Origin: Oscillospiraceae bacterium
GTDB taxonomy: Bacteria > Bacillota > Clostridia > Oscillospirales > CAG-272
Direction: 5' to 3'
Length of the DNA: 64,000 nucleotides
NCBI GenBank assembly: GCA_015064445.1
Contig: SVSE01000002.1
Span: forward strand, 1 to 64,000
Shown: positions 1 to 64,000 of the stretch, piece by piece
How positions within the stretch are numbered: position 1 is the first letter of the stretch
Layout: every line of letters starts with the position of its first letter
Translations under genes and position numbers: made by a program
Notes under the pieces: model-generated
Told to the model about the DNA's origin: nothing
Database searches by the model: none
Seen by the model: only the letters and a program-made list of their open reading frames with translations

Positions 1-992
1 ATAATTTCCGTAACGATAACGGGAAATGCGGTATCGGTAACAAACTTAAAAAACGAAGCGACAGTGAAGCAACAAAAGAAGCCGATAGCTCCAAGCTCAA
101 GAGAAAAGGGGAAAAGTATACATACGCCTATGGTGGATATTAAAAGTAAATTTTTCGTTGAAAACTTTTTGTATGCAAACGCAAAAAACAAATTACCTGC
201 AAAGGTTGCTATTTGTAAAACTAAATTCACATATGATGAGGTAGTTTCGTCTAAAATGCTCATAGATAATGCGATTGTAGTAATTACGTTAAATATGCCT
301 ATTGCTAAACCGCGAGTGAAGTTTGGGATTAATAATACATATGTATTCTTATTTTTAAAGACCGCCAAAAAGTCATTTTTTTCTTTATTTTCTTTGATTG
401 TTTCCGCATTTTTCACTCGCATAGATGCACACACGATGCTTGATAGAATTAAACACACTATTGCAATTACGAAAAAAGCTGATGTTGTTTTCATATACGA
501 GAATTTTGATAAAAGAAGAGAATAAATGAGCGACGCCAAAAAAGATACTCCACCTGCTATTGCCGTGCTAATGCCTGTCATCTTTCCGTAATCCTTCATA
601 TCAATAGTATAATATGGTAAGCAGTACGCAAGAATGTTATACAGTCCTACGCCGACGTAGGATATGCTTGCAACGATAAATACTGTAACTACATAGACGC
701 TTTTTATTAGTTCAACGTTTATTGCACCTATTAAAAATACACAGGTTAATAAACTGAGTGATAAACAAGATATGCTCGTAACCAATTTTACACGTTTTAT
801 TTTATCTGATAAAAACGTTAGAACGAGCATCATTGCCACTTGCATAATCTGCATTAACGAATTAAGCACATAAACTTGCTCGGCGGAAAATCCTGCTTGA
901 ATTAAAAAGGTTTGCATAATTACGCCTGTGCAGAATGTGAAGCCCAAGTTATAAAGTGTTGTGTAAATGCAATATTTTTTTATGTTTGACAT
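1..992 (-). CDS. MFS-type transporter (3' end beyond window)
   Basis: An open frame of about 330 codons runs from an ATG at 990-992 off the left edge. The ATG is preceded by a GAGGA ribosome binding site, and a promoter lies at 1041-1069. The translation is very hydrophobic, with about ten candidate membrane segments, starting MSNIKKYCIYTTLYNLGF. A short cytoplasmic basic loop DKIKRVK sits between segments 2 and 3, as in major facilitator or GPH-type sugar symporters. A charged stretch near residues 195-212 (KNAETIKENKEKND) fits the central cytoplasmic loop between the two six-helix halves. The gene lies downstream of a GH3 glycosidase and a GH4 glycosidase on the same strand, so import of a glycoside or oligosaccharide is a reasonable inference. 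The substrate cannot be read from the sequence, and the C-terminal helices lie outside the window. Confidence 0.75.
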   Translation of the reverse strand, partial: MSNIKKYCIYTTLYNLGFTFCTGVIMQTFLIQAGFSAEQVYVLNSLMQIMQVAMMLVLTFLSDKIKRVKLVTSISCLSLSLLTCVFLIGAINVELIKSVYVVTVFIVASISYVGVGLYNILAYCLPYYTIDMKDYGKMTGISTAIAGGVSFLASLIYSLLLSKFSYMKTTSAFFVIAIVCLILSSIVCASMRVKNAETIKENKEKNDFLAVFKNKNTYVLLIPNFTRGLAIGIFNVITTIALSMSILDETTSSYVNLVLQIATFAGNLFFAFAYKKFSTKNLLLISTIGVCILFPFSLELGAIGFFCCFTVASFFKFVTDTAFPVIVTEI

Positions 993-1040
993 ATCTTCCT
1001 CAAATTAAAAATGGAAATTTTATTTTAATATCATCACTTG

Positions 1041-1069
1041 ATTATACCACGAAATTTATCACTTTTCAA
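1041..1069 (-). promoter_or_regulatory. promoter of the MFS transporter gene
   Basis: On the minus strand a TTGAAA -35 (1064-1069) and a TATAAT -10 (1041-1046) are separated by 17 nt, about 50 nt upstream of the transporter start. A G6 run at 1103-1108 next to an A-rich stretch lies 34 bp further upstream. It only loosely resembles the C/G-tract promoter elements described elsewhere in this window. Confidence 0.65.
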
Positions 1070-1120
1070 TATGATTAGTTCAAAAGAAAAAACACAAAAA
1101 AAGGGGGGACTATTTTGTTA

Positions 1121-1152
1121 AGAGTGCAACTTGATTTTCGTTTTTGCACTCT
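1121..1152. repeat. inverted repeat in the transporter-GH3 gap
   Basis: AGAGTGCAA (1121-1129) and TTGCACTCT (1144-1152) form a perfect 9-bp inverted repeat with a 14-nt loop. No T-run follows, so it could be a protein-binding site or a remnant. The rest of the 993-1310 gap holds only a promoter (1041-1069) and a weak terminator hairpin (1255-1284). Confidence 0.4.
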
Positions 1153-1254
1153 TAGCCTTTACAGAAATTGTACATTTTCAAGCAGTTTTTGCACTTGATT
1201 TTACATTTTACTCAAAACCAGAACTTTTTCAAAAGTCTGAAAAATCCTTATAGC

Positions 1255-1284
1255 AAAAGGATAGAGTTATTTCCCTATCCTTTC
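1255..1284 (-). terminator. hairpin after the GH3 gene
   Basis: AAAGGATAG and CTATCCTTT form a 9-bp stem just past the GH3 stop codon, followed on the minus strand by TTTT. The short T-run makes it a weak intrinsic terminator. Confidence 0.5.
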
Positions 1285-1310
1285 TTATATTCTGTTTTTT
1301 GATATGAGCA

Positions 1311-3473
1311 TTAAAGGATTTCCTTTATGAGCTTGAACTCATCGAAGGGCTGGCAACGGCTATCCTTACCTATAAATACTTGAAAATCTCCTTCTTCTGC
1401 GCCATAGGTCAAATCTCGTTTTACAAATTTTAACAAGCTCTCGTTAATTACAAATTCAACAGTTTTTTCTTCATTTGGCAAAAGCTCGATTTTTTCAAAG
1501 CCCTTTAGCTCCTTGATTGGACGCACAAGAGAGCCAACTAAATCTCTTATGTAAAGCTGTACGATTTCCTTTGCCTTAAGGTTGCCTGTGTTTTTAACCT
1601 TAACGCTTGCCACAATTGATCCATCCTCAGTTAGCACCTTGCTACTTAGCTTAAATTCACTATATTCAAAATTGGAATAAGATAAACCATAGCCAAATGG
1701 GTAAAGCGGGGAGTTTGGACTGTCAATATAGCCACTTTCGTAAAGTATTCTCTTATTATCATCTGTTCGTAGGTTTGCTGTTCGATGATGGTTATAATAA
1801 ATTGGGCATTGTCCCTCGTTTCTTGGAAAGGACATAGTAAGCTTTCCACTGGGTGAGCATTCACCAAACAAAAGGCGAGCGACTGCGTTTCCTCCCTCTG
1901 TGCCTGGGAAATACATATTAAGAATAGCGCCAACCTTATCCTCTACATCCGTTAGCACAAGAGGTCTGCCTGTGAATAAAACGAGTGCAGTATTTTTATT
2001 TGATTCGGAAACTCTTTTTATAAGTTCTTTTTGTACAGATGGCAAGGTTAACTTTGCCTTTGAGTTCGATTCACCGCTGTCAGCTTGGTCCTCGCCTACA
2101 CACAATATGACAACATCTGCATTTTTTGCCAAATCAACAGCCTTGTCAATTTGAGAATAATCGTTATCTTCGATATCAAGCGAGCAGCCCATTTCGTAAA
2201 GAACCTCTGCATTTGGCAAAAGTGCTTTTACTCCCTCTAAAACCGTTACAGTTTCGTCCTGCTTATATGCGCACCACCAAGAGCCGACTATTTTTTTGTT
2301 GTTTGCGTGTGGACCGATGACTGCAACCCTCTTTAAATCTTTACTAAATGGTAAAACTCCCTCGTTTTTTAGAAGCACAGCACTTTCCTCGGCACTTCTA
2401 CGAGCTATTTCTCTATGCTCAGGGCAAGCAAGAATTTTCTTGGCTTCCTCTACATCAGCGCTACCATATGGATTATCAAAAAGCCCAAGCTTTTCCTTCA
2501 AGCATAAAACACGCATAACTGCGGTGTCCACCTGCTCCATGGTTATTTTCCCGTCATTCAAAAGCTTTTCTATATTGTTAATATAGCAGGTGGAAACCAT
2601 TTCCATATCAATATTAGCATTTATTGCCTCATATGTGGCTTGCTCCTTATTTTCGCAAAAGCCGTGAGATACAAGATTTTCAATTGAACCATAGTCGCTT
2701 ATGCAAACGCCGTCAAAGCCCCACTCGTTACGCAAAATATCCTTTAAAATAAAGGAATTTCCGTTTCCGGGAACACCGTTTATTACGTTTTGTGCCGGCA
2801 TTGCTACCATAACGCCTGCGTCAACGGCACTTCTGTAAGGAGGTAAATAAACCTCACGCAAAGAGCTTTCGCTTATGTCAGAGGAGTCGTAATCCTTTCC
2901 ACTCATAGGAGCACTATATCCTGCGATATGCTTTAAGCTTGCACCTATGGTGTATTTTCCTCCATCCCCTTGGAAGCCTAAAACACTTTCTCTTGCCATT
3001 TCGCAGGTCAGGTACGTGTCCTCGCCACAGCTTTCCATACACCTTCCCCATCTTGCATCTCTTGATACATCAAGCATAGGAGCAAAGGTCAGGTGTATTC
3101 CGTCCATGCTTGCTTCCTTTGCCGCCATAGCAGAGCATTCTCTTACTAATTGTCTGTCAAAGGAAGATGCAAGTCCTAAATTTATAGGATAAATGGTACG
3201 ATAACCGTGAATTACATCAAGCATAAATGCAAGAGGAATCTTGTTTTTGCTTTTTTCTAAAAACTCCTTTTGTATTGCTATATTTCTCTCTGCCCCATAG
3301 GAATTATACACCGAGGCGACCTCATACTTATAGCGTTTATCGAATTGAAGATAAAATTCAGGACCTGTAATCGGCATATTTTCGTCTGCCATAAAAATAT
3401 TAGAGTTAACCTGTTGAAGCTGGTAGCACTTCTCAGCTAAGGACATTTTTTTAAGTAATGCGAGCAAATCCAT
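1311..3473 (-). CDS. GH3 beta-glucosidase-type glycosidase
   Basis: A full-length family 3 glycoside hydrolase of 720 residues, which would remove non-reducing-end beta-linked sugars (glucose or xylose) from oligosaccharides. The N-terminal TIM barrel holds FAPMLDVSRDARWGR and the nucleophile motif CISDYG (Asp near residue 260). The alpha/beta sandwich domain follows (VAVIGPHANN and the GEDQADSGES region). A C-terminal fibronectin-III-like domain follows the PFGYGLSYSNFEY motif and includes EIVQLYIRD. There is no signal peptide, so it is cytoplasmic and acts on imported substrate. The ATG at 3473 has an AGGAG site 7 nt upstream and its own promoter at 3510-3538. The exact linkage and sugar specificity cannot be told from the sequence. 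Confidence 0.92.
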   Translation of the reverse strand: MDLLALLKKMSLAEKCYQLQQVNSNIFMADENMPITGPEFYLQFDKRYKYEVASVYNSYGAERNIAIQKEFLEKSKNKIPLAFMLDVIHGYRTIYPINLGLASSFDRQLVRECSAMAAKEASMDGIHLTFAPMLDVSRDARWGRCMESCGEDTYLTCEMARESVLGFQGDGGKYTIGASLKHIAGYSAPMSGKDYDSSDISESSLREVYLPPYRSAVDAGVMVAMPAQNVINGVPGNGNSFILKDILRNEWGFDGVCISDYGSIENLVSHGFCENKEQATYEAINANIDMEMVSTCYINNIEKLLNDGKITMEQVDTAVMRVLCLKEKLGLFDNPYGSADVEEAKKILACPEHREIARRSAEESAVLLKNEGVLPFSKDLKRVAVIGPHANNKKIVGSWWCAYKQDETVTVLEGVKALLPNAEVLYEMGCSLDIEDNDYSQIDKAVDLAKNADVVILCVGEDQADSGESNSKAKLTLPSVQKELIKRVSESNKNTALVLFTGRPLVLTDVEDKVGAILNMYFPGTEGGNAVARLLFGECSPSGKLTMSFPRNEGQCPIYYNHHRTANLRTDDNKRILYESGYIDSPNSPLYPFGYGLSYSNFEYSEFKLSSKVLTEDGSIVASVKVKNTGNLKAKEIVQLYIRDLVGSLVRPIKELKGFEKIELLPNEEKTVEFVINESLLKFVKRDLTYGAEEGDFQVFIGKDSRCQPFDEFKLIKEIL

Positions 3474-3509
3474 ATTTTCACTCCTAAAAATAACATATGA
3501 TTTTTCTTC

Positions 3510-3538
3510 ATTATATCCTCATACCAATGAGTTGTCAA
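3510..3538 (-). promoter_or_regulatory. GH3 promoter with operator-like dyad
   Basis: Minus strand: TTGACA (3533-3538), 17-nt spacer, TATAAT (3510-3515). The spacer holds a dyad, CTCAT-N4-ATGAG (3518-3531), well placed for a repressor to block polymerase. No cognate regulator is visible in the window. Confidence 0.75.
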
Positions 3539-3706
3539 GATATATATTTAATCCGTCGAACGCAAGTGTATATTAGATGTTCTGTATTTTAATCGTTTAA
3601 TATAATTCCAAATTCAAAAAGTAGCTTTTTGAGGTGATTTTTACAAGCGGTTTTGCATTTTTTACAGGATGTTCAACTGGGGTTGACTCACTTCGACCAT
3701 AAAAAA

Positions 3707-3736
3707 GCATCGTACCATTTGGTACGGTGCTTTTTT
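3707..3736 (-). terminator. terminator after GH4 gene
   Basis: A near-perfect hairpin (GCATCGTACC, loop ATTT, GGTACGGTGC) is flanked by A6 on one side and T6 on the other. It can stop transcription from the GH4 gene and is symmetric enough to work both ways. The 3474-3750 gap otherwise holds only the GH3 promoter. Confidence 0.85.
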
Positions 3737-3750
3737 GTTTTATCTCAATC

Positions 3751-5070
3751 TTAAAATATTGGATATCCTGCTTTTTCATGTGCTTCAAAGAGCTCGTCAC
3801 AAAGTGCTACGATTTCATCTGTTGAAAGCTCAGCTCCTGTGTGGGGATCCATCATTGCGGCTTGATAAATCTTTTGCTTATCCATTGTATGAGCCGCCTC
3901 AATTGTAAGCATTTGAGCATAGATGTTTGATGAATTCATTGCAGCAAGCTGGAGAGGAAGCTCTCCAACAAAGGTAGGGTGTATTCCCTCTCCGTCAACA
4001 AGACAGGGCACCTCAACGCAAGCATCATACGGTAGATTTGTAATAACACCGTTGTTTATAACATTACCACCGATTTTATATGGCTTGTTTGTATAAATTG
4101 CCTCCATAATGCGTGATGCATATTCCATTGAACGAGTATGCTCAATTTTACCACCTGACATTAGCTCCTCATACTGCTTTTTCCAGCCATTTATTTGATT
4201 TATACAACGACGGGGGTATTCATCAAGAGGAATGTTGAATTTTTCAATTAAATCATCTCTGTTTGGCTTTATGTAAAATGAGTTATATTCTGAGTTATGC
4301 TCACTTGATTCTGTACAATAATAACCAAGCTTATCAATATAGTCGTAACGCACCATATCGCCATGCTTTTCTTTGGCATTTTTCTCTTTTGCGCGCTTTT
4401 TAATTTCAGGATATAGGTCATTTCCGTCCTTATCCTTAATTTCAAGGAGCCAAGCCATATGGTTGATACCAGCTATTTTCTCGTGCCTACCCTCCAATTT
4501 GTCGCTCATATTCAAGCCATTAAGCAAATCTTTAGAGCAAGTCTGTACACTATGGCAAAGTCCTACGGTCTTTACCTTGGTATATCTTTGCATATAGCCT
4601 GAGAGCATAGCCATCGGATTTGTGTAGTTTAAAAGCCACGCATTTGGGCAAACCTCTTCAATATCCTTTGCAAAGTCCTTAAGCACATGGATAGTACGAA
4701 GGGCACGGAAAATGCCACCAATACCGAGTGTGTCGCCTATAGTTTGGCGAAGTCCGTACTTTTTTGGAATTTCAAAGTCTATAATTGTGCAGGGGTCATA
4801 AAGCCCTACTTGAATTGCATTGACAACAAAATCTGCTTTTCTTAATGCGTCCTTTCTTTCGCCAACGCCTAAATACTTTTTGATTGTTGCACGACCCTCG
4901 TTTATAGAGTCATTCATTTTTGAAATGAGAAGATACGACTCATCAAGTCTTTGCTCGTCTATATCGTAAAGCGCAATTTCTACATCGTGGAACGCATCAC
5001 ACAGCATTGTATCTCCTAAAACATTTTTAGAAAATATGGTGCTACCCGCACCCATAAATGTTAACTTCAT
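3751..5070 (-). CDS. GH4 alpha-galactosidase/alpha-glucosidase-type enzyme
   Basis: A family 4 glycoside hydrolase of 439 residues. These enzymes use NAD+ and a divalent metal (Mn2+) and cleave by a redox-elimination mechanism; MelA and alpha-glucosidases are members. The N-terminus is a Rossmann nucleotide-binding fold (FMGAGSTIFSKNVLGD). The metal-binding cysteine and histidine are in GLCHSVQ, after the substrate-loop motif NYTNPMAML, and a second conserved histidine is in GINHMAW. There is no signal peptide, so the enzyme is cytoplasmic. The GLCHSV signature fits the MelA-like alpha-galactosidase branch, but 6-phospho substrates cannot be excluded. Its promoter at 5127-5157 has the architecture of a MerR-controlled promoter, and it lies divergent from the beta-helix gene at 5306. 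Confidence 0.9.
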   Translation of the reverse strand: MKLTFMGAGSTIFSKNVLGDTMLCDAFHDVEIALYDIDEQRLDESYLLISKMNDSINEGRATIKKYLGVGERKDALRKADFVVNAIQVGLYDPCTIIDFEIPKKYGLRQTIGDTLGIGGIFRALRTIHVLKDFAKDIEEVCPNAWLLNYTNPMAMLSGYMQRYTKVKTVGLCHSVQTCSKDLLNGLNMSDKLEGRHEKIAGINHMAWLLEIKDKDGNDLYPEIKKRAKEKNAKEKHGDMVRYDYIDKLGYYCTESSEHNSEYNSFYIKPNRDDLIEKFNIPLDEYPRRCINQINGWKKQYEELMSGGKIEHTRSMEYASRIMEAIYTNKPYKIGGNVINNGVITNLPYDACVEVPCLVDGEGIHPTFVGELPLQLAAMNSSNIYAQMLTIEAAHTMDKQKIYQAAMMDPHTGAELSTDEIVALCDELFEAHEKAGYPIF

Positions 5071-5126
5071 AATAATTTCCCTTCATTATATGTAAAATTC
5101 CGTCATAGTGTGCTTATGACATTATA

Positions 5127-5157
5127 ATTATAAACCTTAACCTTAGGTAAATGTCAA
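5127..5157 (-). promoter_or_regulatory. GH4 promoter with 19-bp spacer and MerR-type dyad
   Basis: On the minus strand TTGACA (5152-5157) and TATAAT (5127-5132) are separated by 19 nt instead of the usual 17. The dyad ACCTTAACCTTAGGT (5134-5148) is centred within the spacer. A long spacer with a central ACCT...AGGT dyad is the hallmark of promoters activated by MerR-family regulators, which twist the DNA. The regulator gene is not in the window. Confidence 0.65.
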
Positions 5158-5249
5158 TAGATTTTTTAAATTTTCTCAGATACTATCTAAATTACATACT
5201 CCTTTTCTTTATGCTATATCGCATTATGCAATATATTTGATTTTAATAA

Positions 5250-5278
5250 TTGATTTTATTCACCTTTCGCGATATAAT
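5250..5278 (+). promoter_or_regulatory. promoter of the beta-helix gene
   Basis: TTGATT (5250-5255), 17-nt spacer, TATAAT (5273-5278), followed 27 nt later by the ATG at 5306. Confidence 0.7.
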
Positions 5279-5305
5279 TAAGAAAAAGGCTTTTTGAGGT
5301 GGATT

Positions 5306-7639
5306 ATGTTTTATACCTATTTAACACTTAATGAAGGAAAATACGACTTTGGCATCTCTTCTGATTTACTTTATAAAAAATTGCCTATTGGGCTTTGCTA
5401 TTTTGAGGTGTTTGAAGATAAAAAAGAAGCAAAATACCGCGTGGAGTGCCTAAAAAAGCTCTCAAGCGCAAGGCTTTCCTCACTAATCAAGAGCAAGAGA
5501 GTCAAGGGCTTTGCTTGCCATAACGAGGGCAAAAAAACAGTTATCTCTTTAAAAAATGGCATATATAATTTGACAGCGCCGATTTTGATAAAGGGCGAAA
5601 GCATCGAAATTCGAGGCGACAAGGGCACTATTATTCAAGGCTGTGTGAAAATTGATGGCTGGGTAGACGAGGGCAATGGTGTATTTTCTGCAGGAACAGA
5701 ATATGATGTCGATGCGCTTTATATCAATGGCGAAAAATATCAAATGGCGCGCTTCCCTAAATACAATCCTAACATAAAAATTTTTGGTGGATTTTCAAGA
5801 GATGTTTTGTCTAAGACAAAGGCGCACGAATGGAAAAATCCAGCCGGCGCTTATATTCACGCAATGCACCTACATAATTGGGGTGGCTTCTCCTACGAGG
5901 TAACTGGCAAGGACGAGGACGGTAATCTTACTTATATCGGTGGCTGGCAAAACAACAGGCAGATGGGTATGCACTCTGACTTTAAGTACATTGAAAATGT
6001 GCGTGAGGAGATGACCGAGCCTGGCGAATGGTATTTTGACAAGAAAAACAAGCGCGTTTATGCAATTTTAAAGCCTGAGCACAGCTTAGATAATGCTGAA
6101 ATTTGCGTAAATTCAAGCTTTTTCGCATTTAAGAATTGCAAGAATGTAAGCATTGAAAATATTAAATTAAGACGAGCAAAAAGAACATTTATGCTCACAA
6201 GCGAGCCACTTCTGCGAAGTGACTGGACAATTTATAGAGGTGGTGCGATTTATTTTGCAAATTCAAGCGACTGCTCTATTTCAAAGTGCTCACTTTTTGA
6301 CATCGGCACAAATGGCGTTTTTGTTGACGGTAAAAACAGTAATATCATAATTTCAAAGTGCCATTTCAAGGACCTTGGCGCGAGTGGCATTTGCTTTGTT
6401 GGCAAGCCAAGCTCAGTAAGGAGTCCTTTGTTTGAGGCAACAGACAGCCAAAGCTTTCTTGAAATTGACAAAAAAAGAGGTCCTAAGAGTAACGAATATC
6501 CGAGGAACTGTACCGTTGAGAACTGCCTAATTGAGTGTGTTGGTATGCTTGAAAAGCAGGCGACGGGTGTTGAGATTTCAATGTCTTATGGCATTAGCGT
6601 TATCAACACGAGCATTTATGACGCATCCCGTGCAGGAATAAACATTTCCGAGGGCACATTTGGTGGGCACTTAATTGACGGATGCGATGTGTTCGATACG
6701 GTTAAGGAAACTGGCGACCACGGTAGCTTTAACTCCTGGGGCAGAGACAGATTTTGGCATTTGAGCGATTTAGCGCAAAGCGAAATTTACAAGTATGCTT
6801 CTCTTGACTCTCTTGGCAAAACGATTATACGAAATAGTAGATTCCGTTGCGACAGAGGCTGGGACATCGACCTCGATGATGGCTCGTCAAATTATGAAAT
6901 TTACAATAATCTATGCTTGAATGGTGGCATAAAGCTACGCGAGGGCTTTAACAGATATGTCCACAACAATATAACAGTAAACAACTCCGTGCATTTGCAT
7001 GTTTGGTATGAAAACAGCGGGGACGTGGTTGAAAACAACATTATTTTCACGGAATATCAACCGATTTTAATGGAGCACGGTTTTGGAAAAAGCATTGATT
7101 TCAATGTTTTACATTCAAGAAATACAAGGGGCATCAAAAAAGCGCCTGAGCTTGAGAAAATTACCGGTATGGACAAGGGCTCAATAAAAACGAAATGTGA
7201 TTTTGCAGATTCAAGGCACGGAGATTACAGACTCGTTTCTCCAAAAATCAGTGGATTTGAGGACTTCCCTTTCGAGTTTGGAGTAAGATACGAGCCACTC
7301 AAAAGGCTTGCAAGGACTCCTGTTTTACCTAAGACAAATCAAAGTCAAAAAAGAGTTGCGTCAAGCATTATCACGCTATTTGATATGAAGCTTAAAAACA
7401 TTGAAACTGATGGCGAAATGTCTGCGTTTGCAACTGCTGGTCACAATGGCGTGCTTGTCCTGGATGTTGATCAATTTGCAGATGTATCGGCAAAGGGAAT
7501 TTTACCGTGCGATGTAATTGTTGCACTTGGCGACAATGAGGTGAATTCTCTGTCTGACCTTGAGGGAATTACAAAGGGAGAATTTCTTTCTTCAAGAATT
7601 ACTGTATGGCGCGCCCCCAAGCGAATAATTTTAGAATAA
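5306..7639 (+). CDS. cytoplasmic beta-helix protein with degenerate GIY-YIG and PDZ domains
   Basis: A 777-residue protein with no signal peptide. Residues 1-60 follow the layout of YazA/UPF0213-type GIY-YIG nuclease domains: YTY, then DFGISSD where YTGIT is expected, then a helix with EDKKEAKYR and a closing KKLSSARL. The catalytic tyrosine of the YTG motif and the downstream arginine appear lost. Residues about 75-670 are a right-handed parallel beta-helix (right_handed beta helix family) with repeated short NSSIISKCxF-type coils, as in polysaccharide-active enzymes. The last 85 or so residues resemble a PDZ domain (GVLVLDVDQFADVSAKG, then GDNEVNSLSDL). The ATG at 5306 is preferred over the upstream TTG at 5294 because GAGGTGG lies just before it. 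A carbohydrate-active role is inferred from the fold and the GH4/GH3 neighbours; no catalytic residues can be assigned. Confidence 0.75.
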   Translation: MFYTYLTLNEGKYDFGISSDLLYKKLPIGLCYFEVFEDKKEAKYRVECLKKLSSARLSSLIKSKRVKGFACHNEGKKTVISLKNGIYNLTAPILIKGESIEIRGDKGTIIQGCVKIDGWVDEGNGVFSAGTEYDVDALYINGEKYQMARFPKYNPNIKIFGGFSRDVLSKTKAHEWKNPAGAYIHAMHLHNWGGFSYEVTGKDEDGNLTYIGGWQNNRQMGMHSDFKYIENVREEMTEPGEWYFDKKNKRVYAILKPEHSLDNAEICVNSSFFAFKNCKNVSIENIKLRRAKRTFMLTSEPLLRSDWTIYRGGAIYFANSSDCSISKCSLFDIGTNGVFVDGKNSNIIISKCHFKDLGASGICFVGKPSSVRSPLFEATDSQSFLEIDKKRGPKSNEYPRNCTVENCLIECVGMLEKQATGVEISMSYGISVINTSIYDASRAGINISEGTFGGHLIDGCDVFDTVKETGDHGSFNSWGRDRFWHLSDLAQSEIYKYASLDSLGKTIIRNSRFRCDRGWDIDLDDGSSNYEIYNNLCLNGGIKLREGFNRYVHNNITVNNSVHLHVWYENSGDVVENNIIFTEYQPILMEHGFGKSIDFNVLHSRNTRGIKKAPELEKITGMDKGSIKTKCDFADSRHGDYRLVSPKISGFEDFPFEFGVRYEPLKRLARTPVLPKTNQSQKRVASSIITLFDMKLKNIETDGEMSAFATAGHNGVLVLDVDQFADVSAKGILPCDVIVALGDNEVNSLSDLEGITKGEFLSSRITVWRAPKRIILE

Positions 7640-7656
7640 AATTAAAGCGACAGGAA

Positions 7657-7685
7657 TTGACTTTCTACGACAACAGTAGTATAAT
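7657..7685 (+). promoter_or_regulatory. promoter of uraA-upp
   Basis: TTGACT (7657-7662), 17-nt spacer, TATAAT (7680-7685). The short leader holds a GGGC-AAAA-GCCC mini-hairpin (7701-7712) just before the ribosome binding site AAGGAG. No PyrR binding loop or attenuator is visible. Confidence 0.85.
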
Positions 7686-7729
7686 AGAGTTAATAAAAAC
7701 GGGCAAAAGCCCTAAAAAGGAGAAATAAA

Positions 7730-9130
7730 ATGGCAAAAAATCTTGTTTATGACATTCACGAAAAGCCACCGTTTGGTAAAATGATTGTTTTCGCCATCCA
7801 ACAGCTTCTTGCAATTATGGCAGCTACTATCGCTGTTCCTGCAATTGTTGGTAACGGAATGTCTGCCTCTGCTGCTCTTTTCGGCGCAGGTGTAGGAACA
7901 ATTGTTTATCAGCTTTTCACAAAATTCCGTAGTCCTGTATTCCTCGGCTCATCCTTTGCGTTTATCGGCTCAATGAGTGCGGCATTCGCAGGTGCGGCAA
8001 CTGCAAGTCTTGGTTATCTCGGACTTTTAGTTGGTGCTATCTTCGCAGGTCTTGTTTATGTGGTAATCGCATTGATTGTTAAGCTTGTAGGCGTTAACTG
8101 GATTAACAAGCTTATGCCTCCTGCTGTAATCGGTCCAACAGTTGCACTTATTGGTCTTTCGCTTGCAGGTGCGGCGATTAAGGATGTATTCTCATACGGT
8201 CCACAGGTAGATGGCAATGGCGCATTTATTATGTCAACAAAAATTTGGCTTTCCCTCATTTGCGCTCTTGTAACACTCTTTGTAGTTATTATTTGCGCAA
8301 CATACGGAAAAAAGATGACAAAGCTAATTCCTTTCATTATTGGTATTCTTGCAGGCTATGTAACAGCCTTGATTTTTACCGTAATTGGATATATTGCTGA
8401 TGCTGATGCAATGAAGATTATCGACTTTGCTCCATTTACAGCGCTTGTATCTGACGGAGTTAAGCTTACAACCTTCCTTGACCTTCCAAAATTCACATTT
8501 GTTGAAGCATTTAAGGGCTTCAAGGACTTTGAATGGAGCTATCTTGCAACCGTTGCAGTTGCTTACATTCCTGTTGCGTTTGTTGTATTTGCTGAGCATA
8601 TTGCAGACCATAAGAATCTTTCAAGCATTATTGACGAGGACCTTCTTGAAAATCCAGGTCTTAACCGTACATTGCTCGGCGACGGTGTGGGCTCAATTGC
8701 AGGCGCGTTCTTTGGTGGATGTCCTAACACCACATATGGCGAGAGCGTTGGTTGCGTTGCTATCACTCGTAATGCCTCAGTTGCCACAATTACAACAACC
8801 GCTATTATGTCAATTTTGATTTCATTCTTCTCTCCATTCGTTGCATTCCTTGATTCGATTCCTGGCTGTGTAATGGGTGGCGTATGTATCACTCTTTACG
8901 GATTCATTGCAGTATCTGGTCTTAAAATGATTCAAAAGGTAGACCTTGAGGAGCGTGCTAATCTCTTTACTGTATCTGTTATTTTGATTACTGGTATCGG
9001 TGGTATGGCATTGTCAATTGGAAAGGTTACAATTACCTCTATTGCTTGTGCTTTGATTCTCGGCATTATTGTAAATATTGTTTTGAACAAATTCAAAAAG
9101 CCGTCTAAGGACAAGGAGGACAAGGAATAA
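7730..9130 (+). CDS. uraA: uracil/xanthine permease (NCS2 family)
   Basis: A 466-residue polytopic membrane protein of the nucleobase:cation symporter-2 family, importing uracil with protons. The sequence starts VYDIHEKPPFGKMIVFAIQQ, the typical UraA amino terminus. Typical elements include FLGSSFAFIGSM, FAEHIADHKNL (with the conserved substrate-site glutamate of UraA), and GCPNTTYGESVG with the NTTYGE signature. A lysine-rich cytoplasmic tail ends the protein. It overlaps upp by TAATG, so the two are translationally coupled. The pairing with uracil phosphoribosyltransferase fixes uracil as the likely substrate. AAGGAGAAATAAA precedes the ATG. Confidence 0.95.
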   Translation: MAKNLVYDIHEKPPFGKMIVFAIQQLLAIMAATIAVPAIVGNGMSASAALFGAGVGTIVYQLFTKFRSPVFLGSSFAFIGSMSAAFAGAATASLGYLGLLVGAIFAGLVYVVIALIVKLVGVNWINKLMPPAVIGPTVALIGLSLAGAAIKDVFSYGPQVDGNGAFIMSTKIWLSLICALVTLFVVIICATYGKKMTKLIPFIIGILAGYVTALIFTVIGYIADADAMKIIDFAPFTALVSDGVKLTTFLDLPKFTFVEAFKGFKDFEWSYLATVAVAYIPVAFVVFAEHIADHKNLSSIIDEDLLENPGLNRTLLGDGVGSIAGAFFGGCPNTTYGESVGCVAITRNASVATITTTAIMSILISFFSPFVAFLDSIPGCVMGGVCITLYGFIAVSGLKMIQKVDLEERANLFTVSVILITGIGGMALSIGKVTITSIACALILGIIVNIVLNKFKKPSKDKEDKE

Positions 9131-9771
9131 TGAAGGACTATAAAAATGTAGTAATCTTTGACCATCCTCTTATTCGCCACAAAATTGCAATACTACGCGA
9201 CGAGCGTACAAGCATGAAGGAATTTCGCGAATTGGTTGAGGAGATTACAACTCTTATGACCTATGAAAGCTTGAAGGAAGGAATTCCAACAACCGAAATC
9301 GAGGTTAAAACTCCACTTGAGGTTTGTAAGCAAACTGTTATTACAGATGGTTCAATTGTCATAGTTCCTATCCTGCGTGCAGGACTTGGAATGGTAAATG
9401 GTGTTCATGTGCTATTTCCAAGTGCAAGAGTTGGACATATCGGCATGTGCAGAAACGAGGAAACCTTAAAGCCTGATACATACTACTGCAAGCTCCCAGC
9501 AGGCATTGAGGACAAGCTTGTTATTATAGTTGACCCTATGCTCGCAACAGGTGGTAGCGCTTGCGACGCTATTCAGCTTCTTAAGGATAAGGGCTGTAAG
9601 CACATTAAGCTTATGTCGATTATCGGTGCGCCAGAGGGAGTATCTAAGGTTGCCGAGGCACATCCTGATGTCAACATTTATGTTTCTACTCTCGATAGAT
9701 GCTTAAACGAGCACGGCTACATTCTTCCCGGTCTTGGAGATGCCGGCGATAGACTTTTCGGTACAAAATAA
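9130..9771 (+). CDS. upp: uracil phosphoribosyltransferase
   Basis: A 213-residue cytoplasmic enzyme converting uracil and PRPP to UMP, completing the salvage route with the upstream permease. Recognisable elements are HPLIRHKIAILRDERTS at the start, VPILRAGLGMV, the PRPP-binding loop VDPMLATGGSACDA, and the uracil-binding C-terminus GYILPGLGDAGDR. The length is normal for the family. Its start codon overlaps the uraA stop (TAATG), and a strong terminator follows. Confidence 0.97.
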   Translation: MKDYKNVVIFDHPLIRHKIAILRDERTSMKEFRELVEEITTLMTYESLKEGIPTTEIEVKTPLEVCKQTVITDGSIVIVPILRAGLGMVNGVHVLFPSARVGHIGMCRNEETLKPDTYYCKLPAGIEDKLVIIVDPMLATGGSACDAIQLLKDKGCKHIKLMSIIGAPEGVSKVAEAHPDVNIYVSTLDRCLNEHGYILPGLGDAGDRLFGTK

Positions 9772-9777
9772 TCAAAA

Positions 9778-9800
9778 GCACCCGTTTGGGTGCTTTTCTT
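9778..9800 (+). terminator. terminator of uraA-upp
   Basis: GCACCC, loop GTTT, GGGTGC, followed by TTTTCTTTTTT. Confidence 0.9.
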
Positions 9801-9807
9801 TTTTCTA

Positions 9808-9836
9808 TTGACACACTAGTTGGAATTTGCTATAAT
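9808..9836 (+). promoter_or_regulatory. promoter of the secreted MBL-fold operon
   Basis: Consensus TTGACA (9808-9813) and TATAAT (9831-9836) with a 17-nt spacer. It overlaps any start upstream of 9840, so translation must begin at the ATG at 9874. Confidence 0.9.
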
Positions 9837-9873
9837 CAAAGTATATATAATAATGCGTAAAAGGAGAGCACGC

Positions 9874-12800
9874 ATGAAAAGAAAATTTTTATTCTTGGTC
9901 TTGGCGATAGCTATGATGCTAACGCTATGTCTAGCGGTTAATGCTATGGATGGCTCGGGCACTGAGAGTGATCCCTATTTAGTAGAAACCGCTGAGGATT
10001 TTTTGTCTATTAGCGAAAATTTGTCGGCACACTACAAGCTGATGGCAAGCATTGCCGTTTCGGCTGATGGAAATGCCGTAATAGACGCCTCGGACAGCAC
10101 CCCGTTTTCGGGTACGTTTGACGGTAACGGATATACCATTGACGTAACCGTTGTAGGTGCTACGTCGAATACAAACACCTTCGATTCTCTTTTCTCGGTT
10201 GTTTCGGGAAAAATCAAGAATCTTACGGTAACAGGTAGCATTTCAGGCTCTGACAAGGTTTCAGGCATTGCAGGTAAGCTCAAGGATTACGGTAACGTCG
10301 ACGGATGCATAAATTATGCAACCATAAGCGGCAGAAAGAACGTTGGCGGTATTGTTGGCTTGCTCGTTGGAAACGCAACTATTACAAACTGCGTTAACTT
10401 CGGTAGTATAAATGGAGCTAATTCTGTTAACGGCAAGGGTGTTGACACAGGCGGTATTGTTGGTTGCGTTTGGGAATCATCTAGTGGTGTAACAACAATT
10501 TCAAACTGCTACAACGCAGGCGTGGTTAACACAAATGGCGATAACAATGGCGGTATTTGCGGATATTTCTACGGTGGAAGCATCGAAAACTGCTTTAACA
10601 CAGGCAAGCTTATTTCCACCTCCACATCCTCTGTGGGCGAAATTTACGGAAAAGCCGAAAGAAGCAGAAGCTATAAAATAAACGGCTACTATTGCGATAC
10701 AAGAAACAAGGTAGTCGGTGTTGACGACAGCAGTGGTATCACTCTTAGCTCATATATGATTGAATCAACAGGTGTTGCAATTTATCTTGGAAACGGCTCG
10801 GGAATTCGTGGAGAATTTCATATGAACAAGAGCGTTTTCGAGGCATTCTCTTCTCTTGTTGACCGCATCTCAAGCGAGATTGAATACGGTACTGTTGTTT
10901 CGACAAAGGCAGTTTTGACACAAACTAACGGAAGTCTTATATCTCAAGAGGCAATCGACTCCCAAAAGGTTGTATTTGCGCCTGCATTCAAGGACGGTGC
11001 AATTCAATACTCATATGGCGATGCTACAAAGGGCGCTGGATATCACTCATACAGATATGCTCTTACGAACTTCCCTGACACAAGCAAGGCGTATAACACC
11101 GAATTCGTTATTCTCGGTTACATTATGATAACCAACGGTAACGAAAAGCAGGTAATTGCTCTTAACACGGTTTTATCGGACAGACTTGCCTCAGAGGTTG
11201 GCGAAACGGGTCTTAACGCAGTTTCAATCGTTCGTGTAGCCGAGGCTACTCTCAATGACGGTGATTTCAACGGAAATACCGATGCGCTCAATAGTCTTAA
11301 TCACATTGTCAGCTTCAAGGATTTTGAAGCTAAGATTGACATCGACGGTGTAACAGGCTACGGACACCTAAACGCTACATTTACAAAGAGCATCAGTAGC
11401 GATGACACGGTTGTTTTCAAGATTTCAAGCACTAACGCAACTGAGTTTAACAAGTACGTATACGATATGGCTTCAAACGGTTACGAAAAGGTTTCGCAAA
11501 ATGAAATAAACAACAATCTTTTCTACACCTACAAAAACGGCTCTACTCTTATCAATGCCGTTTTCTTCCCAAGCCAAAATGAGGTAACGGTTACACGCGA
11601 GAGCGTAACTAATTTGCCATCGAGCTTGAGCGCTCCTACATACGTAACGAAGAACACTCCGTCAATTACACAGATTAAGCTTGAGGCTTCCATTAAAGAG
11701 GGAATGTCCTACGTAATTCATCTCTCCGACGGAACATTCTTTATAATCGACGGCGGTTGGTGTGATAACGACCAAAATGAGGCAGATAAGCTCTACAACA
11801 AGCTTGTTGCCCTTGCAAACGGCAACGATATTGTAATTTCAGGTTGGCTTTTCACACATTGCCACGGCGACCATATCGGCACATTCAACCTTTTCGTTGA
11901 AAAGTATCACGACAGCGTTACAATCAAGGAAATTCTTTACAATTTCCCATCTGACGAGGATATTTTAAATAGTGGATCATCTTATATGATTGATAACTCG
12001 AAGCAGAGATATACTCAGTTCAGATACGTTATTTCGACATATCTAACGGATACGAAATACATTAAAATCCACAGTGGATACAAGTTCTACTATGCCGACG
12101 CGGAAATCGAAATTCTTCAAACCCTTGAGGATCTTTATCCTAGCACGGTTGCAAATTACGATTTCAACAACTCCTCTACTCTTTTCACAGTAAAGATAGC
12201 GGGACAAAAAATGCTATTTGTAGGCGACGTTGATGACGTAGGCGCATCAAGACTTAACGCTATGTTCGGTAGCACACTCAAGTCTGATTTCGTACAAATT
12301 GCTCACCACGGCATCAACTCATCAAGCACAATCAAGAATATGTACCTAAACGCAGATGCTGAATACGTATTCTATCCTGCTCCACTTGATTGGTATATCT
12401 CTCAAGAGGGCAATAATGCAAACTTCTACATTTCAACCGAAAGCAAGACTGTTAAGCAAATCTTTATTTCAGGTGTTGAAACCTTCACTCTTGAGCTTCC
12501 TTATGCAGGCACTCTCTATGACGGCAAGAAGACACCGGGCTATTCACCTGATGTTGAGGACGAGGAAGATACAAGAACCGAGGTTGAAAGACCTAGCGAG
12601 AGCGTAGCTCTTCCCGATGCTTATTTCGACCTTGATATGAGCTCAGGTACACCTGTTGACTCAAAGAACAACGCTACGGTTACAGTAACGGGCGGTTCTG
12701 TTGTTGATGCAACCGTTACTCACGATGGCAAGGAATCCACTACAAGCGTGTTTACGGGCGATAGATACAAGAATGCTTATTATATGACTCTCAACTTTAA

Positions 12801-13374
12801 TAACATTAAATCGGATGCCGAGTGGGAGAGCTTCGTTATGGGCTCATCCACGTTTGAGATTATGATAAGATTAGATAAGATTCCTACAAGCACTGTTGGT
12901 ATCTTCACATCATGTAACGAGGGTGGTACAACGATTTACATACGCAGAAACGGAAAACAGCTCAACTTCCAAATTGGCTCAACATATCCAAACGAGAACG
13001 GTCTTGGCGGTTCGGGCAAAGGTAACTATTCTGCTGTTACCTCGATGGAAAATGACGGACCTGCCATTGAAGCCGGTGATTTAGTTCACATTGTTGGCTC
13101 TTACGACAAGGCAACCAACAAAATGAAGCTTTACATAAACGGTATTCTCGTTTCAGAGGCTGATTACGGTACAGGTAGCTTCAAGGGTGGAAAGGGCAAC
13201 GACTACATCCTTGGTATCGGCTACAATCCTCAATACGACAATGAGGAAATATCAGACTGTGCAAACTATGAGGTGTTCGAGGCTAAGATTTATAGCAGTG
13301 CCTTGAGCGATGAGCAGGTTGCACAGGAATATTGGAACTGCATTGATGAAATTATGACGGAGGAGAACAAATGA
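9874..13374 (+). CDS. secreted GLUG / metallo-beta-lactamase-fold / LamG-like protein
   Basis: A 1,166-residue exported protein. Residues 1-23 are a signal peptide (MKRK, hydrophobic core, cleavage near VNA). Residues about 100-280 carry GLUG-type repeats (GGIVGLLVGNATITNCVNFG and relatives), found in surface adhesins and peptidases. A middle region of about 300 residues is unassigned. Residues about 590-880 form a metallo-beta-lactamase fold of the ComEC-hydrolase type, with the metal motif THCHGDHIG near residue 660, then FVGDVDD and IAHHGINSS. The last 250 residues resemble a LamG/concanavalin-like lectin fold (HIVGSYDKATNKMKLYINGI). The ATG is set by AAGGAGAG and by the promoter position. 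The stop overlaps the next gene by ATGA. The likely role is extracellular hydrolysis of a phosphoester or similar bond while bound to glycan. The substrate is unknown. Confidence 0.8.
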   Translation: MKRKFLFLVLAIAMMLTLCLAVNAMDGSGTESDPYLVETAEDFLSISENLSAHYKLMASIAVSADGNAVIDASDSTPFSGTFDGNGYTIDVTVVGATSNTNTFDSLFSVVSGKIKNLTVTGSISGSDKVSGIAGKLKDYGNVDGCINYATISGRKNVGGIVGLLVGNATITNCVNFGSINGANSVNGKGVDTGGIVGCVWESSSGVTTISNCYNAGVVNTNGDNNGGICGYFYGGSIENCFNTGKLISTSTSSVGEIYGKAERSRSYKINGYYCDTRNKVVGVDDSSGITLSSYMIESTGVAIYLGNGSGIRGEFHMNKSVFEAFSSLVDRISSEIEYGTVVSTKAVLTQTNGSLISQEAIDSQKVVFAPAFKDGAIQYSYGDATKGAGYHSYRYALTNFPDTSKAYNTEFVILGYIMITNGNEKQVIALNTVLSDRLASEVGETGLNAVSIVRVAEATLNDGDFNGNTDALNSLNHIVSFKDFEAKIDIDGVTGYGHLNATFTKSISSDDTVVFKISSTNATEFNKYVYDMASNGYEKVSQNEINNNLFYTYKNGSTLINAVFFPSQNEVTVTRESVTNLPSSLSAPTYVTKNTPSITQIKLEASIKEGMSYVIHLSDGTFFIIDGGWCDNDQNEADKLYNKLVALANGNDIVISGWLFTHCHGDHIGTFNLFVEKYHDSVTIKEILYNFPSDEDILNSGSSYMIDNSKQRYTQFRYVISTYLTDTKYIKIHSGYKFYYADAEIEILQTLEDLYPSTVANYDFNNSSTLFTVKIAGQKMLFVGDVDDVGASRLNAMFGSTLKSDFVQIAHHGINSSSTIKNMYLNADAEYVFYPAPLDWYISQEGNNANFYISTESKTVKQIFISGVETFTLELPYAGTLYDGKKTPGYSPDVEDEEDTRTEVERPSESVALPDAYFDLDMSSGTPVDSKNNATVTVTGGSVVDATVTHDGKESTTSVFTGDRYKNAYYMTLNFNNIKSDAEWESFVMGSSTFEIMIRLDKIPTSTVGIFTSCNEGGTTIYIRRNGKQLNFQIGSTYPNENGLGGSGKGNYSAVTSMENDGPAIEAGDLVHIVGSYDKATNKMKLYINGILVSEADYGTGSFKGGKGNDYILGIGYNPQYDNEEISDCANYEVFEAKIYSSALSDEQVAQEYWNCIDEIMTEENK

Positions 13375-13544
13375 AAAAATACATCTCTCCCGAAATGAAT
13401 TTTGAAGAAATTGCATCTATCGACACAATTTTATTAGAAAGTGGAATTTCAAAAAACGAAGGATTTGTAATTGATGAGCTTGACGGCTTTGACACCGAGG
13501 GCTCAAAATCTGCACTCTTCGATGCGGAATTTTGGTTTGAATAA
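13371..13544 (+). CDS. 57-residue acidic peptide, coupled to the MBL-fold gene
   Basis: A short open frame that starts inside the stop region of the preceding gene (ATGA overlap), with GGAGGAG just upstream as a very strong ribosome binding site. The product begins MKKYISPEMNFEEIASIDT and is rich in Asp, Glu and Phe, ending DAEFWFE. There is no signal peptide, cysteine or membrane segment. Small peptides opening MKKY-x-x-PE are common next to secreted proteins in gut Clostridia, but I do not know a function. Translation is supported by the overlap and by the next gene starting 1 nt after its stop. A substrate for a modifying enzyme or a small chaperone-like partner is possible, and I cannot choose between them. 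Confidence 0.7.
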   Translation: MKKYISPEMNFEEIASIDTILLESGISKNEGFVIDELDGFDTEGSKSALFDAEFWFE

Positions 13545-13545
13545 G

Positions 13546-13914
13546 ATGATTAAAAGAATTTTAGCTATAATGCTTATCGTATTTGTCGTAACAGGAGTGC
13601 TCTACTCCTGTGGCGACGATGACAATAGCTCATCATCGTCGAGCGAGGCGTCCGTGAGTGAATCATCAAGTGAGGAGTCCTCAAGCGAGAGCGAATCCTC
13701 ATCCTCGGAGCAATCGAGCTCCGAAGATAGCTCATCCGATAGCGAGAGCTCCGAAAGCAGCTCTTCAAGCGAGAGTGAGAGCTCGTCAAGCGAAAGCTCA
13801 TCAAGTGAAGTCGAAAGCTCCGAGGAGCAAGGTGGAAACGGTGATGGCAACGGTGGAAACAACGGCGGAAACGAGCCTACTAATCCCGATATTTGGACCA
13901 GCAATAAGCAATAA
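13546..13914 (+). CDS. Ser/Glu-rich lipoprotein
   Basis: A 122-residue lipoprotein. The N-terminus MIKRILAIMLIVFVVTGVLYSC is a lipoprotein signal with Cys as the acylated residue (lipobox LYSC, slightly non-standard). After GDDDN comes a low-complexity stretch of Ser and Glu/Asp of roughly 65 residues, then a Gly/Asn spacer and a short TNPDIWTSNKQ tail. It looks like a flexible, negatively charged stalk rather than a folded domain. The repeat of AGC/TCN/GAG codons opens shadow frames on both strands, which are not genes. It starts 1 nt after the 57-residue peptide, so all three genes form one operon ended by the terminator at 13921. The ATG at 13546 is chosen because the lipoprotein signal begins there. 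Confidence 0.75.
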   Translation: MIKRILAIMLIVFVVTGVLYSCGDDDNSSSSSSEASVSESSSEESSSESESSSSEQSSSEDSSSDSESSESSSSSESESSSSESSSSEVESSEEQGGNGDGNGGNNGGNEPTNPDIWTSNKQ

Positions 13915-13920
13915 CATCAA

Positions 13921-13956
13921 GAGCAGGATAAGCTTATCCTGCTCTCTTTGTTTTTT
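13921..13956 (+). terminator. terminator of the MBL-fold operon
   Basis: A perfect 24-nt palindrome (GAGCAGGATAAG and its complement) followed by a T-rich tract. Confidence 0.9.
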
Positions 13957-13966
13957 ATAAAAGATA

Positions 13967-13995
13967 TTGACTGCACTAAAATAAAATTGTATAAT
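13967..13995 (+). promoter_or_regulatory. promoter of the DUF6259-like gene
   Basis: TTGACT (13967-13972), 17-nt spacer, TATAAT (13990-13995), 28 nt before the ATG at 14024. Confidence 0.85.
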
Positions 13996-14023
13996 TGAAT
14001 TAACAACTATCAGGAGAAAAAAT

Positions 14024-16075
14024 ATGTACAATATTCACGCAAATAGAATACATCTCTCAATAGATGAAGAAAGAGGCGTTATTTCATCCTTAATGCTTGA
14101 TAACAAGGAATGCTGTGTCGGCGAATGCCCTATTTTTACGATTAGGCTTCGTGACAGGGACGGTGGCTGTTACTATGTTAATTCGAGCGATGCTTCGCTA
14201 TGCACAGCTGATGATTTTACTCTTGTTTATGAGGGCTTCGAGGGCTTTGGCGAGCTTTCGGTCAAGCTTATTATAAATGCGAGCGACAAAATCGAGTGGC
14301 GCATTGAAATAGACGGTGTGGACAATACGCGTGCTATTGAATGGGTTGAATTTCCAAAGGTATGCCTTCCTCGCCTAATTGATAATGACGCAAACGGTGG
14401 AAAAATCGTTTTCCCATACAATGAGGGAATGATTGTATCAAACGAAAGCTTGCTTCCTCGATATGAGATGGAATTCCCTATGTCGGGCGCTTACTTTATA
14501 TTTCCAAATATGGTATGCTCACAGTTTATGGCATATTTATTTGACAATGTAGGTCTTTACATAGGCGCGCACGATACCGAAAGAGGCTTCAAGGGTATTG
14601 ATTTTTATCCGAGCGAGGATTCTCTTGTTTTAACAATTCGACCATATTCAGGCGCTGATTTCGGGCAAGGCTACGCTTCACGTTTCCCTGTTGTATGGCA
14701 GATCTGTGGTGGCGATTGGCAGGATGCGTGTGAGCTTTACAGATCGTGGTTTGAGGATAATTTACCAAAAAATCTTATGCCGATAAGCGAAAACAAAAGA
14801 CTCCCCAACTGGTATGAGCGCTCACCCTTGATTGTAACCTATCCTGTGCGTGGAATGCACGATACGGACGAAATGAAGCCGAATGCGCTATTCCCATATA
14901 CAAACGCACTTCCTATTTTAAACAAGATAAAAAACAACACAGGGTGTCAGATAATGGCTCTTCTTATGCATTGGGAGGGCACTGCTCCTTGGGCGCCACC
15001 TTATATGTGGCCACCATTTGGTGGAGAGGCTCTTTTTAATGAGTTCAGAGATGCCCTACACGAAAGCGGAGATTTGCTCGGCATTTATTGCTCGGGTCTT
15101 GGTTATACTCTCAGAAGCACGCTAATTGAGAGCTATAATTGTGAAAAGGAAATCGAGCGCGATGATGTGCTCTCTGGTGTGTGCCATTCTCCGTCCAACA
15201 AGCCAGAGCTTGGCAGAACCTGCTGTCCTTATCAGCGCTATGGCTATGATATTTGTCCAGCATCAAAAAAAGGTCTTGAAATTCTCGAGCAAGGCTTTGA
15301 GCCTATTTTCCAAAGTGGCGCTGACTATGCGCAAATTCTCGACCAAAATCACGGTGGCGGTCAATATATGTGCTACGCAAGAGAGCACGGGCATCCACCT
15401 ATGCCTGGAGCTTGGATGACTGAAAATATGCAGAGGCTTCTCCTTGACTGGTCGAAGCGCACAAATATGATTTTTGGCTGTGAGAGCGCTGCCTCCGAGC
15501 CATTTATTGGTGGACTTTTGATGAGCGACAACCGATACGAGCTTAACTATCCATTCGGCACGCCTGTTCCTGTTTATGCTTACATTTATCACGAGTATGT
15601 AAGAAACTTTATGGGAAATCAATGTGGCTGTCCTTTTGATACTGCGTGTGACACTCTGCGCTATCGTCTTGCTTATTCGTTCTCAATTGGCGATATTATG
15701 ACGCTTGCCCTCGCTCCAAATGGGGATTTAATGACGCATTGGAGTACGCGCGATTTCGAGCATGCACCCGATATGGAAAAGACCTTGCGCTTTATCAAAA
15801 ATGTGATGAGGTTCTATGACGAGGTTGGCAAGAAATACCTATATTCTGGCAAAATGGCAGTTGCACCAAGCATTGGGTGTGATACGATTACAATTCCACT
15901 CTCCAGAGGTCAAAGTCAAATAACTCTTCCACGCTTGCTCTCATCCTGTTGGCAAGCAGATAACGGAAAAGTCGCATACATTGTGGTAAATCCAGAAGAT
16001 AAAGAGCTTGAGTTCAGTATAGAAAACGAACGCTTTACAGTATTGCCACTTGATGCCACCTTGATAATAAAATAA
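14024..16075 (+). CDS. DUF6259-like TIM-barrel protein, probable glycosidase
   Basis: A 683-residue protein without a signal peptide. The first 250 residues look like an all-beta galactose-mutarotase-like sandwich (sugar-shape recognition). The central part resembles a TIM barrel with MALLMHWEGTAPWAPPYMWP and a conserved acid-rich strand IFQSGADYAQILDQNHGGG, and residues near 465 read TNMIFGCESAASEPFIGG. The closing region resembles a small beta domain (YSGKMAVAPSIG onward). I match it to the DUF6259 family from memory of the WEGTAPWAPP motif, with moderate certainty. Catalytic residues are not assigned; Asp/Glu in AQILDQN and FGCESAA are candidates. The gene has its own promoter and terminator. 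Given the glycosidases around it, a cytoplasmic glycoside hydrolase is the best guess. Confidence 0.6.
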   Translation: MYNIHANRIHLSIDEERGVISSLMLDNKECCVGECPIFTIRLRDRDGGCYYVNSSDASLCTADDFTLVYEGFEGFGELSVKLIINASDKIEWRIEIDGVDNTRAIEWVEFPKVCLPRLIDNDANGGKIVFPYNEGMIVSNESLLPRYEMEFPMSGAYFIFPNMVCSQFMAYLFDNVGLYIGAHDTERGFKGIDFYPSEDSLVLTIRPYSGADFGQGYASRFPVVWQICGGDWQDACELYRSWFEDNLPKNLMPISENKRLPNWYERSPLIVTYPVRGMHDTDEMKPNALFPYTNALPILNKIKNNTGCQIMALLMHWEGTAPWAPPYMWPPFGGEALFNEFRDALHESGDLLGIYCSGLGYTLRSTLIESYNCEKEIERDDVLSGVCHSPSNKPELGRTCCPYQRYGYDICPASKKGLEILEQGFEPIFQSGADYAQILDQNHGGGQYMCYAREHGHPPMPGAWMTENMQRLLLDWSKRTNMIFGCESAASEPFIGGLLMSDNRYELNYPFGTPVPVYAYIYHEYVRNFMGNQCGCPFDTACDTLRYRLAYSFSIGDIMTLALAPNGDLMTHWSTRDFEHAPDMEKTLRFIKNVMRFYDEVGKKYLYSGKMAVAPSIGCDTITIPLSRGQSQITLPRLLSSCWQADNGKVAYIVVNPEDKELEFSIENERFTVLPLDATLIIK

Positions 16076-16077
16076 GA

Positions 16078-16106
16078 AAAAGCACACTCTAAGTGTGCTT
16101 TTTTAT
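16078..16106. terminator. bidirectional terminator, 14024 gene and PTS operon
   Basis: AGCACACT, loop CTA, AGTGTGCT with A-run before and T-run after, between two convergent genes. Confidence 0.9.
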
Positions 16107-17732
16107 TTATAGTGAGTTTATATAGTCCTCAAGCTCGCTCTTGATAACGGAAACCTGTGGGCCATAGATGACCTGCACTCCTGTTCCCTTTTTGATAACG
16201 CCAGCTGCGCCACTTTCCTTTAGGATTGCCTCGCTTACCTCGTTTGGATCCTTTACGCTTACACGAAGTCGTGTAGCACAGTTGTCGAGCGTTACGATGT
16301 TGTCCTTTCCACCAAGTCCCTCTAAAATAAGCTCGGACATATTTGAGGCAGAGACCTTTTCTGCCTTGCTTTTAGCCTTTTTCTCATTATAGTCGGCTCT
16401 TGTATAGAGCTTTACCTCTGCATCTCCTATTTCTCGTCCTGGTGTTGCGTAGTTGCGTCTTCTGATAAGAAATCTAAACAAGAAGAAGTATACAACAAAG
16501 TATCCTATTCCAACAAGAGGAATCATAATCCAATTGGTTTTCGAGTTACCCTGTATTACACCGAACAAAAGAAGGTCGATTATACCTCCTGAGAAGGTCA
16601 TTCCAACGCCTACCTTTAAAATGTGCATAAGCATATATGCAAGTCCTGCAAAGAGGGAGTGTATTACATAAAGAAGTGGGGCGACGAACAGGAATGTGAA
16701 CTCTATAGGCTCTGTTATACCTGTAAGCATTGAGGTAAGGGCTGCTGACAAAAGAAGTCCACCTGCTGTTTTCTTTTTTGCATCATCAGCACAGGTATAC
16801 ATAGCAAGGGCAGCGCCTGGCAAGCCGAATATCATAAGTGGGAATTTTCCACTCATAAATCTTGTAGCTGACACGGAAAAGCGCTGAGTTGCGCTTGATG
16901 CGAGCTCGGCAAAGAAGATATTTTGTGCGCCATACACCATAACACCGTCAATTAGCGCGCTTCCGCCAACGCCTGTCTGCCAAAATGGGAGATAGAACAC
17001 ATGGTGCAAGCCGAATGGAATGAGAATTCTTTCAATAAAGCCATAAATAAAAGTACCTGCATATCCCGATTTTAAAACGAGGTTGCCAAGTGCGTATATT
17101 CCCGACTGAACATATGGCCAAATAAAGAACATAAGCACGCCGACAAGCAGATAAACTGCTGTTGAGATAATCGGTACAAATCGTGTTCCACCAAAGAATG
17201 ATATTACATTTGGTAGTCGTATTTTATAGAATCTATTATTGAGATACGCAACGCCAAGTCCGACAATAATTCCACCGAAAACTCCCATTTGAAGCGACTG
17301 TATTCCAACTACATTTGCAATAGTTCCGTCGGAGAGTGCGTCCTCTGTCAATCTACCTGTGATTAAAAGAAGTGAATTTATTGCCTTGTGCATTACAAAG
17401 AATGCGATTGCGGCAGAGAGTGTGGCTGTTGCCTTTTCGTTTTCTGCCATTCCGAGTGCTACTCCCATTGCAAAAAGCAATGGCAGGTTATCAAATATTA
17501 CCGTACCAACAGAGGCTAAAAGGCTAAACACAGAGTACAAGAATGTACCAGGTCCCATAGCCCCCATAAGATTGTATGCCTCAAGCATTGCCTCGTTTGT
17601 AAGAGATGCTCCTATGCCGAGTAAAAGTCCTGCTATTGGCAAAAGGGCGATAGGTAGCATAAACGCGCGTCCAACTCTTTGAAGAACGCTAAAAATGCCA
17701 CTTCCCCACCTTTTTTTAACTGTTTCTGACAT
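16107..17732 (-). CDS. PTS EIICB permease, glucose/maltose type
   Basis: A 541-residue sugar-specific permease of the glucose-type phosphotransferase family. The EIIC domain (about residues 10-430) starts LQRVGRAFMLPIALLPIAG, the family signature, and holds FGLHHVFYLPFW and GITEPIEFTFLFV, which carries the substrate-site glutamate. A linker of about 40 charged residues leads to the EIIB domain, with the phosphocysteine in LDNCATRLRV. The fused EIICB lacks EIIA, which is supplied by the next gene upstream, only 2 nt away. FGLHHVFYLPFW is shared with MalX-like and NagE-like members, so glucose, maltose or N-acetylglucosamine are all possible. The closest-looking group is the MalX type. Confidence 0.92.
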   Translation of the reverse strand: MSETVKKRWGSGIFSVLQRVGRAFMLPIALLPIAGLLLGIGASLTNEAMLEAYNLMGAMGPGTFLYSVFSLLASVGTVIFDNLPLLFAMGVALGMAENEKATATLSAAIAFFVMHKAINSLLLITGRLTEDALSDGTIANVVGIQSLQMGVFGGIIVGLGVAYLNNRFYKIRLPNVISFFGGTRFVPIISTAVYLLVGVLMFFIWPYVQSGIYALGNLVLKSGYAGTFIYGFIERILIPFGLHHVFYLPFWQTGVGGSALIDGVMVYGAQNIFFAELASSATQRFSVSATRFMSGKFPLMIFGLPGAALAMYTCADDAKKKTAGGLLLSAALTSMLTGITEPIEFTFLFVAPLLYVIHSLFAGLAYMLMHILKVGVGMTFSGGIIDLLLFGVIQGNSKTNWIMIPLVGIGYFVVYFFLFRFLIRRRNYATPGREIGDAEVKLYTRADYNEKKAKSKAEKVSASNMSELILEGLGGKDNIVTLDNCATRLRVSVKDPNEVSEAILKESGAAGVIKKGTGVQVIYGPQVSVIKSELEDYINSL

Positions 17733-17734
17733 AT

Positions 17735-18211
17735 TTATCCTTTCCTTGTGTAATACATAACTGTATCCTTGCCAGCCTTTGTATTACCAAATTTATAGGC
17801 TATATTTTTTATTTGCTCGGGATTTGTTATAAGCACGGCTGTTATGGGATTGAAGCCTCTTTGCTTTATAAGAGAAATATCTGCGCTTGCAATAATTTGC
17901 CCTGCGCTTACCTTATCTCCCTCGTCAACTCTTATATCAAAGCCCTCGCCATTCATTTCAACGGTATCAACGCCTATATGCACAAGCACATCGAGGTCGT
18001 TGCTCGAGTGAATTGATATTGCGTGCTTTGTTTTTGCGATGCTCTCAACAACTCCGTCAACGGGGCTTTTAAAGATACTCCCCGAAGGATCCTGTGCAAA
18101 GCCCTTGCCAAGAAGTCCAAGAGAAAACGCCTCGTCGGGAATTTCCGTAATGGGTGCGCTTATTCCGTCGCAAACCGCGAGCATAGCTGATTGCTTTTTT
18201 GAAAAAATCAT
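17735..18211 (-). CDS. PTS glucose-type EIIA
   Basis: A 158-residue single-domain EIIA of the glucose family, passing phosphate from HPr to EIIB. The phosphorylatable histidine is in VLVHIGVDTVEMNGEGF, and the accessory histidine is in AKTKHAISI. The swivel-fold start VDGVVESI is present. The ATG at 18211 is preferred over an upstream in-frame start at 18238 because it begins the canonical MIFSKKQ and overlaps the HPr stop by ATGA. It lies between HPr and EIICB in one operon, so a complete sugar-specific branch is encoded here; no EI gene is in the window. Confidence 0.93.
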   Translation of the reverse strand: MIFSKKQSAMLAVCDGISAPITEIPDEAFSLGLLGKGFAQDPSGSIFKSPVDGVVESIAKTKHAISIHSSNDLDVLVHIGVDTVEMNGEGFDIRVDEGDKVSAGQIIASADISLIKQRGFNPITAVLITNPEQIKNIAYKFGNTKAGKDTVMYYTRKG

Positions 18212-18477
18212 CTTATTCCTCCGAATCCGCCCTCGCAAAAGCTCTTTAAGGCGTTATATGCGAAATCCTCGTCCTCGCCCTCTATTTCAAACTCGAGCTC
18301 TGCTGCGTTTGTTGCACCGAGGCTCATAAGTGACAAAAGCCTTTTTGCGTCAGCCTCCTTTTCGGCTGTTTTGACCTTGACACTTGATTTGAATTTTCTT
18401 GCCTCGGTTGCAAGCGCTCCTGCAGGGCGTGCGTGTAATCCGTTTTCAAGGGCTACCTTATATGTGAATTTTTTCAT
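18208..18477 (-). CDS. ptsH: HPr-like phosphocarrier lacking Ser46
   Basis: An 89-residue HPr, the phosphocarrier from EI to EIIA. With the ATG at 18477 (AAGGAGGA site 5 nt upstream), the active-site histidine falls at residue 15 in NGLHARPAG, as in all HPr proteins. The helix-2 motif reads DAKRLLSLMSLGA. Alignment to HPr puts Arg at position 46, where Gram-positive HPr has the Ser46 phosphorylated by HPr kinase; Ser52 and Gly54 are kept. The copy should therefore move phosphate to its own EIIA but escape Ser46-P/CcpA regulation, by inference. It is the first gene of the PTS operon. A dedicated HPr, distinct from a housekeeping copy elsewhere, is a reasonable reading. No clear promoter was identified in the upstream gap. 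Confidence 0.88.
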   Translation of the reverse strand: MKKFTYKVALENGLHARPAGALATEARKFKSSVKVKTAEKEADAKRLLSLMSLGATNAAELEFEIEGEDEDFAYNALKSFCEGGFGGIR

Positions 18478-18562
18478 TTTTCCTCCTTGTTTTTTAGTGT
18501 TCAACTCTATTTTGGCTTTTTTGGCATTTATTATTCAAAAATCAGACAAGTTGGATTTAATG

Positions 18563-18591
18563 TTGCATTAATGGAAAATGTGTGATATAAT
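18563..18591 (+). promoter_or_regulatory. promoter of the 137-residue membrane protein gene
   Basis: TTGCAT (18563-18568), 17-nt spacer, TATAAT (18586-18591). Confidence 0.65.
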
Positions 18592-18622
18592 TATTTTGTA
18601 ATTTTGTTTTTGAGGTATTAAA

Positions 18623-19036
18623 ATGAAATTTAGATTTAATGGTACTATCGACGAGTTTGTAAAAAAATACTCCGAGGCAAGAGATAATTTTAATCGTGAA
18701 AATCCAAGCAAGCACTTCGCGCTTGTTGCTTATTTGCGTGCAGGAAATATTGAAATTGGCATTGAAAAGGGCAAAAATGGTGGTGCATATTGGTTTAATG
18801 CTCCTGTGGTAGAGCGCGACGGATATATTGAGCTTGAGGGCGATATTTTGCCTGACAAGGATATGAAAATGAGGTGGTACGACTGGATTGTCTTCTCCCT
18901 TGTGTTTGTGGTTAGCCTTATTCCTATGCTAATCGCGTGCATTTTCACAAAGTCCTCTCCATTTAGCTCAAAAAAGAAAAGAGCCAAAAGGCTCCGTAAA
19001 TATCTTTGCGATTATCTTGGCTGTGAGGAAGTCTAA
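18623..19036 (+). CDS. small single-pass membrane protein, unknown function
   Basis: A 137-residue protein I do not recognise. Residues 1-85 are a soluble alpha/beta region (MKFRFNGTIDEFVKKYSEAR...), with AYWFNAPVVERDGYIELEG suggesting beta strands. One membrane segment follows (IVFSLVFVVSLIPMLIACIF, near residues 95-115). A basic tail KKKRAKRLRKYLCDYLG should face the cytoplasm. There is no signal peptide, and the hydrophobic segment sits late, so the soluble domain may be cytoplasmic too. It has its own promoter and terminator and no operon partner. Confidence 0.7.
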   Translation: MKFRFNGTIDEFVKKYSEARDNFNRENPSKHFALVAYLRAGNIEIGIEKGKNGGAYWFNAPVVERDGYIELEGDILPDKDMKMRWYDWIVFSLVFVVSLIPMLIACIFTKSSPFSSKKKRAKRLRKYLCDYLGCEEV

Positions 19037-19044
19037 AAACAAAA

Positions 19045-19068
19045 AAGCCGTTTCAAGCGGCTTTTTTT
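19045..19068 (+). terminator. terminator after the 137-residue gene
   Basis: AAGCCG and CGGCTT with a TTTCAAG loop, followed by T7. Confidence 0.85.
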
Positions 19069-19080
19069 ATTTTATCTATT

Positions 19081-19162
19081 GTGCAATTTGCACAAAAATA
19101 AGCGCCCCCCCCCCGATTTTTGTGCATTTCGCCTTGACACGCGCCTATTTTTATTATATAAT
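19081..19162 (+). promoter_or_regulatory. C-tract promoter element and promoter of the split BspA-like gene
   Basis: A run of 10 C (19105-19114) lies between TTGCACAAAAAT (19088-19099) and GATTTTTGTGCA (19115-19126). After 19 nt comes a consensus promoter: TTGACA (19134-19139), 17 nt, TATAAT (19157-19162). This is one of four such elements in the window, and the only one where the C strand, rather than the G strand, reads in the gene direction. Confidence 0.75.
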
Positions 19163-19204
19163 TACAATAGATAAATGTATATCACGCTTTAAAAGGAGAT
19201 TACT

Positions 19205-20131
19205 ATGAAGAAAAAACTATTTTTATTTGTCGCTTTAATCGTGGCAATTTGCGCTATCCTCGCAATTTCGGTTAGTGCTGACGAGGTTACGCCACCAACA
19301 AGAACAAATCTTACCGTTCTTGCCGAGGACGTTGTCGTTTTCTATGACGGAAACTCTTGTCCTAGCGCATATATCTTTAAGGACCAAACAAGCATTCCAA
19401 ACGGTTCTTGGGGAAATCCTGGTTTAAATCAAGTTCTTGATTTTGAGTATGCAAACCAAAAATTTGGCAAGACCTACTCTATTGCCGACATAAAGGAGCT
19501 TGATATTCCACAAGGAATCACCACCATTGGTTCCTATGTTGGACATAACCTTAGTACTTTGAAGAAAATCTCTTTCCCTAGCTCTGTAACAAGCCTTGGC
19601 GATGTTGGATTTGAGAATGCATCAGGTCTTGAGGAGTGCGTATTTGAGCACACAGAGAAAGACGCAGGTCCTACCACTCTTGGTCCTTGGATGTTCGCCG
19701 GATGCTCAAGTCTTAAGGCAATCAGTTTGCCCGACAGTGTAACAACAATTACGAACGGCGAAGGAAACTTTTTTAACAGCTGTAGCAATTTGGGCGCTGT
19801 ATATCTTCCAAAAAATCTTCAAACAATCAACAATTCGGGAAAAAACGCTCTTTTCTATGGTCTTAGTAAGGTATATTTTGTGAACGAGCCGTTTTCAACA
19901 AGCGATACAGCTCCTGCAAAGCCTACTGTTTACTACTTCCCTGAAAATCTTACAACTATTTCGGGTGGCCCTACATTTGAAGGATGCTCTAGTTTAAATA
20001 GCGTTTTGGTATTTGGAGAGCATTTTACCGACGCAAGCCTAACATCCGACAGCGGTAGCTATCTTTTCAAGAATGTTTCAAGCACTATCGTTTTCCTTGG
20101 CGATATGACCGCAATAAACACAACTAACTGA
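19205..20131 (+). CDS. BspA-like leucine-rich-repeat secreted protein, N-terminal part
   Basis: The 308-codon first part of a surface protein. A signal peptide covers residues 1-25 (MKKKLFLFVALIVAIC, cleavage after SVSA). LRR_5/BspA-type repeats follow, with motifs such as LKKISFPSSVTSLGDVGF, LKAISLPDSVTTI and LGAVYLPKNLQTI. These repeats mediate binding to host or microbial surfaces in related proteins. The frame is cut by TGA at 20129-20131, and the same frame stays open for another 969 nt. The complete protein would be about 631 residues, like the 649-residue relative at 36225. The ATG has an AAAGGAG site, and the promoter carries the C-tract element. If the TGA terminates, a secreted fragment lacking the C-terminal module would be made. 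Confidence 0.75.
   Translation: MKKKLFLFVALIVAICAILAISVSADEVTPPTRTNLTVLAEDVVVFYDGNSCPSAYIFKDQTSIPNGSWGNPGLNQVLDFEYANQKFGKTYSIADIKELDIPQGITTIGSYVGHNLSTLKKISFPSSVTSLGDVGFENASGLEECVFEHTEKDAGPTTLGPWMFAGCSSLKAISLPDSVTTITNGEGNFFNSCSNLGAVYLPKNLQTINNSGKNALFYGLSKVYFVNEPFSTSDTAPAKPTVYYFPENLTTISGGPTFEGCSSLNSVLVFGEHFTDASLTSDSGSYLFKNVSSTIVFLGDMTAINTTN
20129..20131 (+). other. in-frame TGA splitting the BspA-like gene
   Basis: The codons around it read AAC TGA GGT GTT. Before and after it the same frame is open and codes for continuous LRR-type protein. TGG (Trp) to TGA is a one-base change. TGA is a real stop in this genome, as ATGA gene overlaps at 13371, 18208 and 44252 show, so code reassignment is unlikely. 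Confidence 0.8.
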
Positions 20132-21100
20132 GGTGTTTCAAAGATTATCTTTGCTAATGCAAACGATGAATCAAGTGCTGATATCGCAAGCTATAAAAAC
20201 TCAAAGACAACCGTTTTCTGCGCATCGGAAAGCGATATGACAAAGCATCTTGAGAGTCCAAAGCACTCCGAGATTTCACCTGCAACCTGTTATTCGAACA
20301 AGGCAGGCATTGTAAACTGCTTCTGTGGCAGAGAAATCAGCCGTGGCGAGTATGAGGGCACTATGCTCACGACTCACAACTATGTTGACGATTTCGATTG
20401 CACAACCCCTAACTATTGCGAAAACTACGGCGAGGGCAAGTGCGACAAGTATCTTGACGCCGACGCAAGCGAGCATGTCGAGACTCACGATGTAATCTTT
20501 GCAAACGGCTTTACAAGTGCAGGTGTTCACAACACCTACTGCTCTAATGCTACCTGTAAGGCGCTCACAGTTATTGAAAATCTTGATGCTATGTTCACTC
20601 ACGAGGGCTACTCCTTTAAGGCTGGCGCACTTGGTGGAATTGATACAAGATTTAAAATCAACTCTTATGCAATGAAGCTCTATGAGCAATACGAGGGTGT
20701 GCTCCACTTTGGTATCGTAATTGCAAATGCTTCTCACTTTGAGAATGTAGATGTATTTATCGAAAATGGCGAGCTTACCTCTACTAATTCACAGGGAAGC
20801 AAGAGTGGTATTATCGTTGAGATGACCTCAAGAGAATACGACTACTTCAACTGCTACCTTGACGGATTTGACTTTAACAACGAAAAGCACACAGCACTTG
20901 GTCTTATCATTGCAGGCTATGTATATGGCGAGGATGAAAGCGATATCGCATTTATTCAAAAGCAATATACAACTGACAGCGACGATAACACACTCGAAAC
21001 TCCTTACACAGCTACTGTAACAAAGGGAGAGACCGTCAGCGTTGTTAATATCCTTGCTGTAAGAGACTTCGTTCCTATCATTTCAAACGACGATGAATAA
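20132..21100 (+). CDS. C-terminal part of the split BspA-like protein
   Basis: The 322-codon continuation of the 19205 frame after the TGA. The first in-frame ATG is at 20237 and has no convincing ribosome binding site, so independent translation is doubtful. It ends the LRR region (SKIIFANANDES), then has a Cys-rich stretch (CFCGREIS; NYCENYGEGKCDKY) and the C-terminal module shared with the genes at 36225, 52241 and 60860: an ANGF start, CSNATCKAL, LYEQYEGVLHFGIVIANA and an IAGYVYGEDESDIAFIQ end. It finishes with an acidic tail, NDDE. It is either the lost half of a pseudogene or made by readthrough. It meets the multi-hairpin repeat at 21104. Confidence 0.65.
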   Translation, partial: GVSKIIFANANDESSADIASYKNSKTTVFCASESDMTKHLESPKHSEISPATCYSNKAGIVNCFCGREISRGEYEGTMLTTHNYVDDFDCTTPNYCENYGEGKCDKYLDADASEHVETHDVIFANGFTSAGVHNTYCSNATCKALTVIENLDAMFTHEGYSFKAGALGGIDTRFKINSYAMKLYEQYEGVLHFGIVIANASHFENVDVFIENGELTSTNSQGSKSGIIVEMTSREYDYFNCYLDGFDFNNEKHTALGLIIAGYVYGEDESDIAFIQKQYTTDSDDNTLETPYTATVTKGETVSVVNILAVRDFVPIISNDDE

Positions 21101-21103
21101 AAC

Positions 21104-21437
21104 AAAAACCACACTCGATTAGCGTGTTATCCTTAACGGAGAACACGCTAAAACTAAGTTTGCCCTTGGCAAAGTGGGCAAACTTAATTTCACTGCGAGC
21201 CCCTGTGAGCAACTTCACTGTGCGTAGCACAACTTCACTTTCGCAGTAGCGAAAACTTCACTAACAGAAAAAGAGCAGACACATAAGGGATTTTCCCTCT
21301 TGCGTGTTTGCTCTTTCTGCTTGTATAAGGGTTTGGGCTTAGCCCATTTGCATTTGACCAGTCAAATGCGATGCTCGCACTTAACGGTGTTTTCCAAATT
21401 CTCCGCTAAGAGCATCACCCATTGAGTGTGGTTTTTT
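21104..21437. repeat. multi-hairpin repeat element inside a terminator-like stem
   Basis: The outer arms AAAAACCACACTC (21104-21116) and GAGTGTGGTTTTT (21424-21436) are a perfect 13-bp inverted repeat abutting the stop codons of two convergent genes, like a bidirectional terminator whose loop has been filled. Inside are hairpins TTAGCGTGTT/AACACGCTAA (21119-21151), AAGTTTGCCC/GGGCAAACTT (21156-21185) and GCATTTGAC/GTCAAATGC (21350-21369), plus a longer GAGCA...TGCTC one near 21273-21313. Four tandem copies of AA(C/T)TTCACT (21186, 21211, 21231, 21254) are each followed by a mini-hairpin such as GTGC-GTA-GCAC. No coding frame is apparent. It is a MITE- or REP-like element or a structured RNA. 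Confidence 0.75.
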
Positions 21438-21438
21438 A

Positions 21439-22266
21439 TTATAGCTCGATTGTTGCGCCTGCTGGAATGTGCACGGTGTTCTCCTCGTGACGAAGCCAAA
21501 TGTCAATAGCGCTTGGATTATGAACTCTTGTCATATTAAGAGAATATTCGAGATTGTCATATGCGTTAACATAGTTATAGATTTCAATGTTGGTTGCGTA
21601 CCAAACATCGTCCTTATTTGCAACCATCTGACAGAATTTTTCTATTCTATCCCAGTCCTCTTGTGTTCTGAACTCGTATGAGTGTCCCCAAACATAGAAG
21701 AGCCAGCCCTCTGTTCCCCATCTGGTAAATGCGCTTTCATTTATGAACTTATCAGCAAGCTCAAAAAGCTTCTCATCTGCGTGGTGGCAGGTTGATGGCA
21801 TTCTAAGCCAGTCGCGTCTGATTCCGAAGCCGTGATGAGCCTCACAGGTACGGGAATATCTAATTCCCGCGTCCTTTAAGACACGAACAACATTGTCGTT
21901 ATATGTGCCGAATGGATATGCCATTCCACGAACGATTGTGCCCGAGAGCCTCTCGAGGTTTTCTCTATCCTTGAGAACCTCGTACATCATAGCGTCAACA
22001 GGAAGTCTTTCAAGGAATGGATGAGTAAGACCGTGAACTGCAACCTCGTGTCCCTTATAAAGGTCAGGAAGCTCTGTATAATCAACAGCCTTATCGTCAG
22101 GATTTGACGCTCTATCATACAAAAATTGAGAATTCAAGTTGAATGTGCCCTTGAGGCTGTATTTATTAAAGAGCGCAACGAGCTCTCTGTCCTCCTTTGG
22201 ACCATCATCATAGCTAAAGGTAAGTGCCTTTGGCTTTCCGTCTTTAAAAAGCATAAAATTTCTCAT
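21439..22266 (-). CDS. polysaccharide deacetylase (NodB/CE4 family)
   Basis: A 275-residue carbohydrate esterase family 4 protein, which removes acetyl groups from sugars such as N-acetylglucosamine. Motif 1 is TFSYDDGP, the metal histidines are in HGLTHPF, motif 3 is AYPFGTYND, and a later histidine motif is YVWGHSYEF. There is no signal peptide, so it would act inside the cell, unlike the peptidoglycan deacetylases. It starts 1 nt after the tgt stop and is probably the last gene of the miaB-mutS-mutL-tgt operon. The ribosome binding site (AAAGG, about 12 nt upstream) is inside the tgt coding sequence. An alternative start at the second Met (residue 5) is possible. Confidence 0.88.
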   Translation of the reverse strand: MRNFMLFKDGKPKALTFSYDDGPKEDRELVALFNKYSLKGTFNLNSQFLYDRASNPDDKAVDYTELPDLYKGHEVAVHGLTHPFLERLPVDAMMYEVLKDRENLERLSGTIVRGMAYPFGTYNDNVVRVLKDAGIRYSRTCEAHHGFGIRRDWLRMPSTCHHADEKLFELADKFINESAFTRWGTEGWLFYVWGHSYEFRTQEDWDRIEKFCQMVANKDDVWYATNIEIYNYVNAYDNLEYSLNMTRVHNPSAIDIWLRHEENTVHIPAGATIEL

Positions 22267-22267
22267 A

Positions 22268-23404
22268 TCAGTCAGGATTCCTTTCTCCTAAGATTTGTCT
22301 GTATTTTTGATAAAAGCTTTCAAAATAATCTCCATCAAGTGCGTCGCGTATCTTCTGCATAAGCTCGTTATAGAAATAGAGGTTATGAAGCACGCAAAGG
22401 CGCATTCCAAGAGTTTCCTTCGCCTTGATAAGGTGTCTTATATAGGCTCTTGAATAGCTCTTGCATGCAGGACAGCCACAGCCCTCATCAATCGGGCGTG
22501 AGTCACGCATATATTTTTCGTTTAGAATATTCATTTTACCGTGCCATGTAAAGAGGTTACCATGTCTTGCGTTACGGCTTGGCATTACGCAGTCAAAGAA
22601 GTCAACTCCATAATGAACTGCCTCTAAAATGTTGCATGGTGTGCCAACTCCCATAAGGTATCTTGGCTTATCCTTTGGCATATATGGCTCTACTGCGTCG
22701 ATAATTCGATACATTTCCTCGGTTGCCTCGCCTACTGCAAGACCACCGATTGCGTATCCATCAAGGTCAAGCTCTGCAATGTCCTTCATATGCTGAATGC
22801 GAAGGTCCTCATAGGTGCTTCCTTGATTTATACCAAAGAGCATTTGATGCTTATTTATAGTGTCAGGCAAGCTATTAAGACGGTCCATCTCTGCCTTACA
22901 GCGATATAACCATCTTGTTGTGCGCTCACACGACTTTTTAACATAATCATATGGTGCAGGATTTTCAATGCACTCATCAAATGCCATAGCGATTGTAGAT
23001 GCAAGATTTGACTGAATTTGCATACTTTCCTCAGGACCCATAAATATACGCTTACCGTCTATATGAGATGCGAATTTAACACCCTCCTCGGTAATTTTAC
23101 GAAGCTGTGCCAAGGAAAATACCTGAAATCCACCACTATCGGTAAGCACAGGTCTATCCCAGTTAAAGAACTTATGAATTCCTCCAAGGTCGTGAATTAA
23201 GCGATCGCCTGGGCGAATGTGAAGATGATATGTGTTAGAGAGTTCAACCTGACAGTTTATGTCCTTTAGGTCGTTTGTTGAAACTCCACCTTTAATTGCA
23301 GCACAGGTTCCGACATTCATAAACACAGGTGTTTCTATTGTACCGTGTACGGTTTCGAGCCTTGCGCGTCTTGCCCTACCGTCTGTTTTTAAAACCTCAA
23401 ACAT
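22268..23404 (-). CDS. tgt: queuine tRNA-ribosyltransferase
   Basis: A 378-residue tRNA-guanine transglycosylase that swaps guanine-34 of GUN tRNAs for the queuosine precursor preQ1. The catalytic region shows the DSGGFQVFSL loop, and MGVGTPCNILEAVHYGVDFFDCVMPSRNARHG holds the second catalytic aspartate. The zinc site is CGCPACKSY followed by an HNLYFYN histidine. The start overlaps the mutL stop by TAATG, so expression is coupled to mutSL. Length is normal. No other queuosine genes are in the window. Confidence 0.96.
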   Translation of the reverse strand: MFEVLKTDGRARRARLETVHGTIETPVFMNVGTCAAIKGGVSTNDLKDINCQVELSNTYHLHIRPGDRLIHDLGGIHKFFNWDRPVLTDSGGFQVFSLAQLRKITEEGVKFASHIDGKRIFMGPEESMQIQSNLASTIAMAFDECIENPAPYDYVKKSCERTTRWLYRCKAEMDRLNSLPDTINKHQMLFGINQGSTYEDLRIQHMKDIAELDLDGYAIGGLAVGEATEEMYRIIDAVEPYMPKDKPRYLMGVGTPCNILEAVHYGVDFFDCVMPSRNARHGNLFTWHGKMNILNEKYMRDSRPIDEGCGCPACKSYSRAYIRHLIKAKETLGMRLCVLHNLYFYNELMQKIRDALDGDYFESFYQKYRQILGERNPD

Positions 23405-25338
23405 TATTTAATCCTTTCAAACTGCCTTTCAAGAGAATGCTTTGTTATCTCAAAGGCAACAGGTCGTCCGTGAGGACAATATTTTATATTATCGAGTGTC
23501 AAGACTCTATCGCAAATCCACTTGATATGCGAGGCATCGTATATTCTGCCTGCCTTGATTGCTGCCTTACAGGACGCCTGATAAAGCGCCTTTTCAAAGA
23601 GCTCCCCACGAGAGGTCTTGGCATCGCCCTTTCCGTCCTTTAGCTTCGACAAGAAGGCTACAAGTGTGTCTGCTGTTGCATTTATTTCAATCTCAGACGG
23701 GATTTCATAAACACTTACTCCCGTGCTTTTGATTTCAAAGCTGAAGCCTACGCTCTTAATTTCGTCCTCCCATTCGGAGAGCGAGCCCATTTCATCAGAG
23801 GTAAGGTAAACCTCGACGGGCACCATAAGCATTTGTGAGGACGGTGTTGCCAGCTTCGTTTTCTTCTTCAAGTCCTCGAAAAGAATCCTTTCGTGAGCTG
23901 CGTGCTTGTCAATTAGATAGATGCTCTCGCCAAGCTCAACGATTACATAGGAATTAAACGCCTCGCCTATGATTTTATAGTCAGGAACAATGATTTTCTC
24001 TTCCTTTTCCTCGACCTCAATAAAGCGTGGCTTTTGAACGAATTCCTCTTTTTTCTCCTCGGCTTGTGGCTTTTCGCACACATCCTCGGCCAAAATCGAC
24101 TTTTCTTGCTTTGGCTCATCGTTCTTTGGAACGGTGTAAGCGCCATATTGCTTCGAGCCATCGGTGTTAAAGCGATTGTCGTATGCGGAATAATCAAGCT
24201 TAGAGCTTTGCTTTAAAATACCGAAGTTCGAATTGCTGTCAAAGACAACCCTTTCATTCTTTGGCGCTTCTCTATCATAGACTGGAAATTGAGAGAGCGA
24301 GATAGGAGTTGTATCCTTTTTGGGCTCTTCATAAAGCTCTGGCCTTGTAATTGAGGTTGAGAGTGCGCCCCTTACTGCATAATAAACTGCGCTGAAAATC
24401 AAATTCTCGTTTGAGAATTTAACCTCAAGCTTTGCAGGATGCACATTTACATCAACAAGTGATGGATTGATTTCAAGATTAAGCACACAGAATGGGAACT
24501 TATCAGACGGAATGTAGGACTGATACGCCTGCTCGAGCGCTGCGCCCATTGTTTTGCTCTTTACATATCGCGAATTTATGTAGAAGCTTTCAAGGTTACG
24601 ATTAGCACGCACAAGCTCCGGAGTCGAGATATATCCCTCAACCTTAATTCCGCCCTCGTTTCTTTGAACCTTGATTGTTTTCTTTGCAAAATCACGACCA
24701 AGGATTGCATAAATTGCGTTTGCGAGCTCTCCGTCGCCACCTGTGACAAACTTTGTTTCTCCGTCAACTATGTATCTAAACGACACATCTGGCTTTGAGA
24801 GTGCGATTTTCTCAACGGTTGCAGTAATCGTTCCTGCCTCTGCCTTATCGCTCTTCAAGAACTTCTTTCTTGCAGGGACATTGTAGAACAAATCCTCGAC
24901 AATTATAGTTGTACCGTCGGCTGTTCCTGTGTGCATATGGCTAACAACCTCGCCACCGTGGCATTCAAGATATCCACCGAGGTCGCTATCCTTAGTTTTA
25001 GACATAATTCTTATCTTGGACACGGACGAAATGGCAGCAAGAGCCTCGCCACGGAAGCCAAGCGTCATAATTGCCTCAAGATCCTCTGCACCCTTGATTT
25101 TGCTTGTAGCGTGGCGCAATATAGCAACAGGCAAATCAGCATAATCAATGCCACAGCCATTGTCGCTTATACGCATAAAGGTCTTTCCACCATTTTTAAT
25201 TTCTATTGTGAGCGAGGTTGCGCCTGCATCAATGGAGTTTTCAACAAGCTCCTTTACAACAGATGCGGGACGGTCAACGACCTCGCCTGCGGCTATTAAA
25301 TTTGCGACATCAAAGCCAAGGACATTTATCCTTCCCAT
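23404..25338 (-). CDS. mutL: DNA mismatch repair protein MutL
   Basis: A 644-residue MutL. The N-terminal GHKL ATPase shows ELVENSIDAGAT, DNGCGI and GFRGEALAAISS, followed by the transducer domain (VDVNVHPAKLEVKF). A low-complexity linker follows at about residues 330-450. The C-terminal domain has the endonuclease motif DKHAAHERILFE, together with ACKAAIKAG and the metal-binding YCPHGRP, so it should nick the nascent strand as in non-E. coli bacteria. It lies 39 nt downstream of mutS and overlaps tgt. Confidence 0.97.
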   Translation of the reverse strand: MGRINVLGFDVANLIAAGEVVDRPASVVKELVENSIDAGATSLTIEIKNGGKTFMRISDNGCGIDYADLPVAILRHATSKIKGAEDLEAIMTLGFRGEALAAISSVSKIRIMSKTKDSDLGGYLECHGGEVVSHMHTGTADGTTIIVEDLFYNVPARKKFLKSDKAEAGTITATVEKIALSKPDVSFRYIVDGETKFVTGGDGELANAIYAILGRDFAKKTIKVQRNEGGIKVEGYISTPELVRANRNLESFYINSRYVKSKTMGAALEQAYQSYIPSDKFPFCVLNLEINPSLVDVNVHPAKLEVKFSNENLIFSAVYYAVRGALSTSITRPELYEEPKKDTTPISLSQFPVYDREAPKNERVVFDSNSNFGILKQSSKLDYSAYDNRFNTDGSKQYGAYTVPKNDEPKQEKSILAEDVCEKPQAEEKKEEFVQKPRFIEVEEKEEKIIVPDYKIIGEAFNSYVIVELGESIYLIDKHAAHERILFEDLKKKTKLATPSSQMLMVPVEVYLTSDEMGSLSEWEDEIKSVGFSFEIKSTGVSVYEIPSEIEINATADTLVAFLSKLKDGKGDAKTSRGELFEKALYQASCKAAIKAGRIYDASHIKWICDRVLTLDNIKYCPHGRPVAFEITKHSLERQFERIK

Positions 25339-25377
25339 TTTCTCACTCTCCTTTGATTAGTTATGAGCCACTACCTA

Positions 25378-27957
25378 TCAAAGTAGCTTTTTAAGCTCAA
25401 ATATAAAGTTCATTGCCTCGATAGGAGTCAAGGTGTTAATATCAATTTTCTTAACTCTATCAGCAATCTCGTATATACCTATATCCTCAATTGACATTTC
25501 CATTGAGGGTGCATTTTTACTTGAAAGCACGGGCTTGACAGGTCCTCCCTGCTCAATTATCTCATTTAAGATAACCTTTGCACGCTTTACAACCTCATTT
25601 GGCACACCTGCAAGCTTTGATACCTCAATACCATAGCTATCATCAGTTGGACCTTTAACGATTTTGCGAAGGAATATTATGTCCTCTCCACGCTTCTTTG
25701 CAGCGATGTTATAGTTTACAACTCCGTCGATTTCGTCCTCAAGTGAGGTAAGCTCGTGATAGTGAGTTGCAAACATAGACTTTGCACCGATTTTCTTTGA
25801 TGCAGTATACTCGGCAATAGCCTTAGCCATGCTCATACCGTCAAAGGTGCTCGTTCCTCTACCGATTTCATCATAGATGATGAAGCTACGCTTTGTTGCG
25901 TTTTCGAGAATGTACGCAACCTCGGTCATTTCAAGCATAAAGGTTGACTGTCCTGATGCCAAATCGTCTGATGCGCCAACACGAGTAAAGAGCTTATCAA
26001 CAACACCTATTCTCGCACTTTTAGCAGGAACAAATGAGCCGATTTGAGCCATTACAACGATAAGCGCGCTTTGACGCATATATGTTGATTTACCTGCCAT
26101 ATTAGGTCCTGTGATAAGCGCAAGACGGTCACTTGTTGTGTTAAGGAAGGTATCGTTTGGAACGAAATAGCTATCCTTTACAAACTGCTCAACAACAGGG
26201 TGGCGTCCGTCCTTAATGTCGATAATATCGCTATAATCAACCTCTGGGCAGACATAGTTATTTTTCATTGCAACCTCTGCAAGCGATACATATGCATCGA
26301 GCTTTGCAAGAAGAGTTGCGCTCTTTTGGATTCGTTTAAGATTTCTTGCAACCTCATCACGAAGCGTGATAAAGATATCGTATTCAAGAGAAGCGAGCTT
26401 GTCCTGCGCGCCAAGCACGGTGGTTTCCATTTGCTTTAGCTCCTCGGTTATATATCTTTCACAGTTAGATAGGGTTTGCTTTCTTATATAAGTTTCTGGC
26501 ACTTGGGAAATAAGAGATTTTGTAACCTCTATATAATAACCAAACACACGGTTATAGCCTATTTTAAGAGTCTTAATTCCCGTTGCCTCACGCTCCTGCT
26601 CCTCGATTTTCTCAATCCAGCCCTTGCCGTTTGTCATAATCGAGCGAAGCATATCGACATCCTTATTTACTCCGTCCTTGATAAAGCCTCCCTCTCGCAC
26701 GGAGAATGGTGGATTTTCAACAAGAGTTGCGTCTATTGCGCCATAGATGTCCTCGAGCGTGTCGATATTATCTCTTATGTATACAAGCTCTGGTGCACTT
26801 GCAGTAAAGAGAAGATTTTTAATTTCTGGGATTACGGAAACGGTTGATGCGATTGCACGAAGGTCCTTTCCACCAGCTGAGCCATATACGACCTTTGTCA
26901 TAAGCCTTTCAAGGTCGAGAATAGGCGAAAGAAGATGAGAAATCTCCTCTCTTAAAACAAAGTTTGAAACAAGCTCTGCAACAGCACTTTGACGCATAGA
27001 AATTTTCTTTACATCAACGAGTGGGTGCTCAACAAAGCTACGGAGCATTCTTGCGCCCATTGCAGTTTTTGTTTTATCGAGGATTCCAAAAAGGCTTCCT
27101 CTCTTTTCCTTGTTACGCATTGTTTCACAAAGCTCAAGATTGCGCCTTGTGTTGAGGTCCATATCAAGATATTGTCCCTCTCCGTAAACATTAAGGTTAT
27201 TTATGTATGAAACATCTTGTGTTTTTTGAGTTATACAGATGTATTCAAGTATCGCGCCCATAGCACAAAGCATAGGCTCGTCATTTTCATATTTAACAAC
27301 AAAGTCAGAGCCAAACTGCTCTCTCACTCTTGCCATTGCAGAACCGAGGGCAAAAAGCTCACCATTATCAAATTCACAGAGCGCGCCGAGTCTTGTTGTT
27401 GCAAAATCGTAAATATGCTCTGCTGAGTCTCTTGATACATTGAGAATGATTTCCTTTGGAGAATATGTACCAAGCTCATTTAAAATCTTACTGCCTTCAT
27501 TATCAAGAGAGGTAGCACTTATCTCTCCTGTTGACACATCGGCAAAGCAGATGCCGACACGCGCGCCTCTTATATTGAGTGCGCAAAGATAGTTGTTTCT
27601 GTTTGCAGGGATAAGGTCGGATTCAAACACAGTTCCTGGTGTGATTTCTCTTACAACCTCGCGCTTAACGAGTCCCTTTGTTGTTGAGGGGTCCTCCATT
27701 TGCTCGCAAATTGCAACCTTATAGCCCTTTGAGATGAGCTTACCGATATAGCCCTCTGCGCTATGATAAGGAACGCCACACATAGGTGCGCGCTCTGGCT
27801 CTCCGCAGTCTCTGCCTGTCAAGGTAAGCTCAAGCTCTCTTGATGCCAAGATAGCATCATCAAAGAACATTTCGTAAAAATCACCAAGACGATAGAACAG
27901 TATAAAATCCTTATACTGCTTCTTTATATCAAGGTATTGTAGCATCATTGAGGTCAT
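25378..27957 (-). CDS. mutS: DNA mismatch repair protein MutS
   Basis: An 859-residue MutS that recognises mispaired bases. It starts MTSMMLQYLDIKKQYKDFIL with the mismatch-wedge motif GDFYEMF. Connector, lever and clamp domains follow, then the ABC-type ATPase with Walker A GPNMAGKST, Walker B region DEIGRGTSTFDG and the ATHYHEL histidine loop. The C-terminal helix-turn-helix dimerisation segment is short. GGAGATAGAAC precedes the ATG. Its place between ymcA and mutL is the order known from Bacillus. Confidence 0.98.
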   Translation of the reverse strand: MTSMMLQYLDIKKQYKDFILFYRLGDFYEMFFDDAILASRELELTLTGRDCGEPERAPMCGVPYHSAEGYIGKLISKGYKVAICEQMEDPSTTKGLVKREVVREITPGTVFESDLIPANRNNYLCALNIRGARVGICFADVSTGEISATSLDNEGSKILNELGTYSPKEIILNVSRDSAEHIYDFATTRLGALCEFDNGELFALGSAMARVREQFGSDFVVKYENDEPMLCAMGAILEYICITQKTQDVSYINNLNVYGEGQYLDMDLNTRRNLELCETMRNKEKRGSLFGILDKTKTAMGARMLRSFVEHPLVDVKKISMRQSAVAELVSNFVLREEISHLLSPILDLERLMTKVVYGSAGGKDLRAIASTVSVIPEIKNLLFTASAPELVYIRDNIDTLEDIYGAIDATLVENPPFSVREGGFIKDGVNKDVDMLRSIMTNGKGWIEKIEEQEREATGIKTLKIGYNRVFGYYIEVTKSLISQVPETYIRKQTLSNCERYITEELKQMETTVLGAQDKLASLEYDIFITLRDEVARNLKRIQKSATLLAKLDAYVSLAEVAMKNNYVCPEVDYSDIIDIKDGRHPVVEQFVKDSYFVPNDTFLNTTSDRLALITGPNMAGKSTYMRQSALIVVMAQIGSFVPAKSARIGVVDKLFTRVGASDDLASGQSTFMLEMTEVAYILENATKRSFIIYDEIGRGTSTFDGMSMAKAIAEYTASKKIGAKSMFATHYHELTSLEDEIDGVVNYNIAAKKRGEDIIFLRKIVKGPTDDSYGIEVSKLAGVPNEVVKRAKVILNEIIEQGGPVKPVLSSKNAPSMEMSIEDIGIYEIADRVKKIDINTLTPIEAMNFIFELKKLL

Positions 27958-27990
27958 ACTGTTCTATCTCCGTTTCAAATTTGTTTTAAA

Positions 27991-28389
27991 TTAGTGGTGA
28001 TGATGCTCTCCGCAATCAGAGCCACAAGAGCTACAATCGTGTGAGCAAGGACGGCGACCTGTAATTTGGAATTCGATTTCAGCGTACACCTCGCTCATAA
28101 GAGCGTCCATTTTCTTTTGAGCCTCAGCAGCTGCGAGGTAAACCTCTGATGCTGTGATTTGAGCTACAAGGTCGTTCATTCTGTTTTCGATTGAATCAAC
28201 GATAGCCTGATCAAGCTCTGGCTTCTTATACTCCTCTTGAAGTGCTGTCTGCTGAACATTGAATTCAAGCATAAGGCTCTGAAGCTTTTCGTCAGTGTTA
28301 TAAGCCTCCATTGCAGCGTTCATAGAAGTAACTCTTTCATCTGCCTTGATAGCCTGACCAAGAGCAGTAGCAAGTTCCATAATTTCCAT
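27991..28389 (-). CDS. ymcA: YmcA/YlbF family (Ric complex-type) protein with Cys/His tail
   Basis: A 132-residue, all-helical Com_YlbF-family protein. In Bacillus, YmcA (RicA) with YlbF and YaaT controls RNA processing by RNase Y, and the complex carries iron-sulfur clusters. Residues 1-105 are the YlbF-type helices (MELATALGQAIKADERVTS...; YKKPELDQ...). The end is striking: CSHDCSSCGSDCGEHHHH, four cysteines plus five histidines in 18 residues. This is a likely metal or Fe-S ligand set. Its position between miaB and mutS matches ymcB-ymcA-mutS in Bacillus, which favours YmcA over YlbF. AAAGGAGA precedes the ATG. Confidence 0.8.
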   Translation of the reverse strand: MEIMELATALGQAIKADERVTSMNAAMEAYNTDEKLQSLMLEFNVQQTALQEEYKKPELDQAIVDSIENRMNDLVAQITASEVYLAAAEAQKKMDALMSEVYAEIEFQITGRRPCSHDCSSCGSDCGEHHHH

Positions 28390-28407
28390 GGTTTTTCTCC
28401 TTTATGT

Positions 28408-29802
28408 TTATATTTCACCGTACAGGGCAAAGGTGTCCGTACGAATGATTTTAAGATTGATAAATTGTCCTGTATAGTCCTTATCGGCCTCGAAATGGAC
28501 TATCTTGTTTCCCTCTGTGCGAGAGGTATAAATTTTGTCGTTGTTTTTGCTCTTGCCGTCAACTAATACACGGACGGTTTTGCCAACCATAGCCTCGTTT
28601 TTCTTTCTTGAAATTTCGTTTTGAAGCTCTGTCAAGCGCTCGAAGCGTTCCTTTTTAATCTCCTCGGGAATTTGGTCCTCCATTGAATATGCAGGAGTTC
28701 CCTTTCTTGGAGAAAATACAAAGCTATAAACAGAGTCGTATTCAACGCGTCTTATAACCTCGAGGGTTTTCTCAAAATCCTCATCGCTCTCACCTGGGAA
28801 GCCGACAATGATATCGGTTGTAAGAGTAATGCTCGGATTTTGTCTTTTAAGCTTGTCTATAATTTCAAGATATCTGTCGATATCATAGTGACGATTCATT
28901 CTTTTAAGAATGGGGCTTGAGCCACTTTGAAGTGGCAAATGGAAGTGGTTTGCAACGCTCTTGCACGAGAGCGCCTCAATTAAGGCATCGGACGCATCCT
29001 TTGGGTGTGAGGTCATAAGATGAATCCAAAAATCGCCCTCAATTTTTGAAATCTCACGGAGCAAATATGCGATATCGTAGCCACCGTCAAGCTCCTTGCC
29101 ATAGGAGTTTACATTTTGTCCGAGCAGGGTTATGTCCTTACAGCCACTCTCCACAAGCTCTCTTACCTCTTTTATAATGTCCTCGGGCATACGACTTCTC
29201 TCTCTGCCTCTTACATAGGGAACTATGCAATAGGTGCAAAAGTTGTTACAGCCATACATTATGCTCACCCACGCCCTATGCGCGCACTCGCGCACAACGG
29301 GAAGTCCCTCGGCAATTTGAGGTCTTTCGGTGTCTAAAACGAAGCTTCTCTTCGCCTTTGTAAGAGCGCCATAAATAAATTCTGGCAAGCGATGAAGTGA
29401 GCCTGTACCAAAGGCAAAATCTACATAGTGATATGAGCGCTTTAAATGCTCGGAGCGATGCTCTTGCGCACTCATGCAGCCACAAACACCGATTACAGTA
29501 TCGGGATTTTTCGCCTTGTTGTGCTTATATCTACCTATTATCGAGAGCGCCCTTTTTTCTGCGTGCTCTCTTATTGCACAGGTATTTACGATAATTGCAT
29601 CGGCTATCTTTTCATCATCAGTTATGGTATAGCCAAGGGACACGAGTATTCCCTTTATCCTCTCGCTATCTGCCTCATTCTGCTGACATCCGAGCGTGAT
29701 AACGAAGGCACGAAGGCTTTTATTCTTAATGAGCGAGCGCACCTTGTCTGCGTACTCTGCCATTTTTTCAAGCTCGGTCAAGCTAACAAAATTATCGAGC
29801 AT
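28408..29802 (-). CDS. miaB: tRNA-2-methylthio-N6-dimethylallyladenosine synthase
   Basis: A 464-residue radical SAM methylthiotransferase that adds a methylthio group to i6A37 of tRNA. The N-terminal UPF0004 domain has its three cysteines in VITLGCQQNEADSER, NTCAIREHAE and GVCGCMS. The radical SAM cluster is YGCNNFCTYCIVPYVRGRE. A C-terminal TRAM domain (VGKTVRVLVDGKSK... to the end) binds tRNA. It is the first gene of the mutSL-tgt operon, with a promoter at 29840-29868 and an AAGGAGATG binding site. Confidence 0.96.
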   Translation of the reverse strand: MLDNFVSLTELEKMAEYADKVRSLIKNKSLRAFVITLGCQQNEADSERIKGILVSLGYTITDDEKIADAIIVNTCAIREHAEKRALSIIGRYKHNKAKNPDTVIGVCGCMSAQEHRSEHLKRSYHYVDFAFGTGSLHRLPEFIYGALTKAKRSFVLDTERPQIAEGLPVVRECAHRAWVSIMYGCNNFCTYCIVPYVRGRERSRMPEDIIKEVRELVESGCKDITLLGQNVNSYGKELDGGYDIAYLLREISKIEGDFWIHLMTSHPKDASDALIEALSCKSVANHFHLPLQSGSSPILKRMNRHYDIDRYLEIIDKLKRQNPSITLTTDIIVGFPGESDEDFEKTLEVIRRVEYDSVYSFVFSPRKGTPAYSMEDQIPEEIKKERFERLTELQNEISRKKNEAMVGKTVRVLVDGKSKNNDKIYTSRTEGNKIVHFEADKDYTGQFINLKIIRTDTFALYGEI

Positions 29803-29839
29803 AGCATCTCCTTATAGCATTAAATTACATATCCCTATA

Positions 29840-29868
29840 ATTTTATCATATTTATTTAAAATATGCAA
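29840..29868 (-). promoter_or_regulatory. promoter of the miaB-mutSL operon
   Basis: Minus strand: TTGCAT (29863-29868), 17-nt spacer, TAAAAT (29840-29845). Confidence 0.65.
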
Positions 29869-29900
29869 TAACTTTTATGAATAAAATTTTCGGTTATTTA

Positions 29901-29929
29901 TTGCCTTTTTATGTGCTTTTTGCTATACT
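29901..29929 (+). promoter_or_regulatory. promoter of the two-component operon
   Basis: TTGCCT (29901-29906), 17-nt spacer, TATACT (29924-29929). A CTAAAATTTAG dyad lies in the leader. Confidence 0.65.
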
Positions 29930-30010
29930 ATATTTAAAGAGTGCAATCCTTAACTAAAATTTAGGTTGGGGTGTTAAAATGATTTTATATCATATTTTGG
30001 AGGACAAGCT

Positions 30011-30685
30011 ATGAGATTACTTCTTGCAGAGGACGAGCGCGAGCTCTCCGACACAATAAAAAGAGTTCTTGAGTACAACAAATACGATGTTGATGTTGCC
30101 TACGACGGAGAGAGAGCGCTCTCTCTTGCGAGTGAGCTTCGCTATGATGGTATTATTTTGGACATAATGATGCCAAAGATGGATGGAATTTCCGTTGTAA
30201 AGGCAATGAGAGCAAATAAAAACAACACTCCTGTTATTATTTTGACTGCTAAGGCTGAAATTGATGATAGAGTTTTAGGTCTTGACGCAGGAGCTGACGA
30301 TTATCTTACAAAGCCATTTGCAATAAAGGAGCTTCTTGCGAGAATTCGTGCGCTTACAAGACGAAGCGTTGACTCGTTTGAAAGCTACTCTATCGGAAAT
30401 ACCATTCTCAAATGCGACACCTTTGAGCTTTGCGTTGGTGCAAAAAGCATAAGGCTAACCGGTAAGGAATTCAAGCTTATGGAGCACCTTATTCGCAACA
30501 AGAATGTTATTCTTTCAACCGAGCGCTTAATGGAGAGCGTTTGGGGCTACGATTCAAATTCAGAGATAAATGTTGTTTGGGTATTTATCTCATCTCTTCG
30601 CAAAAAGCTTGAGGGCGTTGGCTCGAGCTGCTCTATCAAGGCTGTCCGTGGCTTAGGCTACAGGCTGGAGGAAGGCAATGATTAA
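30011..30685 (+). CDS. OmpR-family response regulator
   Basis: A 224-residue DNA-binding response regulator. The receiver domain has the acidic pair in LLAEDERELSD, the phosphoacceptor Asp in GIILDIMMPKMDG and the conserved Lys in TKPFAIKELLARIRAL. The winged-helix domain follows (LTGKEFKLMEHLIRNKN; VWVFISSLRKKLEG; VRGLGYRLEEG). GGAGGACAAGCT precedes the ATG. The end overlaps the histidine kinase gene by 8 nt. The target is unknown, but the lipoprotein gene downstream is a likely member of the regulon. Confidence 0.95.
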   Translation: MRLLLAEDERELSDTIKRVLEYNKYDVDVAYDGERALSLASELRYDGIILDIMMPKMDGISVVKAMRANKNNTPVIILTAKAEIDDRVLGLDAGADDYLTKPFAIKELLARIRALTRRSVDSFESYSIGNTILKCDTFELCVGAKSIRLTGKEFKLMEHLIRNKNVILSTERLMESVWGYDSNSEINVVWVFISSLRKKLEGVGSSCSIKAVRGLGYRLEEGND

Positions 30686-32030
30686 AAAGCTTCGCATTCG
30701 CTTCATAATTATTGCAATCTTATCTGTTTTTGCAGTTTTGACAATAATTATGACATTCACGAACTTCTTTAACTTCACAAAGGTAAGAATCGACGCCGAC
30801 GATATGCTCTCTCTAATTGAGGAATACGACGGTAAGCTTGAGGAATACCTAAAGGAGCTTGAGGAGCAGGAGAGGCTTGAGCAGGAAAAGGAAAGTGCGA
30901 GCAAGAATGAAAGCTCAGATTCCGAATCGAGCTCTGATTCAGAATCGAGCGAGGAGCCCTCTGAGTCCGAGAGCGAAAGCAGCTCTGAGAGCAAAAAGGA
31001 CGAGGACGAGAAAGAGCCTATTCGCCCTGCCCCTGACTTTATAAGCAAGGAAACTCCATACGAAACAAGATTTTTTATAGTAAAATTTGGTGAGGAAACA
31101 ACCTTTAACCTTGACCATATTGCGTCAGTTAGTGAGGATGAGGCTCTTGCCCTTGCACAAAGCGCGCTCGACAGTGGATATTCCTCTGCATACGAGGGCT
31201 CGTTCCGTTTTCTTGTAAGCGAAGAGCGAGATATGGTTATTTTCCTTGATTGCAACAGACAAATAGACGGAGCAAGAAGCTTCCTTGTCAGAAGTATTTT
31301 TGTATCAATTACCGCGCTTGTATGCGTTTTTGCTGTGCTTCTACCACTTTCTGCACGTGTGGTTCAGCCAATTGCAGAGAGCTACGAAAGACAAAAGCGC
31401 TTTATTACTGACGCAGGACACGAGCTTAAAACTCCACTTACAATTATATCGGCGAGTAACGAGCTCATCGAGCTTACCGACGGAGAAAGCGAAAATACAA
31501 GGGCTATTTCGAGACAGGTTTCTCGAATGAGCTCTATGGTTAAGAATCTCTCTGCCCTTGCATCGCTTGACGAATCCTCTCGACTTGCACTAAAGCACGA
31601 GGTTTCGATTTCTGCAATTTTAACCGACCTCACATCAAGCTTTGAGAGCGTTCTTGTCAGAGGCGAACGCAAATTTGAAAAGGAAATTTGCGAGGATGTG
31701 AGCATTATAGGCGACGAGTCGCTTATAAGACAGCTATTCTCTGTTCTTTTGGAAAACGCAGGCAAGTATGCGATTTCCTTTACAACGCTTTCACTCCAAA
31801 AAGCTGGAAAACGAGCTACATTTACCATATCGAATGACGCAGAAAGCGTAAAGAATGGACCTCAAAACCGTTGCTTTGAGCGTTTTTACCGTTCCGACGA
31901 GGCGCGTGCCTCTGGAAAGGAAGGAAGTGGCATCGGTCTTTGCCTTGCAAAGGAGATTGCAGAGCTTCATAACATGGAAATAAGCGCAAGTGGAAGTGAC
32001 GGAGTGTTCACAATTAAGCTGGTAATTTAA
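30678..32030 (+). CDS. sensor histidine kinase with acidic Ser-rich sensor loop
   Basis: A 450-residue membrane kinase that partners the preceding regulator. A first membrane segment is near residues 10-32, and a second (IFVSITALVCVFAVLLPL) is near residues 205-225. Between them is an extracytoplasmic region with a Ser/Glu/Asp/Lys low-complexity stretch (about residues 68-115), reminiscent of the Ser-rich stalks of the lipoproteins in this window. The DHp helix has the phosphoacceptor His in AGHELKTPLTI. The ATPase has LLENAGKYA (N box) and GSGIGLCLAKEIAE (G2 box). There is no HAMP domain: the DHp helix follows the membrane directly. A charged loop could sense cations, pH or wall polymers, but this is inference. 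Confidence 0.92.
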   Translation: MIKKLRIRFIIIAILSVFAVLTIIMTFTNFFNFTKVRIDADDMLSLIEEYDGKLEEYLKELEEQERLEQEKESASKNESSDSESSSDSESSEEPSESESESSSESKKDEDEKEPIRPAPDFISKETPYETRFFIVKFGEETTFNLDHIASVSEDEALALAQSALDSGYSSAYEGSFRFLVSEERDMVIFLDCNRQIDGARSFLVRSIFVSITALVCVFAVLLPLSARVVQPIAESYERQKRFITDAGHELKTPLTIISASNELIELTDGESENTRAISRQVSRMSSMVKNLSALASLDESSRLALKHEVSISAILTDLTSSFESVLVRGERKFEKEICEDVSIIGDESLIRQLFSVLLENAGKYAISFTTLSLQKAGKRATFTISNDAESVKNGPQNRCFERFYRSDEARASGKEGSGIGLCLAKEIAELHNMEISASGSDGVFTIKLVI

Positions 32031-32078
32031 TTATTTTCGGTTTTTTATGCATACTACCTTATGTTAGGAGGTGTGATT

Positions 32079-33794
32079 ATGAAAAATATTTTAAGCAAGA
32101 TTTTGTGCTTTTGCTTGACGCTGTGTTTGATTTTCATGCTTTTTGCGTGTGATAACGACAACGAATCATCAAGCTCATCCTCAAGCGAGAGTGAGTCGAG
32201 TGAGCCATCATCTGAGGGGGCGACTCCCACCTACACTGAGGCTGTAACTATATTCAACTCCGATGATATGTTCACGGACAGGGACAAAAATCCAAGCTAT
32301 GACTCGAGTGCTACTGTGATAACGCTTAATGGCGAGAATATTGAGTGCGAGTCAAGTGATGTTTTAATTAGTGGTGGGCAAATTACAATAAGCGCAGGCG
32401 GAGATTATATAATCCGTGGTAGCGCCTTGGATGCTTCAATTGTAGTCAACGCCTCGTCCACCGATAAGGTTTGTCTTGTGCTTGACGGAGCTAATATTTC
32501 CACAAGCGAATTTGCATCAATTTTTGTAAAAAAAGCCAAGAAGGTGTTTGTTTTAGTCAAGGGAAGCTGTTCTCTTTCAAGTGTTGGAGAGTTCGTTGAC
32601 CGAGATATAGGAAGCGCTGGCGCTGTTATTTATTCAAAGGAAGACATTACCCTGCAGGGCGACGGTTCTCTTACCATTTCAACCGAACACGGACACGGTA
32701 TTGAGAGCAAGGGAAATCTTAAAATTTCCTCTCTTAGCCTTACTGTAAACGCGTCCTCGCACGCAATTTGTGCAAAGGACAGTATTCGCACTCTCAATTC
32801 TAATCTCAATCTCACAGCTGGAAAGGACGCAATCCACGCAGAATCGCAATCTGTTGGCGCTGGCTATATCTACTGTGAGGGTGGTCAAATGACTATCACA
32901 AGTGGCTTTGATGCACTTGATGGCACGGGCGCGATTTCAGTTGACAATGTAAAAATGGTTATAAGCTCTGGTATGGCCGTATCCGGCTCATCATCAATGA
33001 AGGGCTTTAAATCCGACGACAGTATCGCCATTTTGAGCGGGGATGTGTCGATAAATAGCTCAGATGACGGCATTCATTCGGGTGATTCCGTGCTTATTGC
33101 AGGTGGTAAGCTTTCGATTTCCTGTAGCGATGATGCAATTCACGCAGACCAAACTATTTTTATCACAGGTGGAGACACCTCAGTTACAAAAAGCTACGAG
33201 GGACTTGAGGGTCAGCGCGTTGTTATATGCAGTGGCAAGCTGAAAATAAATGCAAACGATGACGGAATTAACGCAGGTGGTGGTAACGACAGCTCTGGAC
33301 AGAATGATGAGTTCGACCAAAGCGTAAGATGCTCTATTGACATTTCAGGCGGAGAAATCTATGTGAATGCAAAGGGTGACGGTGTCGATTCCAACGGTAC
33401 AATAAGCGTAAGTGGTGGAATTACCATCGTAGAAGGTCCTACAAATAACAAAAACGGTCCGTTTGACTATGATTTGAGTGCAAGTGTAACGGGTGGAATC
33501 TTTGTAGCAATCGGCTCTCCTGGTATGGCAATGAACTTCTCCAAGGGAACGCAGGGTGCAATTCTACACAATTTTGAGAATACCGCGCCAGCCTCAAGCG
33601 AGCTGAAAATATACGATGGGGATACTCTTATTCTCTCTCATATAAGCGAAAAGCAATTTGTTTCCGTTCTTGTTAGCGCACCGAGCTTTAAGGTCGGTGG
33701 CACATACAAGATTGTGGCAGGCGAGCAAAGTGTAGAGATTACACTAAGCGAGCTTATTCATAACAAGGGCTATCATTCGGGAATGATAAAATAA
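32079..33794 (+). CDS. Cthe_2159-type carbohydrate-binding lipoprotein
   Basis: A 571-residue lipoprotein. The signal MKNILSKILCFCLTLCLIFM ends in the lipobox LFAC, followed by a short Ser/Glu stalk. The rest has the repeated short-strand pattern of the carbohydrate-binding Cthe_2159 family, a parallel beta-helix described as binding cellulose and polygalacturonic acid: ITISAGGDYIIRGSA, ALDASIVVNASSTDKVCLVLDG, GSLTISTEHGHGIESKG. Many Asp/Ser pairs (SDDGIHSGD; NANDDGINAGGGND) suggest calcium sites. The ATG at 32079 (AGGAGGTG site) is used rather than 32061, because the lipoprotein signal begins there. It follows the two-component genes by 48 nt, probably in one transcript. Confidence 0.83.
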   Translation: MKNILSKILCFCLTLCLIFMLFACDNDNESSSSSSSESESSEPSSEGATPTYTEAVTIFNSDDMFTDRDKNPSYDSSATVITLNGENIECESSDVLISGGQITISAGGDYIIRGSALDASIVVNASSTDKVCLVLDGANISTSEFASIFVKKAKKVFVLVKGSCSLSSVGEFVDRDIGSAGAVIYSKEDITLQGDGSLTISTEHGHGIESKGNLKISSLSLTVNASSHAICAKDSIRTLNSNLNLTAGKDAIHAESQSVGAGYIYCEGGQMTITSGFDALDGTGAISVDNVKMVISSGMAVSGSSSMKGFKSDDSIAILSGDVSINSSDDGIHSGDSVLIAGGKLSISCSDDAIHADQTIFITGGDTSVTKSYEGLEGQRVVICSGKLKINANDDGINAGGGNDSSGQNDEFDQSVRCSIDISGGEIYVNAKGDGVDSNGTISVSGGITIVEGPTNNKNGPFDYDLSASVTGGIFVAIGSPGMAMNFSKGTQGAILHNFENTAPASSELKIYDGDTLILSHISEKQFVSVLVSAPSFKVGGTYKIVAGEQSVEITLSELIHNKGYHSGMIK

Positions 33795-33822
33795 AAAATC
33801 AGGCATTTAGCCTGATTTTTTA
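33793..33822. terminator. bidirectional terminator between 32079 and 33820 genes
   Basis: AAATCAGGC, loop ATTTA, GCCTGATTT with A-run and T-run on either side. Both genes end here. Confidence 0.9.
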
Positions 33823-35091
33823 TTTGGTTATTGTCGCAATAGAATTTGCAGGAATCGAATAGGAGTCGCCCTCGATTGTTATTGTGATTTCGTGCTTATA
33901 TGGGTTTTGAACTACAACAATGAGCTCTCCGTTTGGATTTCTAAATGCCGAGCAACAGCTTGCGTGCTCTCCCTTAAGAAGAACATATTTTGCGCCACGC
34001 TTTACAAAGTGTGAATAGTGCTTCATAAGGTAGAATTCTGGTGTGTATATTCCCTTTCCGTCAACGACATGAAGGAGTGAGTTTTGTCTCCAGCCCCAGG
34101 TGCTTGAGCTATCGCCCTCAAGAGCGATATTCCAGTAAACATATGCGCTTGCACCGAAACGGAAGTAGTGGCGCATAAGTCCTGCGATTTGCATCATTTC
34201 CCACCACGAGTTACTACCACTTCCACATTCGCTTTCGGTTTGAATGATTTCAAGGTCTGGATAATCATCACGAGTTTGAGGCAAGGCGAATTTACCTGCC
34301 CATTGATAGCCAACAGCCTTTATGTATTTTCTTGCCTCTTCGTCCTGCATTGCAAGTCCGAGATAGTCGCTATATCTTGTCCAAGAAAAACGGTCTCCAC
34401 CCTCTGGACCATTGATAGTGCCAAACATTATATCGACACCTGTGTCCTTAATTGTCTTTCCAAGATATCCGCCAACAAATTCTGCGAGCTCATAGCCCTT
34501 CCAAACGCAGGATGGGAAAACCTGATTTGAGCACGGCTCGTTTTGTGGGCAAATATGAACAAGAGGAACGCCCTCTGCCTTATAAGCCTCTATGTACTTT
34601 TTGAAGTAAAGGGCATATGCATCAAGATACGCCTTTTCCATTCTAAATGTGCCATTGCTGTATGCTCTGCGTGTTTTGAGCCAAAGAGGTGGGCACCAAG
34701 GGGATGCAAACATTTGCATATTCTTTTGGCGCTTAACGCCCTCTAAAATAAGAGGAAGCAAATGCTTTTTGTCTCTTTCAATTGAGAAGTTTTTCATCTC
34801 AAAGTCGCCATCAGTTTCGTTATATGAGTAGAAATCGAGCGAAAAATCGCTTGCGCCCATAGGTGTGCGACAATAGTTAAAGTTACACTTGTCCTCATCA
34901 AAAAGCTCGTCAAGAAAAGCCTTCTTTTCCTCTTGAGATATGTTATTTAACGCGCACGCGCCAAGCTCACTAAAGCAAGTGCCAAATCCACGAATTTTCT
35001 GCATTTCAGCACCGACAGTTAGCTGGACGCCCTTTTTATTTGATTTTTCAAGCACTTGCCAAGGCTTGCTCTCTGTTGTACAAACAAACAT
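33820..35091 (-). CDS. GH30 glycosidase (glucosylceramidase-like)
   Basis: A 423-residue family 30 glycoside hydrolase (beta-glucosidase, beta-xylosidase or beta-1,6-glucanase activities are known). The barrel begins KIRGFGTCFSELGACAL and has the ASPWCPPLWLK segment. The acid/base Glu is in CPQNEPCSN and the nucleophile Glu in IIQTESECGSGSN. The short C-terminal beta domain (ELIVVVQNPYKHEITITI) is the usual GH30 side domain. There is no signal peptide, so it is intracellular. It has its own promoter (35121-35149) and an AGGAG site. I cannot assign the subfamily or substrate. Confidence 0.92.
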   Translation of the reverse strand: MFVCTTESKPWQVLEKSNKKGVQLTVGAEMQKIRGFGTCFSELGACALNNISQEEKKAFLDELFDEDKCNFNYCRTPMGASDFSLDFYSYNETDGDFEMKNFSIERDKKHLLPLILEGVKRQKNMQMFASPWCPPLWLKTRRAYSNGTFRMEKAYLDAYALYFKKYIEAYKAEGVPLVHICPQNEPCSNQVFPSCVWKGYELAEFVGGYLGKTIKDTGVDIMFGTINGPEGGDRFSWTRYSDYLGLAMQDEEARKYIKAVGYQWAGKFALPQTRDDYPDLEIIQTESECGSGSNSWWEMMQIAGLMRHYFRFGASAYVYWNIALEGDSSSTWGWRQNSLLHVVDGKGIYTPEFYLMKHYSHFVKRGAKYVLLKGEHASCCSAFRNPNGELIVVVQNPYKHEITITIEGDSYSIPANSIATITK

Positions 35092-35120
35092 AATATTCTC
35101 CTAAAAATATTTATATTTTT

Positions 35121-35149
35121 ATTGTATCATATATAAATGATTTTTTCAA
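35121..35149 (-). promoter_or_regulatory. promoter of the GH30 gene
   Basis: Minus strand: TTGAAA (35144-35149), 17-nt spacer, TACAAT (35121-35126). Confidence 0.7.
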
Positions 35150-35158
35150 CAGTTTTTA

Positions 35159-35190
35159 AAAAAGCGCTTGGAAATCCAAGCGCTTTTTGA
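35159..35190 (-). terminator. terminator after the CFI-box gene
   Basis: AAAGCGCTTGG, loop AAAT, CCAAGCGCTTT: an 11-bp perfect stem with A- and T-runs on both sides. Confidence 0.9.
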
Positions 35191-36036
35191 TTATTCATTG
35201 TAGTATGGTGTATCCTCAAAGCCCTTTTCGTTAAGCTTAGCAACCATTTTATCAAGACGTGCCTTAATCTTTCTTTGGAAGAAGCTTGTGTTGCCGTATT
35301 TTGCAACAAGGCTTGGGCTAATCTTGTAGTAAAGCTTAATAAATAGTCTTCCGTACCACGTTCTTGCAAGAGTTTCGTCTCTATATCTACGAAGTGTCCA
35401 AACCTGCGGGCAATCATACGAGCCGTAAACCGCAGTCGCCACGTAGCATCCTCCCGTTCTTTTCGGTCCGCCGTTATTGAGTGCCATAAACGCTCTATCC
35501 TCATAAATGATAAAACTGAAGTTGAGCTGTTTTTCCTTAAATGGATACGTAACCGTGCAGAAAAGATACGTTTGCTCAACAGGGTCGGTAATATCGTACT
35601 GCTTAAGAATCGCCTTGCTATATACGAAATCAGGGAACGCTTCCTTGAATGGCTCTCTACCCACCTTATCACAAATTGTGCTAAGATTTCCTGGAACCAT
35701 CTTGTTGCCGGCTTGAGGGCTAGAGATAAAGTTGCTTACATATTTTGTAAGCTCGGGATCGGTTACGATAAGGGCACTGTACTGAGAATCAAATTCTCTA
35801 TCCCATCTTGTATCACCCGAGGTTTTCCAACCGTAAAGGCGCGCAAGAAAGTCTATTCTGCGAATTGAAAAGGTTCTTTCTTGACAGGTTGTAATTACGT
35901 CCTCGTTTGCGGTCTTAACCCAATCAATGAAGTATTGCCATGTTTTTACCCAACCGGGCTGTGATGCGCCGTATAAATTGACGTATTCGTCAAAATACTC
36001 GACAAGCTTTTGAAGTGCGATTTTCTTATTGCTCAT
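35191..36036 (-). CDS. CFI-box C-terminal domain protein, unknown function
   Basis: A 281-residue protein with no signal peptide. Residues 1-190 are an unrecognised alpha/beta region (KLVEYFDEYVNLYGASQPGWV...; FSFIIYEDRAFMALN). Near residue 195 begins the CFI-box-type module: GGCYVATAVYGSYDCPQVW, then LRRYRDETL, then GRLFIKLYYKISPSLVAKYG. This motif, known from many anaerobes at protein C-termini, has an unclear role. The ATG at 36036 is used, with AAGGAGAAC just upstream. Its promoter carries a C-tract element like those of the BspA-like genes, although this product is not secreted. Confidence 0.7.
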   Translation of the reverse strand: MSNKKIALQKLVEYFDEYVNLYGASQPGWVKTWQYFIDWVKTANEDVITTCQERTFSIRRIDFLARLYGWKTSGDTRWDREFDSQYSALIVTDPELTKYVSNFISSPQAGNKMVPGNLSTICDKVGREPFKEAFPDFVYSKAILKQYDITDPVEQTYLFCTVTYPFKEKQLNFSFIIYEDRAFMALNNGGPKRTGGCYVATAVYGSYDCPQVWTLRRYRDETLARTWYGRLFIKLYYKISPSLVAKYGNTSFFQRKIKARLDKMVAKLNEKGFEDTPYYNE

Positions 36037-36091
36037 ATTGTTCTCCTTTTTCGCGAGTAGCCCTCGCAAGCATAAAATTGTTCATATAATA

Positions 36092-36172
36092 ATGATATCA
36101 TATTTGCATTGTTTTTGTCAATATGCACAATATACGAAATGCCCCCTCCGATTTTTGTGCTTATTGCACAAA
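36092..36172 (-). promoter_or_regulatory. C-tract promoter element (interrupted) of the CFI-box gene
   Basis: Minus strand: TTGACA (36116-36121), 18-nt spacer, TATCAT (36092-36097). Starting 20 nt upstream of the -35 is an interrupted tract, CCCCCTCC on the plus strand (36142-36149), flanked by GATTTTTGTGC and followed by TTATTGCACAAAAAT. The broken tract should be less prone to length change than those at 19105, 38274 and 56214. Confidence 0.7.
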
Positions 36173-36202
36173 AATAGCGCGATCTTGAAATCGCGCTATT
36201 TA
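36172..36202 (-). terminator. terminator of the 36225 BspA-like gene
   Basis: AAATAGCGCGAT, loop CTTGAA, ATCGCGCTATTT: a 12-bp perfect stem. Confidence 0.85.
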
Positions 36203-36224
36203 AATTTGCTGGTTCTTGCCGAGG

Positions 36225-38174
36225 TTATGCCTGTTGCTCTTTTTTGCTTGGCATTACATAGTCGCCAAGGTCGGAGAGATTTGAGTTGCCTGCTTTAACT
36301 GAGGCAAGTGTTACTGTGTAAAGTGAGGTTCCACCGAGAGTAACTCTTTCGCTTGCACATTCTGTGGTTTGCGATTGAATGAATTCAACGTCATTTTCAT
36401 CTGTATAAGCGTAGATTGCAAGGATAAGTGAAAGGTTTTCTGCATTTCCCTTAAAGCCTGTTATAGCAATTGAGATATTTGCATATCTTGCGCTTGACAT
36501 ATCTGTTTGAACAAAGCCCTTAGTTGCATTCACCTCTCCATTTACAAAGAAGCTTTCCTTACCGTCAAGATAATCAGGGTTGATAAGTATAACACCGTAC
36601 TTTACAGTTGCATCCTTATTCACTCTATTATACTCATCAAGAGCACCTGCATTAAGCTCATAGCCTCCGAATGCAATTCCATCCTCGCCCTTTGTTGAAA
36701 AGCCATTATTCTCATTCATAACAAAGATTGCAGGTACTGTTGTTTGTGCAAGAGGCTGACAGTTTGGATTTAGACATCCTGAGTAAAGAATACCTGTGCT
36801 AGCAAAGCCGTTTGGATATTCAATAGCCTCGCTCATATTGTGTGCATCATACTTTGTTGCTGTAACTCCGCATCCGTTTGCGCATGCGTCAGCTGTTGTA
36901 CAATCGTTGTCGAATTTGTGAACGCCCTTATGGAAAGCATCACAGGAGTTGTAGCCGTAGATGATATAGTCGCCGTCTGAGTATGCGGTTGGGTCAAGCT
37001 TTATAGCTGCACTGTAGGTTTCGTATGAAACTGTTGTAGCATTCAAGAAATTTCCGTTGTTTTGCCAAGATGTTGATGTGCCATCTGTAAAGTTTTTCTT
37101 TGCTATATTAAACTGTTCAAGAGTTCCACAATAGAAGAATTTAACATTTGTTCCACCGTCAAATGCATACGAAACCTGATACTTTGTTTCAGGCATTGTT
37201 GCATAGAATGTTACAGGGAGATAAACCTCTCTTAGATCCGTTACACAGTGTGTAAAAGAGTGGTGGTCATTTCTTATGCTGCCATTGGCATTTGTGTTTA
37301 CAAAGTGAGTAAAATACTCGGGGAATCTAATAATCTCAAGGTGTGTAGTGTAGCTGAGCATATTGTTTTCAATCGTTATATTAGCTGATGGCAATTGGAT
37401 ATCATAAACCTTAGCGCCCTTGAAAGCTCCGGTTTGGATTGTAATAGGCGTAGTACGCTCATCAAAGGTAAGCTGATCAAGAGATACACAAAAATAAAAC
37501 GCTCTACCATTGTTATCACTTTCGGAACGAATTTTTGTAACCGATGCAGGAATGTTTACCTTCCTAAGCGATTTGCTGTTATGGAAAGCAAGATAGTTGA
37601 TTTCGGTACAAACAGAGTTCTTATCAAATTCAACCTCAAGAACCTTTGTTGCCTGTACAAGACGCTCTGTATTAGTCAAGGTGTTAGGGCAACGAAGGAA
37701 CAAAATTTCAAGCTTATCGGGAGTATAGTCTACACCTGCCTGGAAGTTTACAGCGCTATAATCGGAGAAAGCTGTGATGCCCATATCGTTTGGCATATTC
37801 ATACTAACTACGTTTTGCTTTGTAGGAACAGGGTATCCCTCTACCTTAAAATCTGCTTCCTTGATAAATCTAAAGTATCCGCCACCGTGATTTGTGTATG
37901 CAGGGTCGGTAGAAACGAAGCTTTTTACGGTTTTAACTCCGTTTGCCTCGTCGGTTGCGATAACGTACCAGGTAAGAGGTTGATTTTGCTCATTCCACAT
38001 AGGGAATCTTCCCTCATACTCGGTTACAATCTTTGAGGAGTCGTCTATTGTAAGGGTTAGGTAGGTTGTGCCTGCCTCGTCCTTATAGGTCCACTCCTTT
38101 GCGCTTACGCTAAGTGCGAAAATTGCAGTCAACATAGCAACTAAAAGCGCAAAAAACAAAATTTTTCTTTTCAT
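36225..38174 (-). CDS. BspA-like leucine-rich-repeat surface protein
   Basis: A 649-residue secreted protein. The signal peptide is MKRKILFFALLVAMLTAIF to SVSA (residues 1-25). Residues about 30-400 hold LRR_5/BspA-type repeats and a leader domain (TYLTLTIDDSSKIVTEYEGRFP). Motifs include SLRKVNIPASVTKI, LEIIRFPEYFTHF and LREVYLPVTFYA. A Cys-rich linker follows (CTTADACANGCGVTATKYDAHN), then the C-terminal module shared with the other three BspA-like proteins here: YPNGFASTGILYSGC, VKYGVILINPDYL, AIYAYTDENDVEFIQSQ. The 631-codon length of the gene split at 20129 is close to this. The promoter has an 11-base C tract, so expression may vary. The anchor is unknown; there is no LPXTG or membrane tail. 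Confidence 0.85.
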   Translation of the reverse strand: MKRKILFFALLVAMLTAIFALSVSAKEWTYKDEAGTTYLTLTIDDSSKIVTEYEGRFPMWNEQNQPLTWYVIATDEANGVKTVKSFVSTDPAYTNHGGGYFRFIKEADFKVEGYPVPTKQNVVSMNMPNDMGITAFSDYSAVNFQAGVDYTPDKLEILFLRCPNTLTNTERLVQATKVLEVEFDKNSVCTEINYLAFHNSKSLRKVNIPASVTKIRSESDNNGRAFYFCVSLDQLTFDERTTPITIQTGAFKGAKVYDIQLPSANITIENNMLSYTTHLEIIRFPEYFTHFVNTNANGSIRNDHHSFTHCVTDLREVYLPVTFYATMPETKYQVSYAFDGGTNVKFFYCGTLEQFNIAKKNFTDGTSTSWQNNGNFLNATTVSYETYSAAIKLDPTAYSDGDYIIYGYNSCDAFHKGVHKFDNDCTTADACANGCGVTATKYDAHNMSEAIEYPNGFASTGILYSGCLNPNCQPLAQTTVPAIFVMNENNGFSTKGEDGIAFGGYELNAGALDEYNRVNKDATVKYGVILINPDYLDGKESFFVNGEVNATKGFVQTDMSSARYANISIAITGFKGNAENLSLILAIYAYTDENDVEFIQSQTTECASERVTLGGTSLYTVTLASVKAGNSNLSDLGDYVMPSKKEQQA

Positions 38175-38225
38175 ACTTTCTCCTTTTGAACGCGTATGCG
38201 TTATTTAGAAACAATTATATATGAT

Positions 38226-38310
38226 ATTGTAGCACAAATCGGTATAATTTGTCAATATGCACAATAAACAAATCCCCCCCCCCCGATTTTTGTGCTTATT
38301 GCACAAAAAT
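38226..38310 (-). promoter_or_regulatory. C-tract promoter element of the 36225 gene
   Basis: Minus strand: TTGACA (38250-38255), 18-nt spacer, TACAAT (38226-38231). Starting 18 nt upstream of the -35 is a run of 11 bases (C on plus, 38274-38284), bounded by TATTGTTTAT-like and GATTTTTGTGC arms and followed by the TTATTGCACAAAAAT palindrome half. Confidence 0.75.
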
Positions 38311-38475
38311 TGATTGATATTCTTAACTTTCGCAAAATCCACTACAAGATGACTTGTAATCTGCTCCTTCAAGGAAAATTTTCGTATGACTTTTTGCGAG
38401 CAAGGGTAAAGCATCAACAAAATTCGAGATAAAATAGAATATTTTAAAAAAGTTTAAAAAAATTCAAAAAACCTA

Positions 38476-38504
38476 TTGACAAACGAGTTTTGTTTTAGTA
38501 TAAT
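38476..38504 (+). promoter_or_regulatory. promoter of tRNA-Leu
   Basis: TTGACA (38476-38481), 17-nt spacer, TATAAT (38499-38504), 33 nt before the tRNA. Confidence 0.85.
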
Positions 38505-38536
38505 GATTTGGCAAGGTTAAAAACCTTCTCAAATTT

Positions 38537-38620
38537 GCGAGAGTGGCGGAACTGGTAGACGCGCACGTTTGAGGGGCGTGTGATTCGCTCGTACGGGTTC
38601 AAGTCCCGTTTCTCGCACCA
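38537..38620 (+). tRNA. tRNA-Leu (anticodon GAG)
   Basis: An 84-nt class II tRNA with encoded CCA. Acceptor GCGAGAG pairs with TTCTCGC; the anticodon stem is CACGT/GCGTG with loop TTGAGGG (anticodon GAG); the T-arm is ACGGGTTCAAGTCCCGT. The long variable arm is typical of leucine tRNAs. Its 3' end (AGTCCC to CCAA) is repeated at 38791-38810. Confidence 0.95.
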
Positions 38621-38810
38621 AAACAAGAAAGTGGTCAATAGACCACTTTTTTTGTTTTGCAAAGATACAATAGGGACTTGAACGCAGTCGTTAAGAAATC
38701 ATTCGGGGAATGATTTTAGGCGGTGACCGAAGGATTTTGCAAGGCACTTCTTTAAATGCACTTTTCTGCCCTTGCAAAATTCAAGAGCATAGTCCCGTTT
38801 CTCGCACCAA
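38602..38810 (+). repeat. 20-bp direct repeat of the tRNA 3' end with inverted arm
   Basis: AGTCCCGTTTCTCGCACCAA occurs at 38602-38621 (tRNA 3' end) and again at 38791-38810. Between them GGGACTTGAAC (38673-38683) is the reverse complement of GTTCAAGTCCC in the T-arm, and another inverted pair, TTTTGCAAGG/CCTTGCAAAA, lies inside. This looks like a relict of a site-specific integration or a rearranged tRNA copy. No integrase gene remains nearby. Confidence 0.6.
38628..38653 (+). terminator. terminator of tRNA-Leu
   Basis: AAAGTGGTC, loop AATA, GACCACTTT then T-run. Confidence 0.85.
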
Positions 38811-38812
38811 GA

Positions 38813-38836
38813 GGACGACAACAGTCGTCCTTTTTT
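38813..38836 (+). terminator. hairpin with T-run downstream of the repeat
   Basis: GGACGAC, loop AACA, GTCGTCC then T6. Confidence 0.8.
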
Positions 38837-38851
38837 CTTTTTAAATCATTA

Positions 38852-38880
38852 TTGATTTTCGCGTGTACATATGCTACAAT
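38852..38880 (+). promoter_or_regulatory. promoter of the 38919 GH3 gene
   Basis: TTGATT (38852-38857), 17-nt spacer, TACAAT (38875-38880). Confidence 0.7.
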
Positions 38881-38918
38881 GAAAATAATGAATTTTTCAT
38901 TTTAAAGGAGATTTTATT

Positions 38919-40796
38919 ATGGACTTTATGGCAAGAGCCAAGGAGCTTGTTTCCAAGATGACAATAGAGGAAAAAATCGGGCAGATGAGATACGATGCGC
39001 CCGCAATTCCTCGACTTAATATTCCTGCATACAACTGGTGGAACGAGTGTCTACACGGTGTTGCACGACAGGGCTGTGCTACCGTTTTCCCACAGGCTAT
39101 CGGTATGGCTGCATCCTTTAACTGCTCTCTTATGGAAAAGGTTGCTACTGCAATTTCCGACGAGGCGCGTGCAAAATACAATGAATTTAAAAAATTCGGC
39201 TCAACCGAGCTTTATCAGGGTCTTACCTATTGGTCGCCTAACATAAATATTTTCCGTGATCCAAGATGGGGACGCGGACACGAAACATACGGCGAGGATC
39301 CACTTCTTACCGGCAAGATGGGCACCGCGTTTATAAAAGGGCTTCAGGGAAACGGCAAATACAGAAAGCTTGATGCCACAATCAAGCATTACGCTGTACA
39401 TAGTGGTCCTGAATATGAGCGTCACAGCTTTGATGCGGTGGTTAGCAAAAAGGACCTTTATGAGACATATCTTAGCGCCTTTAAATACTGCATAGACAAC
39501 GCAGACCCATCTGCCGTTATGGGCGCATACAACCGTGTAAACGGTGAGGCTTGCTGTGGAAGTAAAACTCTTTTAAAGGACATTCTCTACGGAGAATTTG
39601 GCTTTAAGGGCTATGTTGTATCGGACTGTGGCGCTATTCGTGATATCAATGCAGGGCATAAAATCACTCAAAACGAGGCTGAAAGCGCTGCACTTGCGGT
39701 AAACAACGGTTGTCAGCTCAACTGTGGAGATGCTTACCTCTCTCTTGTTGATGCATACGAGGAGGACCTTGTTACCGAGGAAACGATAACCGAATGTGTT
39801 GAGAAGCTTTTTGAGGCTAGATTTAGACTTGGAATGTTTGATGACGATTGTGAATATGACAATATTCCTTTTGACGTTGTAGAGTGCGACAAGCACACCG
39901 AGCTTAACCGTCAAATGGCGCGCGAGAGTATTGTTCTTCTTAAAAATAACGGTATTCTTCCTCTTGATAAAAATAAGGTTAAGACTATTGCCGTTATTGG
40001 TCCAAATGCCGATGACAAGGGTGTTCTCGTGGCGAACTATCACGGAACTCCGTCTAAATATTCAACTGTTCTCAAAGGAATTCAAGACGGCTTTGACGGC
40101 AAGGTTATTTTCTCGCAGGGCTGTCATATAAGACATACCGACGGAAACTGGACAGGCTATCCTGTTCGCGAGGCAATTATTGCAGCAAAGATGGCTGACG
40201 TGGTTGTTCTTTGTATGGGTCTTAATCCTTCTATGGAGGGTGAGGAGGGCGATAGCTACAACGGAGACGTTGCAGGCGATAAGAAGGACCTCTCACTTAC
40301 CGAGCCACAAATTAAGCTTTATAATGAAATTATCGCACTTGGAAAGCCAACCGTATTTGTAAATGTAAGTGGTAGTGCAATTGCCCTTTGCGACCAAGAC
40401 GAAAGGTGTGATGCTGTAATTCAGCTCTTCTATGGTGGAGCGCAGGCAGGCAATGCCCTTGCAGATGTTCTCTTTGGAAAATATTCGCCAAGTGGACGAC
40501 TCCCCGTTACATTCTATCGCAGTGTTGACGATTTGCCACCTTTCCGTGATTACAGCATGGAAAACAGAACATATAAGTTCTTCAAGGGCAATCCTCTCTA
40601 TCCATTTGGATACGGACTTACCTACGCAGATATCAGCGAAAGCTGGATTAGCGAAAACGAGGTTATCGTAAAGAACAACGGCGGAATGGATACCGACTAC
40701 TCCGTTTTGAAATTTAAGACCGAGCCACACAAGGAGCTTCTTGATTTTAAGAAGATTCACATTAAGGTCGGCGAGAAAATTAAGGTTACATTTTAA
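38919..40796 (+). CDS. GH3 beta-xylosidase-type glycosidase, short C-terminus
   Basis: A 625-residue family 3 glycoside hydrolase. The barrel has YNWWNECLHGVAR and WSPNINIFRDPRWGRGHETYGEDP (the xylosidase-like branch), KHYAVHSGPEYERH, and the nucleophile Asp in VVSDCGAIRDI. The second domain (VKTIAVIGPNADDKGVLVANY...) ends at YPFGYGLTYADI. After that only about 60 residues remain, where the relative at 1311 has a full fibronectin-III-like domain, so this domain is reduced. There is no signal peptide, so it is intracellular. AAAGGAG precedes the ATG, and the gene stands alone with its own promoter. Confidence 0.9.
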   Translation: MDFMARAKELVSKMTIEEKIGQMRYDAPAIPRLNIPAYNWWNECLHGVARQGCATVFPQAIGMAASFNCSLMEKVATAISDEARAKYNEFKKFGSTELYQGLTYWSPNINIFRDPRWGRGHETYGEDPLLTGKMGTAFIKGLQGNGKYRKLDATIKHYAVHSGPEYERHSFDAVVSKKDLYETYLSAFKYCIDNADPSAVMGAYNRVNGEACCGSKTLLKDILYGEFGFKGYVVSDCGAIRDINAGHKITQNEAESAALAVNNGCQLNCGDAYLSLVDAYEEDLVTEETITECVEKLFEARFRLGMFDDDCEYDNIPFDVVECDKHTELNRQMARESIVLLKNNGILPLDKNKVKTIAVIGPNADDKGVLVANYHGTPSKYSTVLKGIQDGFDGKVIFSQGCHIRHTDGNWTGYPVREAIIAAKMADVVVLCMGLNPSMEGEEGDSYNGDVAGDKKDLSLTEPQIKLYNEIIALGKPTVFVNVSGSAIALCDQDERCDAVIQLFYGGAQAGNALADVLFGKYSPSGRLPVTFYRSVDDLPPFRDYSMENRTYKFFKGNPLYPFGYGLTYADISESWISENEVIVKNNGGMDTDYSVLKFKTEPHKELLDFKKIHIKVGEKIKVTF

Positions 40797-40800
40797 TAAA

Positions 40801-40832
40801 AAAGAAGCAAGCACACGCTTGCTTCTTTTTGT
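40801..40832. terminator. bidirectional terminator, GH3 and the eight-gene operon
   Basis: AAAGAAGCAAGC, loop ACAC, GCTTGCTTCTTT: a 12-bp perfect stem between convergent units. Confidence 0.9.
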
Positions 40833-40841
40833 TTGCTAAAA

Positions 40842-40973
40842 TTAGCCAATCATTGTAATTATTGCGGAGATAAGAACAGTTGCTGCGCCGGCAACCATAA
40901 GTCCTGCAAGAATCCAACACATAATTCTCACAAGGGTCTTGCTCTTATCTTTCTTTTCTTTCTTTTCCTTCAT
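40842..40973 (-). CDS. 43-residue membrane peptide coupled to the topoisomerase gene
   Basis: A short open frame on the minus strand, ATG at 40971-40973 overlapping the stop of the upstream topoisomerase gene (TAATG). It codes for a Lys-rich head (MKEKKEKKDKSKT) followed by one membrane-spanning segment (MCWILAGLMVAGAATVLISAIITMIG). The last residues are hydrophobic. The bidirectional terminator at 40801 lies just past its stop. Coupled translation and the clear amphiphilic design support it as a real small protein, of unknown role. Confidence 0.65.
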   Translation of the reverse strand: MKEKKEKKDKSKTLVRIMCWILAGLMVAGAATVLISAIITMIG

Positions 40974-43231
40974 TATTTTCTACCTTTCTTTGGTTCTATT
41001 TTTATTTGCTTTGTTGTGATGTCCTTTTCGCTTAGCAAAACTCCAACTGCTGGAATTTTTATCTTGCGATAGCGAGAATATGCATCGGGGAATCTCTCGC
41101 TATAATCCTCGAGAACCTCGGTTATTACCTGCTTCTTTTTAAGGTTCATAGCAAAGATTGTTGTACCGATTGAGCTTCTTGTTGTCTTTATCGGAATAAG
41201 TGATGGTCTGATAAGAATTGCCTTACTGTCGGAATTCAAAATCAAGATATAATCATCGCTTGTTTCATAGATTATCTTAACGATAGGCGAAGCGTCGGAA
41301 TAAGCCTTTTTAAGCTTCTTTCTCGCACCCTGTGTCGCATATTCACTCATAGGAACTCTTACAGCCTTACCGTTTTCAAAGAAGAATATAATGTTTTGGT
41401 CTTCCTTGTATTCGGGGTTGAGCTTCATAAATATAGGCTTTTCATCATCGTCGAATTTAAGCACCTTTGGTACATATTCGCCAAGCTCTGATGCCTTTGA
41501 AAGCTCGAAGTCGGAAACCTTTGCAAAGTAGATTTGAGCCTTGTTGGTAAAGAATATAAGGTCGTCCTTATTTCTTGCCTCGCACTCGTCAAGGAGTGAG
41601 TCGCCCTCCTTGAACTTTTGCTCGGAATTACCGCGAAGCGACTGCTGAGTAATCTTCTTTAAGTAGCCTTCCTTTGTTAGGAAGAGTGAGCAAGCAAAGT
41701 CCTCGATTAGGTCCTCCTTTGTGAACTTCGCAATATCGGTTGACTGAATAATTTCGGTCTTTCTTGGCTTGCCATATTTTTTCTTTATTTCGTTTAATTG
41801 CTTGATGATATAGGACTTCATCTTTATCTCGTCCTCGAGGAGAGCCTTGAGCTCGGCAATCTCGCCCTTTAGCTTCTCGATATCCTCAAGACGATTCATA
41901 ATGTATTCTCTGTTAAGATGACGAAGCTTAATATCTGCTATATATTCTGCCTGCTCCTTGTCAATGCCGAAGCCTGTCATAAGGTTTGGCACAACCATCT
42001 CATCCTTCTCGGTTTCCTTGACAATCTTGATTGCCTTGTCAATATCAAGCAAAATCTTGCTAAGTCCGAGCAAGAGGTGGAGCTTATCATTTTTCTTTGT
42101 TAGCTCATAAGTAAACTCGCGTGTCAAGCATCCTATACGGAAGCGTATCCATTCAACGAGAATTTCCTTGATTCCCATTTGTCTTGGAACACTATCTATT
42201 AGCACATTAAAGTTGCACGCAAAGCTGTCCTCAAGAGGTGTGAATTTGAAGAGCTTCTGCATAAGCGCCTCGGGGTCTGTTCCCTTTTTGAGGTCGATTG
42301 TGAGCTTAAAGCCACTCAAGTCAATCTCATCACGGAAGTCGGTAACCTCCTTGAGCTTGCCCGCCTTGAACATATCTGAAATTTCCTTCAAGATAGCCTC
42401 GATTGAGGTTGAATAAGGAATTTCGAGAATTTCGATACAGTTAGCCTTGGCATCATACTTATATTTAGCACGAAGCTTAAGCGAGCCCTTGCCTGTTTCG
42501 TAAATTTTTCTTATCTGATCTGGCTCATATACAACATAGCCACCACCTGAGAAGTCAGGAGCCTTTACGATTTCCATAAGTCTATCGGTGTCTACGCGTG
42601 AGCTTTTAAGAATTGCGATTGTCGCATCACAAATTTCAACCAAGTTAAATGAGCAAATAGACGATGCAAGTCCTACTGCGATACCGAGGTTTGGAGATAC
42701 AAGCACATTCGGGAAGGTTGTTGGCAAGAGCCTTGGCTCCTTCATTGTGCTATCGTAGTTGTCCATCATTTCAACAGCGTTCTTATCAATTCCGCTGAAG
42801 ATTTCGGCACAGAATGGATCAAGCTTCGCCTCAGTATATCTTGATGCGGCGAACGCCATATCTCTGCTGTATTGCTTACCAAATGAGCCCTTAGAGTCAA
42901 CGAACGGATGAAGCAAGGATTCATTTCCTCTTGTAAGACGAACCATTGTTTCGTAAATGGACGCGTCGCCGTGAGGATTGAGCTTCATTGTTTCGCCGAC
43001 AATATTTGCACTCTTTGTTCTATGTCCTGTCATAAGCCCCATTTTATACATAGTATAAAGAAGCTTTCTATGTGAGGGCTTAAAGCCATCAATTTCAGGA
43101 ATTGCACGAGATACCATAACGCTTACAACATACGGCATATAGTTGGTTTCGATGGTTTCGGTTATAGGCTGATACATCGGTTCGCTTTCGATGTATACCT
43201 CTTTTTCTTCAACTTGCTTTTTCTTAGCCAT
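40973..43231 (-). CDS. type II topoisomerase A subunit (ParC/GyrA-like)
   Basis: A 752-residue DNA cleavage subunit. The winged-helix core holds VSRAIPEIDGFKPSHRKLLY, NPHGDASIYETMVRL and the catalytic Tyr132 in AASRYTEAKLDP. The tower domain and a C-terminal beta-pinwheel (KAQIYFAKVSDFELSKA...; ILNSDSKAILIRPSL) follow. I do not see the GyrA box (QRRGGKG) in the pinwheel, so ParC-type topoisomerase IV is more likely than gyrase. No partner B subunit is in the window. Residue 90 is Ala and residue 94 is Glu in the quinolone-pocket helix. It overlaps the tsaC stop by 8 nt; AGGAGGAAAAA is its binding site. Confidence 0.88.
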   Translation of the reverse strand: MAKKKQVEEKEVYIESEPMYQPITETIETNYMPYVVSVMVSRAIPEIDGFKPSHRKLLYTMYKMGLMTGHRTKSANIVGETMKLNPHGDASIYETMVRLTRGNESLLHPFVDSKGSFGKQYSRDMAFAASRYTEAKLDPFCAEIFSGIDKNAVEMMDNYDSTMKEPRLLPTTFPNVLVSPNLGIAVGLASSICSFNLVEICDATIAILKSSRVDTDRLMEIVKAPDFSGGGYVVYEPDQIRKIYETGKGSLKLRAKYKYDAKANCIEILEIPYSTSIEAILKEISDMFKAGKLKEVTDFRDEIDLSGFKLTIDLKKGTDPEALMQKLFKFTPLEDSFACNFNVLIDSVPRQMGIKEILVEWIRFRIGCLTREFTYELTKKNDKLHLLLGLSKILLDIDKAIKIVKETEKDEMVVPNLMTGFGIDKEQAEYIADIKLRHLNREYIMNRLEDIEKLKGEIAELKALLEDEIKMKSYIIKQLNEIKKKYGKPRKTEIIQSTDIAKFTKEDLIEDFACSLFLTKEGYLKKITQQSLRGNSEQKFKEGDSLLDECEARNKDDLIFFTNKAQIYFAKVSDFELSKASELGEYVPKVLKFDDDEKPIFMKLNPEYKEDQNIIFFFENGKAVRVPMSEYATQGARKKLKKAYSDASPIVKIIYETSDDYILILNSDSKAILIRPSLIPIKTTRSSIGTTIFAMNLKKKQVITEVLEDYSERFPDAYSRYRKIKIPAVGVLLSEKDITTKQIKIEPKKGRK

Positions 43232-44255
43232 TTTTTCCTCCTATTACTCTATGCGCGCAAGCGCGTATCATTCTATTATACATAGCAAGCGCTTGTCCGT
43301 CCTTGCTTGGCAGGTGTGCATATACTGTATCAACACCAAGCTCGTCACAGCGACGCAAAAGCTCAAAAAGTCGTTTTGTTTGTTCCTTGATATCGTCCCT
43401 CTTGCCAGCTGACAAGGTAGGGATTCCTTCAAATTTTGTGAGCTCCTCTTCATAGCAAATAACGGCGCATTTTTCCTTTTTCGCCTTTTCCTTGACGATT
43501 TTTTCAAACTCGTCCTCATTGCCATCGACAAGATAAAGCTCTGATGCGGGTGCATAATGCTTGTACTTCATTCCTGGAGAAAGGGCAACCTCTCCCTCCT
43601 TTAGCTCCTCGGTAACTGCGCTTGAAATTGTGACATTATCGCACACTTCCCTTAGCATTTCGGCAGTTATCGCGCCTGGGCGAAGAACTATAATGCTATC
43701 CTCGCTTATTTTTATAACTGTTGATTCAACTCCCACATCGCACGGGCCTGCGTCGATTATGAGAGGAATTATGCCATTCATATCATTATAAACATGACGG
43801 GCACTGGTAGGAGATGGTCTTCCCGATTTGTTAGCCGAGGGGGCTGCAATCGGCACGCCACTCCTTTCGATTATTTGTCTTGCGACCTCGTGCACGGGGC
43901 ATCTGATTGCCACGCTATCAAGTCCTGCTGTAGCCTCGCTTGGAATTATATCTCTTTTGGGAAGTATAATCGTCAATGGCCCTGGCATAAAGCGCTCGGC
44001 AAGCTTATAATAAAGGTCGTTTGTATAGGCGATTTTATCTGCGTCAGAGGGGACTGCAATGTGTACGATAAGTGGATTATCAGCTGGGCGTCCCTTTGCC
44101 TTGAATATTTCAAGACACGAGTGCGCGTTATATGCATTTGCGCCAAGTCCATACACGGTTTCGGTTGGTATTCCAACAAGTGCGCCGTCCCTTATTAGCG
44201 CCGATGCCTTATCCAAGGCACCATTATCATTCCACATTAAAACCTCTGTTATCAT
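43224..44255 (-). CDS. tsaC: L-threonylcarbamoyladenylate synthase (Sua5/YwlC)
   Basis: A 343-residue Sua5-type enzyme, which makes threonylcarbamoyl-AMP for the t6A37 modification of ANN-decoding tRNAs. The YrdC domain (residues 10-200) has [44 protein letters not shown] and [14 protein letters not shown]. The C-terminal Sua5 domain (about 230-343) follows an [15 protein letters not shown] linker. The longer two-domain Sua5 form fits Bacillota, where it is called YwlC. Start and stop overlap the neighbours (ATGA with prfA). Confidence 0.95.
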
Positions 44256-45316
44256 TCGTTTCCGCCCTTTAATTTTTCTGCTGCGTCAGCTGTTGCAAGC
44301 TTTTCGAGCATATCCTGTATATCTCCATTAAGGAAGGCATCAAGAGAATAGATTGTATAGCCTATTCTATGGTCTGTCACTCTTCCCTGTGGATAGTTAT
44401 AGGTTCTTATTCTTTCACTTCTATCTCCTGTACCAACCTGACTCTTACGCTCTGATGCGATTTTGGAGTCCATTTCCTGTTGCTTCATATCATAAAGCTT
44501 GGTACGGAGAATCTTGAACGCCTTATCCTTGTTTTTGAACTGACTGCGCTCGTCCTGACATTCAACGACGATGCCTGTCGGCTTATGAATAAGACGGATT
44601 GCGCTCTCGGTCTTGTTTACATGCTGACCACCAGCGCCACTACTCTTACAGGTTTCGATTACAACATCTGTAGGTAAGATTTCAACCTCTACCTCCTCTG
44701 CCTCTGGAAGCACTGCTACTGTGGCAGTTGATGTGTGAATTCGTCCCTGTGTTTCGGTTTCAGGCACTCTTTGTACTCTATGAACACCACTCTCAAACTT
44801 GAAGCGAGAATATGCGCCCTCTCCCGATATCATAAAGGTAACCTCTTTAAAGCCACCAAGTCCTGTTTCGTTACAGCTCATCAGCTCTGTTTTGAAGCCC
44901 TGTGCGTCTGCATACATATTGTACATTCTATAAAGCACATACGCAAAGAGGGCTGCCTCATCGCCACCTGCGCCACCACGAATTTCGATAATAACATTCT
45001 TATCGTCGTTAGGGTCCTTAGGGATAAGAAGGATTTTTAGCTCCTCCTCGATTGCCTCGATTTTTTCCTTACATTCCTTGTACTCCTCGAGCGCCATATC
45101 ATAAAGCTCTCCACCCTCGTCCATCAAGGCACGCGCGCCATCCATATCGCTTTTTATTTTCTTATGCTCGCGATATTTTTCGATTACGGGAGTTAGATTC
45201 TTATACTCCTTCATAATCTTGGTAAACTCGTCCTGATTTGATACAATTTCGGGATCTGAAAGGCTCGATTCAAGCACAAGGTATCTTGCCTCTGCCTGAT
45301 TTAGCTTATCAAACAT
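44252..45316 (-). CDS. prfA: peptide chain release factor 1
   Basis: A 354-residue release factor for UAA and UAG. The catalytic GGQ is in [18 protein letters not shown], the stop-codon recognition domain lies around residues 110-210, and the C-terminal region ([27 protein letters not shown]) is typical. An RF1 rather than RF2 assignment rests on overall pattern; RF2's internal frameshift is absent. The site upstream of the ATG is poor (AAGAAGTAAT), but the gene follows the aldolase stop by one base, so coupling is likely. Confidence 0.94.
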
Positions 45317-45317
45317 A

Positions 45318-46280
45318 TTACTTCTTCTTTACGAGGTGGATAGCAAAGCCACAAATCTCGTCCTTCAAGTAGATTACCTTAAGTGCGCCCTTATCGTCAT
45401 AGCCTGCGCTCTCCTCGATAAAGGAAACGCCCTGTCCCTCAAGATATGCCTTTGCTCTATCTGGGAAGTTTGTAGCTATTGCGATATGACCGTTTTTGCC
45501 ATAGTATGGCTTGTGCATAAATTCGAAGTCTGTGCCACTAAATGTAGAGCTATTTCCCTCCTTATATTCAAGACCAAAGAGACTTGATACGAGCTTCGCA
45601 TTTCTTGTAGCCTCGTCCTTATTTTCACAGTTAATTCCGATATGAACGAGCTTGAAGCCGAGCATCTTCATAACTGCGCTTCTTGTAAGCGCCTCGATTT
45701 CATCGAAGTTGCCTGCATCAATCAAGCTATCCTTTACCATAAAGCTACCGCCACACGCAATAATCTTGTTAAAGGAGAGATACGAGAGCATATTTTCCTC
45801 GTTAATTCCACCTGTTGGCATAAATTTAATTGCGCCATAAGGAGCTGACATAGACTTAATCATATTGAGTCCACCTGCTGCCTCTGCTGGGAAGAATTTA
45901 ACTGCCTTAAGACCGAGCTCGATTGCCTGCTCTACCTCACTTGGAGTTGCACAGCCTGGGAGAATAGGATAGCCCTTTTCAACACAGTGCTTAACAACTC
46001 TTGGATTAAGACCTGGGCTTACGATAAACTTTGCTCCTGCCTCCCAAGCCTCGTCTGCCTGATCTGGTGTGAGGACTGTGCCTGCACCTACAAGCATATC
46101 TGGAAGTGCGTCTGTTACTGCCTTAATTGCTTCCTTTGCGCAAGCAGTACGGAAGGTTATTTCTGCGCAGTTAAGTCCGCCCTTTGCAAGTGCCTTAGCA
46201 AGTGGAACTGCGTTTTTTACATCTGTGATTTTGATTACTGGTACAAGACCATAGTTGTGAAGCTGTTCAAGAATGTCCAT
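45318..46280 (-). CDS. eda: KDPG/KHG aldolase fused to a VOC-type domain
   Basis: A 320-residue fusion. Residues 1-208 are a 2-keto-3-deoxy-6-phosphogluconate/4-hydroxy-2-oxoglutarate aldolase, a class I aldolase of the Entner-Doudoroff or uronate route. Motifs are [42 protein letters not shown], the Schiff-base Lys in [12 protein letters not shown], and FMPTGGI. Residues 212-320 ([18 protein letters not shown]... to FAIHLVKKK) look like a glyoxalase/VOC fold with a metal-binding HIG start and an [17 protein letters not shown] core. The fusion suggests handling of a reactive aldehyde or keto product, by inference. It is in the operon with prfA and M18 peptidase. Confidence 0.85.
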
Positions 46281-46301
46281 TTTTATTTCCTCTTTTAAAT
46301 A

Positions 46302-47699
46302 TTATTTACAAAATGCGCTAAATGCCTTATGTGCCTCGTAGATATCGTTCTTTGCGATTACCTCCATAGGTGCGTGCATCGAAAGAACAGGCACACCGAT
46401 ATCAACTGTATCGATATTGTGGTTTGCGATATACATAGCGACAGTTCCGCCACCACCGACATCAACCTTACCAAGCTCGGCAGTCTGCCAAATTACGCCA
46501 TTTGCGTCGAATATGCTACGGATTTTTCCTACATACTCTGCGCTTGCGTCACTTGTTGAGCTCTTGCCTCTTGAGCCTGTATATTTTGACATAACAACGC
46601 CACAATTCATAAGTGCGCTGTTTCTCTTTTCGTATACCTCTGCATAAAGTGGGTCATAGCCTGCGTTAACATCGGCAGAAAGGCACATTGAATTTGCCTT
46701 AACAACATTGAAGTTGCCACCAAGGCTCTTGCAGATTTCCTCCATCAAATCAACGATGAGGTCGCACTGCATACCACTTACGCCCTCGCTACCGGTTTCC
46801 TCCTTATCAGCAAGCACGCACATAAGCGTATGTACGCTATCCTTATTTTCGAGGATTGCTGTGATTGCTGGATATGAGCAAACTCTATCATCGTGACCGT
46901 AGCCTGCAACAAAGCTTCTATCAAGACCGAGGTCCTTTGCCTTTATTGCTGGAACAGCAACAAGCTCTGCGCTAATAAAGTCGCTTTCGGTAATTCCGTA
47001 TTTCTCGTTGAGGATTGCGAGCATATTAAGCTTTACAGCCTCGTCACACTCGCCATAAGGCTCACTTCCTATAAGAAGATTGAGTCCCTCTCCTGAAAAT
47101 ACCTTTGCCATAGGCTTTTGCGCTTGCTCCTGGGCAAGGTGTGGAAGAAGGTCTGTAATACAGAAGATTGGATCGCCCTCGTCCTCGCCTATTGTAACAT
47201 CAACAACGCTTCCGTCCGCCTTGGTAACTACACCGTGAAGTGCGAGAGGAATTGTAACCCATTGATATTTTCTAATTCCACCATAGTAGTGAGTTTTAAG
47301 ATATGCCATATTGTCGCTCTCATAGAGAGGATGCTGTTTCATATCAAGTCTTGGAGAATCGATATGAGATGCGCAAATTCTTATACCGTTTTCAAGGTCC
47401 TCTGTACCTGCAATGAAGAGGTAAAGGCTCTTGCCACGATTATTAAAGAAATACCTTCCGCCCTTTTCGATTTTATCGCCGAGCTTATATTCGCAAAATC
47501 CGTTAGCCCTTGCCATCTCGATTGTGGTCTTAACAGCCTCACGCTCAGTCTTTGCGCTATCGAGGAATTTCTTATAGCCCTCAGCATATGCCATAACTGC
47601 GCTTTTATAATTCTCGTCCTTTTCATCAAAGGCGTTTTTCTTTTTGTAAAATAGCTTTTCCTTCAAAAGCTCCTCACGGGATTTTTCCTTTTTCATCAT
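46302..47699 (-). CDS. M18 family zinc aminopeptidase
   Basis: A 465-residue cytosolic aminopeptidase of family M18. Zinc ligands and catalytic residues are in ASHIDSPRLD, AGYGHDDRVCSYPAI, KEETGSEGVSGMQ and LSADVNAGYDPL. The enzyme releases N-terminal, often acidic, residues from peptides. Its ATG follows the coaE stop directly, and the ribosome site (GGAGAA) lies in the coaE end. A 21-nt gap separates it from the aldolase gene. Confidence 0.93.
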   Translation of the reverse strand: MMKKEKSREELLKEKLFYKKKNAFDEKDENYKSAVMAYAEGYKKFLDSAKTEREAVKTTIEMARANGFCEYKLGDKIEKGGRYFFNNRGKSLYLFIAGTEDLENGIRICASHIDSPRLDMKQHPLYESDNMAYLKTHYYGGIRKYQWVTIPLALHGVVTKADGSVVDVTIGEDEGDPIFCITDLLPHLAQEQAQKPMAKVFSGEGLNLLIGSEPYGECDEAVKLNMLAILNEKYGITESDFISAELVAVPAIKAKDLGLDRSFVAGYGHDDRVCSYPAITAILENKDSVHTLMCVLADKEETGSEGVSGMQCDLIVDLMEEICKSLGGNFNVVKANSMCLSADVNAGYDPLYAEVYEKRNSALMNCGVVMSKYTGSRGKSSTSDASAEYVGKIRSIFDANGVIWQTAELGKVDVGGGGTVAMYIANHNIDTVDIGVPVLSMHAPMEVIAKNDIYEAHKAFSAFCK

Positions 47700-48308
47700 C
47701 TATTCTCCTAAATTTAATTTTTCAATTATGCTCAAAACCTGCGCCTCGATATCATGATCTGCGTCGTTTTTGATTTCGTACTCACAAAGCTCGACAAGTC
47801 TTTCATCAGGAAGCTGACTTTTAAGCCTTGCCTGCGCCTTTTCTCTTGATATTTTATCTCTTGCGATAATTCTTTCAAGCTTTGTATCATAAGAGGCTGT
47901 AACACATATTGTTGTGTCACACGACTCATTAAAGCCACTTTCGAAGAGAACTGGGGCATCTACAATCACAGCCCTTGCGCCATTTTTTCTATACTCGTCA
48001 ATCGTTTTTTCAACATCTGCCAAGATATATCTATGAGTTATTCTATTAAGCACCTTTAAATGCTCTGAGGCGTTCTCGCCCTGAAAAACTCTTTCAGAAA
48101 GCGCCCTTCTATTAAGCGAGCCGTCCTCGTTCAAGATTCCCTTACCGAAGAACATACAAAGCTCGCCAAGGCAGTCCGAGCCTGCCCTAACAATTTTTGT
48201 TGAATAAACCTTGTCGGTGTCGATAAATTCAACTCCGTGCTTTTTAAAGGCTTCGCATACGTAGCCCTTTCCAGAGCCACTTGCGCCACATAGACCTATT
48301 ACGATCAT
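47700..48308 (-). CDS. coaE: dephospho-CoA kinase
   Basis: A 202-residue P-loop kinase making coenzyme A in the last biosynthetic step. The P-loop is GLCGASGSGKGYVCEA, followed by DTDKVYSTKIVRAGSDC, the PVLFESGFN segment and the LID ARDKISREKAQARLKSQL. It overlaps the oxidoreductase gene by ATGA and is next to the M18 peptidase gene. Length is normal. Confidence 0.95.
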   Translation of the reverse strand: MIVIGLCGASGSGKGYVCEAFKKHGVEFIDTDKVYSTKIVRAGSDCLGELCMFFGKGILNEDGSLNRRALSERVFQGENASEHLKVLNRITHRYILADVEKTIDEYRKNGARAVIVDAPVLFESGFNESCDTTICVTASYDTKLERIIARDKISREKAQARLKSQLPDERLVELCEYEIKNDADHDIEAQVLSIIEKLNLGE

Positions 48309-49426
48309 TTGATTTCAACCTCTCTGCCTTCTCTGTCAGAAATATATGCACATTCAAGAATTTTCTGCACATATGCACCATCATCAAAGGATGGGCACAC
48401 GCTCTTATCATTTACCACTGCATCACAAAATGCGTGGAAGCTACCGAGGTGACCACGAAGCCAGCCTATCGGTGCCTTGATGCCTGGGAATATTCCAGCA
48501 GGTGCGCTATATCTATTAACACATTCGATTTTTGTAAAGCCTCGTGTTCCTCCAAAAGAGGTCTGCTCTGAGTCACAGGAATAATATTCGAGGTAATTCA
48601 AGTCCATAAGATTAAAACGAATTGCGCCCTTATCTCCTCTTACCTCAAAGGAAAGGTCGTCGTTTGAGCCGACAGCAATCTTGCTAACCTCGACTGTTCC
48701 ACGAGCGCCATTCTTAAGTCTTGCAAGAATATAGAATGCCTCATCAGCATTTGTCTGCCACTCGCCACCGTCCATACCACGACGAGTAGGATATGCAATT
48801 TGAGATTTTCCAATAACGCTATCGAATTCTCCACAAAGGTAGTAAATTAAGTCAAGTGCGTGAGATCCGAGGTCAAAAAGAACTCCCCCACCACAAATGT
48901 CCTTATTCTGCTTCCAGCCTGCGTTTTTATTTACATCAGTTGCGCTCGAATGAAGATATCTTGCATTAAAGGAAAGAATGCTTCCTATTTTGCCCTCGCA
49001 AACGAGCTCCTTAGCACGAATAACCGCGCTTAAAAATCTATTATTGAAAACAATTTGTGCCTTAACTCCCTTTTCTCTTGCAAGAGCTGCGAGCTCCTCT
49101 GCCTGTGCATAGGTCACTGTGAGTGGCTTCTCGCAATAAACATGCTTTCCTGCCAAAATTGCCTTTTTAGCAGTTTCGTAATGATATATATTTGGAGTGC
49201 AGATATCAACTGCGTCAATTTCGCTATTATAGATTATGTCGTCCTCGTTTGAGGTGTAAAAGCCGAGCGAATATTCCTCACACGCGCGCTTTGCGTTTTC
49301 TATATTCCTTGTACATACGCCATATATACACACATCGGGCGTGTGCGAAAAGAAAAACGGCAAGTTTTTTGCGCAGTAGGTATGAGTTTTTCCCATAGAG
49401 CCGAAGCCCAAAAGTCCTATTTTCAT
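48305..49426 (-). CDS. Gfo/Idh/MocA family oxidoreductase
   Basis: A 373-residue NAD(P)-dependent oxidoreductase acting on sugars or inositol-type polyols. The Rossmann start is GLLGFGSMGKTH, the catalytic motif is CEKPLTV with the conserved Lys, and the substrate domain contains FDLGSHALDLIYYLCGEF. It is the first gene of the eight-gene operon, with a promoter at 49498-49526 and GGAGGGCG before the ATG. Its substrate cannot be told; sugar metabolism fits the surrounding glycosidases. Confidence 0.9.
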   Translation of the reverse strand: MKIGLLGFGSMGKTHTYCAKNLPFFFSHTPDVCIYGVCTRNIENAKRACEEYSLGFYTSNEDDIIYNSEIDAVDICTPNIYHYETAKKAILAGKHVYCEKPLTVTYAQAEELAALAREKGVKAQIVFNNRFLSAVIRAKELVCEGKIGSILSFNARYLHSSATDVNKNAGWKQNKDICGGGVLFDLGSHALDLIYYLCGEFDSVIGKSQIAYPTRRGMDGGEWQTNADEAFYILARLKNGARGTVEVSKIAVGSNDDLSFEVRGDKGAIRFNLMDLNYLEYYSCDSEQTSFGGTRGFTKIECVNRYSAPAGIFPGIKAPIGWLRGHLGSFHAFCDAVVNDKSVCPSFDDGAYVQKILECAYISDREGREVEIK

Positions 49427-49497
49427 TCAATCGCCCTCCTATCAAAATGCGTTTTAAAGACAAACAAGGTATTGTCTTCAAAATCAATCCATCTTAA

Positions 49498-49526
49498 AGT
49501 ATAACACCTTTTTTTGTTTTTTTCAA
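49498..49526 (-). promoter_or_regulatory. promoter of the coaE-prfA operon
   Basis: Minus strand: TTGAAA (49521-49526), 17-nt A/C-rich spacer, TATACT (49498-49503). The leader holds an AAGACA...TGTCTT dyad. Confidence 0.7.
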
Positions 49527-49566
49527 TATTATAAAAAATATTTTTATTATTTATGCGCAAAATTAT

Positions 49567-49597
49567 AAAAAAGCCCGACAAAATGTCAGGCTTTTTG
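49567..49597 (-). terminator. terminator of the serine-protease lipoprotein gene
   Basis: GCC-C-GACA, loop AAA, TGTC-A-GGC (one mismatch), flanked by A6 and T5 runs. Confidence 0.8.
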
Positions 49598-49598
49598 T

Positions 49599-51446
49599 TT
49601 ATTGTGGAAGTGAAATGCCGAGAAGCTCTGCGTCAATTCCTGTTTGTGTGCTTGCCAAAAACTTTGCAAACTTAGCAATAAGGCTTGAATAGGATTGATA
49701 CAAGAGAGTCTTCATCTTGCTTGGAGCATTTTCGGTATCGGTATCAAGATACTTAATATCTACGCCCTCAAATACAGCATCAAACTTATCAGCATCGAAG
49801 GTTGCGCCCATTACCTTAAGGGTTGCCTTGTGGTCAAGATAGCCAGCGATTGTGTTTTGAGAGAATTCGTAATCGTACATACTAAATGCGAATTTTCCGT
49901 CGCCATCATCGTCAAGGACAACCGTGATTGTAAGACGATTCATACCTGTTTTTGAGGCGATAACATCGATTTGCAGGAAGAGCTCATCATTTGCGCTATC
50001 GTAAACATAGTAGTATTCTCTGCCAAGGCTTGTCGCGCTTTGTGGGTCATACTCAAAAATGTAATAAACCTCTCCGTCACAGGCGGTGTGGTTATTCATA
50101 ATATGATACTTGAGAATATGGAGTGCATTTATCTCAAGTGTGTTCTCATAAACTGTAGAAACAGCGAGGGGAGTGTCTAATTTTACCTTGTCAAGCGCCT
50201 CGACAACTGAGCCCTTGATAGCGAAGTTTATGTTCTGTCCACTTGGAACTGTAAGAGTTACAACGCCGATAACCTTACCATCACTATTAAGAAGTGGTCC
50301 ACCACTGTTTCCTCCCGAAATCGGAGCTGTAAACTGCAAGCAATACTTACCTGTTACATATCGATTTGGATTAGAAATCATTCCCATTGTGAAGGTGTCA
50401 GTAAGTCCGAGTGTGCTACCAAGCGCGTACACAGTGTCGCCTGTTTTTGGTGCTTCGGTCGCAAATTCGAGATATTTTTCGCCACTTGTTTCTATTTTAA
50501 GAATTGCGACATCCTGATTTGCATCATAGCCTGCAACCTTAACGCTTGTGATAGCTCCGTGTGTAGAATATTTCACAACAGAGATTGAATAAGCGCCTCT
50601 TATAACATGGTAATTTGTAGCGATATATCCGTCCTCTGAGATAAAGAAGCCCGAGCCAACGGACATAGCCTTGCCTGCCTTATCATAGGTTACTATTTCA
50701 ACCATAGCAGGTCTTGTGTTTTCGTAAATTTCCTTTGCAGTTATTTGCTGAATTGCGCTATTTGGAATATATGGTCCCTTGTGCGAATCGCCACAAAGCG
50801 AGCAAACATAAAGCGTATGCGCCTCCTCTGTTCCACTTGCCTCAATTGAGTAGGAAAGGAAATTACAGCTGATAACTCCAATGGTTTGCTTTCTCATAAA
50901 CGCATTACAGTCAACGCAACGGAATTCTTCCTCGCCAGTCTGCTTACAGGTTGCGTTTTTAATGACAATTGCCTCGCCCTCGATATGAGGAGTTTCAGAC
51001 ACATATGAGTCATTGTATGTATGCGCACAAACACCACAAATATGCTTTGTATAGCCCTTTTCGGTGCAGGTTGGAGAAATTACTGTTGTGTTATATGGAT
51101 GAGAGAGCTTTGGTGTGGTCTTCTCCTCAACGAGCGCCTTACAGGTAAGGCAGTATATTTCCTTTTTTCCCTCGGCAGTACAGCTTGACTCTATAACAGT
51201 TTTCCAATCATCAAGATTGTGTCCGAGTGCGTTTACATAGTTACTCTTTCCACTGCTACCACATTCACACTCTTGAAGAGTATAGCCCTGCTCAGTACAG
51301 GTTGGTGCTACAATTGTAGTTTCGTAGGAATGTACATGGTCGTTTGATGACGAGCTTGACGAATCTGGAATTCCGTCCTCATCACACGCGACAAGACCTA
51401 CGCAAAGCGCCATAAGAAGCGCAAGTAAAAGATATCTTATTTTCAT
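49599..51446 (-). CDS. trypsin-like serine protease lipoprotein with CxxC repeats
   Basis: A 615-residue lipoprotein. The signal MKIRYLLLALLMALCVG ends in the lipobox LVAC, then a Ser6 stalk. Residues 40-215 carry four CxxC-type repeats of the form PTCTEQGYTLQECECG...NALGHN, also found in the two giant surface proteins at 52241 and 60860. Residues about 230-420 are a DegP/HtrA-like protease with the triad in TNYHVI (His), NQDVAILK (Asp) and GGNSGGPLLN (Ser). The last 190 residues are unassigned and include DDDGDGKFAFS, which resembles a calcium loop. There is no PDZ domain. It is a surface protease tethered to the membrane. It is divergent from thrH, with facing promoters. Confidence 0.87.
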   Translation of the reverse strand: MKIRYLLLALLMALCVGLVACDEDGIPDSSSSSSNDHVHSYETTIVAPTCTEQGYTLQECECGSSGKSNYVNALGHNLDDWKTVIESSCTAEGKKEIYCLTCKALVEEKTTPKLSHPYNTTVISPTCTEKGYTKHICGVCAHTYNDSYVSETPHIEGEAIVIKNATCKQTGEEEFRCVDCNAFMRKQTIGVISCNFLSYSIEASGTEEAHTLYVCSLCGDSHKGPYIPNSAIQQITAKEIYENTRPAMVEIVTYDKAGKAMSVGSGFFISEDGYIATNYHVIRGAYSISVVKYSTHGAITSVKVAGYDANQDVAILKIETSGEKYLEFATEAPKTGDTVYALGSTLGLTDTFTMGMISNPNRYVTGKYCLQFTAPISGGNSGGPLLNSDGKVIGVVTLTVPSGQNINFAIKGSVVEALDKVKLDTPLAVSTVYENTLEINALHILKYHIMNNHTACDGEVYYIFEYDPQSATSLGREYYYVYDSANDELFLQIDVIASKTGMNRLTITVVLDDDGDGKFAFSMYDYEFSQNTIAGYLDHKATLKVMGATFDADKFDAVFEGVDIKYLDTDTENAPSKMKTLLYQSYSSLIAKFAKFLASTQTGIDAELLGISLPQ

Positions 51447-51487
51447 AAATTCCCCTTTGAGAATAGTATTTGGTGTCTAACATATAT

Positions 51488-51516
51488 ATTCTAACATATA
51501 TTTTACAAAAAGTCAA
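51488..51516 (-). promoter_or_regulatory. promoter of the protease gene
   Basis: Minus strand: TTGACT (51511-51516), 17-nt spacer, TAGAAT (51488-51493). Confidence 0.7.
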
Positions 51517-51524
51517 ATATAAAG

Positions 51525-51553
51525 TTGACAAACATTTCTTTGTGTGCTAAAAT
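51525..51553 (+). promoter_or_regulatory. promoter of thrH
   Basis: TTGACA (51525-51530), 17-nt spacer, TAAAAT (51548-51553). It lies back to back with the protease promoter, 8 bp apart, so a shared control site is possible. Confidence 0.75.
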
Positions 51554-51593
51554 GGTTGTGTTAAAAATTCAAGTTCAAAGAGGTACATATATT

Positions 51594-52202
51594 ATGAGTA
51601 ACATGAACATTGTTTGTCTTGACCTTGAGGGCGTTTTAGTTCCTGAAATTTGGATTGCATTCGCTGACGCGACAGGCATTCCTGAGCTTCGCAGAACGAC
51701 TCGTGATGAGCCTGATTATGACAAGCTTATGAAATACCGTATTGCTATTTTGAAGGAGCACGGTCTTGGTCTTAAGGAAATTCAAGACACAATCGCAAAG
51801 ATAGATCCTATGCCTGGTGCAAAGGAGTTTCTTGACGAGCTTCGTTCACTTACACAGGTTATCATTATAAGCGACACATTTACACAGTTCGCTGCTCCAC
51901 TTATGAAGAAGCTTGGTATGCCAACAATCTTCTGCAATACTCTTGAGGTTGCTGACAATGGAGAAATCACAGGCTTTAAGATGAGAATTGCACAGTCGAA
52001 GCTTTCAACTGTAAAGGCGCTTCAATCAATCGGCTATGAAACTATCGCAAGTGGCGACAGCTACAACGACCTTGGTATGATTCTCAACTCAAAGGCAGGC
52101 TTCCTTTTCAAGAGCACTGACAAAATCAAGGCAGATTATCCACAGCTCCCTGCTTTCGAGGAATATAGCGAGCTCCTCGACGCTATCAAAAAGGCACTTT
52201 AA
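51594..52202 (+). CDS. thrH: ThrH, phosphoserine phosphatase/homoserine phosphotransferase
   Basis: A 202-residue HAD-family enzyme that can dephosphorylate phosphoserine and transfer phosphate to homoserine. The nucleophile motif is LDLEGVLVPEIW, the characteristic ThrH variant. The later motifs are IIISDTF, the Lys-containing segment AQSKLSTVKAL and the acid pair GDSYNDLGM. The ATG at 51594 is chosen because the promoter at 51525-51553 rules out the in-frame ATG at 51525, and GAGGT sits upstream. A terminator follows. Confidence 0.93.
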   Translation: MSNMNIVCLDLEGVLVPEIWIAFADATGIPELRRTTRDEPDYDKLMKYRIAILKEHGLGLKEIQDTIAKIDPMPGAKEFLDELRSLTQVIIISDTFTQFAAPLMKKLGMPTIFCNTLEVADNGEITGFKMRIAQSKLSTVKALQSIGYETIASGDSYNDLGMILNSKAGFLFKSTDKIKADYPQLPAFEEYSELLDAIKKAL

Positions 52203-52206
52203 AGGA

Positions 52207-52236
52207 AAAGAACAGGATTTGAAATCCTGTTCTTTA
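52207..52236. terminator. bidirectional terminator, thrH and the 52241 gene
   Basis: AAAGAACAGGATTT paired with AAATCCTGTTCTTT around one G, with flanking A- and T-runs. The AAAGAACAGGA stem resembles the terminator at 60827. Confidence 0.85.
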
Positions 52237-52240
52237 TTTT

Positions 52241-55200
52241 TTACTCTTCGTCAGAAGATGGAACGAGCGCGTCAGGCTGTTCGGTTACATTTGCAACAAC
52301 GAGGTCGAGTGTTACCTTTGTAAAGGACTGTCCACCGATTGTTGTAGCTATAGCATAATCGTTTTCTGCCTGAATGAAGCTTACATTGCCATTTTCATCG
52401 ATTACATATGCGCAAATTACAAGCTCAAGTGTTGATGAGTGTGTTCCAAAGTTAGTGATTGAGCAGCTAAAGTTGGTATAGGACTTGTCTTTTATTTGAA
52501 CCTGCATTGCCTGTGTGATGCTAACCTTATTTTCGCCATTAAAGAAGCTATTGCCATTAAAGAGATTTGCGTTAGCAATTACAACACCATAGGTGATTGC
52601 ACCGTTATAGCTCTCGTAAAGAGCAAGAAGCTCGGTATCTACAACATATCCACCATCAAGCGAGGTTTTTGCACTATTTGTTGAATAGCCCTTTGCAGCA
52701 AAGATAGGAGCTACCTCAGTGTTAGAGGTAATTGCACATCTTGCACACTTGGTAAGGATTGCGCCTGCCTTGTCAAAGCCGTTTGGATATTCCATTCCAA
52801 AAAGAACTGCTCCGTCGGAAACGTCAAATTCGTGTCCGAGCTTTTCAACAATCTCGGTTGCAATAAGAGCGTCACATGCTGTACAATGCTTTTCCTTAAG
52901 TCCGTCCTCGTCGCAGTCAGGTGCAAGTGTTTGTATTAATTCGCCTGGGTTGTGTCCGAGAGCATCAGCTGATTGTGTTTCGGCTACTTCTCCACAGGTT
53001 TTACAAAGCTTAACGTTTGTTCCTGCGAGTGTACAGCTTGGAGCTGTAGCTTGAGTCCATTCAACGCCCTCGATATCGTGTCCTGTTGCAGGTATAACCT
53101 CGCTTTGAGCAAGGAGCTTACAGTCCTTACAAAGCTTAACTTGAAGTCCGTCCGTTGTACAGGTTACAGGCAAGGTTACCTCAAACTCAACACCCTCAAC
53201 GTTGTGCTCCTTTTGTGGGTCGTCGGGGTTATCAACCGTGATTGTTTCATCACAACGAGCGCACTTGTAGGTGATTGTTCCACCTTTTAGGCAGGTTGAA
53301 GGAGTTGTTTCAACTACTGTTGCTCCCTTTTCGGGATCAAACTCGTGTCCCTTTGCAGGTGTTACCTCGCCAACGGTGATTGTTCCGCCTGTTGTATCGC
53401 CTGTATAGCCTGAATATGCGGATACTGTATATGTAGCATCAGCTACTACTCCGCAAGGACAATCGGTTGTGTAAGCGGTTGAGCCCTGTGCCGTACAGGT
53501 TGGCTCTGAGCCACCCTCGATGTACTTGTGAGGTATACCATTGTAAACCACATATTTACAGTTAGTTGGAGTTTTTACAACCTCATTTGCGTAAATGTAC
53601 ACATTATAAGCATTTCTATCGTTAAAAGTGCTTTGGCTGGAACCGTTTACAGTAGAAGTGTTAAACTCTATCAAATCGGCATGGCAGTAAATATAAATGT
53701 CATTCTTAGCCACATAGCTTCCAGAGGTTTTTACACTAAACACCCATTTAGCGACATATTCAATATCCATCATAACTACCTTGGACAATACTGCGTTACC
53801 GCCGAATATCGAATAAGCACCGTTGTTTCCATCATCGCCAAGTGCTATTTTTCCATCGCTGGTTTTAGTGCTAATGCAGTTTTTACCTATGTAGACATAC
53901 TCGATTGTGGTTGTTTCGGCAAAGCTTTTTTGAGAAAGTGTTACCATAGAATCGTCAGGCAAGATAACCTCTTTGAGTCCCGAGCTGGCAAAAGCAAATG
54001 TACCAAAATTATATGTTTGACCTGAGCCGAGAAGAAGATGCTTTACAGCTGTAAAGCCCTTAAAGGCATTTGATTTAAATGTTGCATTTGATTTTGAAAC
54101 GTCGATTGTTGCAAGATTTGCACAGTTATTAACAGTGTACTGCTCGAAAACAAGAGTACAGTTTTCCGCTACAATTTTTATGAGGTTAGCACAGCTATCA
54201 ATCGATTTTTGTGCAAGAGTTGCATTTGCACCCTCGGAAAAGTAAATTTCTTCAAGTGCGGACATGCTCTTTATTGCTCCTGCAGGAATGCTTGTAACAC
54301 CGGCTGGAATTACGAGTTTAACGATGCTTGAAGCATTATATGTCTTTGAAGGATCGCTTGGATCTGCAAAGGTCTTTATTGCGCCAAACACTCCGTCCGT
54401 TATAGTATAAACGTCGGACACCTTAACAATAACGGTCTTATTTGTATCGCCATCCTTTACAACAAGCTCTATCAAAATATCACTTGACGAGAATGAATAA
54501 TCCTCATAATAGCAACCGTGTGAGCAGGTTGTGCTTGGATTTGCTTCGTCGTAATCGGTGTGAGTGCCGTTTTCATAGCAATCGCATCTCGAACAAATAA
54601 AGAGCTTCTTACCGTTTTCGATAGCGGTTGCTAATTTTGTTACCTTAACTATTGAATAGTCATGGCCGAGTGCGCTTCCGTACTCAACGTTCGAGGTAGA
54701 ATCACAACGAACGCACTTGTAGGTCTTATATGCCTTTGCAAAGCAGGTAGCGGGGGTTTCGGACGCAAGCACACTGTAATCATGTCCAAGCGCGTCAACT
54801 GCATCTACATAATAGCTACCGCAGTCGCAACGGAAATAGTAAGCTCCGGCGGTTGTACAGGTAGAGGCAGTATCTTCATACACCTCTGCTTTAACATAGT
54901 TATGTACACCGTTTGAATTTTCAACAGTACAGCCTACGTAAACTACATCGTAATAGCCTGTTTCGTTGTTGTAAACGCATTCATAGCCGTTTTTGAGAAT
55001 TCCATCAGGAAGCTTCACACTATAAGAACCACCTGTGACTGTGAAAACATCATAGTTTTCCATAGTAAGAGATTCTTTTGTATATGTTCCGCTAGTATCC
55101 TTGTCTTTATAATCGCTCGTCCAAAAATGAATACTTTTTGCACTTTCGGGAAGGACAAAGGTTCCACCAGTGATGGTAACTTTAAACGATTGAGCATTTG

Positions 55201-56110
55201 TTGTGTTATCAATGACAAATCTATTAGCACTAATTTTTACAGTTGCCCCATCCATAATTTCAATTCTTGGATTAGAGTTATAGCTGTTTACATTACCTAA
55301 ATGATAAACATTCACATCGCCATAAATTTTAACATACGGATATCCGGATTTTCTCATGGACCCCTCAGAGTCATCAAAAAGACGATGATTTGGAGCATCA
55401 ATCGTTACATCAACACCAACAACTGTCTTATTACGATCTCCGTTGTGGCTGTGTGATTTCATGTTGAACACATAGTATGTACCGGCAGCCTTAGTATCGT
55501 TTACGAATTTTATGGTTCCTTCTCCATATATGTATCTTCCAGTTCTTTGTTGCCCTAAACCATTTATATTTCCGTTGAAGGTGATATCGTATCCGTTAAG
55601 GAAAATAATGTTAGATGCTTCGCCCTTAATACTAACGTATTCTTTGAATTCAACATCATGTGTGAGAATTACAGCGTGCGGAGAGGTATTTATCAACGAC
55701 GAAAATTGTTTTGCCTGTGAGTTAGAGTTATTTGGGTCATAAACGAATTCTTTAGCGGCACAACGGAAAAGCTTAGTGTCCTCCGTAAACACTACCTGTT
55801 CTCCTGCTTTGTAGGCACGTCCCTCTTGAGTGTACCAAATAAGATGAAAGCCGTCGGCACCTGTATTGGTGTCGCTTGATGTGGTTGGCAAGGTTATCGT
55901 TTCTCCTGCCTTTACTGTGATTTTACCGTCAGCATGAGCGGTTGTGTCAAGCGCAGTAGAAGTGCTCAACGTATCGCTTGTGTTCATGAAGCTAACAGTA
56001 ATGGTCTTTTCTGCTTCACCTGTTTCTTCTGCTGAAATCGCCATTACTGAAATAGACACAAGACAAGCAAGCGCGATTAACAGTGTGAAGAAAATTTTGA
56101 ATTTTTTCAT
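52241..56110 (-). CDS. giant BspA-like surface protein with CxxC repeats
   Basis: A 1,289-residue secreted protein. The signal peptide is MKKFKIFFTLLIALACLVSI to AISA. Residues about 30-350 look like a beta-solenoid/beta-helix region (TIKFVNDTKAAGTYYVFN; IEIMDGATVKIS). Two or more CxxC repeats follow, then LRR_5/BspA repeats (LEEIYFSEGANAT; LKEVILPDDSMVTL). A further run of CxxC repeats has the form TCTTDGLQVKLCKDCKLLAQS with a GH or GHD spacer. The end is the C-terminal module shared with the other BspA-like genes (YESYNGAITYGVVIANANLF; ELVICAYVIDENGNVSFIQ), closing on the acidic SSDEE. The ATG at 56110 has an AAAGGAGA site, and a C-tract promoter lies upstream. No LPXTG anchor is visible. 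Adhesion is likely by family analogy. Confidence 0.83.
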   Translation of the reverse strand: MKKFKIFFTLLIALACLVSISVMAISAEETGEAEKTITVSFMNTSDTLSTSTALDTTAHADGKITVKAGETITLPTTSSDTNTGADGFHLIWYTQEGRAYKAGEQVVFTEDTKLFRCAAKEFVYDPNNSNSQAKQFSSLINTSPHAVILTHDVEFKEYVSIKGEASNIIFLNGYDITFNGNINGLGQQRTGRYIYGEGTIKFVNDTKAAGTYYVFNMKSHSHNGDRNKTVVGVDVTIDAPNHRLFDDSEGSMRKSGYPYVKIYGDVNVYHLGNVNSYNSNPRIEIMDGATVKISANRFVIDNTTNAQSFKVTITGGTFVLPESAKSIHFWTSDYKDKDTSGTYTKESLTMENYDVFTVTGGSYSVKLPDGILKNGYECVYNNETGYYDVVYVGCTVENSNGVHNYVKAEVYEDTASTCTTAGAYYFRCDCGSYYVDAVDALGHDYSVLASETPATCFAKAYKTYKCVRCDSTSNVEYGSALGHDYSIVKVTKLATAIENGKKLFICSRCDCYENGTHTDYDEANPSTTCSHGCYYEDYSFSSSDILIELVVKDGDTNKTVIVKVSDVYTITDGVFGAIKTFADPSDPSKTYNASSIVKLVIPAGVTSIPAGAIKSMSALEEIYFSEGANATLAQKSIDSCANLIKIVAENCTLVFEQYTVNNCANLATIDVSKSNATFKSNAFKGFTAVKHLLLGSGQTYNFGTFAFASSGLKEVILPDDSMVTLSQKSFAETTTIEYVYIGKNCISTKTSDGKIALGDDGNNGAYSIFGGNAVLSKVVMMDIEYVAKWVFSVKTSGSYVAKNDIYIYCHADLIEFNTSTVNGSSQSTFNDRNAYNVYIYANEVVKTPTNCKYVVYNGIPHKYIEGGSEPTCTAQGSTAYTTDCPCGVVADATYTVSAYSGYTGDTTGGTITVGEVTPAKGHEFDPEKGATVVETTPSTCLKGGTITYKCARCDETITVDNPDDPQKEHNVEGVEFEVTLPVTCTTDGLQVKLCKDCKLLAQSEVIPATGHDIEGVEWTQATAPSCTLAGTNVKLCKTCGEVAETQSADALGHNPGELIQTLAPDCDEDGLKEKHCTACDALIATEIVEKLGHEFDVSDGAVLFGMEYPNGFDKAGAILTKCARCAITSNTEVAPIFAAKGYSTNSAKTSLDGGYVVDTELLALYESYNGAITYGVVIANANLFNGNSFFNGENKVSITQAMQVQIKDKSYTNFSCSITNFGTHSSTLELVICAYVIDENGNVSFIQAENDYAIATTIGGQSFTKVTLDLVVANVTEQPDALVPSSDEE

Positions 56111-56166
56111 TGCTTTTCTCCTTTGTGGGAACGCTCCCGCGGGCATATATTATAAATACATAATTT

Positions 56167-56240
56167 ATATTAGCACACGCGCGAATTTTTGTCAAGTTGC
56201 ACAAAAACAAGAGCCCCCCCCCCGTTTTTTGTTGAATTTG
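56167..56240 (-). promoter_or_regulatory. C-tract promoter element of the 52241 gene
   Basis: Minus strand: TTGACA (56190-56195), 17-nt spacer, TAATAT (56167-56172). A run of 10 bases (C on plus, 56214-56223) starts 18 nt upstream of the -35, next to a TTTTTTGTTGAATTTGCAT arm. A further GATTTTTGTGCA copy occurs near 56299. The gap 56111-56385 holds nothing else but the terminator at 56360. Confidence 0.72.
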
Positions 56241-56359
56241 CATAAATTGATTTCGTTTTTCGGGCGATATGTGGCTCGATTTTATATTTCATCCTCTTTG
56301 ATTTTTGTGCATTCCTACAAAATTTTTATATTTTTTAAATTTTTTCAAAAAATAAAAAA

Positions 56360-56381
56360 GGGAGCAGCTTTGCTCCCCTTT
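56360..56381 (-). terminator. terminator after the glycosyltransferase gene
   Basis: GGGAGCA, loop GCTT, TGCTCCC, flanked by an A-run and TTT. Confidence 0.8.
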
Positions 56382-56385
56382 GGGT

Positions 56386-57630
56386 TTATTGTCTTGATAT
56401 TTCTTGCAACATCTTATATCCCCAAAAATTCTTGTTTTTGGTGTTCAGCACATACTCTCTTGCGTTTTTTGCTTTTACAATAGACTCATTGTTGTTATCA
56501 GTACAAGCAAGCCTTATCGCTTCTGCCAAGGCTTTTGCATTACCCTCGTAAAAATAATTTATATAGCCATCATATTCGTCAGGAATTCCATCAAGCTTAA
56601 ATCCAACCATTGGCGTTCCAGAAGACAAATATTCCATATTTTTGCTTGGGAAAGAATATCTTGTAAAGATTCCACTATTAACTCTTGGATTAACTAAAAC
56701 ATCAACATTCTTTTCGAGCTCCAAGAGCTTTTCTCTTGGCACCTCTCCCAAATATTCTATTCGAGTGTCTTCCTTCGACTTGTTAATTATTTTATCCTGC
56801 ATAGGGCCCTTGCCAGCCAAAAGAAGCCTCCACGAATCGCCATCTAACAAATCAAATGCGTCAAGCAAAAGTCCAACACCATAATTTTCATGTAATCCGC
56901 CAGCATACAATATGGTCTTCCCTTTTTTACCCGATTGCGTTTTTTCGATATTTTCAAACAAATCTGTCGCCACACCTTCAAAAACCATGTGATTTTTTAA
57001 TGGTGGTAAGCATTCGCGCATTTTGTCAGAAAACAACATCCAGAAATCAACCGAGTCGCTTGACCTTTTAATTTCATTTTCAATAGCATTTATAGCAAGG
57101 TTGTTCTTTATTTTTCTAATAATGCTTCCTGTTTTTTGATATGTATATTGTGGCAAATCAGGTACGATTATCGAGGTTTTAATAGAAGGATTGATGCTTT
57201 TAACATATCTCATCGCCTTTAAGGTATAGCGAGTCAAGGAATATGCTATAATAAGCTTCTTTTTGCCCGAATCAGAACTCGCCCACTTTTTCAAATACTT
57301 TTTAGCACCATGAAAAAGTGAGGAAGAATATAAAAGAGGAACATTTTTAAATGAATGATTCACTCCATTATATTTGCCCTTGATTTCGCTCGATCGAACA
57401 ACTGGATGCTTATATCCTTTTGGAAAAAGAGATAGCAAAGGAGTGTTTATAAGATATGGTTGTTGCATATTGGAATTCGACAAGCCATCAATTATACTCA
57501 ACTGGATTGCCGTGATATTTTGCGAGCGAAAAGTCTTTGAATTGGCAATAAACGTCGTATCCTCTGGTGGCAACAAAATAGACAAAAAGCAAATGTCAAA
57601 GTCGTGCTTACCTTCAAATACCTCTTGCAT
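56386..57630 (-). CDS. GT4-like glycosyltransferase
   Basis: A 414-residue GT-B fold glycosyltransferase of the GT4 type, moving a sugar from a nucleotide donor. The acceptor half has TRYTLKAMRYVKSINPSIKTS; the donor half has TILYAGGLHENYGVGLLLDAFDLL, WRLLLAGKGPMQDKI, DVLVNPR and a donor-site region MEYLSSGTPMVGFKLDGIPDEY. The ATG at 57630 (GAGGTGG just upstream) is used rather than 57675. It starts 10 nt after the nfnB stop. It looks more A/T-rich than the neighbouring enzymes and is functionally unrelated to them, so it may be a late addition to the operon. Confidence 0.85.
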   Translation of the reverse strand: MQEVFEGKHDFDICFLSILLPPEDTTFIANSKTFRSQNITAIQLSIIDGLSNSNMQQPYLINTPLLSLFPKGYKHPVVRSSEIKGKYNGVNHSFKNVPLLYSSSLFHGAKKYLKKWASSDSGKKKLIIAYSLTRYTLKAMRYVKSINPSIKTSIIVPDLPQYTYQKTGSIIRKIKNNLAINAIENEIKRSSDSVDFWMLFSDKMRECLPPLKNHMVFEGVATDLFENIEKTQSGKKGKTILYAGGLHENYGVGLLLDAFDLLDGDSWRLLLAGKGPMQDKIINKSKEDTRIEYLGEVPREKLLELEKNVDVLVNPRVNSGIFTRYSFPSKNMEYLSSGTPMVGFKLDGIPDEYDGYINYFYEGNAKALAEAIRLACTDNNNESIVKAKNAREYVLNTKNKNFWGYKMLQEISRQ

Positions 57631-57640
57631 AATCCACCTC

Positions 57641-59056
57641 TTATTTTTTATTTTGAATGTATTCGTCGATTGCATTGGCTGCGGTTTTGCCTGCGCCCAT
57701 TGCGAGAATTACGGTAGCTGCGCCTGTTACAGCATCGCCACCTGCAAACACGCCCTCGCGTGAGGTTGCACCGTTTTCATCAGCGACAATTCCGCCCCAT
57801 TTTTGAGTTTCAAGATTGTCGGTTGTGTCCTTGATAAGTGGGTTTGGAGATGTTCCGAGCGCCATAATTACGCAGTCAAGCTCAAGCTCAAATTCACTAT
57901 TTGGCTTTTCAACAGGACGGCGTCTGCCCGATGCATCAGGCTCGCCAAGCTCCATTTCAACGCATCTCATAGCACGAACAGTTCCGTTCATAGGGTCGCG
58001 CTTATCGTCAGGATTATGATAACCGATTATCGACACAGGGTTGGTCAATGTCTTAAAGATAATGCCCTCCTCCTGTGCGTGCTCTACCTCCTCATGACGA
58101 GCAGGAAGCTCCTCAAGTCCTCGTCTATAAACTATATAAACCTCAGCGCCAAGACGCTTTGCACATCGTGCTGCGTCCATTGCTACATTACCACCACCGA
58201 CAACGGCAACTCTCTTTGCCCTTTGAATAGGTGTTGCGCTATCAGAGCGATATGCCTTCATAAGATTTATTCTTGTCAAAAATTCGTTTGCAGAATATAC
58301 GCCCTTAAGGTTTTCGCCCTCAATGCCCATAAACTTTGGAAGACCTGCACCTGTGCCTATAAACACAGCCTCAAAGCCCTCCTCGTCAAAGAGCTCATCA
58401 ATTGAAATTGTTCTGCCGACAACGACATTTGTTTCAATTTTAACTCCAAGAGCCTTAAGCCCGTCAATCTCCATTTGAACAATTGACTTTGGTAGACGGA
58501 ATTCAGGAATTCCATATACAAGCACGCCACCTGCCAAGTGAAGTGCCTCGAAAATTGTCACATCATAGCCTCTTTTTGCAAGGTCTGACGCACAGGTAAG
58601 ACCAGCAGGACCAGAGCCGATTATTGCGACCTTGTGTCCATTATTTGGAATTTCATCAGGCCATTTTTTAGCATTTGCATTATGATAATCGGCAACAAAT
58701 CTTTCAAGACGACCAATTCCAACGCTCTCGCCCTTGAGTCCACGCACGCACTTGCTCTCGCATTGCTTTTCCTGTGGGCATACGCGTCCACAAACAGCAG
58801 GAAGGCTTGATGAGATTGAGATTATTTGATATGCCTCCTCGAATTTTCCCTCAGCAACCTTTGCGATAAATTCAGGGATATGTACCTTTACAGGGCAACC
58901 ACTAACGCAAGGCATATTTTTGCAATTCAAGCATCTTTTTGCCTCGTCTATTGCCATATCGGCAGTATAGCCAAGAGTAACCTCGTCAAAATTAGTGCTA
59001 CGCACTACTGGATCCTGACAGGGCATCTCGTTTCTTTTAAGTGACATATTAGCCAT
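57641..59056 (-). CDS. nfnB: NfnB-type NADPH-ferredoxin oxidoreductase subunit (GltA-like)
   Basis: A 471-residue flavoprotein. The N-terminus carries cysteines for two [4Fe-4S] clusters (RCLNCKNMPCVSGCPVKVH; VCGRVCPQEKQCESKCVRG). Two Rossmann domains follow for FAD (GSGPAGLTCASDLAKRGYDV) and NADP(H) (RVAVVGGGNVAMDAARCAKR), ending with a GGDAVTGAATVILAMGAGKTAA FAD motif. It pairs with the gene just upstream as the NfnAB complex, which couples NADH, NADPH and ferredoxin by electron bifurcation. It resembles glutamate synthase small subunits, but no large subunit is present. Start overlaps the partner by TAATG. Confidence 0.92.
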   Translation of the reverse strand: MANMSLKRNEMPCQDPVVRSTNFDEVTLGYTADMAIDEAKRCLNCKNMPCVSGCPVKVHIPEFIAKVAEGKFEEAYQIISISSSLPAVCGRVCPQEKQCESKCVRGLKGESVGIGRLERFVADYHNANAKKWPDEIPNNGHKVAIIGSGPAGLTCASDLAKRGYDVTIFEALHLAGGVLVYGIPEFRLPKSIVQMEIDGLKALGVKIETNVVVGRTISIDELFDEEGFEAVFIGTGAGLPKFMGIEGENLKGVYSANEFLTRINLMKAYRSDSATPIQRAKRVAVVGGGNVAMDAARCAKRLGAEVYIVYRRGLEELPARHEEVEHAQEEGIIFKTLTNPVSIIGYHNPDDKRDPMNGTVRAMRCVEMELGEPDASGRRRPVEKPNSEFELELDCVIMALGTSPNPLIKDTTDNLETQKWGGIVADENGATSREGVFAGGDAVTGAATVILAMGAGKTAANAIDEYIQNKK

Positions 59057-59898
59057 TACTCTACCTCCTTTTTAAAGAGGTTGCATGCGCTTTCGTGTGC
59101 GTGACGCTCAAAGCCACGATACATTGAGGAGCGCTCTATTGCCTCGTCAAAGTCGATTTCGTGTCCGTCGAATTCAGGACCGTCAACACAAGCGAATACG
59201 GTTTTTCCACCTACGCTTAGACGACAGCCACCACACATTCCTGTACCGTCAATCATTATTGGGTTCATAGAAGCAACTGTTTTTATTCCGTATTCCTTTG
59301 TCAAAAGGCACACGAATTTCATCATAGGAAGTGGGCCGATTGTGATTACCTCGTCGTATTTTTCGCCACTCTCGATAAGAGCTCTTAACGCGTCAGTTAC
59401 AAGTCCCTTTTGTCCTGCGCTTCCGTCATCGCTCATAAGCACGAGCTTGTCAGATACGCCCTTGAACTCGTCCTCGAGAATAACGAGGTCCTTTGTTCTA
59501 AAGCCTATGATAGAATGAACCTCACAGCCAAGACCGTGAAGCTTTTTAGCCACAGGGTAAGCAATAGCACATCCTACGCCACCACCTACAACTGCTACCT
59601 TTTTAAGTCCGTCTGTGTGAGTTGCGCGTCCGAGTGGGCCTACAAAATCGTGAAGCGAGTCGCCCTCTTTCATATGCTTAAGCTTCTCGGTAGTTGCGCC
59701 AACAACCTGAAAAATTATTGTTACTGTGCCCTTTTCTGCGTCATAATCAGCAACAGTCAATGGAATTCTCTCGCCATTTTCATCCGTGCGAAGAATGATA
59801 AATTGTCCTGCCTGTGCCTTTTTTGCAACTCTTGGGGCATTTATTACGAGCCTTATAACTGTTTCGTTAAGCTCTTCTCTTTTGAGTATTTCGTACAT
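59056..59898 (-). CDS. nfnA: NfnA-type FAD/NAD-binding, [2Fe-2S] subunit
   Basis: A 280-residue subunit of the dihydroorotate-dehydrogenase electron-transfer/SudB type. A flavin-binding barrel (AGQFIILRTDENGERIPLTV) leads to an NAD(H)-binding domain (VAVVGGGVGCAIAYPVAKKL). The C-terminal [2Fe-2S] cysteines are in MCGGCRLSVGGKTVFACVDGPE. The ATG at 59898 is preferred over upstream in-frame starts because AAGGAAC precedes it and it starts MYEILKREEL. It lies 10 nt after nadK and overlaps nfnB. Confidence 0.92.
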   Translation of the reverse strand: MYEILKREELNETVIRLVINAPRVAKKAQAGQFIILRTDENGERIPLTVADYDAEKGTVTIIFQVVGATTEKLKHMKEGDSLHDFVGPLGRATHTDGLKKVAVVGGGVGCAIAYPVAKKLHGLGCEVHSIIGFRTKDLVILEDEFKGVSDKLVLMSDDGSAGQKGLVTDALRALIESGEKYDEVITIGPLPMMKFVCLLTKEYGIKTVASMNPIMIDGTGMCGGCRLSVGGKTVFACVDGPEFDGHEIDFDEAIERSSMYRGFERHAHESACNLFKKEVE

Positions 59899-59908
59899 TA
59901 CTTGTTCC

Positions 59909-60739
59909 TTACTGCATTCCCTTTGAAAGCTTTTCACGAAGAGTTTGATAGAAGCTTTTATCGGAAATCCTAATTATTTTTGCGCAATGTGGTGCGCGCC
60001 TGATTTTTATCATATCGCCATTTTCGAGTGCGAAGCGAGTATCTCCGTCAATCTCGATACAGGGCGAGCCTGTTTCGTTTATTGTTTCGAAGCTTACAAG
60101 CACCTCTGTTTCATCGCTACCGTCGGTAACAATTGATGAACGAGGATAGAATATTGGCGAAACAGGTGTTATAACTATGCTATTCGAGGTAGGGGTAAGC
60201 ACAGGTCCACCTGCAGACAAGTTATAAGAGGTTGAGCCTGTTGGGGTAGCCACAATCACTCCATCAGCACAGAGTGTTTCAGTTGGCTTGCCATTTATTG
60301 ACACCTCTATTTTGAGTGCGTGGAGCAAGGTTGAACGATAAATGCTCGCCTCGTTTAAGCTAACGAATTCAAGCACGCGCTCTCCGTTTCTTATAACCTC
60401 TCCCTCTATCATAAGTCTTTTTTCAATTATGTATTCGCCATTTGTCAACGCCTCAAGACCGTCAATTGCGTTCTCACAGCCAACCTCGCTAAGATAGCCA
60501 AGATGACCGAAGTTTATTCCGAGAATCGGAGTGTCCTTTCCATAAAGGCGTTTAGATGCACGGAGTATTGTTCCGTCGCCACCAAGAACAACTGCAACGC
60601 ATGCGTCGTCTGGCAAGGTATCGGTGTTAGAGCAAATTGTAGCCTTATAGCCCTTTTGAGTCAAAAAGTCCTGTGCGATTTTCGCAAAATCCACACTCTT
60701 TTGCTTCAAGGTATTTGGAATTATTATTGCGTTTTTCAT
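59909..60739 (-). CDS. nadK: NAD kinase
   Basis: A 276-residue kinase that makes NADP from NAD. Motifs are VVLGGDGTILRASKRL (ATP/NAD site), LGINFGHLGYLSEV, LNEASIYRSTLLHALKIEVSI and TPTGSTSYNLSAGGPVLTP. It is the first gene of nadK-nfnA-nfnB-glycosyltransferase, with a promoter at 60775-60803. The grouping puts NADP production next to its main redox user. Confidence 0.96.
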   Translation of the reverse strand: MKNAIIIPNTLKQKSVDFAKIAQDFLTQKGYKATICSNTDTLPDDACVAVVLGGDGTILRASKRLYGKDTPILGINFGHLGYLSEVGCENAIDGLEALTNGEYIIEKRLMIEGEVIRNGERVLEFVSLNEASIYRSTLLHALKIEVSINGKPTETLCADGVIVATPTGSTSYNLSAGGPVLTPTSNSIVITPVSPIFYPRSSIVTDGSDETEVLVSFETINETGSPCIEIDGDTRFALENGDMIKIRRAPHCAKIIRISDKSFYQTLREKLSKGMQ

Positions 60740-60774
60740 ACCGTGCCCCTTTCTATTTAGTTATTATTTTAAAT

Positions 60775-60803
60775 ATTTTAGCATTATTTCATTATATTGT
60801 CAA
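60775..60803 (-). promoter_or_regulatory. promoter of nadK-nfnAB
   Basis: Minus strand: TTGACA (60798-60803), 17-nt spacer, TAAAAT (60775-60780). Confidence 0.75.
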
Positions 60804-60826
60804 TATGTTATTTTTAAAATACGCAA

Positions 60827-60858
60827 AAAGAACAGGACGAGTGTCCTGTTCTTTGTTT
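60827..60858 (-). terminator. terminator after the 60860 gene
   Basis: AAAGAACAGGAC, loop GAGT, GTCCTGTTCTTT: a 12-bp perfect stem with A- and T-runs. Confidence 0.88.
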
Positions 60859-60859
60859 T

Positions 60860-63800
60860 TTATTCCTCGTCTGATGATGGAACGAGCGCGTCAGGCTGTT
60901 CGGTTGCATTTGCAACAACGAGGGCAAGTGTTACCTTTGTAAAGGCTGCACCGCCGATTTCGATTGCTACTGCATAGTTGTTTTCTGCCTGAATGAAGGT
61001 TGCGTTACCGTCCTCATCAATTACATATGCACAAATTACAAGCTCGAGTGTGTCTGCGTTTGCACCAAAGCCCGAGAGTGTAAGGTCGAAGTTACTGTAG
61101 CTCTTCATTGTGATTGGAACTTGAATTGCCTTTTCGGTATTTACTGCTCCGTTATTAAAGAAGCTTCCTGTAAATGAGTTAGCGTTTGCGATTACAACAC
61201 CATAGGTGATTGCACCGTTATAGCTCTCGTAAAGAGCAAGAAGCTCAGTATTTACAGAGTATCCACCGTTGATAGCATTCTTGTCAGGATTTGTTGAATA
61301 TCCCTTTGCCTCGAAGATAGGATCAACCTCTGCGCCACTTGTTTCGTCACATCTTGCACACTTGGTAAGGATTGCGCCTGCCTTGTTAAAGCCGTTTGGA
61401 TATTCCATTCCGGAAAGAACTGCTCCGTTAGAAACGTCAAATTCGTGTCCGAGCTTTTCGATAGCTTGGGTTGCGATAAGAACATTGCATCTTGTGCAAT
61501 ATTGCTCTTTAAGTCCGCTATCATCGCAGTCAGGCTCAAGAACTGTTGTAAATTCGCCAGGATTGTGTCCGAGTGCAGCAATTGGCTGAGTTGCAACAAC
61601 GATTGAACAGGTCTTGCATTTCTTAGCCTCTGTTCCTGCAAGAGTACAGGTAGGATCAGCTGTCTTTTCCCATTCAACGCCTTCGATATCATGTCCTGTT
61701 GCAGGAATGATTTCACTTTCGGCAAGAGCCTTACAGTCCTTACAGTTCTTTTGCTTGAGTCCGTCAGTTGCGCAAGCTGCTTGTATCTTAATTTCCCACT
61801 CAACGCCCTCAATATTATGGCCTGTTGCTGTATTTTCTTGAACTACTGTCAAGGTTTCATCACAACGAGCGCACTTGTAGGTTGTTGTAGCGTCCTTAAT
61901 ACATGTTGCAGGAGTTGTAGCAACAACTGTTGCACCGTCTGCCTCATCAAACTCGTGGCCAAGAGCATCAGTTGTAGCGCCGATTACAATTTCGCCTGCG
62001 ATTGCTGTTGTTCCGTTTACAGCTGTGTTAGGGCTAACCGCCTTATATGTTGTGTAGGTTGCATTTGCAACTACTCCACAAGGGCAGTTGGTTGTGTAGC
62101 CTGTTGAACCCATTGCAGTACATGTTGCATCAACATTTCCTTCCTTATATTCGTGAGGGATTCCTCTTACGATTGTATAAGCAGGATAAGTTACCTCAAC
62201 ACCGTTTACAGTCTTAGTAACGTTTGAGCTACCGATGCTTGCAGGTGTTGTTGTGAAATTCAATGCATTTGTGTAAAGAATTACACCGTATGATTGATAG
62301 AGGAAGTTACCTTGACGAACATTAAGCTGGTCTGCATGGTGATAAATTCTAAGAACATCCTCACCCTTATTTACACAACAAGTAAAATACTGTCCTGTAA
62401 TTTCGGTAACATCCATAAGAACCAAGGTTTGGAGATAGTCACACTGGTCAAAAATGTTATCAAGGCTTGTGATTCCACGACCAACATAAACATACTTCAA
62501 GCTATATGTTTGGAAGAAGGTTGCATATGCAGCGGAAAATTCGCTTGTATAGTCAGGAATGATAAATTCTTCAAGTCCAGTCTTACGGAATACTTCCTTT
62601 TGGAAGTGATAAGCCTTTCCTGAGCCCATCAAGAACTTCTTAACGCCGCTCTTGTCAGCAAAAGCATATTCCTTCAAGGTTGCATTTGCCTTTGATACAT
62701 CAATTGTAAGGTTGTTTACATTTCCTTCGATAACATATGAGCTAAATACTACTGTGCAATTGCCAACTGTAATGTTTTCAAGACTTGGAGAATTGCTAAT
62801 AGAGTTCTTTGCAAAGGTTAAGTTCGCGCCATCAAGAAGAACGATTTCTTTGATGTTTGTAGCATTCTTAACAGAACCGGATGCAATTTCGGTAATACCT
62901 GCAGGAATTACGAGCTTAACAACATCTGCAATAGTGTATGTCTTTTCTGGATTATCAGGGTCAGTGATTGTTTTTACTCCTGTAAATTTGGAAACGAATC
63001 CACTTGTGCTCTCAGAAACAGTAACATTATAGAGAGTATCAACAGAAGCTGTGATTTCCTTTGTTCCGTCCTCGGTCTTTACAACAATTGTAATAACCTG
63101 TTCTCTTGGGTCAAAGGAATATTCGTATGTATAAGCGTCGCTACATCTAGAGCAAGATACTCTCTTAACACCGTTTTCAGTGGCTGTTGCTATTTTCTCA
63201 ATGCTTATAACAGAATGGTCATGTCCAAGAGCGTTGCCGTATTCTACCTTATTTGTCGAATCGCAACGAATACATTTGTAAATCTTATAAGCCTTAGTGG
63301 TACAAGTTGCAGGAGTTTCAGATACAAGAACATCGTAAGAGTGTCCTACCGCTTCAACAGTATCAACATAGAACTTTCCACAGTCGCAACGGAAGTAATA
63401 AACTCCAAGACCTGTACAAGTTGAAACCATACCCTCGTATGATTCCTTTGGAACGAAGGTGTGAACACCATTAGAGCCTTCAAGTGTACATGGAACATAC
63501 TCTACATCATAAAGTCCTGTTTCGGAATTGTAAATAGCCTCATAGCCATTTTTCAAGATTCCGTCTGGCAAATTCATATTGTATGAGCCACCTGTAACAT
63601 TAAACGCGGCTGAGAGGAATGCAAGATTCCAATCGAATGTTGCAGGATCTGCAACCTTGAATGCAACATCACCCATTGTCAAAACGGTCTGTATTTTGCC
63701 AGTTGATGTGTTGAAGTTCTCCCACCATGTGTTTCCTGTGAGTTCAACGGATGCGCCATCATAAATATTGATTGCGGCATTATCATATTGCAAGTTGTTT

Positions 63801-64000
63801 CTATACTGTCTTACAAGTGTTTTTGCCTTAACTGTTCCATAGAGGTCAAGTCTTGGGTTTGTGATAAGGTTGCCATTGTCAATCATTGAGCCATCAACAT
63901 AAATCAATGCACCGGTTGTTTCAACATTTACATTTTTACCGATGCAAAGACGATTGTTCTTGCCGTCACCGTATCCGTGAGGGCGAAGATGAATCAAAGC
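60860..64000 (-). CDS. giant BspA-like surface protein, paralogue of 52241 (5' end missing)
   Basis: At least 1,046 codons, open to the right edge, so the signal peptide and N-terminus lie beyond the window. The order matches the 52241 protein: a beta-solenoid part (AAINIYDGASVELTGN), CxxC repeats (CTGLGVYYFRCDCG; CTTKAYKIYKCIRC), LRR_5/BspA repeats (LEEFIIPDYTSEFSA; LKYVYVGRGITSL), further CxxC repeats (CIKDATTTYKCARC; CATDGLKQKNCKDC; CTLAGTEAKKCKTC; CDDSGLKEQYCTRC), and the shared C-terminal module ending SSDEE. At the DNA level 61191-61246 is identical to 52578-52633. A C-tract promoter is expected upstream, outside the window. It is probably exported and adhesive. Confidence 0.85.
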   Translation of the reverse strand, partial: ALIHLRPHGYGDGKNNRLCIGKNVNVETTGALIYVDGSMIDNGNLITNPRLDLYGTVKAKTLVRQYRNNLQYDNAAINIYDGASVELTGNTWWENFNTSTGKIQTVLTMGDVAFKVADPATFDWNLAFLSAAFNVTGGSYNMNLPDGILKNGYEAIYNSETGLYDVEYVPCTLEGSNGVHTFVPKESYEGMVSTCTGLGVYYFRCDCGKFYVDTVEAVGHSYDVLVSETPATCTTKAYKIYKCIRCDSTNKVEYGNALGHDHSVISIEKIATATENGVKRVSCSRCSDAYTYEYSFDPREQVITIVVKTEDGTKEITASVDTLYNVTVSESTSGFVSKFTGVKTITDPDNPEKTYTIADVVKLVIPAGITEIASGSVKNATNIKEIVLLDGANLTFAKNSISNSPSLENITVGNCTVVFSSYVIEGNVNNLTIDVSKANATLKEYAFADKSGVKKFLMGSGKAYHFQKEVFRKTGLEEFIIPDYTSEFSAAYATFFQTYSLKYVYVGRGITSLDNIFDQCDYLQTLVLMDVTEITGQYFTCCVNKGEDVLRIYHHADQLNVRQGNFLYQSYGVILYTNALNFTTTPASIGSSNVTKTVNGVEVTYPAYTIVRGIPHEYKEGNVDATCTAMGSTGYTTNCPCGVVANATYTTYKAVSPNTAVNGTTAIAGEIVIGATTDALGHEFDEADGATVVATTPATCIKDATTTYKCARCDETLTVVQENTATGHNIEGVEWEIKIQAACATDGLKQKNCKDCKALAESEIIPATGHDIEGVEWEKTADPTCTLAGTEAKKCKTCSIVVATQPIAALGHNPGEFTTVLEPDCDDSGLKEQYCTRCNVLIATQAIEKLGHEFDVSNGAVLSGMEYPNGFNKAGAILTKCARCDETSGAEVDPIFEAKGYSTNPDKNAINGGYSVNTELLALYESYNGAITYGVVIANANSFTGSFFNNGAVNTEKAIQVPITMKSYSNFDLTLSGFGANADTLELVICAYVIDEDGNATFIQAENNYAVAIEIGGAAFTKVTLALVVANATEQPDALVPSSDEE

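What the first reader, a model, noticed from the sequence alone, without database searches (positions are those of the whole stretch)
38226..38310. Recurrent C/G-tract promoter element, possible phase-variable control of BspA-like surface genes
Four loci (19081-19162, 36092-36172, 38226-38310, 56167-56240) share the same layout. A C/G run is flanked by TTTTTGTGC-like inverted arms and ends 18-20 bp from the -35 box of a good promoter. Runs of 10-11 bases are rare by chance. Three of the four drive secreted LRR proteins. Homopolymer runs near a -35 alter promoter output by slippage in known cases such as the fimbrial promoters of Bordetella pertussis. The constant spacing here suggests an upstream binding site whose distance from the -35 changes with tract length. 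Taken together, this looks like an undescribed regulatory element tied to a surface-protein family.
Basis: partly seen in the sequence, partly recalled or inferred. Interest (0 to 1): 0.88.

Follow-up and report, generated by a model that had tools for sequence, protein, structure and literature searches.

The report
Slippable spacer in surface-gene promoters
Gut bacteria of one uncultured Clostridia genus often place a run of identical bases between two apparent regulator-binding sites in front of surface-protein genes, nearly always about 28 bases apart, which looks like a built-in mutable switch for changing the cell coat.

Summary
The window's three longest C runs (10, 11, 10) and one interrupted run share one promoter layout; genome-wide all 14 C8+ runs lie in it. 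It is a palindromic operator (op1, TTTTTGTGC-N5-GCACAAAAA), a tract, then a second half-site (op2) beside or overlapping a strong -35. At least 16 same-genus relatives carry it, with G, C or T tracts. In 100 placed promoters op1-op2 spacing is 28 bp in 65 and 27-29 in 94, whatever the tract base or length. A gap-tolerant search not tied to spacing gives the same peak; 116 outgroup genomes do not. Op1-op2 distance is held; op1 to -35 is not (35 or 40 bp). 95 of 99 downstream proteins start with a signal-like sequence; 13 of 17 elements recognised in this genome precede BspA-type LRR genes.

Best reading: a contingency regulon in which tract slippage shifts the helical phase of two cooperating operators, like NadR/nadA but at many loci. 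Slippage, expression effects and the regulator are inferred; I had no reads or strains. New variant of a known kind; nine paper searches listed no description of it.

The parts
19076..19098 (+). op1 palindrome of element 1 (CTATTGTGC-N5-GCACAAAAA)
19105..19114 (+). C10 tract of element 1; op1-op2 spacing 28
19117..19162 (+). op2 half-site TTTTTGTGC (19117-19125), 8 bp, -35 TTGACA (19134-19139), -10 TATAAT (19157-19162)
19205..20131 (+). BspA-type LRR protein with signal-like start, 308 aa
   Evidence: LRR_5 2.3e-21
36152..36174 (-). op1 palindrome of element 2 (perfect arms)
36142..36149 (-). interrupted tract GGAGGGGG of element 2; op1-op2 spacing still 28
36092..36133 (-). op2 half-site (36125-36133), -35 TTGACA (36116-36121), -10 TATCAT (36092-36097)
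35191..36036 (-). 281-aa protein without signal-like start, CFI-box C-terminal domain
   Evidence: NF041770 4.9e-20; no Pfam family
38287..38309 (-). op1 palindrome of the focal element (perfect arms)
38274..38284 (-). G11 tract of the focal element; op1-op2 spacing 29
38226..38267 (-). op2 half-site (38259-38267), -35 TTGACA (38250-38255), -10 TACAAT (38226-38231)
36225..38174 (-). BspA-type LRR protein with signal-like start, 649 aa
   Evidence: LRR_5 1.4e-10
56226..56248 (-). op1 of element 4 (degenerate: 5 mismatches of 18)
56214..56223 (-). G10 tract of element 4; op1-op2 spacing 28
56167..56207 (-). op2 half-site TTTTTGTGC (56199-56207), -35 TTGACA (56190-56195), -10 TAATAT (56167-56172)
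52241..56110 (-). BspA-type LRR protein with signal-like start, 1289 aa
   Evidence: LRR_5 1.1e-13
60860..63997 (-). 3' part of an LRR gene whose promoter element (G10, spacing 28) lies just outside the window at G000:C7:64608-64691

Best explanation
The element is a surface-gene promoter with two operators for one dimeric regulator: a full palindrome upstream (op1) and a second site (op2) beside or overlapping the -35 box, held about four helical turns apart (28 bp between the GCAC and GTGC cores, about 41 bp centre to centre). Shown: the layout, its recurrence, its tie to secreted LRR-type proteins, and the conserved op1-op2 distance. Inferred: regulator dimers on op1 and op2 cooperate, most likely to repress, because op2 sits at the -35 of an otherwise near-consensus promoter. 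The DNA between them usually contains a homopolymer (G, C or T), so that replication slippage adds or removes bases, twists one operator relative to the other and changes how tightly that one gene is repressed. Because most of these genes have their own tract, a population would carry many combinations of surface proteins while the whole set stays under one signal-sensing regulator. My weights: operator pair with constrained spacing about 0.9; tract kept for its mutability about 0.75; length acting through op1-op2 cooperation about 0.6.
For: (1) Spacing. A pattern with free gaps (possible spacing about 17-43) over 29 genus genomes gave 74 matches in 20 genomes; 55 had a homopolymer of 7 or more, with spacing 28 in 32, 29 in 12, 27 in 4, 26 in 2, 30 in 2 and 21, 25, 38 once each; reversed-pattern control 0. 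In 116 other genomes of the order, 20 matches, scattered, 2 of 20 at 27-29, no run above 7 (reversed control 6). (2) Compensation. In 87 placed promoters with tracts, tract length and flank length trade off: variance of spacing 0.50 against 17.8 if independent, 0 of 20,000 permutations; G tracts only 0.49 against 1.12, 1 of 20,000. (3) What is held is op1-op2 (sd 0.80), not op1 to -35 (sd 2.39, modes 35 and 40). (4) One promoter has three operators spaced 28 and 27. (5) The tract stays a homopolymer while its base changes: best-matching genes of different species carry C10/G10 (61% identity, 28/28), C10/T16 (54%, 28/28), G7/T16 (55%, 26/28). (6) Such runs are largely dedicated to the element: 14 of 14 C8+ runs here; 18 of 18 T14+ runs in the four sister genomes tested that have any; 41 of 47 G8+ runs in five relatives. 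(7) 12 of the 13 promoters without a run of 7 or more also sit at 27-29 (8 at 28), so the tract is not needed merely to set distance. (8) One relative uses G runs in known phase-variable positions: between -35 and -10 of twin LRR genes (18 and 19 bp spacers) and inside a methylase/specificity gene (porA as precedent in passages of PMC7864442). (9) Operators flanking a variable repeat with length-dependent repression are shown for NadR (PMC2791445), and a helical-phase requirement, including four turns within about 1 bp, for NrdR (PMC12051234).
Against: No reads, strains or expression data: slippage in a population is not observed. The length distribution is narrow (28 or 29 in 83 of 100), as expected also for plain stabilising selection. 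The focal tract and its best match in G021 are both G11, spacing 29. MutS and MutL are present as full-length-looking frames in the window, so slippage is not raised by their loss. No regulator was identified; repression rather than activation is a guess from the -35 overlap. Op2 is often only a half-site, above all in the 8-bp class. 18 of 31 LRR_5 frames here lack the element. The 100 promoters are not a random sample: most came through a run pattern or a model trained on elements near 28, and they are related by descent, so permutation counts overstate independence.
Confidence: 0.6

Rival explanations
1. Plain co-regulated promoter: two operators at a fixed spacing, with the homopolymer a stiff or merely tolerated spacer. 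Lengths are under stabilising selection and there is no meaningful phase variation.
For: Narrow spacing (65 of 100 at 28), compensating flank changes, tract-less promoters at the same spacing, focal tract the same length in its best match; mismatch repair present.
Against: A spacer needs no homopolymer, and tract-less promoters show it; yet 87 of 100 placed promoters have a run of 7 or more (81 of 100 of 9 or more), with the base turning over between G, C and T, while such runs are rare elsewhere in the genomes tested. G10 DNA and T16 DNA are structurally unlike (textbook); what they share is slippage.
Confidence: 0.22
2. Tract length tunes contact between an upstream site, or the RNA polymerase alpha subunit, and the core promoter, as proposed for H. 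pylori sabA.
For: G and C tracts lie 16-23 bp and T tracts 7-11 bp upstream of the -35; in H. pylori, tracts adjacent to -35 elements modulate output (PMC4081817 abstract and section titles).
Against: Op1 to -35 is not held (35 or 40 bp, about half a helical turn apart) while op1-op2 is. G/C tracts could not act as A/T-type UP elements (established knowledge).
Confidence: 0.1
3. The repeat is a recombination or mobile-element site whose spread shuffled promoters; the tract is a by-product.
For: Op1 resembles a short inverted-repeat core site; tract polarity differs between elements; the gene family is dispersed.
Against: The 100 placed copies are phased to a -35/-10 (a condition of the finder) and 99 have a start codon shortly downstream; sequence outside the operators and promoter boxes diverges; tract-less copies keep the spacing.
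Confidence: 0.04
4. The tract itself is the binding site of a protein that recognises poly-G or poly-C.
For: Tract purity.
Against: The base and strand of the tract change between homologous promoters: G, C or T.
Confidence: 0.04

Closest known systems
NadR / nadA promoter of Neisseria meningitidis (PMC2791445; outline, abstract and passages seen)
   Same: Repressor operators flank a slippable repeat; one operator overlaps the core promoter; repeat number changes repression, which the authors ascribe to operator spacing; the target is a surface adhesin.
   Different: One gene, TAAA repeat, distal operator with an IHF site between, and a third weaker operator over the repeat. Here: many genes per genome, mononucleotide tract of any of three bases, operators about four turns apart, other phylum, regulator unknown.
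Mycoplasma gallisepticum vlhA/pMGA (GAA)n promoters (PMC6258824; outline, abstract and passages seen)
   Same: A family of surface-protein genes, each promoter with a repeat upstream of the core promoter between conserved flanks; one repeat number (12) is reported as the main active one; spacing between flanking regions is implicated (Liu 2002, seen only as a cited title; paper not held).
   Different: Trinucleotide repeat, flanks stated to hold no palindromes, repeat numbers broadly spread (commonest 8); later work found other repeat numbers expressed too. Here palindromic operators and lengths piled up at one spacing.
Bordetella fim C-stretch (PMC1891110 passages), H. pylori sabA T-tract (PMC4081817 outline and abstract), Treponema pallidum tpr poly-G (PMC7864442 passages)
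   Same: Homopolymers of this kind and length in promoters of surface genes; tprL poly-G was measured to vary from 7 to 11 in vivo.
   Different: In what I read, no fixed pair of operators at constant spacing across many promoters, and the tract base is fixed per system.
NrdR boxes (PMC12051234 passages)
   Same: Two operators, one including the -35 in S. pneumoniae nrdDG, best binding at an integer number of helical turns; spacers of 26 plus or minus 1 bp also repress.
   Different: Other motif (recalled), ribonucleotide reductase genes, no slippable tract.

Membership tests
Promoter simple-sequence contingency locus (phase-variable promoter) | Long pure repeat, improbable by chance, in a promoter | tested here: met
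   C8: 10 matches against 0.17 expected in window; 14 of 14 C8+ runs in the element genome-wide
Promoter simple-sequence contingency locus (phase-variable promoter) | Repeat length varies between isolates or within a population | tested here: inconclusive
   Lengths differ between homologous genes of different species and between promoters of one genome (G013 T15-T18); no strains or reads available
Promoter simple-sequence contingency locus (phase-variable promoter) | Length changes expression | not testable with these tools
   no expression data
Promoter simple-sequence contingency locus (phase-variable promoter) | Controls surface or host-interaction genes | tested here: met
   95 of 99 downstream proteins signal-like by a crude script test; 13 of 17 recognised elements in G000 precede LRR_5 genes over cut-off
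NadR-type operator-spacing switch | Operator-like sites on both sides of the repeat, one at or over the promoter | tested here: met
   op1 palindrome and op2 near the -35 placed in 100 of 106 candidate stretches; 6 could not be placed. Binding itself untested
NadR-type operator-spacing switch | Operator spacing under constraint | tested here: met
   27-29 bp in 94 of 100; gap-tolerant pattern gives the same peak, outgroup does not
NadR-type operator-spacing switch | Repeat length alters repression | not testable with these tools
   no expression data
NadR-type operator-spacing switch | A NadR-like repressor binds the operators | not tested
   regulator not identified

The most novel reading that the evidence does not exclude
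A genus-wide contingency regulon in uncultured gut Clostridia: one sensory regulator controls a dispersed family of surface LRR proteins through paired operators four helical turns apart, and most promoters carry their own slippable homopolymer spacer, so heritable per-gene switching is layered on one shared signal. Evolution has kept the spacer's mutability and its 28-bp set point while freely exchanging its base (G, C, T).
Probability: 0.5. Interest if true: 0.85.

Novelty: new variant of a known kind. Interest (0 to 1): 0.74.

Why it matters
Operator-spacing phase variation has been argued for single genes or one gene family in pathogens. Here it appears as an architecture repeated dozens of times in an uncultured gut-commensal genus, with a natural series of tract lengths, bases and tract-less controls around one preferred spacing. 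That makes two questions testable from existing metagenome reads and simple reporters: whether homopolymers are kept for their mutability, and how a commensal diversifies its surface under one regulator.

Tried and rejected
Sequence-specific recognition of poly-C: rejected because T and G versions exist. Tract to -35 as the conserved distance: rejected (7-23 bp). Loss of mismatch repair as the cause of the tracts: rejected, MutS and MutL present. NrdR as the regulator: considered for the four-turn geometry; the box I recall (ACAC-N8-GTGT) has the opposite half-site order; not tested further. CRP/FNR family: recalled spacing is one base longer; not tested. Isolated operators near a regulator gene: six palindromes examined; one proved to be another element (L087); the others lie by genes I took, by eye, for housekeeping or unrelated ones; no regulator candidate. 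Organism scan: 29 stretches, 28 in Clostridia MAGs, one in Filimonas zeae with spacing 24 by my count, taken as chance; that tool may leave out records of the window's own genome.

Weak signals outside the genus: the loose pattern (2 mismatches) also matched 1-3 times in 8 genomes of the order, while its reversed control matched in 11 genomes; the one G014 match (same genus) did not hold up. Model R1 gave matches at E up to 0.01 in 54 of 57 genomes, most of the outgroup ones weak. Five outgroup loci read with the same finder: L172 and L178 not placed; L179 46, L183 20, L185 27 (score 26.2, under the lowest of the 100, 27.2). L180 (G019, same genus): 24.

Papers: searches listed no description of this element, judged from titles, term counts and abstract openings of the rows shown; the library holds open-licence papers only.

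Rows dropped or adjusted before counts: one search failed to place 6 of 106 candidate stretches (L087, L206, L211, L216, L217, L225); L087 was later measured by itself at 28. One duplicate locus (L166, same place as L186) was left out by hand. One search moved six placements ending in a T run by 2 bp and set one (L143) from 38 to 28 by eye. L126 and L234 (both 29) and L233 (cut at a contig end) were found later and are not in the 100. The LRR tally of 31 open frames, 13 with the element, was counted by hand from the 60 stretches; runs were merged by hand.

Full report
WHAT IS THERE. The window is G000:C7:1-64000 of a 1.77 Mb, 13-contig genome. It holds C runs of 10, 11 and 10 at 19105, 38274 and 56214, and no C or G run of 7-9; shuffles expect 0.17 C8 matches against 10 overlapping ones found. 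The 36092 locus has the same layout with an interrupted run, CCCCCTCC. Genome-wide there are 14 C8+ runs on either strand (overlapping hits merged by me) and all 14 lie in the same context.

ANATOMY. Read towards the gene, the element is op1, TTTTTGTGC-N5-GCACAAAAA; a spacer with the tract; op2, TTTTTGTGC or TTATTGTGC; then either 2-4 bp (63 of 100 promoters) or 6-8 bp (37 of 100) to TTGACA, 16-18 bp, and a TATAAT-like box. In the short class the -35 forms the second arm of an op2 palindrome (TTGTGCATATTGACAA). The tract can be G or C on the promoter strand. Op1, op2, -35 and -10 are conserved; most of the -35/-10 spacer and the outer flank are not. The op1 palindrome alone (N5 fixed, up to 3 mismatches) occurs at 22 places in this genome against 1 for the reversed control.

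RELATIVES. A run-plus-operator pattern with 2 mismatches finds the element many times in same-genus genomes G009, G020, G021 and G027, and matches once or twice in three others, of which the G014 match is not an element. It also matched 1-3 times in 8 of 28 genomes outside the family, about as often as its reversed control. A scan of the species-representative collection gave 29 stretches: 28 from Clostridia MAGs labelled goat, roe deer, water deer and 'Lapin' (taken as rabbit), and one unrelated, probably chance. This names G021 as RGIG2159, G020 as RGIG8649, G027 as RGIG4241, G009 as RGIG3858 and G024 as RGIG4287 by equal contig lengths. A sequence model of 54 elements then turned up the same promoter in sister species with a poly-T tract instead. 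The model also gave weak hits in most outgroup genomes; the five I placed or tried to place do not show a good pair at 28.

SPACING. To avoid a circular argument I searched CACAAAA-N8..34-TTTGT-N4..12-TTGACA, which allows spacings from about 17 to 43. In 29 genus genomes it gave 74 matches in 20 genomes, 0 for the reversed pattern. Of the 55 with a homopolymer of 7 or more, spacing was 28 in 32, 29 in 12, 27 in 4, 26 in 2, 30 in 2, and 21, 25 and 38 once each; of the other 19, 3 had no measurable op2, two had 28, and 14 lay elsewhere between 17 and 41. In 116 other genomes of the order the same pattern gave 20 matches (reversed control 6), 2 of 20 at 27-29 and no run above 7. In a wider set of 100 placed promoters from 20 genomes (17 of the genus, 3 MAGs of unknown kinship; not a random sample, see Tried and rejected) spacing was 28 in 65, 29 in 18, 27 in 11, 30 in 3, 26 in 2 and 24 in 1; 87 had a run of 7 or more (G 50, T 26, C 10, A 1; lengths 7 to 18). 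Tract and flank lengths compensate each other: spacing variance 0.50 against 17.8 expected if independent (0 of 20,000 permutations), and within G tracts alone 0.49 against 1.12 (1 of 20,000). Relatedness makes these counts optimistic. Neighbouring similar promoters in G021 show it directly: G11 plus T5 and G10 plus T6, both at 28. Thirteen promoters without a run of 7 or more fall at 28 (8), 27 (3), 29 (1) and 24 (1). There are uncompensated differences too, such as G7 (26) and G9 (28) in G020, or G9 (28) and G11 (30) in G027, with similar flanks.

WHICH DISTANCE MATTERS. Mean op1-op2 spacing is 28.05 in both -35 classes, whereas op1 to -35 is about 35 in one and 40 in the other; standard deviations over all 100 are 0.80 and 2.39. 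So the held quantity is operator to operator. One promoter (L054) has three operators spaced 28 and 27, the tract lying between the outer two. With 5-bp cores this is about 41 bp centre to centre, close to four helical turns (arithmetic and textbook helix repeat).

TRACT IDENTITY. Among reciprocal best hits between downstream proteins (127 pairs, many distant), the 19105 gene (C10) pairs with a G021 gene with G10 at 61% identity; C10 pairs with T16 at 54%; G7 with T16 at 55%; and four mutual best matches carry C7, C10, C12 and C13 at spacings 26, 28, 28 and 29. The focal gene (G11, 29) pairs with a G021 gene that is also G11, 29, at 62%: this one shows no change. In G013, promoters with similar flanks carry T15 to T18. 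T14+ runs: five genomes tested; none in G000, 18 in G013, G004, G001 and G012, all 18 in the element (contexts). G8+ runs in eight relatives: G021 24 (20 in the element), G020 9 (8, and one beside op1 at a contig end), G027 7 (6), G009 6 (6), G003 1 (element-like, spacing 29), none in G013, G004 and G002. Of the remaining five, two in G021 sit between -35 and -10 of neighbouring LRR/Big_2 genes (spacers 18 and 19), one is inside a gene with N-6 methylase and specificity domains whose reading frame ends just after the tract while specificity-domain coding resumes in a separate frame, and two are elsewhere. The first two placements match known phase-variation sites, which supports reading G runs in this lineage as contingency loci.

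GENES. Of 17 elements recognised in G000, 13 are followed by an LRR_5 (BspA-type) gene over the Pfam cut-off, one by a short LRR-like frame under it, and three by other genes: a CFI-box protein, an ABC transporter and a signal-bearing protein with no family match. By my hand count, 13 of 31 LRR_5 frames in the genome have the element, so it marks a subset. Across the set 95 of 99 downstream proteins have a signal-like N terminus by a crude script test.

HOW IT PROBABLY WORKS. Shown: layout, recurrence, gene association, spacing. Inferred: a dimeric regulator on op1 and op2 cooperates, probably as a repressor since op2 sits at the -35; slippage in the spacer alters helical phase and hence repression of that gene. 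The nearest demonstrated case is NadR at nadA, where the repressor binds operators flanking the repeat and repeat number modulates repression (PMC2791445, outline, abstract and passages); NrdR shows a tolerance of about 1 bp at a four-turn spacing (PMC12051234, passages); poly-G of 7-11 was measured to vary in vivo at tprL (PMC7864442, passages). Not shown: slippage in populations, expression effects, the regulator.

VERDICT. A new variant of a known kind.

Noticed in passing
L236:3700-8200 (G021:C10): Two neighbouring BspA-LRR/Big_2 genes have near-identical promoters with G11 and G10 between -35 and -10, giving spacers of 19 and 18 bp, a porA-like arrangement.
   Followed up: partly
L235:2289-6027 (G021:C12): A gene with N-6 methylase and type I specificity domains has a G11 run late in its frame; the frame ends just after it and specificity-domain coding resumes in a separate frame. 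Looks like a frameshift-type variable modification gene.
   Followed up: partly
L054:9552-9690 (G000:C7): A promoter with three tandem operators spaced 28 and 27 bp, the G11 tract between the outer two and no tract in the inner gap.
   Followed up: yes
L233:899-908 (G020:C1 end): The contig ends inside a G10 run next to an op1-like palindrome; an assembly break there could reflect mixed tract lengths.
   Followed up: no
L142, L143, L153: Three named MAGs whose kinship to the genus I could not place (one goat, two 'Lapin') carry the element at spacing 29, 28 and 28; the two Lapin ones precede frames of 2019 and 2514 aa with signal-like starts.
   Followed up: partly
L114-L125 downstream of -10: In G020 and G027 the 5' leaders of several of these genes share a stretch like CACTACTATACAAA after the -10; in G000, G009 and G021 several leaders have a GC-rich stretch that looks like an inverted repeat before the ribosome site (seen by eye; not folded).
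   Followed up: no
L219:572-658 and L220:547-636: Best-matching promoters in G020 and G027 have the operator pair at 28 bp with no homopolymer; one has a GAGAGAGAG stretch instead.
   Followed up: no
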